64,000 nucleotides of DNA from Deltaproteobacteria bacterium. Its GTDB lineage: Bacteria; Desulfobacterota; Dissulfuribacteria; Dissulfuribacterales; UBA3076. The DNA lies in contig JAGYNZ010000002.1 of NCBI GenBank assembly GCA_018399745.1, positions 77,543-141,542 of the forward strand, written 5' to 3'. Below the pieces are notes generated by a model, which was given only the letters and a program-made list of their open reading frames with translations, did no database searches and was not told the DNA's origin. Below are positions 1 through 64,000 of this stretch, one piece after another. How positions within the stretch are numbered: the first letter of the stretch is position 1; every line of letters starts with the position of its first letter. The translations under genes were made by a program, and so were the position numbers.

Positions 1-56
1 TTCACATGAATGCTCATAAAATCCTTTAGTGACAGATATATAATGTAATCGTTAAC

Positions 57-96
57 GCGAGCCTTTTGCAAGATGCTTTTTTTGCAAAAGGCTCGC
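57..96. repeat. 15-bp perfect inverted repeat ahead of the first gene
   Basis: The arms GCGAGCCTTTTGCAA and TTGCAAAAGGCTCGC enclose a 10-base loop, with a short T run just after. It may be the terminator of a gene left of the window, or a collapsed copy of a dispersed palindromic repeat: the GAGCCTYTTG core recurs near 46685. No promoter-like sequence is obvious between it and the ATG at 125. Confidence 0.6.
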
Positions 97-124
97 TCGT
101 TTTGAAATATAAATAACTACAAAC

Positions 125-3100
125 ATGATATTATCAGAAGCCCTCCGCGCCAACCTTGAGGCTACCGCCGTAAAGGAAGCAGAGTTTGATTCCCGCTACC
201 AGGTTCTCCGGGACGCAGTCAAGGATTATCAGGGCATAATGAAGTCATTAAATGGTCTTCTTTTTGAGCTTCATCATCCATTTTGCAACTGGGAAATCGT
301 AATAGGAGATCTGAGGTCATTTGCCCTCAAGAATCTTGCTACATACAGCCGTTCCTCCCAAGGGCCTGAGGCCATTAAATTACTTTTGGTTACCTTTTTA
401 AATGTCATCTCCTATGCCCCTAAAGGTGAACAAAAGACCGAAGCCGTAGACGGGCTTCTGGCCTTTCTGGAAAAAATTATTCAAAAAATGAATATTGAAA
501 AGCTGTTTACAATACTGCCTGATATTGAGCATACCTTACATAGTCTTAAGGAATCTAATGAGCATGTGATCATGGCTATTGCCTGCAGTTATCATCCTCT
601 ATCATGTCTTATACAAAATTTTTCCAAGCGACTGGTGGGACGAGAACTCTCGCCAGAGTTTTGGGATGAAGCGGGAAGACTTCTTATTGAAGTGCAGAAA
701 TCTACTTTTCTTTACTGGCTTGAGCAGGAAGACCCTGCTAATTGGCTAAACCGCTCAGTTGAATGTGGCTTCATGGAGCTGGATTCTGAAGACCTGAAAG
801 AGACCATAAGACTTATTGAACCGGTCTCCCACAAACATTTCATATCCTCTTTGAAAGACCTTGAAATCTCAAAAAAGGCGCCTCTTACGGAAAAAGACGT
901 TTTGGAGCTGGCCAGGCGCCATGGCTATCTGGATATAGTGAATCATTACAGAAAGATTGTCCACGAGCTGGGCCGTCTCTCATATCAAATCTCATCTGTG
1001 TCATCAAAAGGGCAGGCATACCGGAAACAGAAGACAGAATTATGTCTTTTATTTCCATTTTATCTTATTGAAATAGAAGGTCTCGTCTCGATCCATGAAG
1101 AAATTCTTCGTCAGATCAATCGCATATTTTTGTATCTTATACGTAATGCTGAACTGGAGCAGCTTCAAGAGATCCTTTCCAGAGGCTTTGAGCTTCTAAA
1201 GCAGCAAGTTGGCAATTTTCCAAGGACTGCTCTTCAGTGCATCGAGGCCCTGGGTTCAGAGATCATCCGCAGAGATAATACAAGGCTTACAGAGCTTTTT
1301 TTCAATCAAGTTGTTCGGTTCGGCTTTCAACCCCCTGGAATTAAGGGCGTAGATGCCGAATGGCATGTATTAACCAATCCTGCTCATCTTCAGAATATTC
1401 GGGTCTGGCTGAAATTTGTAGAACAAAAAACCGATATATCCGGCACGCTATTGTCAGCCCTTATTATAAACCTTAAGCTGGCAGGCACATGTATCCGTGA
1501 TACAGACCTGTTTCAGAAAGACGTCAGCAGATTACTTAACTGCGACATAGAACCGACTTACAATCTGGTCAAGCAACTGGCCAAGATCCTGCCGGTTTAC
1601 TTTAATGAGATCGGTGCCGAAGGTCTCCTGAGGGACGTTTCAACAGAGCTGGACGAGATAACTTGCCGCAAGGACGTCCTTATTCATTTTCTAAGAAAAC
1701 AAAGCCACGTTGAGAGTAATAACCGCATTGTCGACTTTATTGAGGCCATTTTATGCTTTTGGTTTAGTAAACAAAAGGAGGAATTGACTTCCTTTTTACC
1801 CCCTGAAATCCTGGAACAGATTCCTGCCAGTGGCCCATACGTAGATCAGGTCAACAGGCTTATACAGCATCTTGCGGATGTATCGGGTCCCAAAGAATTT
1901 ACTCGTAGTAATATACATAGTCTGCTGAATTTTAAAGAGGAACATCTATCTCAAGTATTGAGTCAAATCCCTGACATCTCCACTCGAGAGAGAAGACGTG
2001 TTGAACTTCTCATTCGGATGTACCGGCTCGAAACTCATAAGTACAAACTCGGTATCCATGAAATCCGTCATCATCTTGAAGAAGCCAAAAATCAGGGTTT
2101 TGAGGGATTAGACAAAGTACTTGAGGTCCTGGATGTGGATAATGATCCGGAACATTGTCTTGAGGTGATCCTGGATCAGCTTGATGTCCTTAAGGGCATT
2201 ATACTCAGTAAGGAAAGGTTTGAAATCAGGGAGGATATATACCACAAGCGGCATATAACAGTGGACATTCCTTCAATGTATGGCCGCTACCATGAGCGAA
2301 AGTTTGACGCCCTCAGCCTCAGTTTTCGTCTTGAGAATCTGGCCAACATTCATTTCGAACGCCTGATAGCCGAGATAGATTCAACCTTCATCTCAAGGCC
2401 TATCTTTGTGCGAATTTTGAGATATCTCCGTCTATTCTGGAGAGCCGTACAGTTGGACGGAGTGTATTCCAGAAAGTTTGCCACTTATATCACCCTGCTG
2501 GAAAAATCTCTTGAGGTCCGGCGATTTGCTTTTTCCCAGTACCAGGACGTGGTAAGAGGGCTGTCTGATGGAGTTAAGGACATTATCCATGTCTATTATA
2601 TAAGCCCGCATCAGGACAATGTATCTCTTGTTATTCGTCAGTTGAACAAAGACAATCTACTGCAAAAGTATCAGGCTGCAATAAAAGAGAGTGAAAACGA
2701 GACTCAACTGGTTCTTCAGATAACAGAGTGGTTCCTTAGAGATCTTATCTCCGGCACCTTTGGTCTTCAGTATCTGGATAACTTTATTGCCCGGGTATAT
2801 CAGGTGCTTGGAGAGCAGAAAGAAAGACTGGATCATAATGACCTTGATTTGATGTTAAGCTATGATCCTGATCAGATTCTATGCACTATACACAGCCCGA
2901 ATGAATGGACAAACAACCTTATACACCTGGGCAATAAAGGCTTTAATCTGGTGCTTCTGGCAAAGGAGGGACTACCTGTTCCGCCTGGAGTAATAGTTAC
3001 CACCGAAGTCTTCAGGTGCTATCCTATTATCAGGAAACTGCCCAGTGTATACATAGAATTCAAGTCACAGCTTCAGAAGGCCATTGGGGAGATAGAGCAT

Positions 3101-4405
3101 CAAAGCGGGCGCAAGTTTGGAGATCCCTCAAATCCATTGCTTTTATCGGTAAGGAGTGGAGCAGCCATTTCCATGCCTGGGATGATGTCAACAGTTATTA
3201 ATTTGGGCAGTAACCTTGAAATCATAGAGGGCTTGGCGACAAAAACAGGAAACGCCTGGTTTGCCTGGGATAATTACCGAAGATTTATTCAATCATGGGC
3301 TATGGCCTTTAATCTAGACCGCGAGATGTTCAACGAACTCATTAGTAAGCACAAACAACGGTACGGAATAAAACAAAAAAGGGAATTTACCGGAGAGCAG
3401 ATGAAAGAATTGGCCTTGGATTATCAGCAAGTCACGCTGGATCAAGGTCTAAAGCTCGAAAAGGACCCTTTTGAGCAACTTCTTGTAGCTATACGACTAA
3501 TTTTTACATCTTGGGAGTCTGAAAAGGCAAAAAATTACAGAGAAATAATGGAGATATCAGATTATTGGGGAACGGCTGTGATAGTTCAGGCCATGGCCTA
3601 TGGAAATCTCGCTGAAACCTCTGGGAGTGGTGTTGCCTTCACGCCGATTCACACTGACAATATAAATAATATCTGCCTTTGGGGCGACTTTACTACCGGG
3701 AATCAGGGAGATGACATTGTAAGTGGTCTGGTCACAACATATCCGATTTCAATAAAGCAGCAAAAGGCCATGGGGCTTGATTCTGAAATGACTTTAGAAA
3801 AAAATTTTCCTGAGATTTATAATTCTTTGTTATCCATGACAAAAGAACTCATCTACAAAAAAAGATGGGATCCCCAGGAGATAGAATTTACATTTGAAGG
3901 CCCAGAGAGCAACAGGCTTTTCATACTCCAGAGCCGAAACATGACTACAAAGAGGCGACATATCGTTAAGGTTTTCGTATACTCGGCAGCGTTGGCGGCC
4001 AGTTATCTGGGCAAAGGCATTGGAGTGAGCGGGGGGGCCATGGCAGGCAAGGCCGTATTCACCATATCTGAAATTAAATCCTTGCGCGAGAAGGAACCGG
4101 GGACTCCATTGATCCTGATTCGTTCAGACACCGTCCCGGACGATATCAAAGAAATTACGTCAGCAGAAGGCGTTCTTACGGCAAAGGGAGGGCAGACGTC
4201 TCATGCAGCTATTATTGCATTTCGCCTTGACAAAAACTGTATTGTGGGTTGCAAACAACTGCAGGTTTCTGAAAATCTCGGCTTTGCGCGATTAAACGGC
4301 CGCGTAATTCGTTACGGCGACTTTTTGAGTATTGACGGCAGAAACGGCTCAATTTACATAGGTAAGCATGTTACTCAGATAGAGGAAGAGATGTTTCTGG
4401 TTTGA
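125..4405 (+). CDS. PEP/pyruvate-binding (PPDK/PEP synthase-like) large protein
   Basis: The 1426-residue protein has a C-terminal third resembling pyruvate phosphate dikinase or PEP synthase. An ATP-grasp-type nucleotide-binding domain starts near residue 926 (GNKGFNL, PVPPGVIVTTE) and includes SVRSGAAISMPGMM near residue 1010. A swivelling phosphohistidine domain follows, with GGQTSHAA near residue 1357. The TIM-barrel PEP/pyruvate domain that completes true PPDK is absent, because the protein ends about 65 residues after the histidine. The first ~900 residues are helical-looking and match nothing I recognise. The known family chemistry is ATP-driven phosphorylation of the swivelling histidine; the acceptor here is unknown. 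The gene directly precedes pgk, which hints at a link to PEP/glycolytic metabolism. No good ribosome site precedes the ATG. The domain call is firm, the function is not. Confidence 0.85.
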   Translation: MILSEALRANLEATAVKEAEFDSRYQVLRDAVKDYQGIMKSLNGLLFELHHPFCNWEIVIGDLRSFALKNLATYSRSSQGPEAIKLLLVTFLNVISYAPKGEQKTEAVDGLLAFLEKIIQKMNIEKLFTILPDIEHTLHSLKESNEHVIMAIACSYHPLSCLIQNFSKRLVGRELSPEFWDEAGRLLIEVQKSTFLYWLEQEDPANWLNRSVECGFMELDSEDLKETIRLIEPVSHKHFISSLKDLEISKKAPLTEKDVLELARRHGYLDIVNHYRKIVHELGRLSYQISSVSSKGQAYRKQKTELCLLFPFYLIEIEGLVSIHEEILRQINRIFLYLIRNAELEQLQEILSRGFELLKQQVGNFPRTALQCIEALGSEIIRRDNTRLTELFFNQVVRFGFQPPGIKGVDAEWHVLTNPAHLQNIRVWLKFVEQKTDISGTLLSALIINLKLAGTCIRDTDLFQKDVSRLLNCDIEPTYNLVKQLAKILPVYFNEIGAEGLLRDVSTELDEITCRKDVLIHFLRKQSHVESNNRIVDFIEAILCFWFSKQKEELTSFLPPEILEQIPASGPYVDQVNRLIQHLADVSGPKEFTRSNIHSLLNFKEEHLSQVLSQIPDISTRERRRVELLIRMYRLETHKYKLGIHEIRHHLEEAKNQGFEGLDKVLEVLDVDNDPEHCLEVILDQLDVLKGIILSKERFEIREDIYHKRHITVDIPSMYGRYHERKFDALSLSFRLENLANIHFERLIAEIDSTFISRPIFVRILRYLRLFWRAVQLDGVYSRKFATYITLLEKSLEVRRFAFSQYQDVVRGLSDGVKDIIHVYYISPHQDNVSLVIRQLNKDNLLQKYQAAIKESENETQLVLQITEWFLRDLISGTFGLQYLDNFIARVYQVLGEQKERLDHNDLDLMLSYDPDQILCTIHSPNEWTNNLIHLGNKGFNLVLLAKEGLPVPPGVIVTTEVFRCYPIIRKLPSVYIEFKSQLQKAIGEIEHQSGRKFGDPSNPLLLSVRSGAAISMPGMMSTVINLGSNLEIIEGLATKTGNAWFAWDNYRRFIQSWAMAFNLDREMFNELISKHKQRYGIKQKREFTGEQMKELALDYQQVTLDQGLKLEKDPFEQLLVAIRLIFTSWESEKAKNYREIMEISDYWGTAVIVQAMAYGNLAETSGSGVAFTPIHTDNINNICLWGDFTTGNQGDDIVSGLVTTYPISIKQQKAMGLDSEMTLEKNFPEIYNSLLSMTKELIYKKRWDPQEIEFTFEGPESNRLFILQSRNMTTKRRHIVKVFVYSAALAASYLGKGIGVSGGAMAGKAVFTISEIKSLREKEPGTPLILIRSDTVPDDIKEITSAEGVLTAKGGQTSHAAIIAFRLDKNCIVGCKQLQVSENLGFARLNGRVIRYGDFLSIDGRNGSIYIGKHVTQIEEEMFLV

Positions 4406-4458
4406 GAATTTGGATTATCTCCAGTTTAGTTAAAAGAAATAAGGGGGGAGATGCTGTA

Positions 4459-5652
4459 ATGATCAAATACATAGACGAAATTCCATTGAAAGGCCAAAGG
4501 GTCCTGATGAGAACGGACTTCAATACTCCTCTGGACGATTCAGGCAATATAGCAGACGACAACCGTATTAAGGCAGCCCTGCCAAGCATACGTTATGCCA
4601 TAGATGCCGGAGCTCGACTGATATTATGCTCACATCTTGGCCGTCCAAAGGGACAGAGGATAGAAAAATGGAGCCTGAGACCTGTGGCCCGAGGTCTCGA
4701 AGAGATGATAAACCAGAAGGTGCCTCTGGCCCCTGACTGTATTGGAGATGAAGTGGAGAAACGAGTCAGCTCAATGTCAGAGGGAGAAGTTCATCTGCTT
4801 GAAAACCTAAGATATCATCAAGGAGAAACAAAAAACGAGCCTGGATTCGCAAAAGCCCTGGCAAAATTAGCTGATGTATATATAAATGACGCCTTTGCAG
4901 TATCCCATCGTGCCCATGCTTCAGTGACCGGAGTGCCCGGTATAGTGAAAAATTGTGGAGCAGGCTTTCTTATAAAGAATGAACTCTTATATTTCAAAAA
5001 GGCCCTTGAAGAACCTGTCAGACCTTTAGTGGCAATTCTGGGCGGGGCCAAGATAGCCGGAAAGCTGGAGGCTATTAATAATATATTGAATAGGGTGGAT
5101 AAACTGATAGTTGGCGGAGCCATGGCCAATACTTTCCTGGCAGCGCAAGGCGTTGATATAGGAAAATCAATTACTGAGAAAGATCTGACAGATACTGCCA
5201 AGGCCTTAATTGATAAGGCAAGCAACAAGGGTATTAAATTCTATCTTCCAGTTGACTGCATCATAGCAGAGAGTCTTGAGAAAGACGCTGTAACCAGGAT
5301 CGTTCCGATTCAGGAAATTCCTGATGATTGGATGGCATTAGATATAGGGCCTGCAACAGTAAACCTGTTTAGTGAAGTTCTTTATAATGCCAAAACCATA
5401 GTATGGAATGGCCCAATGGGTGTTTTTGAGTTCAAGCCTTTCAGCCGAGGCACAATGGCCCTGGCGCATGCGGTAGGCAGCAGTCAGGCCCTCAGTATTG
5501 TAGGCGGAGGAGATACTGATCTGGCCATTCACAAGGCCGGTGAAGTAGAAAATATATCTTACATGTCCACAGGTGGGGGGGCATTCCTCTGCCTTTTGGA
5601 GGGGAAAAAACTGCCTGGCATAACGGCACTTGAGGGGTGTAGAAAAAAATGA
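4459..5652 (+). CDS. pgk: Phosphoglycerate kinase
   Basis: Phosphoglycerate kinase transfers phosphate between 1,3-bisphosphoglycerate and ADP in cytoplasmic glycolysis/gluconeogenesis. Visible signatures are RTDFNTPLDD near the N-terminus, SHLGRPKG, the ENLRYH segment, GGAKIAGKLE, NGPMGVFE, and GGGDT plus STGGGAFL at the C-terminus. The ORF track begins at a TTG overlapping the previous stop, but the ATG at 4459 is preferred: AAGGGGGGAG sits eight bases before it and the protein then begins MIKYIDEIPLKGQRVL, as usual for the family, giving 397 residues. The stop overlaps the tpiA start (ATGA), so translation is probably coupled. Confidence 0.97.
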   Translation: MIKYIDEIPLKGQRVLMRTDFNTPLDDSGNIADDNRIKAALPSIRYAIDAGARLILCSHLGRPKGQRIEKWSLRPVARGLEEMINQKVPLAPDCIGDEVEKRVSSMSEGEVHLLENLRYHQGETKNEPGFAKALAKLADVYINDAFAVSHRAHASVTGVPGIVKNCGAGFLIKNELLYFKKALEEPVRPLVAILGGAKIAGKLEAINNILNRVDKLIVGGAMANTFLAAQGVDIGKSITEKDLTDTAKALIDKASNKGIKFYLPVDCIIAESLEKDAVTRIVPIQEIPDDWMALDIGPATVNLFSEVLYNAKTIVWNGPMGVFEFKPFSRGTMALAHAVGSSQALSIVGGGDTDLAIHKAGEVENISYMSTGGGAFLCLLEGKKLPGITALEGCRKK

Positions 5653-6422
5653 AATCTTTAAAACGAATACCTGTTTTAGCTGCTAACTGGAAGATGTACA
5701 AAACCGTAGGCGAGACCCGTGAATTCCTTAATGTCTTTCTGCCCCTGGTGGATAACTTGTCAGAAAGAGAAGTAATAATTGCGCCTCCGTTTACTGCTCT
5801 TTCAGCCGCCAGTGAAATCATCAGGGAAAGTGAACTTGTGACACTGGCGGCCCAGAACATGTACTTTGAGCAGAAAGGGGGCTTTACCGGTGAAATATCA
5901 TCGATTATGCTCAAGGAGTTAGGAGTTAAATGGGTAATTCTGGGGCACTCGGAGCGCAGGCACATTTTTGGAGAAAAAAACAGCCTTATTGCCTTAAAGG
6001 TCAAATCTGCACTGGAAAATGATCTGCGTCCAATCTTATGCATCGGGGAAAAATTAGAGGAAAGAGAGGGCGGACTTATGCATGAGATACTTGAGAAGCA
6101 ATTATCCGCGGGTTTTTCAGAAGTGAGCAGTACCGAAGCGGATAAAGTAGCGGTTGCCTATGAACCTGTATGGGCAATAGGCACTGGCAGGACAGCTACT
6201 CCGGATCAGGCACAGGATGCCCATATCCATATACGGTCCTGGCTGACTGGTCTTTTCGATTCCGGTATTGCAGGGCAAATTCGAATATTGTATGGTGGAT
6301 CAGTTAAGCCGGAAAATATCAATGAATTAATGGCGCTTCCCGATGTGGACGGAGCTCTGGTTGGCGGTGCATCGCTTAAACCTGAAAGCTTTGGTCAAAT
6401 TGTGAGTTGCCGAACCGGTTAA
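5649..6422 (+). CDS. tpiA: Triosephosphate isomerase
   Basis: The 257-residue TIM-barrel enzyme interconverts dihydroxyacetone phosphate and glyceraldehyde 3-phosphate. The substrate-binding AANWKMYKT is at the N-terminus, the catalytic histidine lies in LGHSERR, the catalytic glutamate in AYEPVWAIGTG, and the phosphate-binding loop in LYGGSVKPEN followed by GALVGGASL. Length and motif order are those of a full enzyme. The ATG overlaps the pgk stop by four bases, and secG follows 27 bases later. The pgk-tpiA-secG order is common in several bacterial groups, so one transcript is likely. Confidence 0.97.
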   Translation: MKSLKRIPVLAANWKMYKTVGETREFLNVFLPLVDNLSEREVIIAPPFTALSAASEIIRESELVTLAAQNMYFEQKGGFTGEISSIMLKELGVKWVILGHSERRHIFGEKNSLIALKVKSALENDLRPILCIGEKLEEREGGLMHEILEKQLSAGFSEVSSTEADKVAVAYEPVWAIGTGRTATPDQAQDAHIHIRSWLTGLFDSGIAGQIRILYGGSVKPENINELMALPDVDGALVGGASLKPESFGQIVSCRTG

Positions 6423-6449
6423 TTAAGAGAGTAACTCAAAGGAAATGTT

Positions 6450-6950
6450 TTGTATTCTATATTAATAGTAGTTTACGTTATTGTCTGTATTCTCTTGGTT
6501 CTCACCGTCTTGCTTCAGCAAGGCAAAGGTGCGGAGATCGGTGCTGTCTTCGGCTCTAGTGATACAATTTTTGGCAGTGCAGGACCAGCCTCTTTTCTGC
6601 ATAAAATAACCGCTGGGCTGGCAGTGTTCTTTATGGTTTTTGCCCTTATTCTTACTTATTTGTCAGCTCACAAGGTTGAGGATTCGATAATGCAGGACGT
6701 AGAGGTCACTACCAGTAAGGATACTACCGAGCCGGCTGAAATTTCTGAGGCCGCAGAAACCACGGAGACTATTGATACGGTAGTCCCCGAATCTGTTGAA
6801 ACTACTCCTGTACCATTGACCGGAGTTGAGGAACCTGTGCAAGGCCCGGGCGAAGAGGCTGATGCTACGGCTGAAGATACCCGGCCGAAGGAAGATCAGC
6901 CTAAAGATATTATACCATCAGCAAATCAAAAACCCGAGACTTCTAAATAG
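6450..6950 (+). CDS. secG: SecG preprotein translocase subunit with long acidic tail
   Basis: SecG is the small accessory subunit of the SecYEG channel. Two membrane helices are visible (about residues 2-22 and 50-70), joined by the typical loop LLQQGKGAEIGAVFGSSDTIFGSAGPASFL. The start is a TTG. The protein is 166 residues, longer than the roughly 75-110 of most SecG proteins, because residues ~75-166 form a low-complexity tail rich in E, T, P and A. Such tails occur in other deltaproteobacterial SecG proteins; their role is not known to me. The gene is last in the pgk-tpiA-secG run and is followed six bases later by tRNA-Leu. Confidence 0.93.
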   Translation: MYSILIVVYVIVCILLVLTVLLQQGKGAEIGAVFGSSDTIFGSAGPASFLHKITAGLAVFFMVFALILTYLSAHKVEDSIMQDVEVTTSKDTTEPAEISEAAETTETIDTVVPESVETTPVPLTGVEEPVQGPGEEADATAEDTRPKEDQPKDIIPSANQKPETSK

Positions 6951-6956
6951 TATTTA

Positions 6957-7042
6957 GCCGAAGTGGTGGAATAGGTAGACACGCCATCTTGAGGGGGTGG
7001 TGGGCAAAACCCGTGGGGGTTCGACTCCCCCCTTCGGCACCA
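6957..7042 (+). tRNA. tRNA-Leu (anticodon GAG)
   Basis: The sequence folds as a class II tRNA with a long variable arm. The acceptor stem GCCGAAG pairs with CTTCGGC, followed by an encoded ACCA end. The anticodon stem CCATC/GGTGG carries the loop TTGAGGG, giving anticodon GAG. The variable arm is GGGCAAAACCC, and the T arm is GGGGG-TTCGACT-CCCCC. The secG-tRNA-Leu order is a recurring bacterial arrangement. No integrase or duplicated 3' end is seen beside it. Confidence 0.97.
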
Positions 7043-7078
7043 TATTTATCCTATATGGGAAGCAACTTATTTGTAAGC

Positions 7079-8149
7079 TCAATGACTGCCAGGTCTTTTT
7101 ACAGGTAATCTAATCGTAAAAGTAGATCCCTTGCCTAGTTCGCTTTCCACTGAGATTGTGCCCCTGTGGGCCTGAATAATCTTAAGCGCATAAGTGAGGC
7201 CAAGCCCGGCATGGATCTTTGAAGTAAAAAAAGGGTCCAGGATACTCTTCAGTTTGTCCCTTGGGATGCCGACCCCTGTATCGGAAACATCGATCTCAAT
7301 ATATCCCTCCCTGACACGGCTGGCTATATTCAGTTCGCGCGTCTTATTACGCATTGCCTCAATTGCGTTTTCAATGAGATGTGCAATCGCTATCTTAATC
7401 TGTTTTCTATCAACAGAGATATTAGGAAGATTATCCATCAAATCAGTCGTGACATCTACATGATTTTCTTCAAGTGCAGGCCTGTATTCTTCCAGTGCTT
7501 TGGCAATAATCTCATTGATATCTACCGGCTCTCTATAAGATATTACAGTGGCCTGCAGCTCAATGAGCTTTTTTATCATATGTTCCAGCGTCTCAACATT
7601 TTGTACAATCAATTTAAGATATTTTCTGTTTGGATCACTTTCAGAAAGAGATTCACAGATCCTTCGCGCAAACCCTCCAATAGTAACAAGAGGATTTCTT
7701 ATCTCATGAGCCACTTGATCCATCATCTTTTCTAATGCCTCTGATTTTTCCTCTTTCAGTAACTTCTCACGCTCCGCCTTCATGCTGATCAATGACCGTA
7801 TTCTTGTAACAAGCTCTTTATAATCAAAGGGCTTGGCAAGGTAGTCATCTCCCCCGATATCGAGGCCTTTGCAAGTGCTGTCAACATCGCCTTTTGCAGT
7901 GAGCATGAGGACCGGTATATAACGGGTACTCTCGTCCTCTTTGAGCCTCTTGCATACCTCAAAGCCATCCAGTTTTGGCATCATAATGTCCAGCAAAATC
8001 AGATCGGGCTCATATTCAGTAACCTTCTTAAGGGCTTCTTCGCCATCGTATGCCTCAGCAGTGTCATACCCGTCAGCGCGAAGCCGCTTCTTCAAGAGTT
8101 CTACGGTATCCACGTTATCTTCAACGATCAGGATTTTGTTTTTATTCAC
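7079..8149 (-). CDS. Response regulator-histidine kinase hybrid (REC-HisKA-HATPase)
   Basis: The soluble 356-residue protein has an N-terminal receiver domain (ILIVEDN, phospho-acceptor in LLDIMMPKLDG, conserved lysine in LAKPFDY). A kinase follows, with the phospho-histidine in VAHEIRNPLVTIGGF near residue 148 and an ATPase domain (HLIENAIEAM, DTGVGIP, GLGLTYALKI). No sensor or membrane segment is present, so it should act as a phosphorelay node fed by another kinase. The start is a GTG. It lies downstream of, and in the same direction as, the receiver protein at 8425 and the haem kinase at 8835, which may be its partners; this is inferred from position only. Confidence 0.93.
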   Translation of the reverse strand: MNKNKILIVEDNVDTVELLKKRLRADGYDTAEAYDGEEALKKVTEYEPDLILLDIMMPKLDGFEVCKRLKEDESTRYIPVLMLTAKGDVDSTCKGLDIGGDDYLAKPFDYKELVTRIRSLISMKAEREKLLKEEKSEALEKMMDQVAHEIRNPLVTIGGFARRICESLSESDPNRKYLKLIVQNVETLEHMIKKLIELQATVISYREPVDINEIIAKALEEYRPALEENHVDVTTDLMDNLPNISVDRKQIKIAIAHLIENAIEAMRNKTRELNIASRVREGYIEIDVSDTGVGIPRDKLKSILDPFFTSKIHAGLGLTYALKIIQAHRGTISVESELGKGSTFTIRLPVKRPGSH

Positions 8150-8326
8150 CTAAATACCCTATGTTGTTATATTATTTCGCAAGTATCATGGAAAATGTAT
8201 GACTCCGTTCCTAAAAACCCAAATACAGGAAAGTGCCGGATACAAATCAGAACTCAAAGGCCGTCGCAATGAACTATACCCTGCCGTAAGCAGTGGGGTA
8301 TCAGCAGGTGATCTCATTTTTAAACG

Positions 8327-8340
8327 CCCCAGGGGGCGGA
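8327..8340 (-). terminator. Weak terminator-like hairpin
   Basis: CGCCCC and GGGGCG form a 6-bp GC stem with a two-base centre. Read on the minus strand it is followed by TTTAAAAATG, so it could end transcription of the receiver gene at 8425-8820. The tight loop and interrupted T run make this weak. Confidence 0.35.
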
Positions 8341-8424
8341 TAATATGACCCCCAATGAAGATTAAACACTTTCAGAGACTTTTATCTCTTATGCAAAAAC
8401 GAAAGTCTGGCTTTTGAGGCTAAA

Positions 8425-8820
8425 TCATATAGTTTTTTTCGCGTAGTTTTCGATCTGATCCGGCAACACGTGCACATTTATCGGTTTTGATATATATCCG
8501 TTAAAACCGGCCTTCAAGGCCTTTTCTTCATCTCCTTTCATTGCATGCGCGGTCAACGCAATTATCAAGGTGTGTTTAAACTCCTTTCGAAGCCGCAGAT
8601 TTTTTACAACCTCATAACCTCCCATTTTCGGAAGTGAAATGTCTAAGAGGATAATATCCGGCTGTTCTGCAATCGCCTTTTCCAAGCCATCTTCTCCATC
8701 GAAGGCTTCAATTAGCTGATAATTGCGGTTTTTTAAGATCTTTATTACCAGCTCTCGACTATCCTGGTTGTCCTCAACTATCAGCAATTTTTTCTCAGGA
8801 ACCTTCTCGGTTTCTTTCAT
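8425..8820 (-). CDS. Single-domain response regulator (REC only)
   Basis: The 131-residue protein is one receiver domain with no output domain: acidic pair in LLIVEDN, phospho-aspartate in ILLDISLPKMGG, conserved threonine in ALTAHAM, and lysine in ISKPINV. It resembles DivK-like phosphorelay shuttles. It starts 14 bases after the end of the haem-binding hybrid kinase (8835-11582) on the same strand, so the pair is probably co-transcribed and it is the obvious phosphate acceptor. This pairing is inferred from adjacency. Confidence 0.93.
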   Translation of the reverse strand: MKETEKVPEKKLLIVEDNQDSRELVIKILKNRNYQLIEAFDGEDGLEKAIAEQPDIILLDISLPKMGGYEVVKNLRLRKEFKHTLIIALTAHAMKGDEEKALKAGFNGYISKPINVHVLPDQIENYAKKTI

Positions 8821-8834
8821 GTCATCTCCGTCTA

Positions 8835-11582
8835 TCAGGCGCTTTTTATCTCATCAATCCTGTCTTTGAGTTCTTGTAAAAGATCTTCTTCTTTAAGCCT
8901 GCCTTTATTTAATATACCACGTAACCTGCCGTTCAGAGCGTCTTTCTCGTTTTTACTCAAGTCCTTTTTAGTAATAAGAATAAGAGGAATATTTTTAGCA
9001 CTTTCTTCTGTTTTTATATGCTCGATTACATCAAAACCATTCACCTTGGGCATTGTCAGGTTCAATATAATCAGATGAGGCATGAAATTCTTTACCTGCT
9101 CGATCGCATCCTGGCTGTTATAAGCTATCTTTACCTGACACCCAACTTCTTGCAAGGTATGTTCGATCAGCGATACCGTATCTTTTTCACTATCTACGAC
9201 AAGTATCCGCTGTATTTTGCCTGATTTTTCCAAGTCTTTTATCTTTTTGAGTAAAAAATTCTTATCTAAAGGCTTTACCATATATTCCGCAGCACCTAAA
9301 CTGAATCCCAGCTTTTTATTATCTACAATTGAAAGGACGATTACCGGAATATCTCGAGTCTCAGGCGCACTCTTTAGCTCCCGCAACACCTGCCACCCAT
9401 CCTTATGCGGCATCATGATATCCAGAGTAATGGCTACCGGTTTTATCTCTATGGCCTTTTCAACCGCCTTTTCCCCGCTGAGAAGACCTACTATTTCATA
9501 TTCATCTTTTAAAGACTTCCTGATGATATCAATAGCGTCTGGATTGTCATCTATTGCCAGAATAAGCTTTTGGGAGGTACCCTCTGGAGACAATGAATCT
9601 GCCCCAGAGATTCCGGAATCCTCTGCCCCAAGCACCAGTTCCTGTATGACCCTACAATCTATACAACAAGCAAGTTTCTCCGGATAAGAACCGATTTTCT
9701 GCCTTGCGCACTGTGTCCCGGTAATGAGCCAGCAACGCCTTTCTTCACTGTCATAGGCAGGGCAATTTTTTTGTCCACAATGGATGTATTCGTGACACCT
9801 TAAGGGCTTGCCGGCATAGTGGGGTTCCTTTAAAAAGGTCTCGACCGGTACACCGAAGTGCTCAGCCAGTTCATTAGCCACTCGCAAGTCTATAATCGGC
9901 TCAGTTCCAGTTTCCAGCACCTCTTTTCTGAGAGGAATGGTGAAATAGAATCGACTTCCCTCGCCGTACTTACTTGTAGCCCAGATTATGCTGTTGTGCA
10001 TTTCAATCAGTCCCCTTGCAATACTGAGTCCTAGTCCGGTCCCTTCATATTGTCGAACAGTAGAAAGATCAGCCTGCACGAACTTGTCAAAGATCTTGTC
10101 GAGATCCTCTTTCTTTATCCCGATACCGGAATCCTCTACACAGACCTCTGCAAATATGGGGGATCCACCAAGTTGATGAATACCACGCTTGGATGTCCTG
10201 GCATGGATTTTTATGCTCCCCTCATCGGTAAACTTGATTGCATTAGACAGGAGGTTCATTAAAACATGTTTTATCTTACTCTTGTCGCCATAGACTAAAG
10301 GCAGATTTTCATCTATATCAAAGTCTAAAGAAAGGCCTTTTTGGGCTATTGTTGCCTCAAACATAGGCACTACTGAATCAATGAGTCCTTTTAGGTTGAA
10401 CTGTTCTGCTTCTATCTCGATTTTTCCTGCTTCTATCTTGGAGAGATCGAGAAGATCATTTAACAATTGTAAAAGGTGCCTTGCATTATTGGAAATTCTG
10501 CTTAAGCTCTTTTCCTGTTCCTCGTTGATTGGTCCATCAACTCCGTCCAGCAATAAATCTGAATATCCGATAATAGAATTCATCGGTGTCCTGAGCTCAT
10601 GAGACATATTTGCCAAGAATGTAGATTTTAGCTCGTCAAGTTCTCTAAGTTGGTCGTTTGCCTGTTCCAATAGCTTTATAAGTCTGGTCCTCTCGTTTAA
10701 TAATTCAGTTTTTCTGGCGACTTCACTTTCAAGTCTTTTGTTGAATTGAGAAGCCCTTTGAACCATATAGTTAAATGAGTTGCCAAGTACCCCTATTTCA
10801 TCTTCTGAAACTACTTTTACCGAAACGGATGTGTCACCTTCGGCAAATCTCCTTGCCTTAACAGCCAGATCTTTCACAGGTTGCGTGATGAATCTGGTCA
10901 TCATAGCATAAATTATTGTTATAATTAAAGATATTCCAATAAAACTTATCAGTATACTCCTGTTTCTGGCAGTAGCGACCATCGAATAAGCACGCTCCAC
11001 ATCCGCTCCTACCAGCATGCCACCCAGAACTTTTCTGGAGGAGCCATGACAGTGATAGCAGTCTTGATGATTCAAAATAGGCTGTATGGTAACAAGGATC
11101 TTTCTACCTCTAAGTTCTACATCAAATGATTTCTCCGGTGGTGCTCCTGAGCTCAATGCCTTTCTTAAGGCCCTCAGTAGCTCCTCATCAGAGATAGAAT
11201 CGGCAACATATGTCTCTTCCGTTTCCTTATGTGTGGACCACGTGATCTCTTGCTCAAAATCGCATACCCACGCCTCTATATCTTCCATCTTTGCCCCGAC
11301 GTTTGACAAGACCTTCATTACAGCCTCACTATTTCCTATATGCATTGGATATTTTATGCCGGAAAAGATCGACTCGGCCACCTCTACATTAAAAGTTGCA
11401 GCCATCTCTATTCTGTCTTTTGTCCCAAAGTATACTCTAAAAATAATTTCAGCCGCTAGAAACAGGACTAGGCTGATTATTACAGTACCCATTATCTTGT
11501 TTGCAAAACTCTTTCTTATAAAATCAAACATCCTGTCCTCAGCAATGCCGTACCTATCAGAATCGCTAATGCGCTCCTCCAT
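8835..11582 (-). CDS. Haem-binding hybrid histidine kinase with two-CW cysteine cluster and two receivers
   Basis: The domains of this 915-residue inner-membrane protein run as follows. A membrane helix (~30-52) leads into a periplasmic sensor (~53-205) with a c-type haem motif CYHCH at 175-179. A second helix (~207-228) and HAMP follow. A kinase core carries the phospho-histidine in MSHELRTP at about 328. The ATPase domain (LLSNAIKF, DSGIGI, GTGLGLSIA) comes next. A ~50-residue cysteine cluster (RCHEYIHC, CPAY, RRCWLITGTQC, PEKLACCIDC) precedes two receivers (LDIMMPHKDG; LNLTMPKVNG). The sensor resembles Tll0287/DUF3365-type single-haem domains, also seen in the kinase at 16015. Its 5' end overlaps the tetrahaem cytochrome gene by 17 bases, so the two are coupled. 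I infer that it reads periplasmic redox state or a haem ligand; what the cysteine cluster binds is unknown. Confidence 0.92.
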   Translation of the reverse strand: MEERISDSDRYGIAEDRMFDFIRKSFANKIMGTVIISLVLFLAAEIIFRVYFGTKDRIEMAATFNVEVAESIFSGIKYPMHIGNSEAVMKVLSNVGAKMEDIEAWVCDFEQEITWSTHKETEETYVADSISDEELLRALRKALSSGAPPEKSFDVELRGRKILVTIQPILNHQDCYHCHGSSRKVLGGMLVGADVERAYSMVATARNRSILISFIGISLIITIIYAMMTRFITQPVKDLAVKARRFAEGDTSVSVKVVSEDEIGVLGNSFNYMVQRASQFNKRLESEVARKTELLNERTRLIKLLEQANDQLRELDELKSTFLANMSHELRTPMNSIIGYSDLLLDGVDGPINEEQEKSLSRISNNARHLLQLLNDLLDLSKIEAGKIEIEAEQFNLKGLIDSVVPMFEATIAQKGLSLDFDIDENLPLVYGDKSKIKHVLMNLLSNAIKFTDEGSIKIHARTSKRGIHQLGGSPIFAEVCVEDSGIGIKKEDLDKIFDKFVQADLSTVRQYEGTGLGLSIARGLIEMHNSIIWATSKYGEGSRFYFTIPLRKEVLETGTEPIIDLRVANELAEHFGVPVETFLKEPHYAGKPLRCHEYIHCGQKNCPAYDSEERRCWLITGTQCARQKIGSYPEKLACCIDCRVIQELVLGAEDSGISGADSLSPEGTSQKLILAIDDNPDAIDIIRKSLKDEYEIVGLLSGEKAVEKAIEIKPVAITLDIMMPHKDGWQVLRELKSAPETRDIPVIVLSIVDNKKLGFSLGAAEYMVKPLDKNFLLKKIKDLEKSGKIQRILVVDSEKDTVSLIEHTLQEVGCQVKIAYNSQDAIEQVKNFMPHLIILNLTMPKVNGFDVIEHIKTEESAKNIPLILITKKDLSKNEKDALNGRLRGILNKGRLKEEDLLQELKDRIDEIKSA

Positions 11583-12042
11583 GAATCAAGGGCTTATATC
11601 TGAAGGCCTTGACCCTTTCTGATGTATGACAGACCTCACAGTCTTTCATGGTCAGCTCTTTTTTGATATACAGAGGGCTCTTTTTCTTTACATGGAATTC
11701 ACCCGGGCCATGGCATACTTCACAGCCGGCATTCTTCAAGTGGGGCGTCTCCTCAAGACTGACAAAGCCACCCGGTTTGCCATATCCCGTTGTATGGCAG
11801 AAATAGCACTTATGGATTTCTTCCTCGGTGAGACCCTTTTTCACTCTTTGTATGCTCTTGAATGAAGTACTCTTTTTTGCATATGTGCTGAAACTTGAAT
11901 ATTCTTTTGGATGGCAATTCTTACAAGCCTCTGAGCCAAGGTATTTTGGGGTTTTGGTATTATTTTCAACTCTGGCTTTGTCAGGAATAAAAAATATGAG
12001 GATTATTAATATTACTATGACAATGGCAAAAAAGTCTCTCAT
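11566..12042 (-). CDS. Small membrane-anchored tetrahaem cytochrome c (c554-like)
   Basis: The 158-residue protein has an N-terminal hydrophobic segment (residues ~4-19) that lacks a clear cleavage site, so it may stay as an anchor. Four CxxCH haem sites follow: CKNCH, CYFCH, CEVCH and CEVCH. The middle matches the cytochrome c554 pattern, with CHTTGYGKPGGFVS and TPHLKNAGCEVCHGPG. It is a clear paralogue of the protein at 15524, sharing CHTTGxGxxGGFVSxExTPH. Its stop overlaps the start of the haem kinase at 8835-11582. I infer a periplasmic electron carrier that may exchange electrons with the kinase's haem. It is unlikely to be hydroxylamine-oxidation machinery, as no such genes are near. 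Confidence 0.92.
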   Translation of the reverse strand: MRDFFAIVIVILIILIFFIPDKARVENNTKTPKYLGSEACKNCHPKEYSSFSTYAKKSTSFKSIQRVKKGLTEEEIHKCYFCHTTGYGKPGGFVSLEETPHLKNAGCEVCHGPGEFHVKKKSPLYIKKELTMKDCEVCHTSERVKAFRYKPLIHGGAH

Positions 12043-12841
12043 TGCGCTCCAGCCTTAATGATTTTTTAATCTAAGAACGCCTCATGCAAAATCGCTGATA
12101 GCCACTGTATTTTTCACAAAAACCATGGCAATATTGTCCAACGGCTATTATGTATATATAATACTGTTACTTTTTGTAGTAGCAACGCCATTTAGCCTTG
12201 TCAAGCATGGGAATATGCTCTGGGCATAAGACAAACTTGGTTGAGACCGTGTTGAATTTAACTTAGGGTTTAATCCCCCGTCCTATAAAAAACAAAAAAG
12301 ATTTGCCTGGGTAGTCAGACTGATATTGCCAATTTCTTTCAAGCAGGTTACAAAGTAATTTTAAAATAATACTATTATAATTTAATATGCACGTATTATA
12401 AAATTAATTTTAAAACAAACATCAAAACAAGAAGGAGGGGCATACCATTAAGAGAACATAAAAAATAATTCTTGCATTGGTTTTTCTTTTAACCACCGCT
12501 TTTGGGGTTTCAGTTACTCTATACAATATTACATAATGATAGAAGCGGTGTTTATATTCTGGAGTTTTGTTTGTATTTGTGCCCTTATCGCGGGTGCATA
12601 GCTATTTCATCAAGTCTTGTGCGAAATTTTTGTTTCAGCAAAGGACGTGGGAGTATGCTCGCACATGAATCTCTGGTATTGCATTTTAAGAAAATTTTTA
12701 GCCGTTATTACGATGATTGAAGCAACAAAACAATCTTGATAATTCACACAAACAAGGCACGAGATTGCTGTGATAACGCTTTCAATGACAACTTTTTATT
12801 AAAATGCTATACGAGGTTCTATAGTGAGAAAGAGAGGTAGG
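12043..12841. other. Long divergent intergenic region with a possible signal-peptide relic
   Basis: About 780 bp separate the two divergent cytochrome genes, and no convincing ORF is present. At 12431-12438 a strong ribosome site (AAGGAGGG) is followed by ATT AAG AGA ACA TAA and then a frame reading KIILALVFLLTTAFGVSVT. That looks like a secretion signal interrupted by a stop and lacking a proper start. The region is AT-rich around 12360-12420. I see no clear promoter or regulator box. Confidence 0.4.
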
Positions 12842-14014
12842 ATGGTGCTCAAAGCAAAGTTTCTCATAATATGTATTTTCGGTTTCACGATATTGCTGGC
12901 TGGTGGCGGCATCAACTCGTCGAGTGCCATGGAAACCGATGAATGTCTGGAATGCCATGGCGATTCGTCTTTTTTCGATGAAGACAGTCCTCTATATGTG
13001 GACGGTATTCAATTCGCCAGTACGGCACACGCAGAAGATGGTTGCGGATCCTGCCATTACGTGACTGATGATCATCCGGATGATGGGGTTCAGCCCGAAA
13101 AAGAAAGCTGTGACATGTGCCATGAAGATACTGTTGATGAGTTATCAAGGGGCCTTCATGCTGGAAATGCGGAATGTATAGACTGCCACGATCCCCATGC
13201 AGTTAAAGGGCTCAAGTCTCCTGGTGAAAGTTGTGGCATGTGTCATGACGAGGCCGTTGAAGAGTATTTAAGCAGTCCCCATTCAGAAAACGCTGTTTGC
13301 TCTGATTGTCACAGTCCCCATACAGTGATAGGCCATTTTGAGATCTCGGGTTTTGAAAAAAATAAACAGTGTATTGCCTGCCACGAAGATGCCGGCCATT
13401 CTGAATGGCTTCTCAGGAACAAGCTCCATATGCAGGCAACTACGTGTATAAGTTGCCATACCGATTCAAAAGGCATTGTTATCACCATGTATATTGAGAA
13501 AAGAGAGGATGTCGAACCAGATAAAAAAGGTGAAATTGCTCTGGCAACTTATCGAGATCTTACGCAATTAGTCGGAGACAGGGGGGTTCAATCTCTCATA
13601 GATACCAATGGCGATGGCTTTATCGCAACAGCAGAACTGAAAGAGTTTAATGGGAATTCAGAATATAAGAGCGTAGGGCTCTGGGGGGTGCTGTCAACAG
13701 AGACATCAAGTCACGTTTATGGAGTATTTGAAGACCGGAGGGATTGTTCCTTCTGTCACGCTGCCGGACCAAAAGCCATGCAGACTTGTTATGTGGCTTT
13801 TCCAAATCAAGATGGTACATTCAGCAAGGTTGCTGTTGAAGAAGGGGCAGTGCTTGACCCTCTGTTTGCTACCCCTGACTTCTACATGGTAGGCTCCACC
13901 AGAAACAACATCCTCAGTATTTTGGGCCTGCTAATTATAGCCGGCGGCCTGGGTGCAGCCACCCTTCACGGCACTTTCAGAATTCTTACCCGAAAAAACA
14001 GGAGGAAACATTGA
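12842..14014 (+). CDS. Nonahaem cytochrome c with EF-hand loop and C-terminal membrane anchor
   Basis: This exported cytochrome has nine CxxCH sites (CLECH, CGSCH, CDMCH, CIDCH, CGMCH, CSDCH, CIACH, CISCH, CSFCH). Two starts are possible: the GTG at 12824, with GAGG eight bases upstream, or the ATG at 12842 used here, which gives a cleaner signal peptide. A canonical calcium-binding loop, DTNGDGFIATAE, lies between the eighth and ninth haem sites. A membrane helix near the C-terminus (ILGLLIIAGGLGAATLHG) is followed by basic residues. The next gene is a cytochrome b overlapping or abutting this one, so together they resemble a quinone-linked cytochrome c/b complex carrying electrons across the inner membrane. 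Direction and partner are not shown by the sequence. Confidence 0.93.
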   Translation: MVLKAKFLIICIFGFTILLAGGGINSSSAMETDECLECHGDSSFFDEDSPLYVDGIQFASTAHAEDGCGSCHYVTDDHPDDGVQPEKESCDMCHEDTVDELSRGLHAGNAECIDCHDPHAVKGLKSPGESCGMCHDEAVEEYLSSPHSENAVCSDCHSPHTVIGHFEISGFEKNKQCIACHEDAGHSEWLLRNKLHMQATTCISCHTDSKGIVITMYIEKREDVEPDKKGEIALATYRDLTQLVGDRGVQSLIDTNGDGFIATAELKEFNGNSEYKSVGLWGVLSTETSSHVYGVFEDRRDCSFCHAAGPKAMQTCYVAFPNQDGTFSKVAVEEGAVLDPLFATPDFYMVGSTRNNILSILGLLIIAGGLGAATLHGTFRILTRKNRRKH

Positions 14015-14016
14015 TC

Positions 14017-14649
14017 ATGGAAAAGCCAAAAATGATCTATCTCAACCCTCTTACAGTGAGGATATGGCATTGGATTCACGCCATTGGAATAATAATTCTA
14101 TGCATTACAGGGGCTCAGATCAGGTTTCCTGAGTATATTAATCTCTTTGGCAGCTATAGAGCAGCGGTAATAATTCATGATTTTACCGGGATCTTCGTGT
14201 GCATCGACTGGTTGCTATGGTTTTCATATTACGTATTTATTGATAAGAGCCTTATAAAGCTCTATCTGCCCACCCTTAACGACCTGAAGACTGGTATCGT
14301 AAGACAGATGCTGTTTTATGGCTTCAACTACTTCAAGGGTGGACCGAACCCTCACCACGCCACGCCTGATAACAAGTTCAACCCTATGCAGAAAGGGGCA
14401 TATCTGATGATCATGATGCTTCTTGTACCTATCGTCCTGGTGTCCGGCCTGCTGCTTCTGCTGATTACACATCAGTGGATGGTGGCATTAGGGGGAGTAA
14501 AAATAGTTATCGGGATACATTTTCTGGTAGCCTGTTGTTTTGCTGCCTTTCTTTTTGTCCACATGTATCTGGCTACTCTGGGTCATACCTTCTGGGCCCA
14601 TATCATAACCATGATAACTGGCTGGGAGGAAGAGGTAGAAGAGCATTAA
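14017..14649 (+). CDS. Cytochrome b subunit (formate dehydrogenase gamma/cytochrome b561-like)
   Basis: This ~210-residue integral membrane protein has four hydrophobic spans and histidines placed as in di-haem cytochrome b subunits: WHWIHAIG in helix I, IIHDFTG in helix II, and HFL and VHMYLATLGH in the last span. It probably takes electrons from or gives them to the quinone pool and passes them to the nonahaem cytochrome encoded just upstream. AGGAGG at 14000-14005 could serve the TTG at 14011 (overlapping the upstream stop) or the ATG at 14017 chosen here. A perfect hairpin ends the transcript 12 bases after the stop. Which enzyme the complex serves is unknown. Confidence 0.88.
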   Translation: MEKPKMIYLNPLTVRIWHWIHAIGIIILCITGAQIRFPEYINLFGSYRAAVIIHDFTGIFVCIDWLLWFSYYVFIDKSLIKLYLPTLNDLKTGIVRQMLFYGFNYFKGGPNPHHATPDNKFNPMQKGAYLMIMMLLVPIVLVSGLLLLLITHQWMVALGGVKIVIGIHFLVACCFAAFLFVHMYLATLGHTFWAHIITMITGWEEEVEEH

Positions 14650-14660
14650 TCAATATCGAC

Positions 14661-14699
14661 AATAGATTGAGACGATTTTCAAAATCGTCTCAATCTATT
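14661..14699. terminator. Perfect 39-bp palindrome, probable bidirectional terminator
   Basis: AATAGATTGAGACGATTTT is followed by a single C and its exact reverse complement, giving 19-bp arms. It lies between the convergent cytochrome b gene and receiver gene. The TTTT/AAAA at its centre and the AT-rich ends suit a terminator working in both directions. Confidence 0.7.
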
Positions 14700-14733
14700 A
14701 TTTGGAAGGCCTGCTTTCTAAATTTGTCTTTGT

Positions 14734-15168
14734 TTACTTATCTTTTAAAACTTCCTTGATTAGTTCAATCAACTCGACGGGATCAATTGGTTTTTCAATA
14801 TAGCCATCTGGAATAGTATATTTTGCCAATCCCGTGCTCTCAGCGAATTTCTTTTCATCCCGAAGCGGTTGTTTAAACATAAAGTTTCTAAAATCGACCC
14901 CCGTCACCTCAGACACCCCGGTTTCAACGATCACGGGAGTATTGCTCATGTCTGGATCCTTTCTCAATTCCTGAAACATGGCAATGCCGCTTTTTCTGGG
15001 CATCATAAGATCGAGCAAGACTAGATCAGGCCTCTCCTTGCGCAAAAGTTCCAGCCCCTCAACACCATCACTGGCACTTATGCTTAAATAACCGTTGTCT
15101 TCAAGGACCGCGCTGATAAAGGTAATAATATCAGGTTCATCGTCTACGATAAGTATCTTTTTAGCCAT
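14734..15168 (-). CDS. Response regulator (REC only) with an insertion
   Basis: The ATG at 15168 is preferred over the longer track start: GGAAG precedes it and the protein then begins MAKKILIVDDEP. The 144-residue protein is one receiver domain with phospho-aspartate in VLLDLMMPRKSG and lysine in YIEKPIDPVEL. About 30 extra residues (DFRNFMFKQPLRDEKKFAES and onward) sit between beta-4 and the conserved lysine, where most receivers have a short loop. There is no output domain. It faces the cytochrome b gene across a palindrome and lies between the two cytochrome-kinase pairs; its kinase is unknown. Confidence 0.9.
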   Translation of the reverse strand: MAKKILIVDDEPDIITFISAVLEDNGYLSISASDGVEGLELLRKERPDLVLLDLMMPRKSGIAMFQELRKDPDMSNTPVIVETGVSEVTGVDFRNFMFKQPLRDEKKFAESTGLAKYTIPDGYIEKPIDPVELIELIKEVLKDK

Positions 15169-15442
15169 TTTCTTCCTTGCTCCTATAATTACTGAGAAAG
15201 CACTTAAAAAAGCCTGTTTCTTCAACTAATCCAATACATAGCACAGAATATTCCGGTTTGAAAGACAAAATGCCGATAACCTTCTGCCTCCATGTCTTTT
15301 TTGCGCTTCAAAAGACTTCATCTTGAGGCATCGTGGAGCAGTAAGATTGTTCCGATCCTGCTTGATTCGATGAGCGGGTTTTTATATAATTATATCGGTA
15401 AAGTTCGCAAAACTGACGCATTGTGCGATTCAGTTAAACTCT

Positions 15443-15477
15443 GTTTTATCCATTATACTACGTAATGGGATAAAATT
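15443..15477. promoter_or_regulatory. Imperfect inverted repeat upstream of the tetrahaem cytochrome
   Basis: TTTTATCCATTA and TAATGGGATAAAA form 12-bp arms with one bulged G around a seven-base loop, about 45 bp before the start of the cytochrome gene. The placement fits an operator or promoter-proximal element. No known regulator consensus is matched. Confidence 0.35.
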
Positions 15478-15523
15478 ATATTTTTCCCGATTTTTGATGT
15501 GGAATCCTTAAAGGAGGTTGCCG

Positions 15524-15964
15524 ATGAAAATAGAAAAACTATCTATCACCATGGCCACAGGGCTTTTGGGTTTCTGTCTCTTTGTTTTTCCTGTATCTCA
15601 TCTTCAGGCTGAAAAAGAAAAGGCCTTCTACGTTGGAATGGATAAGTGCAGTGAATGTCATTCAGAACACGTGGAAAGCTATCGCTCTTGGAAATACTCA
15701 AAAAATTTTAGGGTCTTACAGATGAGAAAAAAAGATCATGATCCCGACTGTCTGCCCTGCCATACGACAGGCTTTGGGGAAATAGGAGGATTTGTCAGTG
15801 TGGAAAAAACCCCGCATATGGTCAATAAACAGTGTGAAAGTTGTCATGGTCCGGCCAGCTTACATCTTAAGGCCCCGACTAGACTGGAACATCAAAAGAC
15901 ATTGAGCATTCCAAAGAATATCTGTACAAGCTGTCATAGCGGGCACAAGCATCCGGGCTACTGA
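15524..15964 (+). CDS. Periplasmic tetrahaem cytochrome c (c554-like)
   Basis: The start is the ATG at 15524, six bases after a strong AAAGGAGG; the track's TTG at 15518 is too close to that site. The signal peptide (~1-29) ends at HLQA. Four haem sites follow: CSECH, CLPCH, CESCH and CTSCH. The stretch CHTTGFGEIGGFVSVEKTPHM, continuing to CESCHGP, matches the cytochrome at 11566-12042, so the two are paralogues. The stop is 50 bases before a kinase with its own haem site (16015-17718), repeating the arrangement seen at 8835-12042. I infer a periplasmic redox carrier linked to that kinase. Confidence 0.93.
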   Translation: MKIEKLSITMATGLLGFCLFVFPVSHLQAEKEKAFYVGMDKCSECHSEHVESYRSWKYSKNFRVLQMRKKDHDPDCLPCHTTGFGEIGGFVSVEKTPHMVNKQCESCHGPASLHLKAPTRLEHQKTLSIPKNICTSCHSGHKHPGY

Positions 15965-16014
15965 GCCGTTGAATTACCTGCCATCATCAGCATGATACTA
16001 TATAACAAGTTGAA

Positions 16015-17718
16015 ATGATACCTCTTTTAGACAAATTATGGATAAAGCTTCACATAACCAGTGTCACAGAAAAGGTGATAATGGGTATGAGTTTAATTTT
16101 AATTACTGTAATAGGTATTCTAACTTACTATGATATGGTGACACGAATAAAGTATCATCTTGAAAGGCAGGAAGAACAGGCGTATCAGATCAGTAACACT
16201 GTAATGAGAAGTGTTGAATACCCCATGCTCGACGGAGAAATGGAGGTCGTGCAGGCCATTCTGGAAAGCTTGTATAAAACAAAGGTCTTGAGTGTTGTAA
16301 ATCTTTGCGATCTAACAGGCACCATCAGATACAGCGGATTACCAGCAAATGTAAAAAAGTTTGACGATTCACAGGCCACTGAAGAGGCAATACGCACCGG
16401 TTCTTTGGTAAAAAACCTGGAAGTAAAGAAAGGAGAAAAGATACTCCTCCATGCCATGCCTATTATGAATGAGAAAGACTGCTATAAATGTCATGGAAGT
16501 GACAATGAAATATTGGGGATTTTAACCGTAGGAACTAGTTGGGATCCGGTAGAGGAACGAGTAACAGAAATGCGTAACAGAGAAGTTGTCTGGGGCCTGG
16601 CTTCTGTTATTATTGTGGGTGTCTTTTTATTTATTTTCTTATCCAAACTCGTTACCAAACCTCTCTCTTTTCTTACACGATTGTCCGATGAAATCAGCCG
16701 CGGGAAAACAAAATTAGATCTTGATTTTGGCCGGGAAGTCAGATGCTGGGAGATAGAAAAATGTACAAAAACTGACTGCCCCGCGTATGGAAATACCTCG
16801 ACTATGTGCTGGTACATGGACGGAACACTCTGTTTTGGTCAGCCGTCAGGGAGCTTTCCGGAAAAGCTGGATGAGTGTCGTGAATGCAAAGTATATAAAT
16901 CTCATGTGGGTGACGAGATGGTCCAGTTGGCAGATTCCTTTAAACATATGGTCTCTAAACTGGATTTTTCTGAAAAAGAGATAGAAAAATTAGAAAAAAG
17001 GACCCAATTGATTCAGGCCAGTAAGATGTCCACCTTGGGTGAGATGGCATCAGGCGTAGCCCACGAGTTAAATCAACCTTTAAGTGTTATTAGAATGGGC
17101 GCCACTGTTCTGTCAAAGATGATCAAAAAGGGCCAAAAGATTGAGAATAAAGAATTAAGAACCGTGATTGAAGAAATTGTTGGTCAGGTGGATAGGGCAT
17201 CGGCGATCATCAATCATATGAGGGATTTTTCAAGGATTGGTGTCGAGATGACAGAGCTGGATGTGAATGAGCCTATCAGAAATATCTTTGGGATATTGGG
17301 ACAACAGTTCAAGGTACGTAATATAGAGATAGATCTGGACCTTGATGATAACCTGCCCAATATAATGGCAGATAGTAATAAATTGGAGCAAGTCCTTTTG
17401 AACCTGGTTGTCAATGCCCGGCAGGCCATTGAGGAAAAAGGTAAAACAGGTGGTAAAGTGACAATAAAGTCATTTTCAGATAAAGGACAGGTCGCTATTT
17501 CAGTGTCTGATACAGGCAAGGGCATCCCCGAACATATACTTGATAAGATATTTGAACCATTTTTTACTACTAAAAAAGTTGGGGTGGGAACGGGATTAGG
17601 CCTGTCCATCAGCTATGGAATTGTCAAGGATTATGATGGAACCATAGATGTACATAGTGAGGTAGGGACTGGAACGACATTCCTGTTGAGATTTCCTCCA
17701 TGTTCAAATGCTAAATAA
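16015..17718 (+). CDS. Haem-binding sensor histidine kinase with two-CW cluster
   Basis: In this 567-residue inner-membrane kinase a helix (~21-38) leads into a periplasmic sensor with c-haem motif CYKCH at 156-160. A second helix (~192-210) and a HAMP-like linker follow. The two-CW cysteine cluster (RCWEIEKC, CPAY, MCWYMDGTLC, FPEKLDECREC) is at 243-291. The phospho-histidine lies in VAHELNQPLS at 350, and the ATPase domain (LLNLVVNARQAI, DTGKGIPE, GTGLGLSISYG) completes the protein. The sensor shares YPM, G, E and V spacing and the haem site with the kinase at 8835, but here the cysteine cluster sits between HAMP and kinase core. It is probably co-transcribed with the tetrahaem cytochrome upstream and the REC-PAS kinase downstream. 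Confidence 0.92.
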   Translation: MIPLLDKLWIKLHITSVTEKVIMGMSLILITVIGILTYYDMVTRIKYHLERQEEQAYQISNTVMRSVEYPMLDGEMEVVQAILESLYKTKVLSVVNLCDLTGTIRYSGLPANVKKFDDSQATEEAIRTGSLVKNLEVKKGEKILLHAMPIMNEKDCYKCHGSDNEILGILTVGTSWDPVEERVTEMRNREVVWGLASVIIVGVFLFIFLSKLVTKPLSFLTRLSDEISRGKTKLDLDFGREVRCWEIEKCTKTDCPAYGNTSTMCWYMDGTLCFGQPSGSFPEKLDECRECKVYKSHVGDEMVQLADSFKHMVSKLDFSEKEIEKLEKRTQLIQASKMSTLGEMASGVAHELNQPLSVIRMGATVLSKMIKKGQKIENKELRTVIEEIVGQVDRASAIINHMRDFSRIGVEMTELDVNEPIRNIFGILGQQFKVRNIEIDLDLDDNLPNIMADSNKLEQVLLNLVVNARQAIEEKGKTGGKVTIKSFSDKGQVAISVSDTGKGIPEHILDKIFEPFFTTKKVGVGTGLGLSISYGIVKDYDGTIDVHSEVGTGTTFLLRFPPCSNAK

Positions 17719-17741
17719 TGTTCTAACAGTGGGGTAATCGA

Positions 17742-19268
17742 TTGAAGCTTTTACTTATTGATGATGAAGAACCGGCAAGGAAGATTGTTGGAATGTCGCT
17801 GAGAAATGACGGTTACGAGGTGCTGACGGCTGAGAATGGCAAAAGAGGCCTTGAGTTATTTGAAAAAGAAGCGCCCCCAATTGTCTTAACTGATATAAAG
17901 ATGCCCGGTATGGACGGCATCGAGGTATTGAAAAGGATTAAGGAAATAAGCCCTGAAACCGAGGTTATAGTTGTTACCGGGCATGGCGATATGGACGTGG
18001 CTATTCAGTCTCTGCAACTTGAGGCATCTGATTTTGTCACCAAGCCTATTGTGGACGAAGCCCTGACAGTTGCCCTAAAACGGGCAAAGGAAAAGCTTCG
18101 TTTAAGGAGGATGCTCAAGGAGTATACTGAGAATCTGGAAGATAAGGTAAAGCAAGCCACAGAGGAGTTAAGGCGCAGGTATTCCTTTACGAGCATGCTG
18201 ATCCAACATTCCATAGACGGTATAATAGGCACTGATAAACATGGGAAAATAATGGTCTTCAATCAAGGAGATGAGAGAATATTTGGATATTCCAGGGATG
18301 AAGTAATAGGGAAGCTTGATATAAGCAGTCTTTATCTACCTGAGATAGCTGAAGAAATAATGCAAGGTATGCATGGCAAAGAACGAGCAACGCAGGACCT
18401 GCATGCCTGGCGAGAGACCTTTGTTGTGGGCAAGAACGGTGACAAGATACCGGTTAAGTTCTCAGGAACTATTCTGTATCAAAAGGGTGAGGTCATTGGC
18501 AGCGTGGGTTTTCTCCACGATCTCAGGGAAATCAAGCGGCTACAGAGGGAATTGATCAAGTCCGAGAGGTTGGCTGCCACCGGAGAAACTGTAGCAGGAC
18601 TTGCCCATGGTATCAAAAACATCCTAGGCGGTCTTAAAGGAGGGGTTTATATAGTAGACAACGCAATTAAGAAGGAGGATATGCATAGCCTCAGAACTGG
18701 CTGGGAAATGGTGAAAAGGAATATTGACAGAATCTCAGATCTGGCTGTTGACCTCCTCAACTACTCCAAGGAGCGAGAGCCTGAATATGAAAAGTGCTCC
18801 CCGAATGAAATCGCTGAAGATGTGTGTAAACTAATGGATATCAAGGCAAAGGAATCCGGAATAAAGATTGTCAGAGATTTTGATCCAAACATAGGCGATG
18901 TAACTATAGACCACAAAGGAATTCATCGCTGTCTTCTTAACCTGGTCTGGAATGCCATTGATGCCTGTGTATTTGATGAAGACGAAGGCAAAGAATACAT
19001 AGTACGGGTAACTACAAAGCGCGAAGGTGATGAAGCGTTTATTCTTCAGGTCTCTGACAATGGTTCCGGTATGAATGAGACCGTAAGAAAGCAAATCTTC
19101 ACCTCTATATCCAGCACCAAGGGGTCAAAAGGTACAGGTCTCGGCCTGCTTGTTACCCAGAAAACAGTCCATGAGCATGGTGGGACTATAAAAGTGGATT
19201 CTGAACCTGGAAAAGGGTCAACCTTTGTCATCAGGCTGCCTTCTGAGCCTAAACCCCATCAAGGCTAA
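17742..19268 (+). CDS. REC-PAS-histidine kinase hybrid
   Basis: The soluble 508-residue protein has an N-terminal receiver (LLIDDEEPA, VLTDIKMPGMDG, TKPI), a coiled-coil linker (~120-145), and a PAS domain (~150-265, DGIIGTDKHGKIMVFN). The kinase has its phospho-histidine in GLAHGIKNILGG near residue 288 and an ATPase domain (NLVWNAIDAC, DNGSGMN, GTGLGLLVTQK). The start is a TTG, 23 bases after the haem kinase stop, so it is probably the next relay step from that kinase. The HGIKN phospho-site is of the NtrB-like kind rather than the usual HELRTP. Its downstream target is not evident. Confidence 0.93.
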   Translation: MKLLLIDDEEPARKIVGMSLRNDGYEVLTAENGKRGLELFEKEAPPIVLTDIKMPGMDGIEVLKRIKEISPETEVIVVTGHGDMDVAIQSLQLEASDFVTKPIVDEALTVALKRAKEKLRLRRMLKEYTENLEDKVKQATEELRRRYSFTSMLIQHSIDGIIGTDKHGKIMVFNQGDERIFGYSRDEVIGKLDISSLYLPEIAEEIMQGMHGKERATQDLHAWRETFVVGKNGDKIPVKFSGTILYQKGEVIGSVGFLHDLREIKRLQRELIKSERLAATGETVAGLAHGIKNILGGLKGGVYIVDNAIKKEDMHSLRTGWEMVKRNIDRISDLAVDLLNYSKEREPEYEKCSPNEIAEDVCKLMDIKAKESGIKIVRDFDPNIGDVTIDHKGIHRCLLNLVWNAIDACVFDEDEGKEYIVRVTTKREGDEAFILQVSDNGSGMNETVRKQIFTSISSTKGSKGTGLGLLVTQKTVHEHGGTIKVDSEPGKGSTFVIRLPSEPKPHQG

Positions 19269-19300
19269 AGATTCGTCCGGAAATAGATTTCTTTCCCCTT

Positions 19301-19783
19301 TTATAAACCCAAAAGCGTTGCTATATCAGGATGTTTTGTTATTACTTTGACAAACTGTGCTGTACGACGTTCTAGGCGGTTCTCAAGGATTGTGGCAGTC
19401 TTTTGCATAACCAGGAATCCAATGTTGTGGTCCTGATTGAGAAGGGCCTTAAATTTGTCTCCGGGCATAACCATGATTTCGCATGGTTCCATACAAACAG
19501 CAAGGGAAGTATGTGTGATATCGGGAAGAAAAGCAGACCATCCGAATGAGTATCCCGGTTTAATGGCGCCGATGGAAATAATAAGGGCCGAGACAAGCTC
19601 TGTTTGTAGTAATACTTTGCCTGTGATAAGTGAGTAAAAATGGGTAGCCTCACTACCTGGTTCGTAAATAATCTCCCTTTCTGCAAACGATTGCTCCTGA
19701 GCCAGAGGGAGTATCTGTTCCAGCATGCCGTCAGTCAAATCTTCAAAGAGTCGAATCCTTTTAAGTTGTCCTATAGAAGCCAA
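19301..19783 (-). CDS. Cyclic nucleotide-binding domain protein (no DNA-binding domain)
   Basis: The 160-residue protein is one cNMP-binding (CRP/FNR-type) beta-barrel: LFEDLTDGMLEQILPLAQEQ, then FAEREIIYEPGSEATHFYSLITGKV, and GYSFGWSAFLPD in place of the phosphate-binding cassette. It lacks the PGEL/RTA residues typical of strong cAMP binding and has no helix-turn-helix, so it is not a CRP-like regulator on its own. The start is a TTG. It converges with the REC-PAS kinase gene with only 32 bases between. A role as ligand- or redox-responsive adaptor is possible but not shown. Confidence 0.85.
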   Translation of the reverse strand: MASIGQLKRIRLFEDLTDGMLEQILPLAQEQSFAEREIIYEPGSEATHFYSLITGKVLLQTELVSALIISIGAIKPGYSFGWSAFLPDITHTSLAVCMEPCEIMVMPGDKFKALLNQDHNIGFLVMQKTATILENRLERRTAQFVKVITKHPDIATLLGL

Positions 19784-19830
19784 GTATTTGTTTCTCCTCT
19801 CAGTGCCCGTATCGTTTACATAATAAACTA

Positions 19831-19850
19831 CCCCGCCGCTTGTTGCGGGG
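19831..19850 (-). terminator. GC hairpin after the antiporter fragment
   Basis: CCCCGC and GCGGGG form a 6-bp stem with an eight-base loop. Read on the minus strand it lies just past the antiporter stop and is followed by TAGTTTATTAT, so it is a modest intrinsic terminator candidate. Confidence 0.45.
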
Positions 19851-19879
19851 AATACAACCCCAAGAGCTGTAAAATTATA

Positions 19880-21142
19880 TCACATCAACAGGTAAATTAA
19901 TACTAAAAAAATCGTAGCCGTGGCAGCACTTATACCTATGGGTGAGGTATGTGTCTGGATGGCCGCTCGAGTCCTTTCGATTTTGTCCTCGAGGTCTTTT
20001 CCCTTTATACCAGTGACACTCCATAGGGGAATCATAGCCCCAAGACAGAGTACCTCAGGCCAGCGTTGGGATATGCGGCAGATAGATCCAGTTAATTCAC
20101 CCACAATGACCCTGTCAGCGACCCTGGTCAATCCATTCATGCTGATATCCATGACCCGGTAAAAAAGCCCGCCACCCTTGCGGTAGAACCAGTCAGCATC
20201 AAGATTGACAGCCCTCAACTCAGAGGGAGACATGCCGGAGAGCGTTAGAAGTATAAAGGCAAAAGCGGCAAAGAAAATTAGCTGGGTCTGACCTACCACA
20301 TGCGGAACCGTGTATGGTACATAATCAACCGGATATGGGAGAAGACTGTACAGGTAACTGGGAAATGATCCGTTGAAGATGCAGAAGAATGCTGCAATGC
20401 CCATGGCAAGAAGCATATGGAGGGGCGCCTCCCTGGGTCTCAGCCCAGAATCATGTCCGAAAAACGCAAAAAACGGAATCTTGATACCAGCATGTTCCAG
20501 CACACCAACTGATGCAAACAGAAGAATGAACCATATGATTTGCATATGACCGGTAGCAGCGGCTTCCATGACCATTGACTTACTGACAAAACCACTGAAC
20601 AGCGGAACAGCGGATATGGATGCGGCCCCTATTATACAGCAGATACAGGTGAGCGGCATGGTCCGGTACAGTCCACCTAATGCGGTGCAGTTGATCTTCC
20701 CGCCGGTACGGTACATTACCGCGCCCATGGACATGAACAGCAAGGCCTTGAAGAGGATATCGTTTACGGCATGGGAAACAGCTCCATTTAGGGCCATTTG
20801 TGTCCCAATGCCGATTCCGCATACCATGAATCCTACCTGGTTGATCAAGCTGTAGGACAGCACACGCCTGAGATTGTTTTCAATTACCGCATAGAAAATA
20901 GGGAATGCGGTCATAATCGCACCGATCCATATAAGGGCTTCGGTGCCAGGAAAGGCCCTGGCAAGAGCGTATACAGCACACTTTGTAGTAAAAGCGCTCA
21001 GAAATACGGTCCCGGTAATTGTGGCCTCCGGATAGGCATCCGTCAGCCATGGATGGAGAAAAGGCCAGGCGCAATTTACGCCAAAACCAAGAAAAATTAA
21101 TAAGGTGGCAAGTCCATTAAGTCCGATATACCCCCAACCCAT
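19880..21142 (-). pseudogene. N-terminally truncated Na+/H+ antiporter (MrpD/NuoL-like) subunit
   Basis: The 420-residue membrane protein belongs to the proton-conducting antiporter family shared by MrpD and NuoL/M/N. It begins at what should be helix 7 (FLHPWLTDAYPEA), followed by TGTVFLSAFTTKCAVYALARAF and VLSYSLINQVGFMVCGIGIGT. Full members are about 480-570 residues and carry helices 1-6, including a key glutamate in helix 5; all that is missing here. The ORF starts inside the end of the PAS gene, and no partner antiporter genes are near. The simplest reading is a gene cut by a rearrangement (or an assembly join) near 21125. The family call is good; activity is doubtful. Confidence 0.8.
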
Positions 21143-21642
21143 TTATTTGATTTGCCTTCCTGATCTAAAACAGGAGAACTATTATCATTCCAATATCTTA
21201 TTGAACCATCTTTGCATCTTACCCTGTATGAATATTCTACAGGTTTTATTGATTCTTTATGTAATAAGAAGGTATCTTCAAGTAAGTGCCTATCGTCTGG
21301 ATGAATTAAACGCAACCAATTCTCAAAAGTATGTTTAATTTCCCCGGTTTTATAACCCAATGTGCTATCAATATTACCAAACCACTGCAATGTATTGCTC
21401 TCAATATCCCACTCATAGAAGATGTCATTTGTTGATTGAGCAATAAGACGAAAACGTTGCTCATTATCCCGTAAGGCCTTCTCTGATTTTTTTCGCTCAG
21501 CTATAAAATTATTTAACATTTCAACTTCTCTTAAACGTTTTTGTCCGGTTTGTTGCGCAATATTTTTATAATACTTCACCTGCTTTTCTAACTCTGTGCA
21601 TCTTTGTTTTAATTCTTTTTCTAAATTGATTTTTGCGGACAT
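21097..21642 (-). pseudogene. PAS-domain protein cut at its C-terminus
   Basis: The 181-residue product has a coiled-coil start (~5-55) leading to a PAS fold with PAC motif: NEQRFRLIAQSTNDIFYEWD, GYKTGEI, LIHPDDR, SYRVRCKDGSIRYW, and WVGGISD near residue 170. PAC motifs normally run on into an output domain such as a histidine kinase. Here the frame ends in LMDLPPY within the antiporter sequence. It starts two bases after the stop of the FIST gene, so it was probably the kinase partner of that sensor. Truncation at the same point where the antiporter starts argues for a breakpoint. Confidence 0.8.
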
Positions 21643-21643
21643 T

Positions 21644-22864
21644 TTACTGGTCCTCAGCCAAGATCATTAAGATGCCTGTCCAATCAAGTCCCCTGCTCTT
21701 TCCGAGGAGAGGAGCAATTTCAACGCCAGAGTAAAATCCTAACAAAGGGGTGTTGTGTCTGTTCATTACCTTTTGAACTTCCATAGCTTCTTCTGTTAAT
21801 GTATTTGATTGCTCTGCTGCCCTTCCTGCACAATCAATATACAATCCGAAAACGGGTCTTTTCCCGTCGTCTTTTATATTTTTCATTAGGCATTCTGAAT
21901 TGTTTTTTGCAGATTCAATCATCATATCTCCATCCCTCAACATAAACTGAATTTCCATGCCTTGCTCAAGATCTGTCTCAAAGATTCGAATGCCGCTGTC
22001 ATCCGGAAGAATTCCTGTAATCAGTCTATTAACATATTCGTCTTCCCGATATTCAAATTTTTCACCATAATTTACTCCAATTGTTAAGAGGTTGACAGGA
22101 TACTGTTTTCCCCAACTTTCATTTCCATATAATTCGTCAATTATTTCAACAATTGGTCGTTCATCCAGTTCATAAATATGAGATCCTTGCATTTTTGTTA
22201 TTTTATGATATTCGCCATCAATTGGAGAACAACCGTGCATTATAGTATGATAAACATTAATAGATCCTGAAAGAAGTGCTCCGACAACACTATGCTCACA
22301 TACATTAGTACTGCAGAATTGTGTCGTATTACTAAATTGATAGTCCCCAATTAATCCGGCACCGATTATTGGTGCATTCGACTGGAGTATTGATTCCATT
22401 CCAAAAATTAATGGAGGGGATGCATTAATGATAGGAGGAGATATAGGAGACGCAGGAACTTTTATTGAGTCATAAAACATAAGCAAGAGTCTGTCTTCTT
22501 GTGTCTTAGATAATTTTCTTGCCAAACTATGCCCTGCCAGCCTTTCATCTTTGTCTAGACCGCCAGCTGTAGCAATTTGATACTTTATATCATCTAATTG
22601 AAATATTGCAACGCCTGAAGGATAGCCTTTATATGTTAAATAATCATTAGTAATAATGCCGATTGTTGAACCGCCAATTACAGGCGTATTTCCCAATGTC
22701 TCTTTAACGCCCCTCAAAAATTCTTTATGATCCAATTGGCCACTGCAAAAAGCAAGAATAAAATCAGGTTTATCCGTAATCACGTCACGAGCTGCAATAT
22801 TTGCTGCTGTTTTGCCAGAATAAAAAGCATCTTTTTTATTACAATATCCAATTCCAACCTTCAT
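21644..22864 (-). CDS. FIST domain sensory protein
   Basis: The 406-residue protein matches the FIST_N plus FIST_C architecture, a ligand-sensing module of bacterial signal transduction. Visible features are an N-terminal DFILAFCSGQLDHKEFLRGV, GNTPVIGGSTIGII, a central IIGAGLIGDYQF, and the C-terminal GLYIDCAGRAAEQSN with TPLLGFYSGVEIAPLLG. The family is thought to bind small ligands, possibly amino acids, usually alongside kinases or cyclases. The PAS gene directly downstream (two-base gap) would be the output partner but is truncated. The gene is visibly more AT-rich than the antiporter fragment beyond the breakpoint. Confidence 0.9.
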   Translation of the reverse strand: MKVGIGYCNKKDAFYSGKTAANIAARDVITDKPDFILAFCSGQLDHKEFLRGVKETLGNTPVIGGSTIGIITNDYLTYKGYPSGVAIFQLDDIKYQIATAGGLDKDERLAGHSLARKLSKTQEDRLLLMFYDSIKVPASPISPPIINASPPLIFGMESILQSNAPIIGAGLIGDYQFSNTTQFCSTNVCEHSVVGALLSGSINVYHTIMHGCSPIDGEYHKITKMQGSHIYELDERPIVEIIDELYGNESWGKQYPVNLLTIGVNYGEKFEYREDEYVNRLITGILPDDSGIRIFETDLEQGMEIQFMLRDGDMMIESAKNNSECLMKNIKDDGKRPVFGLYIDCAGRAAEQSNTLTEEAMEVQKVMNRHNTPLLGFYSGVEIAPLLGKSRGLDWTGILMILAEDQ

Positions 22865-23030
22865 AAAACATCCCTTTCATACAGCAATACCTTTTCCTTT
22901 TTCTTGATATCAGCAGTATAAACAATATTTCGGTTACGTATATTGTAAACATAAATAGCGGTCCTTCATCCTGTAGATAGCTGTAAGCACATTGAACGAT
23001 TTTATGCCTCTTTTTATCGGCCTGTTTCAG

Positions 23031-23993
23031 TTAAGTACTTATAGTTTTTTCAATTTCATTTAGGAAAGACCTTTGTAAACTGATGAGTTCCAGAGGCCTG
23101 TCTACAGGGGACATGTGGGCGCTTTCCGTTATGATATGACACTGACAGTCATTGGCAAATTCTGACTGATACCTTGTGTAAGCAGGCGTACACAGATCGT
23201 CGTTTCCACAGGTCATAAGAACAGGTAGATCCAGCTCAGATAATTGCGAGGTTACATTTACTTTTTTTAGATTCCCCTGCACATTTAACTCTGAACCGCT
23301 TGCAACCATAATATCATGGATTACGGCATTTCGTGAGGCAAGCAATCTCTTCATCACCCCAGGTAATGGCCATGTGTGTATAACATGTCGCCTGGTGAAC
23401 TCCATGCAGGCCTTGTCATAGTCGCTCTTTGCTCCCAGCCCTCTCAACTCATAATCATCAATAATTCGTCCTGTTTTACCATTATTAAGACAACTCAGGC
23501 CCTGCTTAAGCTTCGGGGAAACGTGATTGATATAATAGGGAAAATTAAGTATGGGGCTATGGAGAGAAATGGACAATATGCCTTCGGGGTGTCTGGCTGC
23601 AAACCCGACAGCCAGAGTGGTCCCCCATGAATGACCGATTAAATGGTAGTTTTTCAAGCCCAGACCATCCCGTACCGCCAGTACTTCTTCAAAATAACGT
23701 TCAGCAGTCCACAAAGTCGGATTATCCGGTCGGTCTGATTTTCCACACCCTAACTGGTCATAGAAGATCACACGGCGTTCACCAGCTAATGCCTGAAATG
23801 CCACGAGATTATGATGATTACCTCCTGGACCACCGTGCAGAATCAACGCAGATGCCCTGCTGCCGGACCCAATTATGCCGTACCATAATTTATAGCCATC
23901 ACCCCTATAGACGTAGTCGACAAAACCTTCGTAATCATAACGAGGTTCGGTCAGGCTCTTTTTTATACGGGCTTCTTTTTCTTCGTCATTCAT
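23031..23993 (-). CDS. Proline iminopeptidase-like alpha/beta hydrolase (S33 family)
   Basis: This alpha/beta hydrolase has the oxyanion motif LHGGPGGNHHN, YDQLGCGKSDRP, the nucleophile elbow GHSWGTTLA, a late aspartate (CGNDDLCTP) and a late histidine (ITESAHMSP), so the Ser-Asp-His triad looks complete. The pattern is that of prolyl aminopeptidases and related S33 enzymes that cleave N-terminal residues; the exact substrate cannot be read from sequence. The ATG at 23993 (MNDEEKEAR, preceded by GGAAAGG) is favoured, because the 26 extra residues from the track start at 24071 look unlike the family. There is no signal peptide. It has no clear operon partners. Confidence 0.88.
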   Translation of the reverse strand: MNDEEKEARIKKSLTEPRYDYEGFVDYVYRGDGYKLWYGIIGSGSRASALILHGGPGGNHHNLVAFQALAGERRVIFYDQLGCGKSDRPDNPTLWTAERYFEEVLAVRDGLGLKNYHLIGHSWGTTLAVGFAARHPEGILSISLHSPILNFPYYINHVSPKLKQGLSCLNNGKTGRIIDDYELRGLGAKSDYDKACMEFTRRHVIHTWPLPGVMKRLLASRNAVIHDIMVASGSELNVQGNLKKVNVTSQLSELDLPVLMTCGNDDLCTPAYTRYQSEFANDCQCHIITESAHMSPVDRPLELISLQRSFLNEIEKTIST

Positions 23994-24191
23994 AGCCTTT
24001 CCATTTGTGATATGCGTACAGTCTTCAAAGCTGCAGCAGACTTCCGAAATACGATTAAACATAAAAGGCATTCATGACAGAATTTCTTCTACCGCAAGTC
24101 ATCAGGCGGACACCAAGGCCCAGAGCCGAAAGCAAGAAAAACATATTATCCACTAATTTATTACATACTTAAAGCTGATTTTTTTGTCTTT

Positions 24192-24731
24192 TTATTTAAC
24201 ATAACCGCTTCCGATAGCAGAAAAAGGGAGATCCAACTCTAGTTCGGGGACTTGTCGGGCGACCCATGCGGTGAAGGTGTTGCTATTAGGCCCTGGAAAG
24301 GACTTATAGGTTGTTTTCCACGGGTAGGCACGGGCGGCTTTGTCAACGGCGTCAATGAGTTCGTCGACGCCCTTTCCCCTATGTGCCTTGAGAATCCTGG
24401 GTCTGGCGCCGTACCAGTTTCTGTCGGGGATATCCTGGGCAATCCTCAGAACCGGCTGGCCGCGTTTGCTTCGCCAACCGACTACGTCGTATACTGTGTA
24501 AGAGGCCTCGGCAGTCCTTTTGGCTGCAATCCATGTATGAATGGCGAACCATCCGCGCCAACCCCATGCTTTGGCACCGTAGATATGAAGAACCGCTTCA
24601 TTCGTGTCAGCAGGTTCGGGCGCAATTCCTGCAGATTCGCGATTGGCTGTGCGCCAGTCGTTCCCGGAAGAACAACTTGAGGAAATCAAAACAATCAGGA
24701 TAAAAACCGACAATAGTTTCAAGGTTTTCAT
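24192..24731 (-). CDS. DUF3750 lipoprotein
   Basis: The ~179-residue exported protein has a lipoprotein-type signal (hydrophobic residues ~5-20, then SSSCSSG with the lipobox cysteine). The body carries AKAWGWRGWFAIHTW, YTVYDVVGWRS, and the C-terminal PGPNSNTFTAWVARQVPEL with LPFSAIG, a pattern I associate with DUF3750. The biochemical role is unknown; conserved H, W and N residues and the invariant-looking NSNTF might suggest an enzyme, but this is a guess. The ATG at 24731 gives the best signal peptide. It stands alone between two divergently used regions. Confidence 0.75.
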   Translation of the reverse strand: MKTLKLLSVFILIVLISSSCSSGNDWRTANRESAGIAPEPADTNEAVLHIYGAKAWGWRGWFAIHTWIAAKRTAEASYTVYDVVGWRSKRGQPVLRIAQDIPDRNWYGARPRILKAHRGKGVDELIDAVDKAARAYPWKTTYKSFPGPNSNTFTAWVARQVPELELDLPFSAIGSGYVK

Positions 24732-24933
24732 AAAGACATGTTGCATGCAATTGATGCCAAAATCAACTCGGTATTTTGCTAATTATAGCTATTCAAGGTT
24801 ATGGCATACATCTTCCGACTGAATTCAACAATAGAATCTTCTCGATTTTGTTAATTTCTGATGCCTGATCCTGTTTTCATATAAGCTCGTATATGCCAAT
24901 ATTACCCATTTGAGATAATGGAAAGAAAAGAAC

Positions 24934-25629
24934 TCAGGTGCCTTCTTTAAATAAATATCCCAGGCCTCTCACGGTTTCAATGTACGAGGAGGCGGTGCCG
25001 AGTTTTTTTCTCAAGCGTCTTATATGGGTATCAATAGTTCTGTCATAACCACTGAATGAATAGCCCCACACATTCTCCAGAAGAATCTCACGCGTTCTTA
25101 CCATTCCGGCATGGGACATCAGCTCATGAAGAAGGCGAAATTCAGTCATGGTGAGTTTTACTCGTTTCCGCTCTACGTGAACCAAGTGTTTAAGAGAATC
25201 CAACTCAACCGGCCCAATTTGTAATATTGTATCTGTCACTGCCGTCTCATCTGGATACACCCTTAACAGCACCGCTTTAACCCTCAAAACCAGTTCTCTC
25301 GGGCTAAAGGGTTTTACTATATAATCATCCGCTCCCAGTTCCAGTCCCAATATCCTGTCGGTCTCACCTCCCATTGCGGTCACCATTATTATAGGAATAT
25401 TAAAAAGCTCCTTGTCTTTTTTGAGCTGCTTACACAGTTCCAGACCATCCAAATCAGGTAGCATCAGATCCAGCAAAATCAGATTAGGTTTATATTCTCT
25501 GGCCTGGGGAATTATCTTGCGCCCGGATGCCAAAATAAGGGTGTCAAATCTTGCCCGTTCGAGATTGTAGCAGATCAACTCCGCTATATCTCTTTCATCT
25601 TCTATTATGAGAACGCGCTTTTTTTTCAA
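24934..25629 (-). CDS. PhoB-like response regulator (OmpR family), orphan
   Basis: The 231-residue regulator has a receiver domain (IIEDERD, LLDLMLPDLDG, VKPFSP) and a C-terminal winged helix (~130-228). The recognition helix reads DRTIDTHIRRLRKKL, nearly the same as E. coli PhoB (RTVDVHIRRLRK), and the wing is ETVRGLGYLF. No kinase is adjacent. It faces the TonB operon across a 449-bp region holding a four-unit PHO box at 25931. A second PhoB-like protein (39328) has a different recognition helix. I infer that this one reads the canonical PHO boxes at 25931 and 34216; PhoR at 37539 could phosphorylate both. Confidence 0.9.
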   Translation of the reverse strand: MKKKRVLIIEDERDIAELICYNLERARFDTLILASGRKIIPQAREYKPNLILLDLMLPDLDGLELCKQLKKDKELFNIPIIMVTAMGGETDRILGLELGADDYIVKPFSPRELVLRVKAVLLRVYPDETAVTDTILQIGPVELDSLKHLVHVERKRVKLTMTEFRLLHELMSHAGMVRTREILLENVWGYSFSGYDRTIDTHIRRLRKKLGTASSYIETVRGLGYLFKEGT

Positions 25630-26078
25630 GGCTTTTTAGACACTTTCCCGTAGGCAATACCAGGTATTAAACCAAAGACTCATAATGCCTTTATATTCAG
25701 CTAATTTTAAGAAACTGTTAATATATTGTTATTTTTCTGTTTAGATTTCTTATTTTTGACTTGATGTGCCCGTTGGCATTGTATTTCTTTTGAAAAGATC
25801 CTGGGTACTTTTGCCATATCAAGTGTAGTTTCGATAGTAAACTTTTATACGTGTCCTGAATTTCTTTAGGAAACCAGTAAAAGCCTCATAAGGCATTCAA
25901 GTCAGGGATAGTCCTCACGCCTCAAACCAGTCGTCACAGAATTTTCATAGAATTGTCATAATACCGTCACATTTCTCTGTTAGCTTCTTCGGCTAATCGG
26001 GGCAGGGAGAGGTTTAGCCTGTCCGGGGTCTGGTTTTTTGCGTTTGCTGATCTTAGTCGACAAAAGGAGGGGTTTGTC
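25630..26078. other. Divergent regulatory region between PhoB-like gene and TonB operon
   Basis: This 449-bp AT-rich stretch has no ORF. It holds the PHO box at 25931-25970 and, after it, a short inverted repeat TTAGC/GCTAA (25980-25984 / 25992-25996). The ribosome site AAAAGGAGGGG lies just before the TPR gene. Confidence 0.7.
25931..25970 (+). promoter_or_regulatory. PHO box, four 7-bp units at exact 11-bp spacing
   Basis: The units TCGTCAC, TTTTCAT, TTGTCAT and CCGTCAC start at 25931, 25942, 25953 and 25964, with AT-rich spacers AGAA, AGAA and AATA. This matches the PhoB-binding pattern CTGTCAT-N4-CTGTCAY. The box ends about 108 bp before the TPR start, and TAGCTT at 25981 could be the -10 element. 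It predicts phosphate-starvation induction of the TonB operon. Confidence 0.85.
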
Positions 26079-27329
26079 ATGAGACTGATCATCACAATGT
26101 ACCGTTTTAGAAAACTGCTTACAGGGGTTGCGCTAGGATCACTGGTGTTACTGTCCGGATCTTTGCTCTTTGCCGGCGATCGGCCGCTCTCTTATCGGGA
26201 AACAAAGGTTATATATAAAGCCAAAGCGAGTCTCGATCGCGGAAACGCTCAGCAATGTGTTGATTTGCTGGAACAGTTTATCAGTAAAGATCACACGGAT
26301 GTGCCTTATCAGTTCTATATGCTGCTGGGCAACGGCTGTTTCCAGTTGAATAATGCCGAGCAGGCTGGAGAGGCTTATAGAAAGGCCCTGACTATTAGGC
26401 CGGAGAACCCCGATCTTTTGGTCAATTATGCCACTGCCTTGTATATGCAAGAGAAATATAAAGAGGCCGCCGAGGCCTTTGCCAAGTCATTTAAGTGCAG
26501 GAAAGCCGAAGATCCTGACCTGCTGTACAGGGCTGGGGCCTGCTATTATCAAGGCGAACTCTATCGGGAGGCAAAGGGTGTCCTGGATACCCTTATGGCC
26601 CAGGCAGAGAGTCCCAGAAAAGAGTGGGTAGAACTTCTGGTCTTTACGGATGTAAAGCTGAAGAACTGGGATAATGCAATCAAAGTACTCAAAAAATTGG
26701 TACAGCAGGAACCAAATGATGCAAAGTTCTGGAAGCTTCTGGCCCATGTAAGCATAAACCAGGGCAATTATCAGGACTCGGTGGTAAGTCTGGAAATAGC
26801 CTATCACCTGAAGGATCCGTCAAAATCGGAGCTTGAAGGTCTGGCTTCTCTCTATTCATATCTGGGGGTTCCGCTTAAGGCAGCTGAGATCTTAACCAAG
26901 GCCTATGGCACGGATCAGGATACAAAGCAGCTCCTTCAAATTGCGCGGCTCTATGCCAGAGGATACATGCAGAATGATGCGCTCCGTCTTTACAGGATCG
27001 TCCTGCATGAAGTTCCCAGTGAAGTCCTGGTAAAAGAGATGATCTCTCTTCTGTATGAATCCTGCGAGTTTCATGAGATGGTCGCCCTTGTGGAGCAGGC
27101 AGTCAACCAGTATGGGTTTGATGATCCATCTCTTTATCTCATGAAAGGTTATGCAGCATGGCACCTTCAGGATTGGGATCTGGCCCAGTCTTCATTTAAG
27201 GTGGCCAGGGCCTCAAAACGGTACCGGAATCAGGCCGAAGGCGCTCTGGAAATCATTACCGGCCTTATGGCAGCCAAAACCAATGTGATTGCCTCGGCTA
27301 CGGATACCGTTCCAGAATCACATTCCTGA
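26079..27329 (+). CDS. TPR protein of TonB2-type system
   Basis: The 416-residue exported protein has a signal or anchor segment (~14-32, LLTGVALGSLVLLSGSLLFA) followed by tandem tetratricopeptide repeats along the whole length (for example YQFYMLLGNGCFQLNNAEQAGEAYRKAL and PDLLVNYATALYMQEKYKEAAEAF). TPR proteins of this sort accompany TonB2/TtpC systems in Vibrio and Shewanella and are thought to help assemble the complex; the mechanism is not established. It is first in the operon, 8 bases after GGAGG, and behind a PHO box. The next gene begins 30 bases on. Confidence 0.88.
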   Translation: MRLIITMYRFRKLLTGVALGSLVLLSGSLLFAGDRPLSYRETKVIYKAKASLDRGNAQQCVDLLEQFISKDHTDVPYQFYMLLGNGCFQLNNAEQAGEAYRKALTIRPENPDLLVNYATALYMQEKYKEAAEAFAKSFKCRKAEDPDLLYRAGACYYQGELYREAKGVLDTLMAQAESPRKEWVELLVFTDVKLKNWDNAIKVLKKLVQQEPNDAKFWKLLAHVSINQGNYQDSVVSLEIAYHLKDPSKSELEGLASLYSYLGVPLKAAEILTKAYGTDQDTKQLLQIARLYARGYMQNDALRLYRIVLHEVPSEVLVKEMISLLYESCEFHEMVALVEQAVNQYGFDDPSLYLMKGYAAWHLQDWDLAQSSFKVARASKRYRNQAEGALEIITGLMAAKTNVIASATDTVPESHS

Positions 27330-27359
27330 TTTCCTGAGTCTAATAAGAGGATGTTTTTA

Positions 27360-28118
27360 ATGAGGAAAAGCGAAATTTTTATTGTCTTAATATGGTTCGG
27401 CCTGATGTTTTATGCTCCGGCGTTTGCCGAAGATGTAGGAGGCATAGAAAAGACTTTAACGAAGGCCATTCAGGAAGAAGTGGCCGCCCAGAAAGAAGTG
27501 GAGAAATGGTCTGTTGAGAAAGAAGCTATCATAAATGATTTGCTGGATCTGAAGACCCGTCTCGACTGGAACCGCTTCCAAAACCACAAGTATAAGGCTT
27601 ATGTATATCAGAAGGCGGAAGAGGTCAATGATCTCAAGACCCAGAAGGAAAAGCTTGCCAGGATGCGCATGGAACTGGAGCCTTATCTCAGCCGGATAGT
27701 CTCGGACCTGAAGGATCGGGTTGCATTTGATGCCCCGTTTCTCATTGAGGAGAGATCGAGGCGGATTGCGTTTCTGGAAGAGTCATTGCTGGATCCCAGC
27801 TTGAATTTGGGCGAGCGGTTGAGGCGGGTGCTGGAGGCACTTCGAGTGGAGGCAGAATATGGAAATTCAGTAGGGACCGAGGAAACAAAACTCGATCTCA
27901 ATGGCGAGTCAACTCTGGTAACCATGACACGCGTCGGAAGAGTGGGGCTGTTTTATATCACAAACGATCGCAAACAGGCCGGTAAATGGGATGAGGTTTC
28001 ACAGAGCTGGCAACCCGTCTCTGACGACTATCTGCCGGATATTCTTCGGACTAAGGAGATTATTCAGCAGAAGAGGGCGGCCGAGCTGGTGGATCTTCCA
28101 ATGGGTCCGTCCCGGTAA
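27360..28118 (+). CDS. DUF3450 periplasmic coiled-coil protein of TonB2-type system
   Basis: The ~252-residue protein has a signal peptide (~1-21, ending APAFA), a long coiled coil (~28-110) and the DUF3450 core: DAPFLIEERSRRIAFLEE, LGERLRRVLEALRVEAEYG, RVGRVGLFYITNDRKQAGKWD. DUF3450 proteins are known next to TtpC-ExbB-ExbD-TonB operons; they are presumed periplasmic partners of the motor, with no defined activity. The ATG at 27360 has AAGAGG nine bases upstream and is preferred over 27351. It lies between the TPR and TtpC-like genes. Confidence 0.88.
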   Translation: MRKSEIFIVLIWFGLMFYAPAFAEDVGGIEKTLTKAIQEEVAAQKEVEKWSVEKEAIINDLLDLKTRLDWNRFQNHKYKAYVYQKAEEVNDLKTQKEKLARMRMELEPYLSRIVSDLKDRVAFDAPFLIEERSRRIAFLEESLLDPSLNLGERLRRVLEALRVEAEYGNSVGTEETKLDLNGESTLVTMTRVGRVGLFYITNDRKQAGKWDEVSQSWQPVSDDYLPDILRTKEIIQQKRAAELVDLPMGPSR

Positions 28119-28144
28119 TTTTTTTAAAGAGGTGTGTTCAATAA

Positions 28145-29587
28145 ATGCAAGACTTTTGTAATTTTCGATACTGGACTGGCATAGCGATAATGTGTGCCGT
28201 CATAATGGCATCTCCATCTGGTGCTGTCGAACAAAGCGACAATGCCTGGAAGGCGGTGGTACAGGAACTCGAGGCAAGCAGTGCCAAATCTCTTTCCCGG
28301 GCAGAATTAGTGCAGGAACTGGTAAAGCAGGACAAAACTACCCTGCAAAAGGCCGTGGCTGAACTTAAAGCAATGGTATCAACCGAGCAAAAGGAGCTAT
28401 CCAGTCTTCAATCTCACTACCAAGAGCTGCTTGAACGGGAAAGCCAGTTGACAGAGGGCCTCAAGTCCGAGCAAGAGGAGATCAAAACAGTCCAGGGTAC
28501 TGTAGTCGGCGCTGCTAAGGAGGGCCAAGACCTCTTAGAGAGCAGCACTCTTGGTTCAAGGTTTGGAGAACAGAGGTCGGTGCTGGACCGTATTATCGAG
28601 AAAAAACGCTTTCCCGGCATGGACGAGATTCGAGCCGAGGTGTCGCTGTTTCAGAGATATGCCGACCAGTCCGCCTCTATACATAAACATCGCGGAGAAT
28701 TCGTTGACGTCAAAGGACATTCGACAGAGGGCGATATGGTGCATATCGGCGGCATGGGGGCCTTATACCACACCAAAGACGCAGTAGGATACCTTAAATC
28801 TATGAGTAGCGGTGGTCTGGCTGCGGTGCCCGCTGACCTTGGATACGGCCTTCGCAGGTCACTCAAGGCCTTTATCAAGGGAGACGCTGATAATGTACCT
28901 GTGGATATCTCCGGCGGAGCAGTGTTTATGGAATTGACACAGAAGAAGGGTTTTCGAGAGTGGATAGACTCAGGGGGGCTTCTGGTCTGGCCTATCTTCG
29001 GTATTGGACTGATAGCAATAGTTTTTTCGCTCGAACGTCTCTATTTTTTCCTCCGTATTCGGACTGACTCCGATCAAATCATAGAAGATGTCACGTCCCT
29101 GGTGGAGAATGATCGGATCGATGAATGCAAGCGCTATTGCCTGGAGAAAAAGAATCACCCCACGTGTCAGGTCTTGAGCAGTGGACTGGATCAAATAGGC
29201 GCCACTCAGGAGGTCTTTGAGAGTTCGCTTCAGGAGGCCATTCTTCGCCTCCTGCCCAGGTTCGAGAGGTTTATACCCACACTCGGCATGCTGGCTGCGG
29301 TAGCACCGCTTCTCGGGCTCTTGGGGACAGTTTCCGGAATGATAAATACATTCCATGTGATAACTATTTTTGGGACTGGTGATCCAAAGCTAATGGCAGG
29401 TGGAATTTCAGAGGCACTGATTACCACGGAGCTTGGGCTCGCGGTAGCCATACCAGTGATGTTTATCCATCACTTCTTTGAGCGCCGAGTGGAATTGATT
29501 GTAGGCGATATGGAGGAAAAGGCTACGGCATTTACGTTGACCATTTTGAAATTCGGAAAGATCCTTCCGAAAGAGACTTCGACTTGA
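28145..29587 (+). CDS. TtpC-like MotA/TolQ/ExbB protein with long periplasmic coiled coil
   Basis: The 480-residue inner-membrane protein has an N-terminal export signal (~10-30) and a periplasmic coiled-coil domain (~60-270) resembling the DUF3450-type helices of its neighbour. The C-terminal MotA/TolQ/ExbB proton channel has helices at about 283-303, 385-405 and 425-450, with the motif APLLGLLGTVSGMINTFHVI. This is the layout of TtpC, the extra ExbB-like component of Vibrio TonB2 systems. The stop overlaps the TTG of the ordinary exbB gene by four bases, implying coupled translation. It should use the proton gradient to energise TonB. Confidence 0.92.
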   Translation: MQDFCNFRYWTGIAIMCAVIMASPSGAVEQSDNAWKAVVQELEASSAKSLSRAELVQELVKQDKTTLQKAVAELKAMVSTEQKELSSLQSHYQELLERESQLTEGLKSEQEEIKTVQGTVVGAAKEGQDLLESSTLGSRFGEQRSVLDRIIEKKRFPGMDEIRAEVSLFQRYADQSASIHKHRGEFVDVKGHSTEGDMVHIGGMGALYHTKDAVGYLKSMSSGGLAAVPADLGYGLRRSLKAFIKGDADNVPVDISGGAVFMELTQKKGFREWIDSGGLLVWPIFGIGLIAIVFSLERLYFFLRIRTDSDQIIEDVTSLVENDRIDECKRYCLEKKNHPTCQVLSSGLDQIGATQEVFESSLQEAILRLLPRFERFIPTLGMLAAVAPLLGLLGTVSGMINTFHVITIFGTGDPKLMAGGISEALITTELGLAVAIPVMFIHHFFERRVELIVGDMEEKATAFTLTILKFGKILPKETST

Positions 29588-30207
29588 TCCTGCTCTCAGA
29601 CACCATTAAACAGGCCGTTAATTTTTTCGGGAGTGGCGGTGGGGTGATGTATCCCTTGCTTTTAGTGTCTTTGGTCCTCTGGACCCTGATTATCAGAAAA
29701 TCAAAGGAGTTGGTCACCAGCAGGCGCGAAGAGCAGGGAGTGGCAGAGTGCCTTTCTTCTCTGGCCCGAAACGAGCTTATCGGGGCTGAGTGGCAACGTG
29801 CCGTTATGAGGAACTTTTTGAGCTTGAGAAGCAGGGGTGGCGGCGATGATTTTGAGCTTATGAAACAACTCACCAGGGGAATCGTAACCAGGGTGGACGG
29901 ATCCGTAAAGGCCATCCTGGTCTTGGCGGGAGTAGCCCCGCTCCTGGGACTTCTGGGAACTGTTGGCGGAATGATAACGACTTTCGATGTCATTTCCGGA
30001 TTCGGGACTGGAAACGCCAGGGCTATGGCGTCGGGCATTTCAGAGGCCCTCGTCACTACTCAGACCGGACTGGTGGTGGCAGTCCCTGGACTGATCATCG
30101 GTAATTTGCTTCGGCGTAAGGTCGAAGGCGTCAAGAACAGAATGGATCTCTTTATGCGGGCACTGGTAACCGCCGGCAGAGAAGATCCAAGGTCTGATAC
30201 CAATTAG
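29584..30207 (+). CDS. exbB: ExbB/TolQ-type proton channel subunit
   Basis: The 207-residue protein has three membrane spans and the family signature APLLGLLGTVGGMITTFDVI, near-identical to that in the preceding TtpC-like gene, followed by GTGNARAMASGISEALVTTQTGLVVAVPGL. It should form the pentameric inner-membrane channel with ExbD. The TTG start overlaps the ttpC-like stop, and exbD begins 9 bases after its stop. Having both a long and a short ExbB is characteristic of TonB2 systems. Confidence 0.94.
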   Translation: MILLSDTIKQAVNFFGSGGGVMYPLLLVSLVLWTLIIRKSKELVTSRREEQGVAECLSSLARNELIGAEWQRAVMRNFLSLRSRGGGDDFELMKQLTRGIVTRVDGSVKAILVLAGVAPLLGLLGTVGGMITTFDVISGFGTGNARAMASGISEALVTTQTGLVVAVPGLIIGNLLRRKVEGVKNRMDLFMRALVTAGREDPRSDTN

Positions 30208-30216
30208 GAAGGTAGA

Positions 30217-30630
30217 ATGCAAGGCATTCGTATGCAATGGTCGAGGAAACGGGGAGAGGTTGCTCTTAACATGTCTCCGCTTATCGATATGATCTTTATA
30301 CTGCTTATTTTCTTTGTCGTGACTACGAGCTTTGTGAAGGAGTCCGGGGTAGATATCGAGAGGCCGGTGGCAAAAACGGCACAGCAGAAGACCAGCACCA
30401 ATCTGGTCATCGGAGTTACCTCAGACAATATTGTGTACATCGAAGGGAGACCTATCGATGTACGTTCCGTTCAGTCCTATATGGAACGGTTCCTCATGGA
30501 GAATCCCACCGGATCGGTTGTGATCGCTGCGGATAAGAAGAGCCAGAGCGGCGTGGTGATCCAAGTCTTAGACGCCTGTCGACTGGCAGGGGTCAAGAAT
30601 CTCAGTATGGCCGCCAAATCCGAAGTATAG
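30217..30630 (+). CDS. exbD: ExbD biopolymer transport protein
   Basis: The 137-residue ExbD has one N-terminal membrane helix bearing the proton-carrying aspartate (MSPLIDMIFILLIFFVVTTSF) and a periplasmic domain ending VIQVLDACRLAGVKNLSMA. It works with ExbB to convert proton flow into TonB movement. Position between exbB and tonB, with 9- and 37-base gaps, is standard for these operons. Confidence 0.95.
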   Translation: MQGIRMQWSRKRGEVALNMSPLIDMIFILLIFFVVTTSFVKESGVDIERPVAKTAQQKTSTNLVIGVTSDNIVYIEGRPIDVRSVQSYMERFLMENPTGSVVIAADKKSQSGVVIQVLDACRLAGVKNLSMAAKSEV

Positions 30631-30667
30631 CAGGCAGAAACGGAATCGAGAGACCGGGATTCCCAAA

Positions 30668-31366
30668 ATGGTTCAAACAATAAACAGTTCTCATGGACCT
30701 GGACATGCCCGATGGCTTGACATTGCCATTGCAGCAGGAGCGGCGGTAGGAATCAATGTGCTGATTTTTTTGTTCATTCCCTTTTTGTCCGAGGTCTCTC
30801 TGGATAAAAAGGCCAGCCAGCATATTGAGACCTTCAAGATCCAGACCAGCAGTATACGGGAGCGGGCGAAACCCATGCAGGAAAAACAAGAGCTGCCCAA
30901 GCCCAAGGAAATGCCCCGAATTCCGCCACCCAAGGCTATAGCCACCGGTTCTTTGCACGAGACCCCAGCCCGGCCACCGCAGATGGAATTTGAAATACCC
31001 GAGTTCGAGGCGGCCAGTGGAAGTATGGAGTTCGGAACAATGGCATTTACCCCTCCTGCTCCGCCACAGACAGAATTTGACATCGGACAGGTAGATAAAC
31101 TGCCCCAGGTCATCAGCCGCATCCGTCCGGTCTATCCCGCTGCGGCCAAGCAAAAGAATATTGAGGGGGTGGTGGTAGTCAAATTCAAGGTGACGACAGC
31201 GGGCACAGTGGAAAATGTTTCGGTGTTAAAGGCCAAGCCTGCTGGATATTTTGAAAAGGCGGCCATGGATGCGGTAAAGAAATGGAAGTTCCAGCCAGGG
31301 ATCGTGGAAGAAGAACCGGTGAATACCTGGATGACCGCCATGGTGAAATTTCGATTGGACTTTTGA
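30668..31366 (+). CDS. tonB: TonB energy transducer
   Basis: The 232-residue protein has an N-terminal inner-membrane anchor (~16-38, IAIAAGAAVGINVLIFLFIPFL), a proline-rich periplasmic stretch (~75-145), and the C-terminal TonB domain with RIRPVYPAAAKQKNIEGVVVVKFKV, then AVKKWKFQPG, ending VKFRLDF. The shortish proline region resembles TonB2 rather than E. coli TonB. It should contact the TonB box of the receptor encoded next. The start is an ATG 37 bases after exbD. Confidence 0.94.
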   Translation: MVQTINSSHGPGHARWLDIAIAAGAAVGINVLIFLFIPFLSEVSLDKKASQHIETFKIQTSSIRERAKPMQEKQELPKPKEMPRIPPPKAIATGSLHETPARPPQMEFEIPEFEAASGSMEFGTMAFTPPAPPQTEFDIGQVDKLPQVISRIRPVYPAAAKQKNIEGVVVVKFKVTTAGTVENVSVLKAKPAGYFEKAAMDAVKKWKFQPGIVEEEPVNTWMTAMVKFRLDF

Positions 31367-31404
31367 AACGACAGGGCTGAGAGATTTTTTAAAGGGAGAA
31401 ACCT

Positions 31405-34200
31405 TTGATCACAACAGGATTTCGTTTGATTACATGTGCAGTAATGCTGTTTTTTATGCTCTATAGCAGTTTGGGCCTGGCAGGTGATGTGCTCGCGGAC
31501 GATGGCGTTTTGTCAGGCCTGATTGTAGACAGGGATTCCGGAGAGGGTCTGATCGATGCCGGAATTGAGGTCCAACCCCTGGGGAAGAAGTGTTTTACGG
31601 ATCTGGACGGCCGCTTCAGCCTGAAACTGCCTGAAGGCAAATATGATGTGCGCGTCTTTTATCCCATGTTCAATTCCAAGGAGTTGAAAAATATTGCCAT
31701 AAAACCTGGCGAGATTCGGACCATTGAAGTTGCTCTCACTCCCCAGGAAGGCGAGATGGCCGTGGTCGAGGTAGTTGAGTCGGCTGAACGGGCTTCTGAG
31801 GCCACTCAGATTCTTCTCAGAAAAAAGGCCGCCGGGGTTACAGACAGGATAAGTGCCGAGGCCATTGCCAAGCTCCCGGCCTCCGACGCCGCCGAGATCC
31901 TCACCAAGGTAACCGGCGTCTCTTTGGTAAAGGATAAGTATGTGTATGTCAGAGGACTGGGGGACCGGTATGCCAAGGCTACCCTCAATGGTCTTCGCCT
32001 TCCGTCGCCGGAACCCGAAAAGAAGATTGTCCCAATGGATCTCTTCCCCAGCGAAACAATCAAGTCTATCAATGTAGTCAAGTCCTATACCCCTGACATG
32101 CCGGGTGAATTTTCCGGTGGTCTGGTCCAGATTGAGACCAGGGATCATCCCGATGGCTTTCAGTTAAAGGCCTCGCTCTCCACGGGATATAATGACCAGA
32201 CCACCGGTCGCGATTTCAAGACTTACAGAGGGAGTGACAAGGACTGGGCGGGTTTTGACAGCGGGTGCAGGGACATACCGGATGTAATTCCTTCTGATTT
32301 CATCGAGCCCACTGGAGTTCTGGGTACTGGAGGTTATACCCCGGAGGAGATAACTGAATTTGGCCGTTCGTTTAAGAATATCTGGAACGCCAGGACCGAG
32401 ACTGCTGATTTACCGATCGGTCTGGGATTTATGATCGGCGATAAGCTGGGCAGATTCGGCTATCTCGGAACCTTCAATTACAAGCACGAGTACCAGACCA
32501 AGACCAGCGAGCAGCGGACCTGGTACAACCTGGGCTACCAGGGCCGGCAGAATGTATATGCAGACTTTGATTTCGACACTTACGAGGAGAAGGTTAACTG
32601 GGGCGGATTGCTCAACTTCGGATTTGAATTCAGTCCTTACCACAGGATGGCTTTCAAAAATTTTTATAACCGAAAGGCCACAGACTCTGTTCGCGAATAT
32701 GCAGGATACCATGAGACCTGGGGCGACGATATCTACGATCGACGCCTCAAATGGTCGGAGAATGATTTATATCAGGGTGAGCTGCGCGGAGATCACTATT
32801 TCGATGTTTTAAAGAGTGACGTGCAATGGCAAATAGGTTACAGCAAGGCCCAACTGGAAGAGCCTGACCAGAGGGAGGTGCAATACTGGTGGGACAGTGA
32901 GTCCGAAACCACCCTGGCATGGCTGGACTCCACTCAGAGTGGAACCCGGTTTTTTGCCGATCTGGACGAAGACCGTTATGACTTCGGTCTTGACTGGAAG
33001 CTTGACGGGTCTGATATTTTCCGATTTCCGGTCGTCCTCAAGACAGGAATTTCCTATTACTGGCGGGAGCGGGAGTTCAACTACCGCCGCTTTTGTATAA
33101 CCCGGGGACCGGGGCAACTGGATTTCGATATTTTTGCCGATGCGGAAACGCTCTTTGCACCGGAACATTTCAGAGAACAGGACGGTTTTCTCCTCAGGGA
33201 AGTTACCAGGCCTACTGACAAATATGACGCTACAGAGCGGAATGAGGCGGCATACGGCATGCTGGATTTCACTCTGTTCGACCGCCTGAGAGTTATAGCG
33301 GGCGTACGTGTGGAGGCCGACGACCTGGAGGTGGTCACCCTCAGTCCCTATACATTTAGGAGTGGAACCGAAGACAGGGCTGTCCTGGACGATGACGATA
33401 CCTTCCCAGCGGCGAGTTTTGTATATTCGCTTACCGACAGTATGAATTTACGTCTCAGCTACTCGGAGACGGTTAACCGGCCGCAGTTCAGGGAGCTCGC
33501 TTCTTTTGAGTATATAGATGTGACGGAGACAGAGTCCGTAGTGGGCAATCCGGATCTCGTGACTGCCGAACTTGACAACTACGATATCCGCTGGGAATGG
33601 TTCATTGGTGCAGATGAACTCTTGGCGGCCAGCTGCTTTTACAAAGACATCAGCCAGCCCATAGAGATTGTTCAACAACCTACTTCCGCAGGCATGCGCC
33701 GTTACTATATAAATGCGGGCGATGGAGAAGTGACGGGCCTTGAACTTGAGCTGCGCAAACGTCTGGGTTTTCTGCATTCCTCTCTCGATAACCTGATGCT
33801 CAACATAAACTATACCTACACCGATTCGGAAGTAAAACTGGGACCTGACATGACCTCCATCATGACCAATGCTGAGCGTTCCATGCACGGTCAGTCAGAT
33901 AACCTGGCCAATGTGGTACTTGATTACACCGATCCGGATTTTGGTATAACCCTCAGACTTCTTTACAATTATGTTGGGAAGCGACTGGACGTGGGTGCTG
34001 CTTACGGCCTGCCTGATATTTACGAAGAGGCAACCGAATGGCTGGACTTCGTTGCCGAAAAGCGGCTAGGTACATGGAAACTCAGGTTGGCCGCCAAGAA
34101 CCTGCTGGATGAGGAGATCGAGTTCACTCAGGGAGGCAAGACTTACCGCAGATTCAAGGAAGGGGTCTCGGTCTCTTTCGGCCTATCAAAGCATTTTTAG
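31405..34200 (+). CDS. TonB-dependent outer-membrane receptor, PHO-box-linked
   Basis: The 931-residue receptor has a signal peptide (~1-27) and a carboxypeptidase-regulatory-like beta-sandwich (~35-115, SGLIVDRDSGEGLIDAGIEV). The plug domain (~140-260) carries LPASDAAEILTKVTGVSL, VYVRGLGDRYAKATLNGL and DMPGEFSGGLVQIET. A 22-strand barrel ends in VSFGLSKHF with a terminal phenylalanine. It should import a large or scarce ligand using TonB energy. The operon has a PHO box and no iron box was seen, so a phosphorus-containing ligand is more likely than a siderophore; this is inference. The start is a TTG after AAAGGGAG. Downstream lies a secreted protein with its own PHO box. Confidence 0.93.
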   Translation: MITTGFRLITCAVMLFFMLYSSLGLAGDVLADDGVLSGLIVDRDSGEGLIDAGIEVQPLGKKCFTDLDGRFSLKLPEGKYDVRVFYPMFNSKELKNIAIKPGEIRTIEVALTPQEGEMAVVEVVESAERASEATQILLRKKAAGVTDRISAEAIAKLPASDAAEILTKVTGVSLVKDKYVYVRGLGDRYAKATLNGLRLPSPEPEKKIVPMDLFPSETIKSINVVKSYTPDMPGEFSGGLVQIETRDHPDGFQLKASLSTGYNDQTTGRDFKTYRGSDKDWAGFDSGCRDIPDVIPSDFIEPTGVLGTGGYTPEEITEFGRSFKNIWNARTETADLPIGLGFMIGDKLGRFGYLGTFNYKHEYQTKTSEQRTWYNLGYQGRQNVYADFDFDTYEEKVNWGGLLNFGFEFSPYHRMAFKNFYNRKATDSVREYAGYHETWGDDIYDRRLKWSENDLYQGELRGDHYFDVLKSDVQWQIGYSKAQLEEPDQREVQYWWDSESETTLAWLDSTQSGTRFFADLDEDRYDFGLDWKLDGSDIFRFPVVLKTGISYYWREREFNYRRFCITRGPGQLDFDIFADAETLFAPEHFREQDGFLLREVTRPTDKYDATERNEAAYGMLDFTLFDRLRVIAGVRVEADDLEVVTLSPYTFRSGTEDRAVLDDDDTFPAASFVYSLTDSMNLRLSYSETVNRPQFRELASFEYIDVTETESVVGNPDLVTAELDNYDIRWEWFIGADELLAASCFYKDISQPIEIVQQPTSAGMRRYYINAGDGEVTGLELELRKRLGFLHSSLDNLMLNINYTYTDSEVKLGPDMTSIMTNAERSMHGQSDNLANVVLDYTDPDFGITLRLLYNYVGKRLDVGAAYGLPDIYEEATEWLDFVAEKRLGTWKLRLAAKNLLDEEIEFTQGGKTYRRFKEGVSVSFGLSKHF

Positions 34201-34215
34201 AAGAATTTAAAGAAA

Positions 34216-34244
34216 CTGTAATAGAACTGTAATCAAACTGTCAC
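34216..34244 (+). promoter_or_regulatory. PHO box, three 7-bp units at 11-bp spacing
   Basis: CTGTAAT, CTGTAAT and CTGTCAC start at 34216, 34227 and 34238, with AT-rich spacers AGAA and CAAA, an excellent fit to the PhoB consensus. It lies 45 bp before the ATG of the secreted beta-helix-like protein. A possible -10 (CAAAAT, 34255) follows at PHO-box-promoter distance. This gives that gene its own phosphate-controlled promoter besides read-through from the operon. Confidence 0.87.
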
Positions 34245-34288
34245 AAATGTCGGTCAAAATAAGGGAAATTACACAGGAGGTTGTTAAA

Positions 34289-36022
34289 ATGTTAAGAGAA
34301 ACGATTTATCATTGGTCCTTAAAGACGATCCAGGGGTTTATGTTGGCCCTTGGTCTTATGTGGGCCGGAACTGCACTGGCGTTGGATGCCCAGGGTGACA
34401 TTACCACTAACACTACCTGGGGAGAAGACGTTCAGCTTACAGGGGTCGTAACCGTGAAGGCCCCGGCGGTCCTCACCATCAGTCCGGGAGTTACGATTTA
34501 CGGCAATGCCACGACTGCACTGATCATTGAGCGGGGGGCCAAGATAATGGCCATAGGGACCCCTGAGGAGCCCATCGTGTTTACCAGTAACTCGATTTCC
34601 CCGACCAGAATGGACTGGGGGGGATTAGCCATCAATGGTTATGCCCCTATCAATAATGCAGGGGCATTCAGCTGTCCCGGTAATCCCCCGAACGCGGTGG
34701 GTGAGGCGGGCATGGGCGAATACGGCGGTTGCGATCCTCATGACAGCAGCGGCATCCTGCGCTATGTCAGGATTGAGTACGGCGGATACAGGATGGACGG
34801 AGAAAACGAGTGGAATGCCTTGACTCTTCAGGGGGTAGGTGACGGAACCATCATAGAGTATGTACAGTGCCACATGAACAGCGACGACGGGATCGAGTTT
34901 TTCGGTGGTACGGTCAATGCACGAAATATCCTGAACAGCGGCTGTGCCGACGACCACTTTGACTGGACTAACGGCTATACCGGCAAGGCACAGTTCATTG
35001 TGGCCCATAAGGCAGACGATGACGGTGACCGCGGTATTGAGGGGGATAACCTTAAGGCGGACAATGTCGCTCAGCCAGTATCGCATCCTACCGTGTACAA
35101 CATGACCCTGGTGGGTAATGCAAATATTCCGGATGGCGGCGGCGAAGGCATATTGCTCCGGCGCGGGAGCGCAATGACTTTAAAGAACTCTATAGTAACC
35201 GGTTTTCAAAAGGCGGCCGTCGACCTGGATAATGAGGCCACTTTTGTGGGGATCAATACAGGGGATCTGGTTATTGATAACTGTATATTCTATGACAACC
35301 TGGACGGACAGAACTTCAATGCGGACGAAAGCGATGAAGAAGGTTATACGCCCACTGTTACGACGGGAGACTTTATTACGTCCATAATGTCCTATAACCG
35401 AGTAGTTGATCCAGGGCTTGCAAGCACCTCTTTCCAGAGTCCTGATCTCAGGCCTGATATGTTTTCCCCCGTATTCGCCGGGGCCGCTGCCGTTCCTGCG
35501 GACGGATTTTTCGTGGAGAACGCGGATTTCATAGGGGCATTCGACTCAGAGTATGACTGGACCAAGGGGTGGACCAGCTTCGGAGGCAGTCTCCCCCGAA
35601 TCCCTGTTCCCACAGGCTTCCACGAATACTGGTATTATCCACAAAACTATCCTTATACGTCGGCAAATCCCAGTTTGTCCAGGCCAATCAGTTTCGGATG
35701 CATGGATCGTGGCGAGCTGGATATACGCATAGGGCTACACTCATTTGCCAGTCCCATGGATATCTATTGCGGTTTAATGCTGCCTGATGGAATCATTTAT
35801 ACTATAGGCGAGAACATGCAAATTCGTGGACTATCGGATATGCAGCCCTGGAAACGCAGTCAGACACACTCGGTCTATGAAAACATTCTCTCAGGAAGCG
35901 GCTTTTCCTGGCCTCATGGACTTTATGCGGGATTTGTTATGGCAGTCCCGGCCGGTACCAATGTAGCCACCATGGGTATGGATGCCTGTGGATACTTCTG
36001 GGGATTTTTGCTGGCACTGTAA
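34289..36022 (+). CDS. Secreted Asp/Gly-rich, beta-helix-like protein of unknown function
   Basis: I do not recognise a precise family. The ATG at 34289 has AGGAGG eight bases upstream and gives a 577-residue protein with a signal peptide (~1-32, ending GTALA). Residues ~50-400 look like a right-handed parallel beta-helix: repeated short strands and turns such as ALIIERGAKIMAIGTPEEPIVFTS and LVIDNCIFYDN. Acidic loops (SDDGIEFFGG, ADDHFDW, ADDDGDRGIEGD) could bind calcium or a cationic ligand. The last ~180 residues are a separate domain rich in Y, P and G. It directly follows a TonB-dependent receptor and has its own PHO box. I infer an extracellular or surface partner of the receptor that binds or processes a phosphorus source. 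Confidence 0.85.
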   Translation: MLRETIYHWSLKTIQGFMLALGLMWAGTALALDAQGDITTNTTWGEDVQLTGVVTVKAPAVLTISPGVTIYGNATTALIIERGAKIMAIGTPEEPIVFTSNSISPTRMDWGGLAINGYAPINNAGAFSCPGNPPNAVGEAGMGEYGGCDPHDSSGILRYVRIEYGGYRMDGENEWNALTLQGVGDGTIIEYVQCHMNSDDGIEFFGGTVNARNILNSGCADDHFDWTNGYTGKAQFIVAHKADDDGDRGIEGDNLKADNVAQPVSHPTVYNMTLVGNANIPDGGGEGILLRRGSAMTLKNSIVTGFQKAAVDLDNEATFVGINTGDLVIDNCIFYDNLDGQNFNADESDEEGYTPTVTTGDFITSIMSYNRVVDPGLASTSFQSPDLRPDMFSPVFAGAAAVPADGFFVENADFIGAFDSEYDWTKGWTSFGGSLPRIPVPTGFHEYWYYPQNYPYTSANPSLSRPISFGCMDRGELDIRIGLHSFASPMDIYCGLMLPDGIIYTIGENMQIRGLSDMQPWKRSQTHSVYENILSGSGFSWPHGLYAGFVMAVPAGTNVATMGMDACGYFWGFLLAL

Positions 36023-36056
36023 TACTATTACTTGAAGTGATACAGACTTGCACAAC

Positions 36057-36102
36057 ACCGGAAGGGGGGTGCCTCTCCTCACGTGTATACCCCCCTGCCG
36101 GT
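36057..36102 (+). terminator. GC-rich stem-loop after the beta-helix gene
   Basis: ACCGGAAGGGGGGT pairs with ACCCCCCTGCCGGT (13 of 14 bases) around an 18-base loop, 35 bases after the stop. It lacks a T run, so it may protect the mRNA end or act with Rho rather than terminate alone. Confidence 0.5.
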
Positions 36103-36201
36103 CTATTCAGACTGATTTCCTTGTAATAATATTTACTCTGTGCCGTCAAAGAGAATGGACAGAAATACGATTAAAAATCCCTGTTCGCGTTCATCTATAA
36201 A

Positions 36202-36612
36202 ATGTTTGAAGAAGTAAGTGCATCAGAGGAAAAAATATTAGTCGTAGAGGATGAAAAAGATCTGGTCAGTTTACTGGAATATAATCTGGCGAAAAAGGGA
36301 TATGTTCCTATGGCGGCCCTGGATGGACTGACTGCGTGTCGCATGATTGAAGAGAGACAGCCGGATTTGATTCTCCTTGATATAATGCTTCCAGATTTGA
36401 GCGGATGGGAAGTTTGCCGGATCGTGCGCAACCACAAAAATGAAAAAATTTCGAATACCCCTATTATTATGCTTACCGCCCTGAGTGGCGATGAAGACAG
36501 ACTCAGGGGCCTTAAGCTTGGTGCAAATTATTATATTTCCAAACCCTTTGAAATCAGAAATCTGTTACTTAACGTAGCGTCGTTGATAAGTGGCGGAAAA
36601 GGGCAACAATAG
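36202..36612 (+). CDS. Single-domain response regulator
   Basis: The 136-residue receiver has LVVEDEKDL, phospho-aspartate in LLDIMLPDLSG, threonine in MLTALSGDED and lysine in ISKPFEI. It has no DNA-binding domain, though its sequence is close to PhoB-type receivers. It lies between the PHO-regulated beta-helix gene and phoR-phoB, so it could modulate the PhoR relay; that is inferred from position. The region just after it contains a decayed second receiver. Confidence 0.88.
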   Translation: MFEEVSASEEKILVVEDEKDLVSLLEYNLAKKGYVPMAALDGLTACRMIEERQPDLILLDIMLPDLSGWEVCRIVRNHKNEKISNTPIIMLTALSGDEDRLRGLKLGANYYISKPFEIRNLLLNVASLISGGKGQQ

Positions 36613-36718
36613 TTAAACATCCAGATTCAAGAAATCAAGATCATTAAGAATCAAGACCAGTGTGATTTCAAGTCATGTCTTGTTATGAATTCAGGAATCA
36701 TTTGAGAGGTAAACACCA

Positions 36719-36925
36719 GTGAAAAAAATAGTGATTGTAACCAACAGATCAGAGCCGGATCACGGTTTATTAGGCTTGCTGTATAATATGTTCCCCAATT
36801 GCGGGGTCAGTATTGTTCCAAGACATGTTGAGACTTTTGATGAGTTTCCTGCCGATTGCTCGTCAGATGCCTTTAAGGGTTACAAGATAGGGACCAAGTA
36901 TAATAGCAAGTATTTTTACTTATAG
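36719..36925 (+). CDS. Small hypothetical protein or gene remnant
   Basis: The 68-residue ORF starts with GTG nine bases after GAGAGG, a good ribosome site. The product (MKKIVIVTNRSEPDHGLL, then FPNCGVSIVPRHVETFDEF) starts like a small Rossmann or receiver-type fold but is too short for one and has no phospho-site. Its end runs into the decayed receiver that follows. I do not recognise the family. Confidence 0.4.
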   Translation: MKKIVIVTNRSEPDHGLLGLLYNMFPNCGVSIVPRHVETFDEFPADCSSDAFKGYKIGTKYNSKYFYL

Positions 36926-37219
36926 ATGAACAGCCACATCGTACAGAGCTCCTTTATTACGAACGAAGACCTGAAGGCTACTTGATTCCAGCGGCAGGCG
37001 ATACCAGATAAGCGAGGGGTCAACTAAGAAATTCAAAACCGGATTTGGCCATTCTCTATGTGTATCCTGATAGGGCTGATGCAAAGGATGTTTTGCCTGA
37101 CATCAAGAGGCAAGATGCCCGCTGCTGGCCATTATATTTATATCATATCTTCAGCCTGTAAAGGCTATATAGCGGATTATCAGACGCTCAAAGCGGATGA
37201 CGAAGTCATGAGGCAATAA
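36922..37219 (+). pseudogene. Decayed response-regulator receiver
   Basis: Reading from 36922 gives IDEQPHRTELLYYE, then an in-frame TAA at 37009, then NSKPDLAILYVYPDRADAKDVLPDIKRQDAR. After a frameshift near 37135 it continues SACKGYIADYQTLKADDEVM before two stops. The order (acidic pair, KPDL-I, then a hydrophobic strand and alpha-5-like tail) is that of a receiver domain. One stop, one frameshift and loss of the phospho-aspartate mark it as a relic. The remaining ~320 bp to phoR hold no convincing gene, only a possible 45-residue membrane peptide at 37224-37361. Confidence 0.55.
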
Positions 37220-37538
37220 TAGATTGAAGGAGTTACTCCTTGTAGTTTTCGGACTTCTATATTTGTTGGGCTTGATTGTGTTCCGTTTCAAATGCATCAG
37301 AGACCGAAATCCTAATACCAAACTCTTAATTGATTTATTGAGATGGATGAATGGGAAATAGATTTTGGATGCAACTCAGGGAACACAATAAGATGATGAA
37401 CAGAAACATGTATTGGTCATTGGACAACGGGTACCTCATGGCAATTATTTGTTGTTGATTCGTTGAGTACGAAAGCAGGGCCTTCACATCCTTTCCGACA
37501 TGCATCTTGGGCAAACTCGGAAATCATCAGCTTGGATC

Positions 37539-39323
37539 TCATGCAGATGATTTGGGTAAATGTAACGCAAAAATGCTGCCCTTTCCCGGAGTGCTCTGAA
37601 CAGATACGTGGCCGCCATGTGTCTGAGCAATGTGTTTGACAATGGCAAGACCCAGCCCGGTTCCTCCCATTTCCCGGCTTCGAGCCTTGTCTACCCGGTA
37701 AAATCTTTCAAAGATACGGGATAAATGTGTTTTTTCTATTCCGCAACCCTGATCACGTACGCTCACAATTATCTCTTTTTCCGCTTTAACTGCTTCAACC
37801 CAGACGTTTTTTTTCTCACCGCTATATTTAATGGCATTATCAATGAGGTTTACAAACGCATGTTCAAGGAGCGACGGATCGAATTTTGCTACTATGTCTT
37901 CAGCACAAGTCAGCTTTACGTCTATTTTCTTGGTCATGGCACTGACTTCACAGACCTGGATAGCGGTTTCGAGAACATCCCTTAGTCTGCCCTCATTCAG
38001 TACGACTTCTTCTGCTCCAGTCTTCTGCTCAAGCTTAGAGAGTCTCAGGAGGTCATCAATAATGGCCTCAAGGCGATTCACGTGTTTGTCGATTATTTCT
38101 AAAAATCGTTCGGCATACTCAGGATTTTTAGCCGCGCCATCACGAAGAGTCTCCACGAATCCCTTAATGGCAGTGATCGGAGTTTTTATTTCATGTGATA
38201 CATTGGCCACAAACTCACGCCTAATCTTTTCAAGTCTCAGAAGGCGTGTCACATCATTTAAAACTATAAGTGCGCCTATTTGTTTCCCTTCCGCATCACG
38301 GAGCAATGTGCCATGCCCGTTAAGAAAAAGCTCGCTGCCAGAAGAAGACAGGAAAATTTCTTTTTCAACCGCCTCTTGGCTGGATAATACCTTTTTCACA
38401 AATTGCTGAAGAACCGTATTTCTTACCACTTCTTGAATGCTTCGGCCTTGTACCTCAGCAAAATTGCATCCGAACATCTCGGCGGCAGCGTGGTTCATGC
38501 TTAAAACCCGCTCCCCCATGTCCACGGCAATGACTCCTTCAACCATGCTGGAGAGCATGGCCTCAATCTCGTTTCGCTGCCGCCTCACCGTGTCAATATG
38601 TTCACGAAGCTCAACTGCCATCCGGTTCAGCGATTCGGCAAGGGCTCCAATTTCTTCGGATTCAGTAACTTGTGGTCTCAAGAGGATTTCACCGCGAGTG
38701 ATGGATTCGGCCCAGATCTTGATGCGCTCTATGGGACGGGTAATGCTGCGAGAAACAAAGAGACTGAGTACCGCAGCAAATAAAGCTACTATAAGACCTC
38801 CAAACGCAATCTTGATCTTGATATTATTTAAAAGCAAATCTAAATCATTTACAGGGACTGATGTGCGGACAACCGCAAGGATGCGGCTTTTTTTCTTAAC
38901 AGGTATTCCTACGTACATCATATCCTTTTCCAGGGTCCGACTGTGCCGTATGGATTTGCCTGATGGACCATTCAAGGCATCAATGAATTCCATCCTGTCC
39001 AAATGGTTGTCCATGCCTGCCGGATCCCTCTCAGAATCTCCAACGACTTTGCCGGAGGGGAGTATTATGGTAATACGGGTTGCAGTAGTTTCGCCGATTT
39101 TTTTGCACAATCCGTCAACAGCCTTTTCATCTATGGGATCAAGATATTTTAAGACCTGTTTTTCAACAAACTGAGCTCGTATTTTGAGATCGGAAGCGGT
39201 TTGTTCAAGCAAAAAATGCTTCAAAGATGCAGATGTATACCATGTTGCAGCTATCAGAGAGATAATAGTGACCAATATATAGGATGGATAGAGTTGCCAG
39301 AGCAGCCGTTTCTTTTTTTTCAT
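37539..39323 (-). CDS. phoR: PhoR phosphate-regulon sensor histidine kinase
   Basis: The 594-residue inner-membrane kinase has a helix (~11-30), a periplasmic domain (~31-165) with TRITIILPSGKVVGDS, a second helix (~170-190), and HAMP. A PAS domain (~255-360, MLSSMVEGVIAVDMGERVLSMN) precedes the kinase core with its phospho-histidine in FVANVSHEIKTPITAIKGFVETL and the ATPase domain (VNLIDNAIKYS, DQGCGI, GGTGLGLAIVKH). The GFVETL core and the PAS/HAMP layout are those of PhoR of the Bacillus/deltaproteobacterial kind, larger than E. coli PhoR. It lies 4 bases after phoB and next to pst-phoU, which supports the role. It should sense phosphate status through the Pst-PhoU complex. Confidence 0.94.
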   Translation of the reverse strand: MKKKKRLLWQLYPSYILVTIISLIAATWYTSASLKHFLLEQTASDLKIRAQFVEKQVLKYLDPIDEKAVDGLCKKIGETTATRITIILPSGKVVGDSERDPAGMDNHLDRMEFIDALNGPSGKSIRHSRTLEKDMMYVGIPVKKKSRILAVVRTSVPVNDLDLLLNNIKIKIAFGGLIVALFAAVLSLFVSRSITRPIERIKIWAESITRGEILLRPQVTESEEIGALAESLNRMAVELREHIDTVRRQRNEIEAMLSSMVEGVIAVDMGERVLSMNHAAAEMFGCNFAEVQGRSIQEVVRNTVLQQFVKKVLSSQEAVEKEIFLSSSGSELFLNGHGTLLRDAEGKQIGALIVLNDVTRLLRLEKIRREFVANVSHEIKTPITAIKGFVETLRDGAAKNPEYAERFLEIIDKHVNRLEAIIDDLLRLSKLEQKTGAEEVVLNEGRLRDVLETAIQVCEVSAMTKKIDVKLTCAEDIVAKFDPSLLEHAFVNLIDNAIKYSGEKKNVWVEAVKAEKEIIVSVRDQGCGIEKTHLSRIFERFYRVDKARSREMGGTGLGLAIVKHIAQTHGGHVSVQSTPGKGSIFALHLPKSSA

Positions 39324-39327
39324 AACT

Positions 39328-40014
39328 CTATTCCCTGAATCGATATCCTATTCCACGGACCGTCTCGATATAGCTGCCTGCAGGCCCGAGTTTCTTTCGC
39401 AACCCAACGATCTGAACATCCACCGAACGATCAGTGACCGAATAATCCTCTCCACGGACGGCTTCGACGATCTGGCATCGGGTAAAGACCCATCCCGGCC
39501 TTCTCGCAATATAATTAAGGATGGCGAATTCCGTGAAAGTCAATTGGACAGGAACACCCTTGAAGAGCACCTCATGACGCCTGGGATCAATTTGGATATC
39601 GTGAATTCGAAGAACCGATGCCTGTTCCTGCGGTCCTTTTATATTCCTGCGGAGAACCGCTCGGACTCTTGCTATAAGGACGCGCGGACTGAAAGGTTTT
39701 GTGATGTAGTCGTCAGCTCCAAGCTCCAGGCCTGTTACGATATCCGCTTCTTCGCCCTTGGCTGTTAACATAACAATAGGTATGTTTCTGGTATCTGGAT
39801 CATTTTTCAGGCGTCTTGTTATTTCGAGACCATCCATATCTGGCAGCATAAGATCCAGTATTATGAGATCAGGGTATTCTGACCTCACGAGGTGTACGGC
39901 CTGCTTGCCTGATCCGGCACAAAAAACCTGAAAACCTTCTCGCGATAGATTGAATTTCAGTAGCTCCAGGATATCTTCTTCATCATCTACCGCGAAAACC
40001 TTTTCGTTTGACAT
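39328..40014 (-). CDS. phoB: PhoB-type response regulator with variant recognition helix
   Basis: The 228-residue OmpR-family regulator has a receiver (VDDEEDI, LLDLMLPDMDG in the form ILDLMLPDMDG, TKPFSP) and a winged helix (~130-226). It is co-transcribed with phoR and divergent from pstS, so it is the regular PhoB by position. The recognition helix reads DRSVDVQIVGLRKKLG, replacing the HIRRLRK of E. coli PhoB and of the paralogue at 24934. The pstS and porin promoters nearby carry a motif that also departs from the usual PHO box. I infer matched divergence of regulator and site. Confidence 0.93.
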   Translation of the reverse strand: MSNEKVFAVDDEEDILELLKFNLSREGFQVFCAGSGKQAVHLVRSEYPDLIILDLMLPDMDGLEITRRLKNDPDTRNIPIVMLTAKGEEADIVTGLELGADDYITKPFSPRVLIARVRAVLRRNIKGPQEQASVLRIHDIQIDPRRHEVLFKGVPVQLTFTEFAILNYIARRPGWVFTRCQIVEAVRGEDYSVTDRSVDVQIVGLRKKLGPAGSYIETVRGIGYRFRE

Positions 40015-40607
40015 AGACGAGACCTTTGCCCGGGATAAAATTCTACCAACTTATTTTTCCCCAAGCCCTTTACTCAAATTTATTTTAACTTAAAATTTTA
40101 TATCTTTTAAGCTGTATTAAGGCTCCATAGGAGTTATGTAAGTAATTCAAAACGAGTCTGTTTCACCATGTTTTTGCCTCTGCGCTCTTTTGTATGCGTA
40201 ACGGCATATAAAACAGATTATTTATTAAATATAGTATATAACTTTTATCTTCAACAAATAAAAAAGGTCATGCAAGGCCTCAGAAGATTCATCGATTATT
40301 TATCTGTCGCTAGACCGTCCTATAGTTTCATGCAAATTTAATTTTTTCCTAATCAGAATCTAACAATCATAAGAAATAATGCGCCCTGCAGAGTAATTCT
40401 ATGGCATGATTACACTGTGTACCAAGACCTGGACCCAGATTCGGCGAAAAATGTTCCAAATTTAGATTACTGTAATAGGTCCAAAATCCAAAGAGCTGTC
40501 ATAATCAACTTGTTTGCCTTCAGCTCTCAGGCAACACCCCAGATAGGGGATTTAATTAGAATCATAAATATTTTATTTAAAAATCATAGTACCCGGAGGA
40601 AAAGGAG
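40015..40607. other. Divergent phoB/pstS regulatory region
   Basis: This 593-bp AT-rich region has no credible gene; the 64-residue ORF at 40417 has no ribosome site and overlaps the pstS leader. It contains the variant PHO-like motif at 40348, a lone CTGTCAT at 40496, and AGGAAAAGGAG just before the pstS start. Confidence 0.6.
40348..40365 (+). promoter_or_regulatory. Variant PHO-like direct repeat upstream of pstS
   Basis: CCTAATC-AGAA-TCTAACA forms two 7-bp units at 11-bp spacing, matching 14 of 18 bases of the element before the porin gene (44951). The spacing is that of PHO boxes but the GTCA core is replaced by TAAY/TAAC. AATAAT at 40375 could be the -10. It lies far (about 243 bp) from the pstS start, leaving a long leader. 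Confidence 0.5.
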
Positions 40608-41426
40608 ATGAAATTGAAACATATCGCTATTTTCGCACTTGCATTGGTTTTTTCTTTTACATCAACGCAGGTGTTCGCGGGGAATCTGGTAATCAAAGGT
40701 TCTACCACGGTTTTACCTATTGCACAAAAAGTGGCAGAGGCCTATATGAAGCAAAATCCGAATGTGAAGATCTCAATTTCTGGTGGCGGGTCAGGCAACG
40801 GAATAAAGGCCCTTATTGATGGAAGCACGGATATTGCGGATAGCTCAAGATTCATAAAGCCGAAGGAAATAAGCCTTGCTGTGGAGAAAGGGGCCTATCC
40901 AGTGCCTTTTGCCGTTGCCTATGACTGCATTGTTCCGATAGTCCATCCCAGCAATTCTGTGGTAAATCTGACCATGGCTCAGCTCAAGACAATTTATAAA
41001 GGAGAAATAAAAAACTGGAAAGAATTAGGCGGTCCCGACAGGCCGATTGTGGTCATCTCCCGCGATACATCCTCAGGGACCTACGAAGTATGGCAAGATA
41101 AAGTCATGGAAAAGGAACGGGTTTTCCCAGGGGCACTGCTCCAGGCATCAAACGGGGCCGTTGCGCAAGCCGTTTCAAAAAACCAAAATGCCATTGGTTA
41201 TATAAGTCTCGGATATCTGGACAAGGGCATAAAGTCTTTAACGGTGGATAAGATTACGGGATCTGAGGAAACGACACTGAATGGGACATACCCTGTCAGC
41301 AGGCCTCTTTATATGTTCACGAGCGGCTGGCCGGAGGGGAATACGCTCAATTTCATCAACTTTGTTCTGAACCCGGAAAAGGGTCAGCAATACGTGCGCG
41401 ATGTGAGGTATGTACCTTTGTATTAA
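40608..41426 (+). CDS. pstS: PstS phosphate-binding protein
   Basis: The 272-residue periplasmic phosphate-binding protein of the Pst ABC importer has a signal peptide (~1-24, ending TQVFA). Phosphate-site motifs are KGSTTVLPIAQKVAEAY, ISGGGSGNGIKALIDGSTDIADSSR and the RDTSSGTYEVW loop. The length and the GSGNG form are those of the short PstS class seen in many Gram-negatives and archaea. AGGAAAAGGAG precedes the ATG. A stem-loop separates it from pstC, which should favour more PstS than channel protein. Confidence 0.95.
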   Translation: MKLKHIAIFALALVFSFTSTQVFAGNLVIKGSTTVLPIAQKVAEAYMKQNPNVKISISGGGSGNGIKALIDGSTDIADSSRFIKPKEISLAVEKGAYPVPFAVAYDCIVPIVHPSNSVVNLTMAQLKTIYKGEIKNWKELGGPDRPIVVISRDTSSGTYEVWQDKVMEKERVFPGALLQASNGAVAQAVSKNQNAIGYISLGYLDKGIKSLTVDKITGSEETTLNGTYPVSRPLYMFTSGWPEGNTLNFINFVLNPEKGQQYVRDVRYVPLY

Positions 41427-41461
41427 GATACTATTTCTTCGTACGAAAAGTGAGAATCAAA

Positions 41462-41503
41462 GGCCACATGTATGGTACTGATAAAACATGTCTGCCCGTG
41501 GCC
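41462..41503 (+). other. Stem-loop between pstS and pstC
   Basis: Outer arms GGCCAC/GTGGCC and inner arms ACATGT/ACATGT form an interrupted hairpin in the 100-bp gap. Its place after the binding-protein gene suggests mRNA stabilisation or partial termination, giving more PstS than PstCAB. Confidence 0.5.
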
Positions 41504-41526
41504 AACTCATCAGCAAAACCTAAAAT

Positions 41527-42438
41527 ATGGCAAAAAATAGCCAAACAGGAAAGGGCCGTCAGAGAAGAGAAAGGGCAATAACCCTCTTTTTCTTCTCTGT
41601 CGCACTGACCTCCATAACAATATTGACCTTAATCGTTATTTTCCTTTTTTGGGAAGGCATTCCTATCTTCAGCAAGGTCTCTATTTACGATTTCCTGTTC
41701 GGACATTACTGGTACCCCACTGATGACCCCCCTGATTTTGGTATCTTTCCACTGATCGTCGCATCCTTGGCTGTTACTGCTTTGTCTGCTGTTATTTCCA
41801 TTCCGCTGGGGGTGATGACCGCCCTCTATCTTGCGGAGTCTGCATCTGCTCGATTGAGGGAATGGGTAAAGCCTATCGTGGAACTTCTGGCAGCCCTCCC
41901 TTCGGTGGTCATCGGTTTCTTCGGCATGGTAATAGTTGCTCCCTTCCTTCAGGAAATCTTTGATGTCCCTACCGGCTTAAATCTTTTCAATGCGTCACTT
42001 ATGCTGGCATTCATGTCCGTCCCTACCATCTGCAGTATTTCTGAAGATGCCATTTATAGTGTACCGCTTGAACTCAAAGAGGCCTCTCTGGCCCTGGGAG
42101 CTACCAAGTATGAGACCATCGCCAGAGTGGTCCTTCCAGCGTCTCTATCAGGCATTTCCACTGCCATAATTCTTGGTATGTCCAGGGCAATTGGCGAGAC
42201 CATGGTAGTGTTGATGATTGCCGGCGGAGCAGCCCAATTGCCGTCTTCAATATTTGACCCGGTCCGTCCCATGCCTGCAAGCATTGCTGCAGAGATGGCC
42301 GAGGCCCCTTTCCGCAGCGATCACTATCACGCCCTGTTTGCCACCGGTGTCGTATTATTTGCTTTTACCCTGCTTTTCAACCTGTTGTCCGAACACATCT
42401 CCAACAAATACAGGCAGGTTGGAGCTGCAACTTTGTGA
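41527..42438 (+). CDS. pstC: PstC phosphate ABC transporter permease
   Basis: The 303-residue permease has about six membrane spans: an N-terminal helix (ITLFFFSVALTSITILTLIVIFLFWEG), the core block and the EAA-type loop ELKEASLALGATKYETIARVVLPASLSGI. It should pair with PstA to form the phosphate channel. PstC is told from PstA by the long first periplasmic loop with WYPTDDPPDFGIFPLI. It is followed after 24 bases by pstA. Confidence 0.95.
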   Translation: MAKNSQTGKGRQRRERAITLFFFSVALTSITILTLIVIFLFWEGIPIFSKVSIYDFLFGHYWYPTDDPPDFGIFPLIVASLAVTALSAVISIPLGVMTALYLAESASARLREWVKPIVELLAALPSVVIGFFGMVIVAPFLQEIFDVPTGLNLFNASLMLAFMSVPTICSISEDAIYSVPLELKEASLALGATKYETIARVVLPASLSGISTAIILGMSRAIGETMVVLMIAGGAAQLPSSIFDPVRPMPASIAAEMAEAPFRSDHYHALFATGVVLFAFTLLFNLLSEHISNKYRQVGAATL

Positions 42439-42462
42439 TTTAAAACCTGATTTTTTAAATCT

Positions 42463-43347
42463 ATGAGCCCTGAAGCCATGAATAAATCAAGCAGTCTTTC
42501 GCGGCGTCGCAAACTGATCCAGGCATCAATTTTTGGACTTTTCAGGCTCTCCGCTGCCATAAATGGAATCGCATTGTTCGTTATAGTCTATTTTCTTGTG
42601 GCGAGAGGGTGGCGGGCCATCAACTGGACATTCCTTACACAGCCACCCAGGGAAGCAATGACCGAAGGGGGAATTTTGCCCTGTATCGTCGGCACACTCT
42701 ACCTGGGTCTAGGGGCCATTCTTGTGGCCCTTCCCATTGGAGTTACCTCTGCGGTCTATCTTAATGAGTATGCACGTCCAGGCCGTTTACTTCGTGCTAT
42801 CCGTATAGGGATCAACAACCTCGCCGGTGTGCCTTCCGTGGTCTTTGGTCTCTTTGGTCTCGCCTTCTTTGTAGTATGGTTAAAAATGGGTGTCAGCATC
42901 CTCGCTGGTTCCCTGACGCTGGGAGTACTCACCCTGCCAGTAATTATCGGATCTTCAGAGGAGGCCATGAGGTCCGTCCCGGACACCTACCGGGAGGCTT
43001 CTCTGGCCCTGGGAGCCACTAAATGGAAGACCATATACAGGGTAGTCCTGCCAGCCGCTCTGCCCGGAATACTTACCGGTGCCATCCTCGGGATCAGCCG
43101 TGCCGCAGGGGAGACGGCCCCCATCATGTTTACAGCAGCCGTGTTTTATACCCCTTCTCTTCCGGCATCTGTTTTTGATGAAATCATGGCCCTGCCCTAT
43201 CATATCTATGTGCTGGCTACGGCGGGAACAGAGATTGAAGCCACACGACATCTCCAGTATGGAACCGCCCTTGTGCTGATTGTCCTGGTATTGGGCCTGA
43301 ATCTTTTTGCCATTATCTACCGCGCACGCCTTCAAAGACGGAGGTGA
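42463..43347 (+). CDS. pstA: PstA phosphate ABC transporter permease
   Basis: The 294-residue permease has six spans and the EAA loop TYREASLALGATKWKTIYRVVLPAALPGILTGAILGISRAAGETAP. The first loop contains TFLTQPPREAMTEGGILPCIVGTL, typical of PstA. It should form the heterodimeric channel with PstC; pstB begins six bases after its stop. Either ATG at 42463 or 42478 could be used. Confidence 0.95.
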   Translation: MSPEAMNKSSSLSRRRKLIQASIFGLFRLSAAINGIALFVIVYFLVARGWRAINWTFLTQPPREAMTEGGILPCIVGTLYLGLGAILVALPIGVTSAVYLNEYARPGRLLRAIRIGINNLAGVPSVVFGLFGLAFFVVWLKMGVSILAGSLTLGVLTLPVIIGSSEEAMRSVPDTYREASLALGATKWKTIYRVVLPAALPGILTGAILGISRAAGETAPIMFTAAVFYTPSLPASVFDEIMALPYHIYVLATAGTEIEATRHLQYGTALVLIVLVLGLNLFAIIYRARLQRRR

Positions 43348-43353
43348 TGCATA

Positions 43354-44115
43354 ATGGAGCATTCTCTAAAAATTAAAATAAAAAACTTAAATTTCTATTA
43401 CGGTGATTTTAAGGCACTTCATGCCATCTCCATGGATATTTACGAAAATCAGGTAACTGCTTTCATCGGTCCCTCTGGTTGCGGAAAAAGCACTTTATTG
43501 CGTTGTCTAAACCGAATGAATGATCTTATTTCTACCAGCCGGGTGGAAGGTCAGATCCTTCTGGATGATCAGGATATTAACGATCCAAATCTGGATGTAG
43601 TCACACTTCGTCACAATGTCGGCATGGTGTTTCAAAAGCCCAATCCCTTTCCCAAAAGCATCTTTGAAAATGTGGCATATGGTCTAAGAGTGAATGGCAT
43701 AAAAGATAAGGCCTATATTGAAAATCAGGTTGAAAAGAGTCTCGTTCAGGCCGCTATCTGGGACGAAGTCAAAGACAGGATTCATGATTCGGCCCTTGGT
43801 CTCTCGGGGGGCCAGCAACAACGTCTCTGTATTGCGCGGGCACTGGCAATAGAGCCTGAAGTGATCCTTATGGATGAACCGGCATCTGCCCTGGATCCAA
43901 TCGCCACACAGAAGATTGAGGAGCTGATCCACCACTTGAAAAGATCATATACAATCATCATTGTTACACATAACATGCAGCAGGCCGCTCGGGTATCCGA
44001 CATTACAGCCTTTTTTTATCTGGGAAAACTTATAGAGATTGACGATACGGAGACCCTTTTTACGAAACCTAAGCTCCAGCAGACGGAAGATTACATCACG
44101 GGTCGTTTTGGATAG
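43354..44115 (+). CDS. pstB: PstB phosphate ABC transporter ATPase
   Basis: The 253-residue ABC ATPase has Walker [13 protein letters not shown], the PstB-specific RMNDL, Q-loop [11 protein letters not shown], signature [16 protein letters not shown], Walker [14 protein letters not shown] and the switch histidine in [31 protein letters not shown] is characteristic of phosphate importers. The start follows GGAGGTGATG, near-ideal pairing to 16S rRNA. It is the fourth gene of the pst operon. Confidence 0.97.
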
Positions 44116-44131
44116 AAGGGAGGATTTTTTT

Positions 44132-44806
44132 ATGACCATACGTTTACAAAAAGAACTGGAGAGACTCAAAAAGAGTATCCTTTCCCTGGGCACCATGGTA
44201 GAAGAGCGTGTCCGGATGGCTATCCGGGCCCTTGAGCTGAGAGATGCGAATTTAGCAGAGAAGATCATTAGAAGTGACTACGAAATAGATGAGTTTGAGG
44301 TAGAGGTGGAAGAAGAATGCCTGAAGATCCTTGCATTGCATCAGCCGGTTGCAGTGGACCTGCGTTTTATTATTGCTGCGATCAAGATAAACAACGACCT
44401 GGAAAGGATCGCTGATGAGGCAGTAAATATCGCGGAACGGGTTCAGATCATTGCCAAGCGGGAAAGGCTTGATATCCCTTTTGATTATACCATGATGGCG
44501 GAAAACACGTCATCCATGCTTGAGAAGAGTCTGGATGCCCTTGTGAACAGGGACGATGCCCTTGCTTTGACTGTTCTTAAATCAGACGATGAAATAGATG
44601 ACATGAAGAATTATGCGTATGACGTGGTAAAACAGGCCATTGGTGAATATCCTGATCGAGTGGGCTATCTGATCAACCTGCTCCTTATGTGCCGTCACCT
44701 TGAACGCATAGCAGATCATGCCACCAATATTGCTGAAGAAGTCGTTTACATGGTGCAGGGGCAGATAGTCAGGCACGGAAATGTCGAACTCGAAGACAAA
44801 AAATAA
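44132..44806 (+). CDS. phoU: PhoU phosphate signalling regulator
   Basis: The 224-residue PhoU has two three-helix repeats; metal-binding signatures are EEECLKILALHQPVAVDLRFIIAAIKINNDLERIADEAVNIAERV and the second-repeat LLLMCRHLERIADHATNIAEEVVYMVQG. It links Pst transport to PhoR to keep the regulon off when phosphate is plentiful. The ORF track starts inside pstB; the ATG at 44132 with AAGGGAGG eight bases upstream is the real start. Confidence 0.96.
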   Translation: MTIRLQKELERLKKSILSLGTMVEERVRMAIRALELRDANLAEKIIRSDYEIDEFEVEVEEECLKILALHQPVAVDLRFIIAAIKINNDLERIADEAVNIAERVQIIAKRERLDIPFDYTMMAENTSSMLEKSLDALVNRDDALALTVLKSDDEIDDMKNYAYDVVKQAIGEYPDRVGYLINLLLMCRHLERIADHATNIAEEVVYMVQGQIVRHGNVELEDKK

Positions 44807-44950
44807 TATGTTAATTAGATGCCTCTGATTTTCCGGAATCTATTAGTCCTTCGTTTTACAATTTTTTGTTTTCCTCAAACCAATTGTTACATAGTCCGAT
44901 ATGATACAATTCCTGTCGTGTCGATGCCCTAAGTTCTTCAATCCTGTCAA

Positions 44951-44968
44951 TCTAAACAAAATCTAACC
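44951..44968 (+). promoter_or_regulatory. Variant PHO-like direct repeat upstream of the porin
   Basis: TCTAAAC-AAAA-TCTAACC matches the pstS element at 40348 in 14 of 18 positions and keeps the 11-bp period. Further weak units (ATTAATA, TTTAACT) continue in the same phase. It lies about 155 bp before the porin start. Confidence 0.5.
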
Positions 44969-45121
44969 TAACATTAATACGGTTTTAACTAACCATATCC
45001 CTAATAGGCAAAATCAAAAGACCAGTATTTCTATCGAAGGGGGTGAGGCCGGTAATTTCAAGGGAAAAGCAGAATGAGTTCCATAATATATGAAAAATAT
45101 AAAGGAGAGGTATGGAAAAAT

Positions 45122-46441
45122 ATGAAGAAAATTTCAATAATAATTTTTGTCATAACGAGTTTGCTTATGACATTCGGCATTACTCAGTCCTGGGCCGGGG
45201 AAATTGATATTTTGGTCAATAAGCTGGTGGAAAAAGGTATTCTTTCTAATTCAGAGGCCCGGCAACTTTTGGATGAAATGCGGAAAGAAGCGGTGGTCCT
45301 GGAAGAACAACGCAAGCAGGAGGTAGTGAAGGAAATTAAAGACAGGGAACTGGCAGTGCCCAAGGCATTAAAGGGACTGGAGGTCGGGATGCTGGCATAT
45401 GTGGATTATTCAAATGGTATCATGCCGGAACCCGGCGACGGGGATTCGAGTTTCAACCATTTCAGAATTACCAGGGGTTACCTCACCGTGAAGAAAGAGA
45501 TACTTCCATGGTTGCATACGCGGATAACCATTGATACTCATCAGGACTCTGAAGGGGATTATAAGGAACGTCTAAAATATCTTTATGCCGAGTTCAGACC
45601 GCCTGACCTCGGGCCCCTTACCGGCATGAAATCAGAGGTTGGAATGGGGCATATCCCATGGCTGGATTTTGAAGAACACGTCAATCCGTATCGCTGCCAG
45701 GGTACAATGGCCATAGAGAGAGCGGGGACCTTTAATTCTGCCGATACCGGTATCAGCCTTCGTGGGGATTTTGCCGGAAAGCTGAAGAATGCAAAGGAGA
45801 AAACAGGCAATCACCACTATGACGGCTATTATGGAAGCTGGCATCTTGGGGTTTATAATGGATCGGGTTATCACGCGAGCGAAAAAAATAACAATAAGGT
45901 AGTCGAGGGACGCTTTACGCTGCGTCCTTTGCCCCAACTCTTACCAGGTTTTCAGTTGAGCTATTTTGGTATTTATGGGGAGGGTAATGATAAGGGCTTA
46001 AACGGAGACTACCCGGATTACGAGGTAAACATGGGTATGTTGAGTTATGAACACCCATGGGGGATTTTGACTGCCCAATATTTCCAGACCGAAGGAAATG
46101 CGAAAGGCAAATGGGTAGATGCAGCTGGGGATGCACTGGATACCGAGGGTTATTCCTTTTTCGGTAATTTGAGGCTTCCTTTCTTTGACAGAAAATTTTC
46201 CTTGTTTGCACGTTATGACCATTTCGATCAAGACGATGACAACAAGATTGGTCATGACGCTGATTATGACATGTACCTTAGCGGGATTGCATGGGATGTT
46301 TACAAAGGTAACATGCTGCTGCTGTCGTATGAAGTTACGAACTACGGTGACGATGCAGGCACAAAAGGAAATGCTCCGATTCTAGACAACCAGCTTGGCG
46401 ACGACCGTAAGGTACAGGCAGTTTGGCAAATCAAATTCTGA
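45122..46441 (+). CDS. Outer-membrane porin, probably phosphate-regulated (OprO/OprP-like)
   Basis: The start MKKISIIIFVITSLLM at 45122 is preferred; the longer track start adds 16 residues before the signal peptide (~1-25, ending SWA). A coiled-coil segment (~30-75, LVEKGILSNSEARQLLDEM) precedes a beta-barrel with alternating aromatic strands (RITRGYLTVKKEILPWLHTRITID, LFARYDHFDQDDD) ending in VWQIKF. The terminal phenylalanine is the usual barrel-insertion signal. Position after phoU and the shared upstream motif with pstS suggest a role in phosphate entry, as for OprP/OprO, but the basic arginine ladder of those porins cannot be judged here. Confidence 0.85.
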   Translation: MKKISIIIFVITSLLMTFGITQSWAGEIDILVNKLVEKGILSNSEARQLLDEMRKEAVVLEEQRKQEVVKEIKDRELAVPKALKGLEVGMLAYVDYSNGIMPEPGDGDSSFNHFRITRGYLTVKKEILPWLHTRITIDTHQDSEGDYKERLKYLYAEFRPPDLGPLTGMKSEVGMGHIPWLDFEEHVNPYRCQGTMAIERAGTFNSADTGISLRGDFAGKLKNAKEKTGNHHYDGYYGSWHLGVYNGSGYHASEKNNNKVVEGRFTLRPLPQLLPGFQLSYFGIYGEGNDKGLNGDYPDYEVNMGMLSYEHPWGILTAQYFQTEGNAKGKWVDAAGDALDTEGYSFFGNLRLPFFDRKFSLFARYDHFDQDDDNKIGHDADYDMYLSGIAWDVYKGNMLLLSYEVTNYGDDAGTKGNAPILDNQLGDDRKVQAVWQIKF

Positions 46442-46467
46442 GTTTTACAAGCGGCTCTTTCTATAGT

Positions 46468-46501
46468 GCCCCGGAATGCCAAACATTCCGGGGCTTTTTT
46501 T
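46468..46501 (+). terminator. Strong intrinsic terminator after the porin gene
   Basis: GCCCCGGAATG and CATTCCGGGGC form an 11-bp GC-rich stem with a five-base loop, followed directly by seven Ts. It lies 26 bases past the porin stop and is the clearest terminator in the window. Confidence 0.93.
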
Positions 46502-46864
46502 GTCATTGGTTTTGTGATATCGTCCACTAGAAGACATCTAACGTATTTGTACTTTGCTTGAAGAGCAGGTGTGGCATGCATTACCAAGGGTTAACACCCT
46601 GAGTTTTGCGAAATGCTCTTTAGTGATATATTTATAAATTTATAAAATATCTTTTTTTGAGGGCTAACAATTTATATTAATCTTGAGCCTCTTGTAAAAC
46701 TCGTAGGTTTTTTTGAGGACAAGGCGCAAGAAGTAAAAATAGTTTTCGTGGGCATTTTTGGCGACGGGCAACGTAGTCATTGGACCAGGGACTGAGTTTT
46801 AAAAATGTCCTGAATCAATGGGTCTATTTGATCCGGTATAAAACCGCGAAACGGAAAGGGCTTT
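46502..46864. other. Intergenic region with AT hairpin and degenerate repeat
   Basis: This 363-bp region between the porin terminator and the carboxylase operon has no gene. It holds an AT-only bulged hairpin with seven Ts after it (46625-46658) and a repeat-like block (46685-46800). GGAAAGGG stands just before the carboxylase ATG. Confidence 0.5.
46685..46800. repeat. Degenerate palindromic intergenic repeat
   Basis: The block opens GAGCCTCTTGTAAAACTC and closes with GAGTTTT, the inverse of its inner left end. The inside (ACAAGGCGCAAGAAGTAAAAAT, CGACGGGCAACGTAGTCA) reads like a non-coding dispersed repeat. The left end resembles the hairpin arm at 57-71. Only one near-complete copy is in this window. 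Confidence 0.35.
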
Positions 46865-48280
46865 ATGGGCAAGGAGCGTGTATTGATAGCAAACCGCGGA
46901 GAGATCGCCCTCCGCATTATTCAGGCCTGCAAGGATCTTGGTCTGGATTACGTGGTCCTCTATACAAAAGAGGACGAATTCTCACTGCACGTTCGAATTG
47001 CACAACAGGAAGAAAGCGGTTTTAAAAAGGCTTATCGTATAGCTAACTATAAGGACCCTAATGAAATTTTCTCCGTGGCAGATGAGGCTGGATGTACTTC
47101 TATTCATCCTGGATACGGTTTTTTTTCCGAAAATTACGTTTTTGCCAGAAGGGCCACTCTCAGGAACCGTCCTTTAACTTTTATAGGCCCCAACTGGGAA
47201 GTAATAAGGGATCTCGGCAGTAAGATAAACACCAAACGTCTGGCAAAGGGCCTCAAAGTACCAGTGATTCCAGGTTCTGACGGACCGATTTACAATGAAT
47301 TGGAGGCTGAAGAAGTTGCGGAAGAGCTTTTTTTCCTCCAGAAGGAAAAGGGCATTCATCATCCATCCATCCTGGTAAAGGCCTCTGCTGGTGGTGGAGG
47401 TATGGGTATTGAAGAGGTCAGTCATCTTGATGCCTTCAGGAGGACTTATCGGAGGATACAGAATTATGCCAAGCGGCAATTCGGGGATGAGGGAGTCCTT
47501 ATTGAGCAGTGTCTCATAGATTATCAGCATCTTGAAGTGCAACTTCTGTGCAGTTCCCATGGTGAAGTAGTGCATTTCGGAACAAGAAACTGCACTATAC
47601 AGAGTACAGGCAGACAGAAGAGGGTAGAAGTAGCTCCTGGATTTGATCCTGCTGTATGTGAGTATCCTTTTGATGCAAGGGCAGTACTTGATCGTATCGT
47701 GAAATATTCTGTACGTCTGGCAAAACATGTAGGTTATGACAACATAGGGACATGGGAGTGGATAGTGTCCAGAGATGGCAGTCCTTATCTCATGGAGGTC
47801 AATGCCCGTATACAGGTTGAAAATGAGATTTCAGCATGTATTTCAAGACTGAATGGGAGTAATGAGCCTCTAAGCCTGATCAGGGATCAGATAAGAGTGG
47901 CCCTTGGAGATAGACTGGGTTTTAGTCAAAAAGATATATCCTTTGAGGGGACCAGTATAGAGATGAGGATTGTTGCTGAAGATACTAAAAGGGGTTTTGC
48001 ACCATGGTGCGGTACGATTACACGCTTTGATTATCCGGACGAGTGCTGGGCGAGGCTTTATTCTCATGTGCCAAGAGATATACCCTATAAGATTCCAACA
48101 GAGTATGATCCTAACTTTGCCCTTGCCATTATCTGGGGACAGGATACTCAACAGGCCAAGGAAAGGGCCAGACAGTTTCAGAAAGGCACTGTTATAGAAG
48201 GTAAAGGGGCCAAAGATGAAGATATTGTCACTAATATGGACTACCTCTATGACCGGATTGATGATGTGCTTCAATTTTGA
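46865..48280 (+). CDS. accC: Biotin carboxylase subunit of acetyl-CoA carboxylase
   Basis: The 471-residue enzyme carboxylates carrier-bound biotin with ATP and bicarbonate. It has the N-terminal VLIANRGEIALRIIQACKDLG, SIHPGYGFFSEN, the glycine-rich ATP loop VKASAGGGGMG, RQKRVEVAPG (catalytic lysine) and MEVNARIQVEN, where most family members have QVEH. It is clearly divergent from the AccC of E. coli but keeps the key residues. It is followed after 17 bases by a fused carboxyltransferase and then a biotinyl-like protein, so the set can make a complete acetyl-CoA carboxylase for malonyl-CoA synthesis. Confidence 0.92.
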   Translation: MGKERVLIANRGEIALRIIQACKDLGLDYVVLYTKEDEFSLHVRIAQQEESGFKKAYRIANYKDPNEIFSVADEAGCTSIHPGYGFFSENYVFARRATLRNRPLTFIGPNWEVIRDLGSKINTKRLAKGLKVPVIPGSDGPIYNELEAEEVAEELFFLQKEKGIHHPSILVKASAGGGGMGIEEVSHLDAFRRTYRRIQNYAKRQFGDEGVLIEQCLIDYQHLEVQLLCSSHGEVVHFGTRNCTIQSTGRQKRVEVAPGFDPAVCEYPFDARAVLDRIVKYSVRLAKHVGYDNIGTWEWIVSRDGSPYLMEVNARIQVENEISACISRLNGSNEPLSLIRDQIRVALGDRLGFSQKDISFEGTSIEMRIVAEDTKRGFAPWCGTITRFDYPDECWARLYSHVPRDIPYKIPTEYDPNFALAIIWGQDTQQAKERARQFQKGTVIEGKGAKDEDIVTNMDYLYDRIDDVLQF

Positions 48281-48297
48281 TTGCCGATAAAACATGA

Positions 48298-50577
48298 ATG
48301 CGCATAGATCAGATACATATGGCGGATAGCGGCAGGTTACTGAGTCAACTCGCTGATCGGATTTCATATCTCATTGATATCAAGGGCAACAGTGAGTATG
48401 GCAATATTGGTAGTCTTCTTGGGCAGATCCAGAGGCTTCGGCAGTCTCTTTTTGAGATAAAAGAGTCGGATCTTTTCGAGGAAATCGACCGGATCGAGGA
48501 CAGGATCTCATTTCTTGAGGACAGAGTCGCTGAGAAGCTCAGTCCTGCAGAGATTGTAAACATCGTTCGCAGCCCCCAGCGTTTTACGCTTATGGATATC
48601 CTGGAGAATGTATACGATTCCTACACCGAGTTGGGCGGGGAGGGAGAGTGTAATATTGATCCTGCGATAGTAGTCGCAAGGGCTACCATATCCAGAAGAG
48701 TCAAGAACAGGCTTTATAGCCATCAAGTCATGGTCATTGGTCATGAAAAGGGCCAGGGAGAGGAATACAGAAATGGAGGATGTGCCAGGCCCTGGGGAAA
48801 TAATAAGGCCCTTAAATATATGAGGGTAGCTGAGACCGAAGGTATTCCCATACATTTCTATATTTTTACCCCTGGATCCTATCCTATTGAAGATTACCCC
48901 GGAGCTGCGCAGCAGATAGCCCGTAATCTATACGTAATGGCAAAGTTAAAGGTCCCCATGGTGTCTTTTATCTCTGAGGGAGGCTCCGGTGGCGCTGAGG
49001 CAATAGGGGCTTCAGGTCTCAGACTTATGGGTTCAAGAGGCTATTACTCGGTCATTTCTCCGGAAGGTGCGGCTGCAATAGAAGGGAAAATAAGAGAGGG
49101 CGAAAAGCTCCCGAGAAAATTGTTGGAACACTGTGCTGCTCAGTTAAAGATAACTGCTGAGGACAACCTGAGACTTGGAACTATTGACCGTATTATAGGC
49201 GAACCCCCACTTGGAGCCAGGCGGGATGATTTTCCTTTTTTTCGCAGACTTCGCTATGAAATGCTTCGTGCCACCGACGAGTTGGTACTGAAGACCAAAA
49301 ACTTCAGGGCCTTCAGGGCCTATGCCTTGAAAAGACAGGCAGAGGAGGGGAAAGATGTCCCGGAAGACTTTGATTTATTTATCGGTTGGAGTCTCACAGA
49401 CCTTGAAAGGGAACGACTTCTTGAATTCAGATTCAAGAAATATATAGAGCTGGGAAAGGGGTATTTTATTGAGAATAAAAATATTTTAACCCAGGGGATC
49501 AGGAAGACAAAGGTCTTTGCCAGCAAGACTTACTATGATATAAGGTATGGCCTTCTGCGGCCGCATCACCGAAACGTTCAGAAGGTAATAGAAGAGGTGT
49601 CGGGTGAAGGTTCGGTATTTCTTCGAAAGGTCACGGAGCCGGTAAGAGCGGCCTATGACTTTGTTTTTCCTCAACCTGAACGCCCAAGTAAAGTCATACG
49701 TTCCGGGGAGCCTGAACGTAAATCGATTTTTGCAGAAGAGTGGGATCCTTACGTCAGTCCACTTGCCAATGAAGACTGTACTGTTACCTGTCCTAATGCT
49801 GCAAAATATGGATGTCTTGATCTTTGGGTCCCTGATCTATATGGGGAATTCTGCGGAGTATGCCCGAACTGCGGCCACCATTTTCCACTTGAGTATCAGT
49901 GGTATCTTGAGAACCTTTTTGATAAAAATTCAGTCCGTGAATTCAACGCCCATATAGCTTCATGTAATCCACTTGGTTTTCAGGGTTATAGTGCCCGTCT
50001 TCAGAAGGACATCAAACATACAGGTCGCAATTCCAGCATAATAACCTTTGAAGCTGAAGTTTGGGGAATAAGACTCGTAGTGGCAATGCTCTTCAGCAAC
50101 TTCAGGGGTGGGACGGTTGGAGTCGCTGAGGGAGAGAAGTTCGTAAGGGCATGCGATGTGGCCAGTACTACCCGAAGGCCTCTTTTGGCTTACATACACA
50201 GTACCGGTGGGATCCGTATTCACGAAGGGACACTCGGTGTGGTTCAGATGCCGAAATGCACCTTTGGAGTCAGAGAATATAATGACAACGGTGGTCTCTA
50301 TATAGTTGTCTATGATAACAATTCTTATGCTGGTCCTGTGGCAAGTTTTTTGGGGTGTTCGCTGTATCAATTCGGCATACGTTCTTCCAGAATCGGTTTT
50401 GCGGGCCCAAGAGTCATAAGGGAAACTACCGGTCAGGACGTTCCCACTGATTATCACAGTGCCAAGAATGCCCTAAAACGGGGTCACATTCAAGGAATTT
50501 GGGACAGGCGCGAGTTCAAAAAAAACCTTTACGACGCCCTGATGACGCTGGGCGGCCCCAATCTTTATTACAAATGA
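48298..50577 (+). CDS. Fused acetyl-CoA carboxylase carboxyltransferase (AccA-AccD)
   Basis: The 759-residue protein moves the carboxyl group from biotin to acetyl-CoA. Residues ~1-300 match the alpha subunit AccA (MVIGHEKGQGEEY, GSYPIEDYPGAAQQIARNLYVMAKLKVPMVSF, SEGGSGGAEAIGA, YSVISPEGAAAI). After a linker of ~160 residues, the C-terminal half matches AccD, with a C4 zinc ribbon (CTVTCPNAAKYGC, CGVCPNCGHHF) and a crotonase-type core (STTRRPLLAYIHSTGGIRI). The order is alpha then beta, the reverse of the beta-alpha order known in some other bacteria. Zinc-ribbon spacing is wider than in E. coli AccD. Confidence 0.9.
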   Translation: MRIDQIHMADSGRLLSQLADRISYLIDIKGNSEYGNIGSLLGQIQRLRQSLFEIKESDLFEEIDRIEDRISFLEDRVAEKLSPAEIVNIVRSPQRFTLMDILENVYDSYTELGGEGECNIDPAIVVARATISRRVKNRLYSHQVMVIGHEKGQGEEYRNGGCARPWGNNKALKYMRVAETEGIPIHFYIFTPGSYPIEDYPGAAQQIARNLYVMAKLKVPMVSFISEGGSGGAEAIGASGLRLMGSRGYYSVISPEGAAAIEGKIREGEKLPRKLLEHCAAQLKITAEDNLRLGTIDRIIGEPPLGARRDDFPFFRRLRYEMLRATDELVLKTKNFRAFRAYALKRQAEEGKDVPEDFDLFIGWSLTDLERERLLEFRFKKYIELGKGYFIENKNILTQGIRKTKVFASKTYYDIRYGLLRPHHRNVQKVIEEVSGEGSVFLRKVTEPVRAAYDFVFPQPERPSKVIRSGEPERKSIFAEEWDPYVSPLANEDCTVTCPNAAKYGCLDLWVPDLYGEFCGVCPNCGHHFPLEYQWYLENLFDKNSVREFNAHIASCNPLGFQGYSARLQKDIKHTGRNSSIITFEAEVWGIRLVVAMLFSNFRGGTVGVAEGEKFVRACDVASTTRRPLLAYIHSTGGIRIHEGTLGVVQMPKCTFGVREYNDNGGLYIVVYDNNSYAGPVASFLGCSLYQFGIRSSRIGFAGPRVIRETTGQDVPTDYHSAKNALKRGHIQGIWDRREFKKNLYDALMTLGGPNLYYK

Positions 50578-50593
50578 GTCTCTTGCAAAATTT

Positions 50594-51238
50594 ATGGATA
50601 TCAATCTCAATGACCTATTAAGGCGCTATCGTTCTCATCCTTTTGAAGACTATTTTGTCGAGACACCCCATACAGGTGTGGTGTTCTTTAAGGTAAAGGA
50701 GGGACAAACCGTCAAAGGACCAGGTGGCGAATGGCTCCATAGACCAGGGACCCTGCTCTATGTCATTGAGAGGGAAAGGAATGTGAAACGTATGACCGCC
50801 CTCTGGAGTGGACAAATTAGTGGAATACGTCTTGATATAGAGGGTCAATTTGTCGAGGCAGGCGAACCGCTCTTTTCTATCCGGCACCAGCTGGATAAGG
50901 AAGAAATTATTGATCGTATTTTGACTCAGGTTTTATATATCTTTTCTGCCCCCCAGCGGGCCAGGTATTTTCTCACACCTGAGATTTCGGCGAGGATGGA
51001 AAAGCAGTTTAAACAGGGAGTGTCCGTTGAATTAGGGGAAGACGTGTTGATCATGTCCTTGATGAAAAGAGATACCATGATCAGTTACGAAGGCGTCCCG
51101 GGATCACTTTACAAGGTTTATTTCAATTCAGGGGATATGGTAGAACAGGGGTCCCCTCTTCTGGGGATCTGTTCTCCTGATAAGCTTCAGTATGTGCAGA
51201 AAGTAATCCACAGGATCCGCACAGAGTGGGAAAAGTAG
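50594..51238 (+). CDS. Divergent biotinyl/lipoyl carrier-like protein of acetyl-CoA carboxylase
   Basis: The 214-residue protein appears to hold two barrel-sandwich segments: VFFKVKEGQTVKGPGGEWL with ALWSGQISGIRLDIEGQFVEAGEPLFSI, and a C-terminal one with LIMSLMKRDTMISYEGVPG and VYFNSGDMVEQGSPLLGI. The second aligns with biotin carrier domains so that MKR takes the place of the biotinylated MKM. It has no Ala/Pro-rich linker of normal AccB. Operon position after biotin carboxylase and carboxyltransferase makes it the likely carrier. If the lysine is not biotinylated, another carrier must exist elsewhere. Confidence 0.78.
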   Translation: MDINLNDLLRRYRSHPFEDYFVETPHTGVVFFKVKEGQTVKGPGGEWLHRPGTLLYVIERERNVKRMTALWSGQISGIRLDIEGQFVEAGEPLFSIRHQLDKEEIIDRILTQVLYIFSAPQRARYFLTPEISARMEKQFKQGVSVELGEDVLIMSLMKRDTMISYEGVPGSLYKVYFNSGDMVEQGSPLLGICSPDKLQYVQKVIHRIRTEWEK

Positions 51239-51362
51239 GGAAATTAGCAAGTCTCAGGGATTCATGATTGCCTCGGTTTCATTGACCTTGAGATTTATTA
51301 GCTCTCGGGCCTTTGCCATACCTCAAAGCGTTCTCAATATGCCTTTCATCGGAATTCAGAAA

Positions 51363-52445
51363 TCAACAGTTTAGATTTTTTTGATCCCTGGACCTTTTAA
51401 CACATGCTTTTTTCTCGGTTGAGGCCTTGTCAAGGTCTATTATATTAATATTGCCGAGGTAATTCTTGGTTACATGGCAAGTCACATTACGGATCCTGGT
51501 AATAAGGTCCCCAAGTTTTTCAATGTCTCGGCATATTGATTGCAGTATTTTAAAATTTGGATCATTTTCACGAATACGATATCTCAATAGCTCACCCCAT
51601 CCCAGAATAGACTGCATGGGTTGACTTAACTCATGAGCTGCTGAGCCTGCCATTTCAATAACGCCCTTAAGCTTTTCCTGCTCAAGTCTCATGTCCTGTA
51701 CCCGCTTGATTTCAGTGATATTCAGGGCCAGTTCCGCAACCTGCAGGGTATTTCTTTTGAGATCCTTAATAGGGATTGCGGTCACCAGAAACCATTGATC
51801 CGTTTTGTAATTATGGTGTTCTATAGATTGGGTGTTGCCTGACAGCAATGCCAGCTTGGCTGGGCAACGGGCACAAGGAAGAATGCCCTGGGGGATAACT
51901 TCGGTACAGAGTTGTCCTGGAGAGAAATCTTCTATTTTATATAGGCTTTGGGCTATCGAATTCATCCAGGCCACGGTAAGGTCTGAATTTAACACGATCA
52001 GAGCAGCCTTCATGTGCTCTACTATTCTTTCCCATGTATGCCTTTCTTGAGTCAGCCTCTGCTCTTCAGCACTATCTCCAAGGGCCCTTTTTATATGCAA
52101 TTCCAACTCTTTGGTGTCAACGGGCTTCTGTAGATAGGTATATGCCCCTTGTCTAACTGATTCGACAGCATCATCCACTGTCCCGTATGCAGTCATGATG
52201 ATAATTGGGATATGTGGATTTCTGAGATGGATTTTATTTACCAGATCCGAGCCTCTCAGGCCTTCCATGCGCTGATCAGTGAGCACTATTGAAAAGTTGT
52301 CTTGTTCAAAAATAGACAAGGCCTCCTTGGGATCTATACAGGTTACCACATGATATCCCATAAGCTTTAAGCGAATCTCCATCACCTGCAGAATGTTATA
52401 GTCATCATCTACTAACAATATATGTGGAGAAACAGCATTATTCAT
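51363..52445 (-). CDS. REC-PAS-HisKA protein lacking an ATPase domain
   Basis: The 360-residue protein has a receiver (LLVDDDYNI, VLTDQRMEGLRG, QKPVDTKEL), a PAS domain (~140-240) with a CARCP motif (ILPCARCPAKLAL) and a phospho-transfer helix pair with AAHELSQPMQSILGWGELL near residue 265. The sequence ends ~95 residues later without N, G1 or G2 boxes. It can therefore be phosphorylated but not autophosphorylate, unless an ATPase partner is separate. The clean C-terminal end (SRDQKNLNC) with no kinase remnant beyond suggests a stable architecture rather than a fresh truncation. It converges with the carboxylase operon and has no obvious partner. Confidence 0.85.
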   Translation of the reverse strand: MNNAVSPHILLVDDDYNILQVMEIRLKLMGYHVVTCIDPKEALSIFEQDNFSIVLTDQRMEGLRGSDLVNKIHLRNPHIPIIIMTAYGTVDDAVESVRQGAYTYLQKPVDTKELELHIKRALGDSAEEQRLTQERHTWERIVEHMKAALIVLNSDLTVAWMNSIAQSLYKIEDFSPGQLCTEVIPQGILPCARCPAKLALLSGNTQSIEHHNYKTDQWFLVTAIPIKDLKRNTLQVAELALNITEIKRVQDMRLEQEKLKGVIEMAGSAAHELSQPMQSILGWGELLRYRIRENDPNFKILQSICRDIEKLGDLITRIRNVTCHVTKNYLGNINIIDLDKASTEKKACVKRSRDQKNLNC

Positions 52446-52696
52446 TTTAAGAATGATCGCTAATACCTGAGGATTTTCTTGTTGTTTTTAATTTAGAAGC
52501 AAAATTAATGCCATTAAGTATGGTAAGGATTTACACTACAGAAAGTGTCTACATGATTCCGCTCAAAACAATGCAGCACAATGTGATATTTTGTTAATGA
52601 AATGGTTACCTTGTTTATGAAACTACGTTTTGAGCAATAAGGAGCCCATGCCGGAAACGGGAATTTTTTAATTAATTTAGTGAAATCTATACACTA

Positions 52697-53563
52697 TTAT
52701 TCCTTCAAGACCCTCAGGCTTAAATCGCTTGCACCGGCCGAATGAGTGATTAGCCCCACTGAGATTATGTCTACACCGGTTTCGGCAATTTCCCGAATAT
52801 TTTCAAGGTTTATTCCACCTGATGCCTCAAGGATTATGTCAGGCCTGAGTCTTTTCGCAAGAGATACGGCATCCCTGAGCGTTGCCGGATCCATATTATC
52901 CAGAAGAACTGTATCCGCACCGGCCTCTATGGCCTCTTTAAGCTCTTCAATCTCTGTAACCTCTATTTCCAGTAAAAGCGTATGTGGCGCCTTGGACCTG
53001 GCCAAGGTTATGCTCTTTTTTATAGAACCACATGCCGTGATATGATTATCTTTAATAAGAAGACCATCCGAGAGACCATGGCGATGATTATGACCTCCTC
53101 CTATCCTTACTGCATACTTCTGAAGCAGTCTCATTCCCGGTGTAGTCTTTCTGGTGTCCACCAGTATACAGGGAAGGTCTGAGAGTTCCCTTACAAAATC
53201 TCTGGTAAGGGTGGCAATTCCGCACAGGCGTTGAAGAAAATTAAGTGCCACACGCTCTGCCTGGAGAATGGCGGCAAGCTTGCCGTAAAGCCCCATGACT
53301 ATATCACCGCTAGAGACCTCTGAGCCCTCTTCTATTATTTCTTTAAACTGGATTTCAGGGTCCATTTGCCTGAAGACTTCCTTGGCTAAAAATGTCCCTG
53401 CAATGACAATGTTTTCCTTGGCAATAATAATAGCAGAGCCGAGAATCTCAGGGGGCACAATGGCGTCAGTGGTTATGTCACCATGTTCAAGATCTTCCGC
53501 CAACGCCGCCACCACCTGCTGACTGTATAAAAAGCGATGGGGAGGATAAATGTGTGAGACCAT
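52697..53563 (-). CDS. nadC: Nicotinate-nucleotide pyrophosphorylase (quinolinate phosphoribosyltransferase)
   Basis: The 288-residue NAD-biosynthesis enzyme converts quinolinate and PRPP to nicotinate mononucleotide. Motifs are LAEDLEHGDITTDAIV, ALNFLQRLCGIAT, VDTRKTTPGMRLLQKYAVRIGGGHNHRHGLSDGLLIKDNH and the C-terminal LEASGGINLENI. All expected arginine and histidine residues of the active site appear. It starts three bases after valS ends, on the same strand, so the two form an operon. Confidence 0.96.
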   Translation of the reverse strand: MVSHIYPPHRFLYSQQVVAALAEDLEHGDITTDAIVPPEILGSAIIIAKENIVIAGTFLAKEVFRQMDPEIQFKEIIEEGSEVSSGDIVMGLYGKLAAILQAERVALNFLQRLCGIATLTRDFVRELSDLPCILVDTRKTTPGMRLLQKYAVRIGGGHNHRHGLSDGLLIKDNHITACGSIKKSITLARSKAPHTLLLEIEVTEIEELKEAIEAGADTVLLDNMDPATLRDAVSLAKRLRPDIILEASGGINLENIREIAETGVDIISVGLITHSAGASDLSLRVLKE

Positions 53564-53566
53564 TGT

Positions 53567-56266
53567 CTAGCTCCTGAGTATGGCTTGAAGGGTCTCCTTG
53601 TGGGAGACGATTTTTTCCAATTTGATCTGAAATTTATTGATCTTGTCGAACTCCTTTTGTACGATTTCTTGAGGCGCCCTGGAAAGAAAGTGTTCATTCT
53701 TGAGTTTGGCCTCTGTCTTGATAATTTCCTTGTTGAGCTTGTCTTCCTCTTTGGTAAGCTTTCGAAGTTCTTCATCGATATCTACAAATCCCTCAAGAGG
53801 TATAAAAATTTCAATATCTTCAAGTATGATCGTCGCTGCGCCTTCAGGACGCAGTTCTTCTTTGCTCATAAGATCTAAGGTCTTGATCCCGACAAGTGTA
53901 TTTATGGCCTTTTTCTGGGAATTTAGAAAATCGTATGCCTTATCAGAGTGTGCCAGGGCCATAACAATGATTTTGGCCCCCGGATGTATCCCCAGCTCAG
54001 ATCTGGCATTTCGGATAGAACTTACCACCTCCATAACTTGTTTTATTATGTCTTCCGCCGCAACATCGGTCCATGAATCAATCTGCTTGGGAAAGGGGGA
54101 GACCATGATGTGATCTCTTTGCCCTGGCAGATGCTGCCAGAGTTCCTCTGTTACAAACGGTATAAAGGGATGAAAAAGCCTGAGGCTGTGATCAAATACA
54201 GTGAGTGTCACCCATCTGGCTGCGTCCTGCCTATCAGTTTCATCTCCTGTTAGTGCCGGTTTTGCAAGCTCGAGATACCAATCGCAGTACTCATGCCAAA
54301 AGAATTGATATAGTTCTTTCGCGGCAACATCAAAGTCGAATTCGTCAAGTGCCTTTCGAACAGTGCCGGTGACTTGGCTGAGACGTGAGAGTATCCATCG
54401 TTCTGATGGATCATGAAAGGATTCGGGCTCAGCAGGCTCGGCCAAGGCACCTTGACTGGTTTTTAGATTAAGAAGTACAAACCGTGCTGCATTCCAGATT
54501 TTGTTGACAAAGTGACGGTAACCCTCGATCCTTTCTTCGGCCAGCTTTATGTCTCTGCCTTGGGCTGCGAACGCCGCCAGTGTGAAGCGTACCGCATCGG
54601 TTCCGTATTTTTCCATGATGGTCAAAGGATCAATTACATTTCCCTTTGACTTGCTCATCTTTTTACCCTCAATATCCCTTATGAGGGCATGTAGATATAC
54701 ATGCCTGAAAGGGACATCCCCCATGAAGTGGAGGCCCATCATCATCATCCTGGCTACCCAGAAGAAAAGAATGTCAAAGCTCGTTATGAGCACCGACGTG
54801 GGATAAAAGGTCTTCAGCTCAGGGGTCTTATCCGGCCATCCAAGCGTAGAGAAGGGCCATATGGCTGAGCTGAACCAGGTATCAAGTACATCGCTTTCCT
54901 GCTCCAGAGCTGTATTCCCGCACTTGGGACATGCCTTGGGTTCCTCTCTTGACACAATGACCTCACCGCAGGACAAGCAGGTCCATGCCGGGATGCGGTG
55001 TCCCCACCATATCTGGCGGGATATGCACCAGTCACGGATAGTGGTCATCCACTCGTCATATGTCCTTTCCCATGAGGCGGGGACAAGTATGGTCCGCTTA
55101 TCCTTTACTGCCTTGAGAGCAGGTTCTGCCAAAGGCGCAGCTTTAACAAACCACTGCTTTGAAAGTCTGGGTTCCACCACTGTCTTGCATCGATAGCATA
55201 CGCCTACTGCCAAATCGTACGCCTCTTCCTTTTCCAGCAGGCCCTGTTTTTTCAGGTCAATAATTACCCGCTTCCTTGCCTCGTAGCGGTCGAGACCGGC
55301 ATACTGGCTGGCAGATTCATTAAGCGTTGCGTTTTCGTCAAAGATATTGATGGATTGAAGTCCCTGCCTTTTTGCTATCTCAAAGTCGTTAAGGTCATGC
55401 GCAGGAGTGACCTTAACTGCACCCGTACCAAATTCGGGCTCTACCGCCGCATCCGCAACTACCGGTATGCGCCTGTTTAACAGAGGAAGCATAAGATCCC
55501 TGCCGACCAAATTCTTGTAACGGGGATCTTCCGGATGGACTGCCACAGCGGTATCTCCAAGCATGGTCTCCGGTCTTGTGGTAGCAACGGTTATGAACTC
55601 AGTGTCCTGCCTTGTTTCTTCAGCAAGGGGATAACGTATGTACCACAGCTGTCCTTCTGTCTGTTTGTGCTCTACCTCAATGTCGGCAAGGGCAGTATGA
55701 CACCTGGGACACCAGTTGATTATATAATTTCCTCTGTATATAAGGCCCTCTTCATACAGACGCACGAAGACCTCTTTTACCGCCCTTGAAAGGCCTTCAT
55801 CCATTGTAAATCTCTCTCTTGACCAGTCACATGAACAGCCGAGGCCCTTCAGCTGTTCTATGATTCTGCCGCCGCTCGATTCCTTCCACTCCCAGACCTT
55901 CTGTATAAACTTCTCCCGTCCGAAGTCGTGACGTGAGCGACCTTCTGAGTTCATGCGGCGCTCTACCACAATCTGTGTGGCAATACCGGCGTGATCTGTT
56001 CCTGGAACCCAAATGGTGTTATACCCATCCATCCTCTTGTATCGGACGAGGATATCCTGAAGGGTATTGTTCAGGGCATGGCCTATATGCAGTACACCAG
56101 TGACATTAGGAGGCGGTATCACCATAGAAAAATATGGGCGTCCAGGATCGAATCTGGCTGTGAATAGGCCTTTCTCTGTCCACTCTCTGTACCAGCGGTG
56201 TTCTACATCGCCGAAATCATAAGCCTTGGGAAGTGCGTTAATAGATGCCTCATTAGGCATTAGCAT
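53567..56266 (-). CDS. valS: Valyl-tRNA synthetase
   Basis: The class I synthetase has the HIGH-type site PPNVTGVLHIGHALNNTL, TDHAGIATQ, the editing domain (TTRPETMLGDTAVAVHP), a zinc-ribbon segment (CLSCGEVI, CPKCG), KMSKS in KKMSKSKGNVIDPL and a C-terminal coiled coil (~830-890). The ATG at 56266 gives 899 residues and has AAAGGAG four bases upstream; the track's earlier start adds 19 unlikely residues. It is followed by nadC. No leader attenuator or T-box is visible upstream. Confidence 0.97.
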   Translation of the reverse strand: MLMPNEASINALPKAYDFGDVEHRWYREWTEKGLFTARFDPGRPYFSMVIPPPNVTGVLHIGHALNNTLQDILVRYKRMDGYNTIWVPGTDHAGIATQIVVERRMNSEGRSRHDFGREKFIQKVWEWKESSGGRIIEQLKGLGCSCDWSRERFTMDEGLSRAVKEVFVRLYEEGLIYRGNYIINWCPRCHTALADIEVEHKQTEGQLWYIRYPLAEETRQDTEFITVATTRPETMLGDTAVAVHPEDPRYKNLVGRDLMLPLLNRRIPVVADAAVEPEFGTGAVKVTPAHDLNDFEIAKRQGLQSINIFDENATLNESASQYAGLDRYEARKRVIIDLKKQGLLEKEEAYDLAVGVCYRCKTVVEPRLSKQWFVKAAPLAEPALKAVKDKRTILVPASWERTYDEWMTTIRDWCISRQIWWGHRIPAWTCLSCGEVIVSREEPKACPKCGNTALEQESDVLDTWFSSAIWPFSTLGWPDKTPELKTFYPTSVLITSFDILFFWVARMMMMGLHFMGDVPFRHVYLHALIRDIEGKKMSKSKGNVIDPLTIMEKYGTDAVRFTLAAFAAQGRDIKLAEERIEGYRHFVNKIWNAARFVLLNLKTSQGALAEPAEPESFHDPSERWILSRLSQVTGTVRKALDEFDFDVAAKELYQFFWHEYCDWYLELAKPALTGDETDRQDAARWVTLTVFDHSLRLFHPFIPFVTEELWQHLPGQRDHIMVSPFPKQIDSWTDVAAEDIIKQVMEVVSSIRNARSELGIHPGAKIIVMALAHSDKAYDFLNSQKKAINTLVGIKTLDLMSKEELRPEGAATIILEDIEIFIPLEGFVDIDEELRKLTKEEDKLNKEIIKTEAKLKNEHFLSRAPQEIVQKEFDKINKFQIKLEKIVSHKETLQAILRS

Positions 56267-56867
56267 TGAACTCCTTTCTTGAAAATCATGGACCAGAATA
56301 GCCTTGCTCCATGGAAAAGACAACTGTAAGGAGCCGACTTGTATTACACTCTACGTCAAAAATGATCCTGTTCAGGCCGAGCTCTATTTTTGGTGAAGAC
56401 TTTGTTCTTGCTTGACGGTCGCTATCTGGGTCTTGAATACCATTAGTACAGAACGACTGCCGAGATCTCTTTACCACTTTAACGAAATACCTTTGTCGTT
56501 CATTCGATGCCGCTGTTTATGGATTCTAAACATTCTGGTCCGTCGCCAGAGCGGTCGGATTAAATCAGAATCATTAGTCTTTTTCAATCGTATTATGCAA
56601 TTTTGCCGAATTGCGCTAACACAACGATGCAATGAGTTTGCACGGGATAGAGTTGATCTTGAAAATATACATTTTTTATGAGCATAAGACTTTAGAGACA
56701 TGGTGGATCTTGTCTATACCAGTCCAATTTCAGGGCCAATCGTGCTCACAAAAAATTTTTATGAAATACCGTTAAAAATGTTTGTGGAGCAAAATCTGTT
56801 AACTATTGTAATTCCAGTAAGTTCCTCAATATGTGGAGGTTATATATAAATAAAATACAATATATAG
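56267..56867. other. Long divergent intergenic region upstream of valS
   Basis: Six hundred bases between valS and the next receiver gene have only overlapping short ORFs on both strands without ribosome sites or recognisable products. The segment 56750-56870 is strongly AT-rich. Confidence 0.4.
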
Positions 56868-56896
56868 TTGACATGCCATATGTAATAAGATAAAAA
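56868..56896 (+). promoter_or_regulatory. Sigma-70-type promoter for the receiver gene
   Basis: A perfect -35 TTGACA (56868) is followed after 17 bases by TAAAAA (56891), 45 bases before the GTG start. The AT-rich run upstream could act as an UP element. Confidence 0.6.
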
Positions 56897-56941
56897 ACCT
56901 ATGTAAAGAATGTCGTTATTTGCAACTTTCAGCAATTACTG

Positions 56942-57415
56942 GTGGTCAGCGTGTGCACGGTTTTGATTATCGACGATGAACAAACAATTTTGACTCTGCT
57001 ACACTTGGCTTTAACAGAGTTCGGATATAATGTTGAAACCGCAACTGACGGCAGGGAGGGGATTAAAAAATTCGATAGAAAGTTCATCGATATTGTAATA
57101 ACAGATATCTGTATGCCTGGCATTGGGGGTAAGGACGTCGCTCGGCATATTCGAAATTCAAGCCGCAGAACAACTCCGGTTGTTGCTATTTCCGGGACGC
57201 CTTGGCTGCTTAAGGATGCCGACTTTGATAAGGTCCTTGCCAAGCCCTTCCCGCTCAAAGACCTGTATGATATTATTGAGCACTTTTCAAATAAGCCTTA
57301 CAAGATGACAGAGAATCGCCTTATGCGATTTGAGCCGACATTATACTCCCAAACACCAACTGAATATTCCAGCACTATTGGACCCCAGGATCTACGGGGA
57401 TTTCCCGGTCCTTAG
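56942..57415 (+). CDS. Response regulator with C-terminal tail
   Basis: The 157-residue receiver (VLIIDDEQTI, phospho-aspartate in IVITDICMPGIGG, VVAISGTPW, lysine in LAKPFPLKDLYDII) has a ~35-residue tail without a known domain (SQTPTEYSSTIGPQDL). The start is a GTG (56942 or 56951) with no strong ribosome site. It stands alone behind its own promoter and converges with the MsrBA gene. The kinase partner is unknown. Confidence 0.88.
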   Translation: MVSVCTVLIIDDEQTILTLLHLALTEFGYNVETATDGREGIKKFDRKFIDIVITDICMPGIGGKDVARHIRNSSRRTTPVVAISGTPWLLKDADFDKVLAKPFPLKDLYDIIEHFSNKPYKMTENRLMRFEPTLYSQTPTEYSSTIGPQDLRGFPGP

Positions 57416-57553
57416 TGCAGTTAAGCCTCTCAAATTTTATGCACCTGTGGCGAATAGCTACCTGAGAAAATTCGCTTGATATAAGAATTAATGGAGTGTT
57501 GTTTTTGCTGTTTGATATAGGGCCATCCGACTCCTGGCGGGTTCCCTGTTTCA

Positions 57554-58492
57554 TTAAAATTTCTTTTTGTAGACATGGCAGTATGGTCGCTGTTTTTTCT
57601 TGTCATAGTAGTCCTGATGGTACTCTTCAGCTCTCCAGAATGTACCTGCGGGGAGCACTTTTGTTGCTATTTTATACCCTTTGGCAGTGAGTATATCTAT
57701 TAATTTTTTAGCAGTCTTTTTTTCATCATCTCTTTTATAAAAAACGGCTGATAAATATTGTCCTCCGATATCCGGACCCTGACCATCGACCTGTGTCGGG
57801 TCATGAATCTCAAAGAAAAATCTGGCCAGATTTTCATAGTCCACTTCATCCGGGTCATATGTTACTTCGACCACCTCCAAGTGCCCTGTATTCCCTCGAA
57901 TCACATCCTGATAAGTTGGATTTGCCGTATGACCGCCCATATAACCCGAGACCGCCGAAATGACCCCGTCTTTGTGCTCAAAGAGATGTTCTATTCCCCA
58001 AAAACAACCTCCTGCAAAGTAGGCCTTTGCTACATCAACCTCTTTTTTATTCGGTATGAATATCAGGGAGATAGAATTGACGCAATGTCTGATATTTTTC
58101 TCTGTTAAACCTTCTCCCTTGAAAATGTGACCCAGGTGCGCCCCGCAATTTGCACACAATATCTCGGTTCTTCTTCCGTCAACATCCTTTTGTCTTTTAA
58201 CGGCACCCTTGATTTCATCATCAAAGCTCGGCCATCCGCATGTGGACGGAAACTTGTGGTCTGAACTGTAAAGTCGTGCGTTGCATCTTTTGCAGTGGTA
58301 AAAACCCTTTTCAAAAAAGTCGTTGTATTTTCCAGTGAATGGTGGCTCTGTACCTTTATGGACGATCACCCTTTCTTCTTCCTTTGAGAGTTTGTTATAG
58401 GACGTCTTATTATCCACCGGCAGTTCCTCCGAATATGAGATTAAATCAAACATTAATACTATTGAGAACGCCCAAATTATATACTTTCGCAT
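57554..58492 (-). CDS. msrBA: Exported methionine sulfoxide reductase fusion MsrB-MsrA
   Basis: The 312-residue protein repairs oxidised methionine. A signal peptide (~1-21) directs it out of the cytoplasm. The MsrB domain (~35-155) has zinc cysteines (CKRCNARL, CANCGAHLGHIF) and catalytic Cys in RHCVNSISLIF. The MsrA domain (~157-310) has the catalytic Cys in FAGGCFWGIEHLF plus GYMGGHTANPTYQDV and GNTGHLEVVEV. The B-then-A order with an export signal is less common than A-B fusions. An anaerobe exporting both reductases suggests protection of envelope proteins, here possibly the many cytochromes, against brief oxidant exposure; reductant supply is not encoded nearby. Confidence 0.95.
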   Translation of the reverse strand: MRKYIIWAFSIVLMFDLISYSEELPVDNKTSYNKLSKEEERVIVHKGTEPPFTGKYNDFFEKGFYHCKRCNARLYSSDHKFPSTCGWPSFDDEIKGAVKRQKDVDGRRTEILCANCGAHLGHIFKGEGLTEKNIRHCVNSISLIFIPNKKEVDVAKAYFAGGCFWGIEHLFEHKDGVISAVSGYMGGHTANPTYQDVIRGNTGHLEVVEVTYDPDEVDYENLARFFFEIHDPTQVDGQGPDIGGQYLSAVFYKRDDEKKTAKKLIDILTAKGYKIATKVLPAGTFWRAEEYHQDYYDKKKQRPYCHVYKKKF

Positions 58493-58644
58493 GAATTTGC
58501 CTTTTTATACATATAGTGCATATTTCATATTAAAATATCCCGGCCGCTCTCTTTGCCCGGCCTTACCTCACTCCACTGGGTGTGTATGAGACGCCTGCCT
58601 GAAAGGGTGGCTTATGATGGCGGATTTTCGCGGTTTTTACAGAT

Positions 58645-58678
58645 ATATCCAGGGAACGGCAGAATGTCCCCTGGATAT
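58645..58678 (-). terminator. Inverted repeat between the small secreted protein and msrBA
   Basis: ATATCCAGGG and CCCTGGATAT form a perfect 10-bp stem around a 14-base loop, 53 bases past the end of the gene at 58731. There is no T run on the minus strand, so termination is uncertain. Confidence 0.35.
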
Positions 58679-58730
58679 GAATTCAGTATGGAGCCGATAA
58701 GCTATACTGCTGTGGCATGTAACCCTTCTT

Positions 58731-59144
58731 TTAGAAGATCTTCATGAAGGGGATGGAAAGACCAACTGGAAACGGGCACGCCTCTGCCGGCTGACACTCA
58801 GTAACTACGAAATTGGCGCTGCTGGCTGATTCAAAGGTGGCAGTAGCGGTAAATGCAGTCAGCTCACTTATGAGTCTGGAGATCTGCACGCTGTTTCCGT
58901 CCATGATTCCGAAATAGGCCTCCCCGGACATATCGGTTCCATCAAGGGTTGTTACTAATACCCAGTCCTGATTTTCTACAAAGTTTTCACGTTCCCGGAC
59001 CATTACGTAAAAATTTTCCGCCCCTGGCGCCGGGGACCACCAAAGCCCGTCTATGTTGCCGAAATCAGCAGGCAGTGCGAGAGAGGGAATAAATAATAAA
59101 ACCGCGATCAAGAGTGCTGCAATCAATCCGTTCTTTTTTCTCAT
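58731..59144 (-). CDS. Small secreted protein of unknown function
   Basis: I do not recognise a family. The 137-residue product has a clear signal peptide (~1-26, ending ALPADF). The mature ~110 residues are rich in beta-forming residues, with GLWWSPAPGAENFYVMVRE near the start and a cysteine pair (TECQPAEACPF) near the C-terminus that could form a disulfide. The ATG follows AAAAGGAGG on the minus strand. It sits alone upstream of msrBA. Confidence 0.75.
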   Translation of the reverse strand: MRKKNGLIAALLIAVLLFIPSLALPADFGNIDGLWWSPAPGAENFYVMVRERENFVENQDWVLVTTLDGTDMSGEAYFGIMDGNSVQISRLISELTAFTATATFESASSANFVVTECQPAEACPFPVGLSIPFMKIF

Positions 59145-59277
59145 GTCAAGCCTCCTTTTCTTTTGTTGGTGTTAACCGAGTCCTGTAAATCTCATATTTC
59201 TTTAATATTAGTAAACAGATTTTTTTATAAACCCTGAAGGAATCTGTTGTCAAATTAAAAAGTGATTCAAGTTTTTT

Positions 59278-62200
59278 CTATCCCACCCTGCAAAGCCGCC
59301 TGATGTAAGGGCAGGTTCTGCAATTGGCAAAATCAGATGGATCATGAGTAAAGGGGGTTTCAGGATTTAATATCTCTTTAATAATAGTCTGCAGGGCAGG
59401 GACATATATTCCTTTTACGATTTTAGCCCGGCCGTCACCTTGCTTAAATAATATGGTCCGAAGGGCGTTCAGGCTGCTTGATTCTTCAAGACCTCTAAGC
59501 CCGTAAAGGGCCGCATTTATCCTGGACCATTCGGATCCCAGAGCATAATGTTGGTCACAAAGAAGCAGATACATGGGCAACTGGAAAGAGACAAGCTCTT
59601 GTCTCATCGACTCTCTGTCTGAGATTCTGGAGGCAATTGTGGCCCGGGGCATTCGTATTTTACTCCCGGTCTTGTAATCTATGACCCAAATAATTCCCTC
59701 CCTGTCCTTTTCCACCCTGTCTAGTATACCTTTAATTCCGGCTTTGCGACCCTTCTCAAGGTGGAGATCCATTTTGCAGGGGACCTCAAGGCCCATCAAC
59801 GAATGACCCTGTGAGTGTTCTTTCTCAATGCGCAGGAAATTTTTAAGACGATGAATCAGCACCTCTCTGAAGAGTCTCACGCCCCCGCTCCATTCAGACT
59901 TCGGCCCAAAGGTTTCCTTAAGTGCCATATCAGACTTTGTCACGATATCATTATTGTAATCAGCATCGAAGTGAATTTCCCTGCCCAGCCATGGCGAATA
60001 AAATTCCCTTAGTATCTTATGCACCAGATTGCCCACCAAAAGGGGATCGATTTCATCCATATCTATGGTATCAGGGATATCTAATTTCAGGATATACTTT
60101 GCATAGAATCTGAAAGGGCAAGAGAGATAGGTGTCAAGGGCAGTTGCTGAAAAGGTAAATAACGAAAGGAAATCTATGATTTTCTGGGTCTTCTTCACGG
60201 GCGATACAGAGGAAGTCCCGGGCTTGGGAATATTAATCATTCTGTGAACAGGGATTACATTCCGACGCCCTGCCTGCTTTTCAGCTTCCCATATAAATTC
60301 TTCAATAAACCGGCTTCTCATCTGGCCCCTGCCTTCAGAAAAGAATACGTGGATTTTCTCTGCCCCTGCAAGCAGCCTTTGAAGATGGTACCGGCTTATC
60401 TCGACTGCCTGTTTCTTGTCAGGAAGGCCAACCTGCTTACGCAGATCGGGTGGCAGGATGGGATCAGGTCTGGTTTTAGGAGGGAGCACACCCTCGTTGA
60501 CATCAAAAATCATCACATGCTGAAATTTCAGGCACCTTGTCTCCAGAAAACCCAATATCTGAAAGCCCTCCAGGGGAATGCCCCGGAATGGAATCCTGGT
60601 CTGCCGCACCAGATGACCAAGCAGCGAGTGAAGACCAGAGGCTGAAGCAGTCTCCTCAGCGACAGGGCCGTCTTCAAGCTCCTCCAGAAGCCCCACCATG
60701 GCTGACATAAATTCACCGGTCAGTGGATAACCGGCAGCAGTTCCATACTCCATTATCCACTCAAGCAATCTCTTCAGGGCCACGGCGAGTTCACCCACTT
60801 TATTCAGTTTCTCAAACCCCCTGAAACACAACTGGTGAACCAGGGACAGAAAACGGGTACCAGAAAAATCCCTTTCATCCAGATGAGCGATTGCATTCTC
60901 AAGTTCAACGAGGTCTACAAAGCTTTTCTTTTCCCTGACCAGCCAAGCCTCAAGAAAATGGACCACCGACCTAAGGGACGAAACTGTTGATTGATTGATT
61001 GATTGATCGGTTGTTCGGTTTGTCTTTGTTTGCCTGTCTGTGTCTGTGGCTAAGAACCCGGCGTTTTGGTGGTCGGTGATGGAGGGACTGTCTAATCGCA
61101 GGCCTTTTATGTAAGGATGCCTGAGCACTGCCAGATAAGCGGGGGCGTGGTACTTGCCGTCTACCCGTCCCTCCTGTGCCTCAAATACTGAGTCAAGCAG
61201 TTGAGCAAGTGCTGTCCGTTCAAGTGGATAGCCCATGGATATATTGTACGGAACAGACGTATCCTCAAAGAGTCGGTTCAGCAAGGGAATAAGGGGTTCA
61301 GGCCTTGGAAGGACTATAGCTTCCTGATCTGGTGCAAGCCCCCCCTGGCCTTTCATCTCACGAGCAAATAAATCTTCAGCCATCTGTAACTGGGAATGGA
61401 GATCAGTGCCCTGATGGAATTTAATTTTTTGATAATTCAAGGTGTCGGGTGGTTGATTTGTCGCTGTCTGTATGTCTGGTTCTATGGCAGAAGACCTGTT
61501 AATTTCAAAGTCCCATGTGCCATGACATACAGAGCGCAGACGTTCAAGGTGCTCCCATGTGGCGCCGGTTGTCCGCCATGGAGATGGGCCACCCTGGATT
61601 ACTACACGGGCGATAGCGATCCTGGTCAAGGCGGAAAAGACCTTTTGCTCTGCCCTGTTGAGTGCTGCGAAACCCGCGAGATATATCTGTGAAAAGGGCC
61701 ATTCCATGGCATCTATATGCTCTGATGCGATACGATACTTTTCACCTCTGGACCAAAGTGAATGACCGGCCAGTGCATCCAGCCATTTGTTATAAAGTTT
61801 GGGCAAAATAGGCCAGAATCCTCTTGCCTCTTCAGTAATGCCCGCATTGGCGAGAGCTGTTGGCACGACCTGTTTAATCCGTTCCGGAGGGACCAGTTCG
61901 GTCCCCAGCTCATCAAAAAGATCAAGGAATTTCAGACCCCAGAAAAAAAAACCCTCAAAACTGGATGTCGTTTCAGATAGTGACAAATATTTGGCATCTG
62001 CTGACATACCCATTGCAGTGGTGTAGACAAGGTGCAGCAACTCCACCTGACCGGCATCTCTCCTCACAGGCTCACCAGTGGATTTGCATGCTATATAGGC
62101 CATGAAGCTATCTATGTCGAAGATTTGTGGTGGATGAAAAGGAGTACCGATAAGCCTTCCAAGCTCTCTTCGCAGATAGAGGGCCGGTCGCCTGCCTGGA

Positions 62201-62349
62201 AACACAACTGCTATTTGAGACAGATCCCGTTCTTCCGGGTCCCGGGCCAGTATATCAGCAGCAAGCCAGCCTATCAGTGAAGAACCGAGTGGCAGCGAGA
62301 CATGTGAATGCTGGAACTGGAAATTAGAAATTGGAAACCTGGCCTTCAT
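59278..62349 (-). CDS. AddB-like PD-(D/E)XK nuclease with Fe-S cluster cysteines
   Basis: This 1023-residue protein of the AddB/RecB-nuclease group helps process double-strand breaks for recombination. The N-terminal ~700 residues are helicase-like (VVFPGRRPALYLRRELG). The C-terminal nuclease has SATALDTYLSCPFRFYAKYIL, GILDRVEKDREG and WVIDYKTGSKI (catalytic D and K). Four cysteines (one in YLSCPF, three in CRTCPYIRRLC) match the AddB/Cas4 4Fe-4S pattern. Low-complexity coding stretches are inserted (TDRQTKTNRTTDQSINQS at 60987-61048 and a second near 61450), and the first residues (FPISNFQFQ) come from a simple repeat, so the true start may be downstream. An AddA-like gene lies two genes upstream. 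Confidence 0.85.
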   Translation of the reverse strand: MKARFPISNFQFQHSHVSLPLGSSLIGWLAADILARDPEERDLSQIAVVFPGRRPALYLRRELGRLIGTPFHPPQIFDIDSFMAYIACKSTGEPVRRDAGQVELLHLVYTTAMGMSADAKYLSLSETTSSFEGFFFWGLKFLDLFDELGTELVPPERIKQVVPTALANAGITEEARGFWPILPKLYNKWLDALAGHSLWSRGEKYRIASEHIDAMEWPFSQIYLAGFAALNRAEQKVFSALTRIAIARVVIQGGPSPWRTTGATWEHLERLRSVCHGTWDFEINRSSAIEPDIQTATNQPPDTLNYQKIKFHQGTDLHSQLQMAEDLFAREMKGQGGLAPDQEAIVLPRPEPLIPLLNRLFEDTSVPYNISMGYPLERTALAQLLDSVFEAQEGRVDGKYHAPAYLAVLRHPYIKGLRLDSPSITDHQNAGFLATDTDRQTKTNRTTDQSINQSTVSSLRSVVHFLEAWLVREKKSFVDLVELENAIAHLDERDFSGTRFLSLVHQLCFRGFEKLNKVGELAVALKRLLEWIMEYGTAAGYPLTGEFMSAMVGLLEELEDGPVAEETASASGLHSLLGHLVRQTRIPFRGIPLEGFQILGFLETRCLKFQHVMIFDVNEGVLPPKTRPDPILPPDLRKQVGLPDKKQAVEISRYHLQRLLAGAEKIHVFFSEGRGQMRSRFIEEFIWEAEKQAGRRNVIPVHRMINIPKPGTSSVSPVKKTQKIIDFLSLFTFSATALDTYLSCPFRFYAKYILKLDIPDTIDMDEIDPLLVGNLVHKILREFYSPWLGREIHFDADYNNDIVTKSDMALKETFGPKSEWSGGVRLFREVLIHRLKNFLRIEKEHSQGHSLMGLEVPCKMDLHLEKGRKAGIKGILDRVEKDREGIIWVIDYKTGSKIRMPRATIASRISDRESMRQELVSFQLPMYLLLCDQHYALGSEWSRINAALYGLRGLEESSSLNALRTILFKQGDGRAKIVKGIYVPALQTIIKEILNPETPFTHDPSDFANCRTCPYIRRLCRVG
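60987..61048. repeat. Tetranucleotide repeat array inside the AddB-like gene
   Basis: TTGA is repeated five times exactly (60987-61006) and then decays into TYTG-type units (TTTG, TCTT, TGTT, TGCC, TGTC, TGTG, TCTG). It lies in the coding frame and encodes a T/Q/N/D-rich linker. Because the unit is four bases, gain or loss of one copy would shift the frame. Confidence 0.75.
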
Positions 62350-62506
62350 GCTTTTGTCGTGTTTCAGGTGGTCATATTATCTTTTGCCCGAGTTGAGAGA
62401 TGCGCTTTCAGTCAATAGGGCTTGGCTTCAAAAAATCGAGACATTACGTTAATTAGAATTAACGCCTGATGTTCAACAGTTACCCATGTCAGACTATAGA
62501 GAATGT

Positions 62507-62599
62507 GGAATGAAGAGTAATTGACTATTGCAAAATTGCGAAGTGGGTACACCACGGGCAGTGTCCGGATTGGAACCCCACTCCCCGGCTCTTCATTCC
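62507..62599. other. Structured non-coding element between addB and J-REC genes
   Basis: GGAATGAAGAG (62507) and CTCTTCATTCC (62589) are perfect 11-bp inverse arms 71 bases apart. Between them AGTGGG and CCCACT pair, with a further ACAC/GTGT hairpin inside. On the minus strand it would lie in the leader of the AddB-like gene. A further perfect 8-bp inverted repeat (CGTTAATT-AG-AATTAACG, 62447) stands closer to that gene. The surrounding 359-bp gap has no credible ORF. Confidence 0.4.
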
Positions 62600-62708
62600 G
62601 GAAAGGGCATTTTTTACTGACTTCTCGCGAGCTGTACAGAGGTTTCTCCTGATTATGATTAAACGGGATTGCACCTGTTCTGGTCGAGAGAGCTCTAACA
62701 CCGGCAAT

Positions 62709-63368
62709 TCAGTGGCCCCCTAAATAATTCTTGACCAAATTCAACATTTCACTCGTCTTAAAAGGCTTTGAAAGGGTACGATATCCATATCTCAGAATAT
62801 CTTCATCGAGTTCACGTTTCAGTCGATCGATTCCAAAGAAACCACTTATATATACCACTTTGATTTGGGGATTTACTTCTCTAATTTTTTTTACCAGGTC
62901 TAATCCATTCATTCTGGGCATTACGACATCGGTAAAAAGCAGATCCGGTTCAAATTGGTGATAAAATTTATAACCTTTAATTCCATCTACGGCAATCCTG
63001 ACATCATAACCTTCCATAAGAAAGATATCCCTGAATATCTCCTGCAGACCGAATTCATCTTCCACGATTAATATTTTCTTTTTTCTTTTGCATGATTTTT
63101 TGGCGTCTTTTTTTATCAATTCAATGATCTCTTCGTCTTTCATTCGGCTTATAATACTATTAACCCTGTTAAGTCTCTGTTGAGTGATTTTCGCTCGCTC
63201 TATATTTTTTGGATTTAAATCAGGGTGATAAACCTTACTCAAAAGACGATAACCGCACTTTATATAAGAAAGGGCTGCTTTGTCACCTAATTCAGCATGA
63301 ATCTCTCTAGCTTTATCAAGCAGGCCCAGAAAAAGCAGTTCTTTTTCCAAATCGATCCTGTTTTCCAA
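62709..63368 (-). CDS. J-domain-like/response-regulator fusion
   Basis: The 219-residue protein begins with a ~75-residue helical segment carrying the J-domain hallmark: YRLLSKVYHPDLNPKN with the HPD tripeptide near residue 53, then a helix with QQRLNRVNSI. After a lysine-rich linker (KKDAKKSCKRKKK) comes a receiver domain (ILIVEDEFG, LLFTDVVMPRMNG, VYISGFF, LSKPFKTSEM). J domains stimulate DnaK ATPase, so phosphorylation could steer a chaperone; this is inference. The TTG start follows AGGAGGG. It lies between AddA- and AddB-like genes on the same strand, an unusual place for a regulator. Confidence 0.85.
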   Translation of the reverse strand: MENRIDLEKELLFLGLLDKAREIHAELGDKAALSYIKCGYRLLSKVYHPDLNPKNIERAKITQQRLNRVNSIISRMKDEEIIELIKKDAKKSCKRKKKILIVEDEFGLQEIFRDIFLMEGYDVRIAVDGIKGYKFYHQFEPDLLFTDVVMPRMNGLDLVKKIREVNPQIKVVYISGFFGIDRLKRELDEDILRYGYRTLSKPFKTSEMLNLVKNYLGGH

Positions 63369-63401
63369 TGTACAATCCCTCCTAAAAATTACCAGAAGGA
63401 A

Positions 63402-64000
63402 CTAAATCCGTTCTGCTACTCCCCTGTCAAGATAAAGAATCACACCCCTGGTCTCGCAGTCCGGGTAAAGTTGAGAAAGTAAATCCAAATATCGGGACAC
63501 CTGTCTCTTGTCCTCCGCCCTTGTCCTGCCACCTGTCTTATACTCGCCGACCCATAAAATATTTTGGCCCCTAACCAGCCTGTCCGGCCTGAAAACTTCA
63601 CCTGATCTGTCAGCCACTTCTTTTTCCACCCAGGTCTGATTCCCTGTAGACGTCCAGAAAAGCGGCCTTGCTATGGGATGACAGATAGTTCGTGCTACGG
63701 CCCCAAGGTCTATCTCTTTATCTATATCAATATAAGGGTTTTTGGGGACAGACCAAAGAATCTTTTGCAGCATCGCATACACTTCATCGGGATTGGATCG
63801 GCAATCGAGCGGGCCATCCAGTCTTGCGAGAAGCCTGTGTATAAAGTCTCCCAGCCCCGTTGCCCTATGCCTTATTGGAGACAACAAGACCTTTAAGTCC
63901 GTAGGCCTTCTGACTAAGTATTTGGACCAGTTCCAGCCTTTATCAACTTTTTTCGCTCTGTTTTTTCGTGTCTTTTCGCACGGCTCAAAATCAATCGCCT
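63402..64000 (-). CDS. AddA-like UvrD/RecB helicase-nuclease, C-terminal part (runs off the window)
   Basis: The track shows 161 residues from an internal TTG, but the frame stays open to the window edge (about 199 residues visible), so this is the 3' end of a larger gene. It matches the C-terminal PD-(D/E)XK nuclease of AddA: TGLGDFIHRLLARL, FRPDRLVRGQNILWVGEYKTG (catalytic D, E, K; GEYKT where DYKT is usual), then RQVSRYLDLLSQLYP. Together with the AddB-like protein it would form the AddAB recombination enzyme. The next gene downstream starts 33 bases after its stop. Confidence 0.85.
   Translation of the reverse strand, partial: AIDFEPCEKTRKNRAKKVDKGWNWSKYLVRRPTDLKVLLSPIRHRATGLGDFIHRLLARLDGPLDCRSNPDEVYAMLQKILWSVPKNPYIDIDKEIDLGAVARTICHPIARPLFWTSTGNQTWVEKEVADRSGEVFRPDRLVRGQNILWVGEYKTGGRTRAEDKRQVSRYLDLLSQLYPDCETRGVILYLDRGVAERI

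Follow-up and report, generated by a model that had tools for sequence, protein, structure and literature searches.

A small tetrahaem cytochrome is linked to, and diverges with, a c-haem receptor in two bacterial phyla

Why should a small periplasmic cytochrome with four haem sites stand directly before a sensor kinase that carries a haem-binding motif of its own, and why twice in one stretch of DNA? We addressed this question for two such gene pairs in 64,000 nucleotides of the Deltaproteobacteria bacterium assembly GCA_018399745.1, the whole of which we call the window. An earlier sequence-only reading had described the pairs as a duplicated module, and its list of parts held: the window encodes two small cytochromes, each with four CxxCH motifs and a PF13435 match, and two kinases, each with a periplasmic sensor whose PF21563 match contains one CxxCH (Table 1). 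The clusters of seven to eight cysteines that it had claimed for the kinases are likewise real (eight Cys at aa 596-643 of HK1, seven at aa 244-291 of HK2).

Table 1. Genes and domains of the two cytochrome-receptor modules and their neighbours in the window.
Feature	Position	Strand	Basis and remarks
REC-HisKA-HATPase protein, final gene of the cyt1-HK1 run	7079..8149	-	Pfam
Single-domain REC (CheY/DivK-like), behind HK1	8425..8820	-	PF00072
HK1, hybrid histidine kinase	8835..11531 (probable start)	-	Pfam; ORF opens at 11582
Two-CW cysteine domain of HK1	9618..9797	-	8 Cys, cytoplasmic side; NF045718 28.4 bits, below cut-off 35
cyt1, small periplasmic tetrahaem cytochrome	11566..12042	-	PF13435 7.1e-19; family alignments A1, A3, A5
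Nine-CxxCH membrane-anchored cytochrome, between both modules	12824..14014	+	EF-hand-like DTNGDG loop, C-terminal anchor
Cytochrome b561-type membrane subunit, paired with the nine-haem cytochrome	14011..14649	+	PF01292 3.5e-20
cyt2, small periplasmic tetrahaem cytochrome	15524..15964	+	PF13435 5.6e-13
HK2, simple kinase	16015..17718	+	Pfam; Cache fold model
Two-CW cysteine domain of HK2	16744..16923	+	7 Cys; NF045718 43.2 bits, above cut-off 35
REC-PAS-HK protein, directly 3' of HK2	17742..19268	+	Pfam; 23 bp gap

The minus-strand run opens with cyt1, a protein of 158 aa with an N-terminal hydrophobic segment and the C-terminus HGGAH, which is near-invariant in type-1 cytochromes; it is coded by a purine-rich GGAGG that could double as ribosome-binding site for the next gene. 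HK1 follows, in the order TM, c-haem Cache sensor (CYHCH), TM, HAMP, HisKA, HATPase, two-CW, REC and REC. Its gene is present where it had been placed, at 8835-11582, and only the start needs revision: as its orthologues in loci L028 and L025 comprise 898 and 897 aa, translation probably begins at 11531 (898 aa) rather than at 11582, which removes the overlap of HK1 with cyt1. An equivalent of the single-domain REC also stands behind the hybrid kinase at many further loci (including L025, L028 and L095), and the gene order ending in the REC-HisKA-HATPase protein is common to L028, L025 and L095. On the plus strand, cyt2 (146 aa, with a signal peptide-like N-terminus and the ribosome-binding site AAGGAGGT) precedes HK2, in which TM, c-haem Cache sensor (CYKCH) and TM lead to two-CW, HisKA and HATPase.

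Both sensors match the PF21563 family Mcp40H-20_sensor (HK1 3.3e-07, 31.0 bits; HK2 1.4e-09, 38.7 bits; curated cut-off 27), and the Pfam search returned no match of either to PF11845 (DUF3365/Tll0287) at E<=0.01. The AF2 model of the HK2 sensor has a Cache fold (pLDDT 88.8), for which Foldseek found GSU0935 (3b42, 4e-7) and the extracellular domain of WalK (5is1, TMt 0.75). Throughout 37 aligned sensors CxxCH and one Met are invariant, and this Met, part of a YPM motif (aa 71 in HK2), aligns with Met60 of GSU0935 and is a putative distal ligand. In GSU0935 itself, Met60 is the distal ligand that binds the reduced haem and leaves the oxidised haem, a Met/water redox switch, and the published potentials of the two Geobacter sensors, GSU0935 and GSU0582, are -251 and -156 mV (PMC8396549).

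GSU0935 and GSU0582, the Mcp40H class of PF21563, thus resemble the window sensors in their Cache/PAS-like fold, single CxxCH, distal Met and fused signalling outputs. The difference lies in the neighbourhood: L105-L108, the highest-scoring PF21563 chemoreceptors and the loci closest to that class, have no cytochrome gene within ~1.3 kb upstream, whereas the window sensors belong to a distinct subfamily, found mainly on kinases and accompanied by a tetrahaem cytochrome. The sCache_heme family (DUF3365/Tll0287) is similar too, consisting of periplasmic Cache domains with an inserted CxxCH that are fused to HK or MCP; the available part of its description names a Flavobacteria fusion to a cytochrome_c-like domain and names no adjacent cytochrome gene (PMC12889525). 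The window sensors match PF21563 instead of PF11845.

The cytochromes share with Nitrosomonas c554 (1BVB) the tetrahaem c-type constitution, PF13435 and the GF/GG and CHGPG segments. They differ from it in length (158 aa in cyt1, 211 aa in c554), in aligning only in part and in role, and a full cytochrome c554 is ruled out by scores of 35.8 and 41.9 bits, far below the cut-off of 400 bits of the NCBIfam c554 equivalog NF043010. The UshA-like PCGU protein (NF041198) was rejected as well, since its C-terminal tetrahaem part alone aligns (83 and 78 vs 275 bits). Three haems of Nitrosomonas c554 are bis-His ligated and one is five-coordinate. In our family alignment A3 a single non-motif His is invariant, and a C-terminal His is near-invariant in type 1 only; at least one haem may therefore be open, ligand-binding or catalytic, and not a pure relay.

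Whether cytochrome and receptor belong together can be read from their linkage, and the sequence-only reading had held that adjacency lost in related genomes would speak against a functional unit. We searched a cytochrome profile and then a sensor profile in 297 Desulfobacterota genomes, where the cytochrome scores leave a gap between 148 and 104 bits, with 48 matches above it, nearly all of them small proteins, and mostly UshA-like proteins of ~400 aa below. Each of these 48 family cytochromes is followed directly by a sensor gene of the same orientation, 30-662 bp away from domain to domain, while two borderline small proteins (100-104 bits) in the same genomes have no adjoining sensor. Read from the other side, 39 of the 54 sensors scoring at least 100 bits there have a cytochrome. 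All 14 strong cytochromes in 148 Nitrospirota genomes are also paired, as read from match coordinates, so that over both phylum surveys 62/62 family cytochromes are followed at once by a co-oriented sensor gene. In GTDB species genomes, a scan of contigs covered the best 80 of 344 matches, of which those with enough flanking sequence were counted as informative; here, 72 of 75 informative cytochromes are paired. The three unpaired ones among these best 80 (L072, L097 and L103, two of them in EthSRB1 MAGs) come from genomes that hold sensors of the same subfamily elsewhere, and the lone cytochrome of L103 sits between transketolase and phosphofructokinase genes. The counts therefore indicate that the cytochrome is hardly ever found away from the receptor, whereas the receptor is also found with no cytochrome beside it. 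Adjacency is conserved across two phyla, and the proposed functional unit of cytochrome and haem sensor is well supported.

The genome of the window itself contains exactly three PF21563 sensors and exactly three cyt1 relatives, paired one to one. In the third pair, on contig C27, a 165-aa cytochrome that is 62% identical to cyt1 is followed by a chemoreceptor, with a CheW-like gene on the other side. Nearly every sensor in the window's genus is paired; the exceptions are three chemoreceptor-type loci (L017, L020 and L021), in which a haem sensor of the paired type is carried by a receptor without adjacent cytochrome.

The partners also diverge together. Over 90 distinct cytochrome-sensor pairs, distances between cytochromes and between sensors are correlated with a Mantel r of 0.78, and 0 of 2000 permutations reached this value. 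Species relatedness is cancelled in a within-genome test, in which the two pairs of one genome are set against all outside pairs; here r was 0.50-0.90 in 10 of 11 comparisons, the exception being CALZHT (r -0.13), whose two cytochromes are fairly similar. In 65 kinase pairs the cytochrome tracks the sensor with a partial r of 0.69, and the kinase domain of the same polypeptide with a partial r of only 0.30. By the cytochrome tree the output switched between kinase and chemoreceptor four times, and by the sensor tree three times; shuffled output labels on the cytochrome tree give at least 14 switches.

These outputs also bear on the notion of a duplicated module. cyt1 and cyt2 are 32% identical, whereas cyt1 reaches ~60-80% identity with cytochromes from Nitrospirota and from other orders; the sensors of HK1 and HK2 are 21% identical, and the kinase parts are unlike, HK1 being a BarA-like hybrid with two REC domains and HK2 AtoS-like. 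Identities so low and kinases so different rule out a local tandem duplication: the paralogy of cytochromes and sensors stands, as an ancient one, and the literal duplication does not. To judge from their sequences, the two modules are ancient paralogues with exchangeable outputs of unrelated kinase types.

The two-CW cysteine cluster had further been taken for a constant second input, a claim that we cannot uphold. Sorted by pattern, with Pfam checks, the 90 receptors comprise ~53 kinases with two-CW, 16 kinases without it (some of them truncated) and 21 chemoreceptors, none of which has the cluster. Missing from all chemoreceptor versions and present in about three quarters of the kinase versions, it is ruled out as an obligatory second sensor. 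Its position differs as well: in HK1 it follows the ATPase domain, whereas in HK2 it precedes DHp, and the two kinases therefore do not have one shared architecture. Both show the Cys pattern of the NCBIfam two_CW_domain (NF045718), although the HK1 copy remains below the family's cut-off. The cluster thus appears as a frequent add-on outside the core module.

That the tetrahaem cytochrome is a dedicated partner of a haem receptor, presumably a redox-sensing one, is strongly supported by these data. Because its gene almost never occurs without an adjacent receptor in two phyla, it is probably a dedicated electron-delivering partner, and electron relay to the receptor haem is its most likely role. 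The cytochrome would pass electrons back and forth, with multihaem carriers of the periplasm on one side and the lone c-type haem of the Cache sensor on the other; on reduction of the sensor haem the conserved Met would bind the iron, and on oxidation it would be released. The Met switch would then change the Cache conformation and, via TM2/HAMP, the activity of the attached output, which is the hybrid kinase HK1 with its downstream phosphorelay, the simple kinase HK2 or the chemoreceptor on C27. That the two proteins touch, that electrons pass between them and which way the receptor responds are our inference. Taken as a whole, the model of a receptor that taps the electron pool of the periplasm via a dedicated tetrahaem cytochrome has, in our judgement, a somewhat better than even chance of being right; the many related sensors that function without a cytochrome speak against it.

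The gene neighbourhoods of some modules favour this electron-flow reading, since they include genes for very large cytochromes. At L095 (537-11358), one co-oriented run with gaps of at most 75 bp comprises genes for an NHL-repeat protein, a 22-CxxCH and a 15-CxxCH cytochrome, the tetrahaem cytochrome, the haem kinase, a REC and a REC-kinase, and the 22- and 15-CxxCH cytochrome genes also lie directly upstream of the module at L102 and L075. Such company is the exception: the majority of loci lack any further multihaem gene at distances up to 6 kb. Viewed on their own, L095, L102 and L075 are candidate extracellular electron transfer clusters with a built-in redox receptor.

The signal might instead be nitric oxide, bound by the sensor haem, with the tetrahaem protein reducing or delivering NO or a nitrogen oxide at an open-coordinated haem. 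The GSU0582 and GSU0935 domains bind CO and NO (PMC8396549; NO also PMC12889525), and the latter source, a 2026 preprint, describes a signalling-fused sCache_heme member with tight NO binding and regards members of this kind as NO sensors. A C554-like cytochrome with too few conserved non-motif His for four bis-His haems would suit this role. However, NO binds many open ferrous haems, so that binding does not identify the signal; the carriers are largely sulfate-reducer and Nitrospirota lineages, some modules stand in runs with the very large multihaem cytochromes described above, and the switchable Met is invariant, as redox gating predicts. We consider NO unlikely to be what these receptors report.

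Electrons would also be beside the point if the cytochrome docked as a protein ligand and the receptor read its apo/holo or assembly state, for example as a checkpoint of cytochrome maturation. TorC/TorS of E. coli is the closest mechanistic precedent, as there too a sensor kinase responds in the periplasm to a multihaem cytochrome; it differs in that TorS lacks a sensor haem and operates together with TorT/TMAO, and in that TorC is part of a reductase operon. Obligate linkage and parallel divergence are compatible with a dedicated binding partner of any kind, and apo-TorC binds the periplasmic part of TorS, thereby inhibiting it (PMC8534201). The invariant haem site and switchable Met of the paired sensors, however, would be superfluous for pure docking. 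The window sensor is predicted to be a Cache fold with a haem motif rather than a TorS-type four-helix sensor, and no TorT or TMAO reductase gene was found among the Pfam-scanned neighbours. A docking checkpoint therefore seems to us distinctly unlikely.

In a third alternative the cytochrome acts enzymatically, producing or consuming a small ligand (a sulfur or nitrogen oxyanion, or sulfide) that the Cache haem senses, and adjacency reflects a substrate-level circuit. The few conserved distal His would leave space for an active haem, and the cytochrome is highly conserved compared with the sensor (mean distances 0.47 vs 0.61), cyt1 being ~60-80% identical to type-1 relatives in other orders and in Nitrospirota. 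Against this, the protein is very small, and no catalytic multihaem family matches it over cut-off; its haem-free AF2 model (pLDDT 66.6), from which we draw no conclusion, has no Foldseek match at E<=0.001. We hold an enzymatic role to be very unlikely. Genetic hitch-hiking of a regulated target or mere neighbour, without functional contact, would accommodate the subfamily sensors that lack a cytochrome, but is highly improbable given a receptor behind all 62 surveyed cytochromes, a pairing that outlasts changes of output domain, and specific co-divergence.

For the electron-relay model, the novelty lies in the partner. The sensor is already known (PF21563 / sCache_heme); a dedicated cytochrome partner is undescribed as far as our search of open-licence papers shows, in which we found no described cytochrome/haem-sensor gene pair. 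Geobacter c-haem chemoreceptor sensors have been known for more than ten years and their potentials have been measured, and the sources that we consulted name no redox partner. The linked tetrahaem cytochrome is a concrete candidate, which makes electron versus gas sensing directly testable, and the pairing is conserved in two phyla and kept when the output shifts from kinase to chemoreceptor. Chances are about even that these modules represent a widespread 'wired' class of kinases and chemoreceptors, each receiving electrons via its own tetrahaem cytochrome rather than a diffusible ligand. If so, respiratory and electron-exchanging bacteria would be able to gauge how oxidised or reduced their network of periplasmic cytochromes is. 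The assemblies of L025 and L028 are assigned by Murali et al. (PMC10553843) to genus UBA3076, Seep-SRB2, 'Candidatus Desulfomithrium'; Seep-SRB2 are sulfate-reducing partners of ANME archaea and are believed to draw electrons from outside the cell, and the words 'sensor' and 'chemotaxis' are absent from the text of that paper. The presence of such ANME partners in the window's genus accords with the electron-relay model, and an ability to sense arriving electrons would be particularly interesting there.

A possible local source of electrons lies between the two modules, where the nine-CxxCH cytochrome and the b561-type subunit (12824-14649) may form a quinone/periplasm electron complex. The two genes have the same arrangement in L025 and L028, and homologues of the nine-CxxCH cytochrome adjoin the module in L025, L026, L028 and L034, the last being 49% identical to that of the window and having two haem sites fewer. 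Farther downstream, a 406-aa protein resembling a FIST-type sensory protein (21644-22864) is encoded beside a PAS-like protein (21097-21642).
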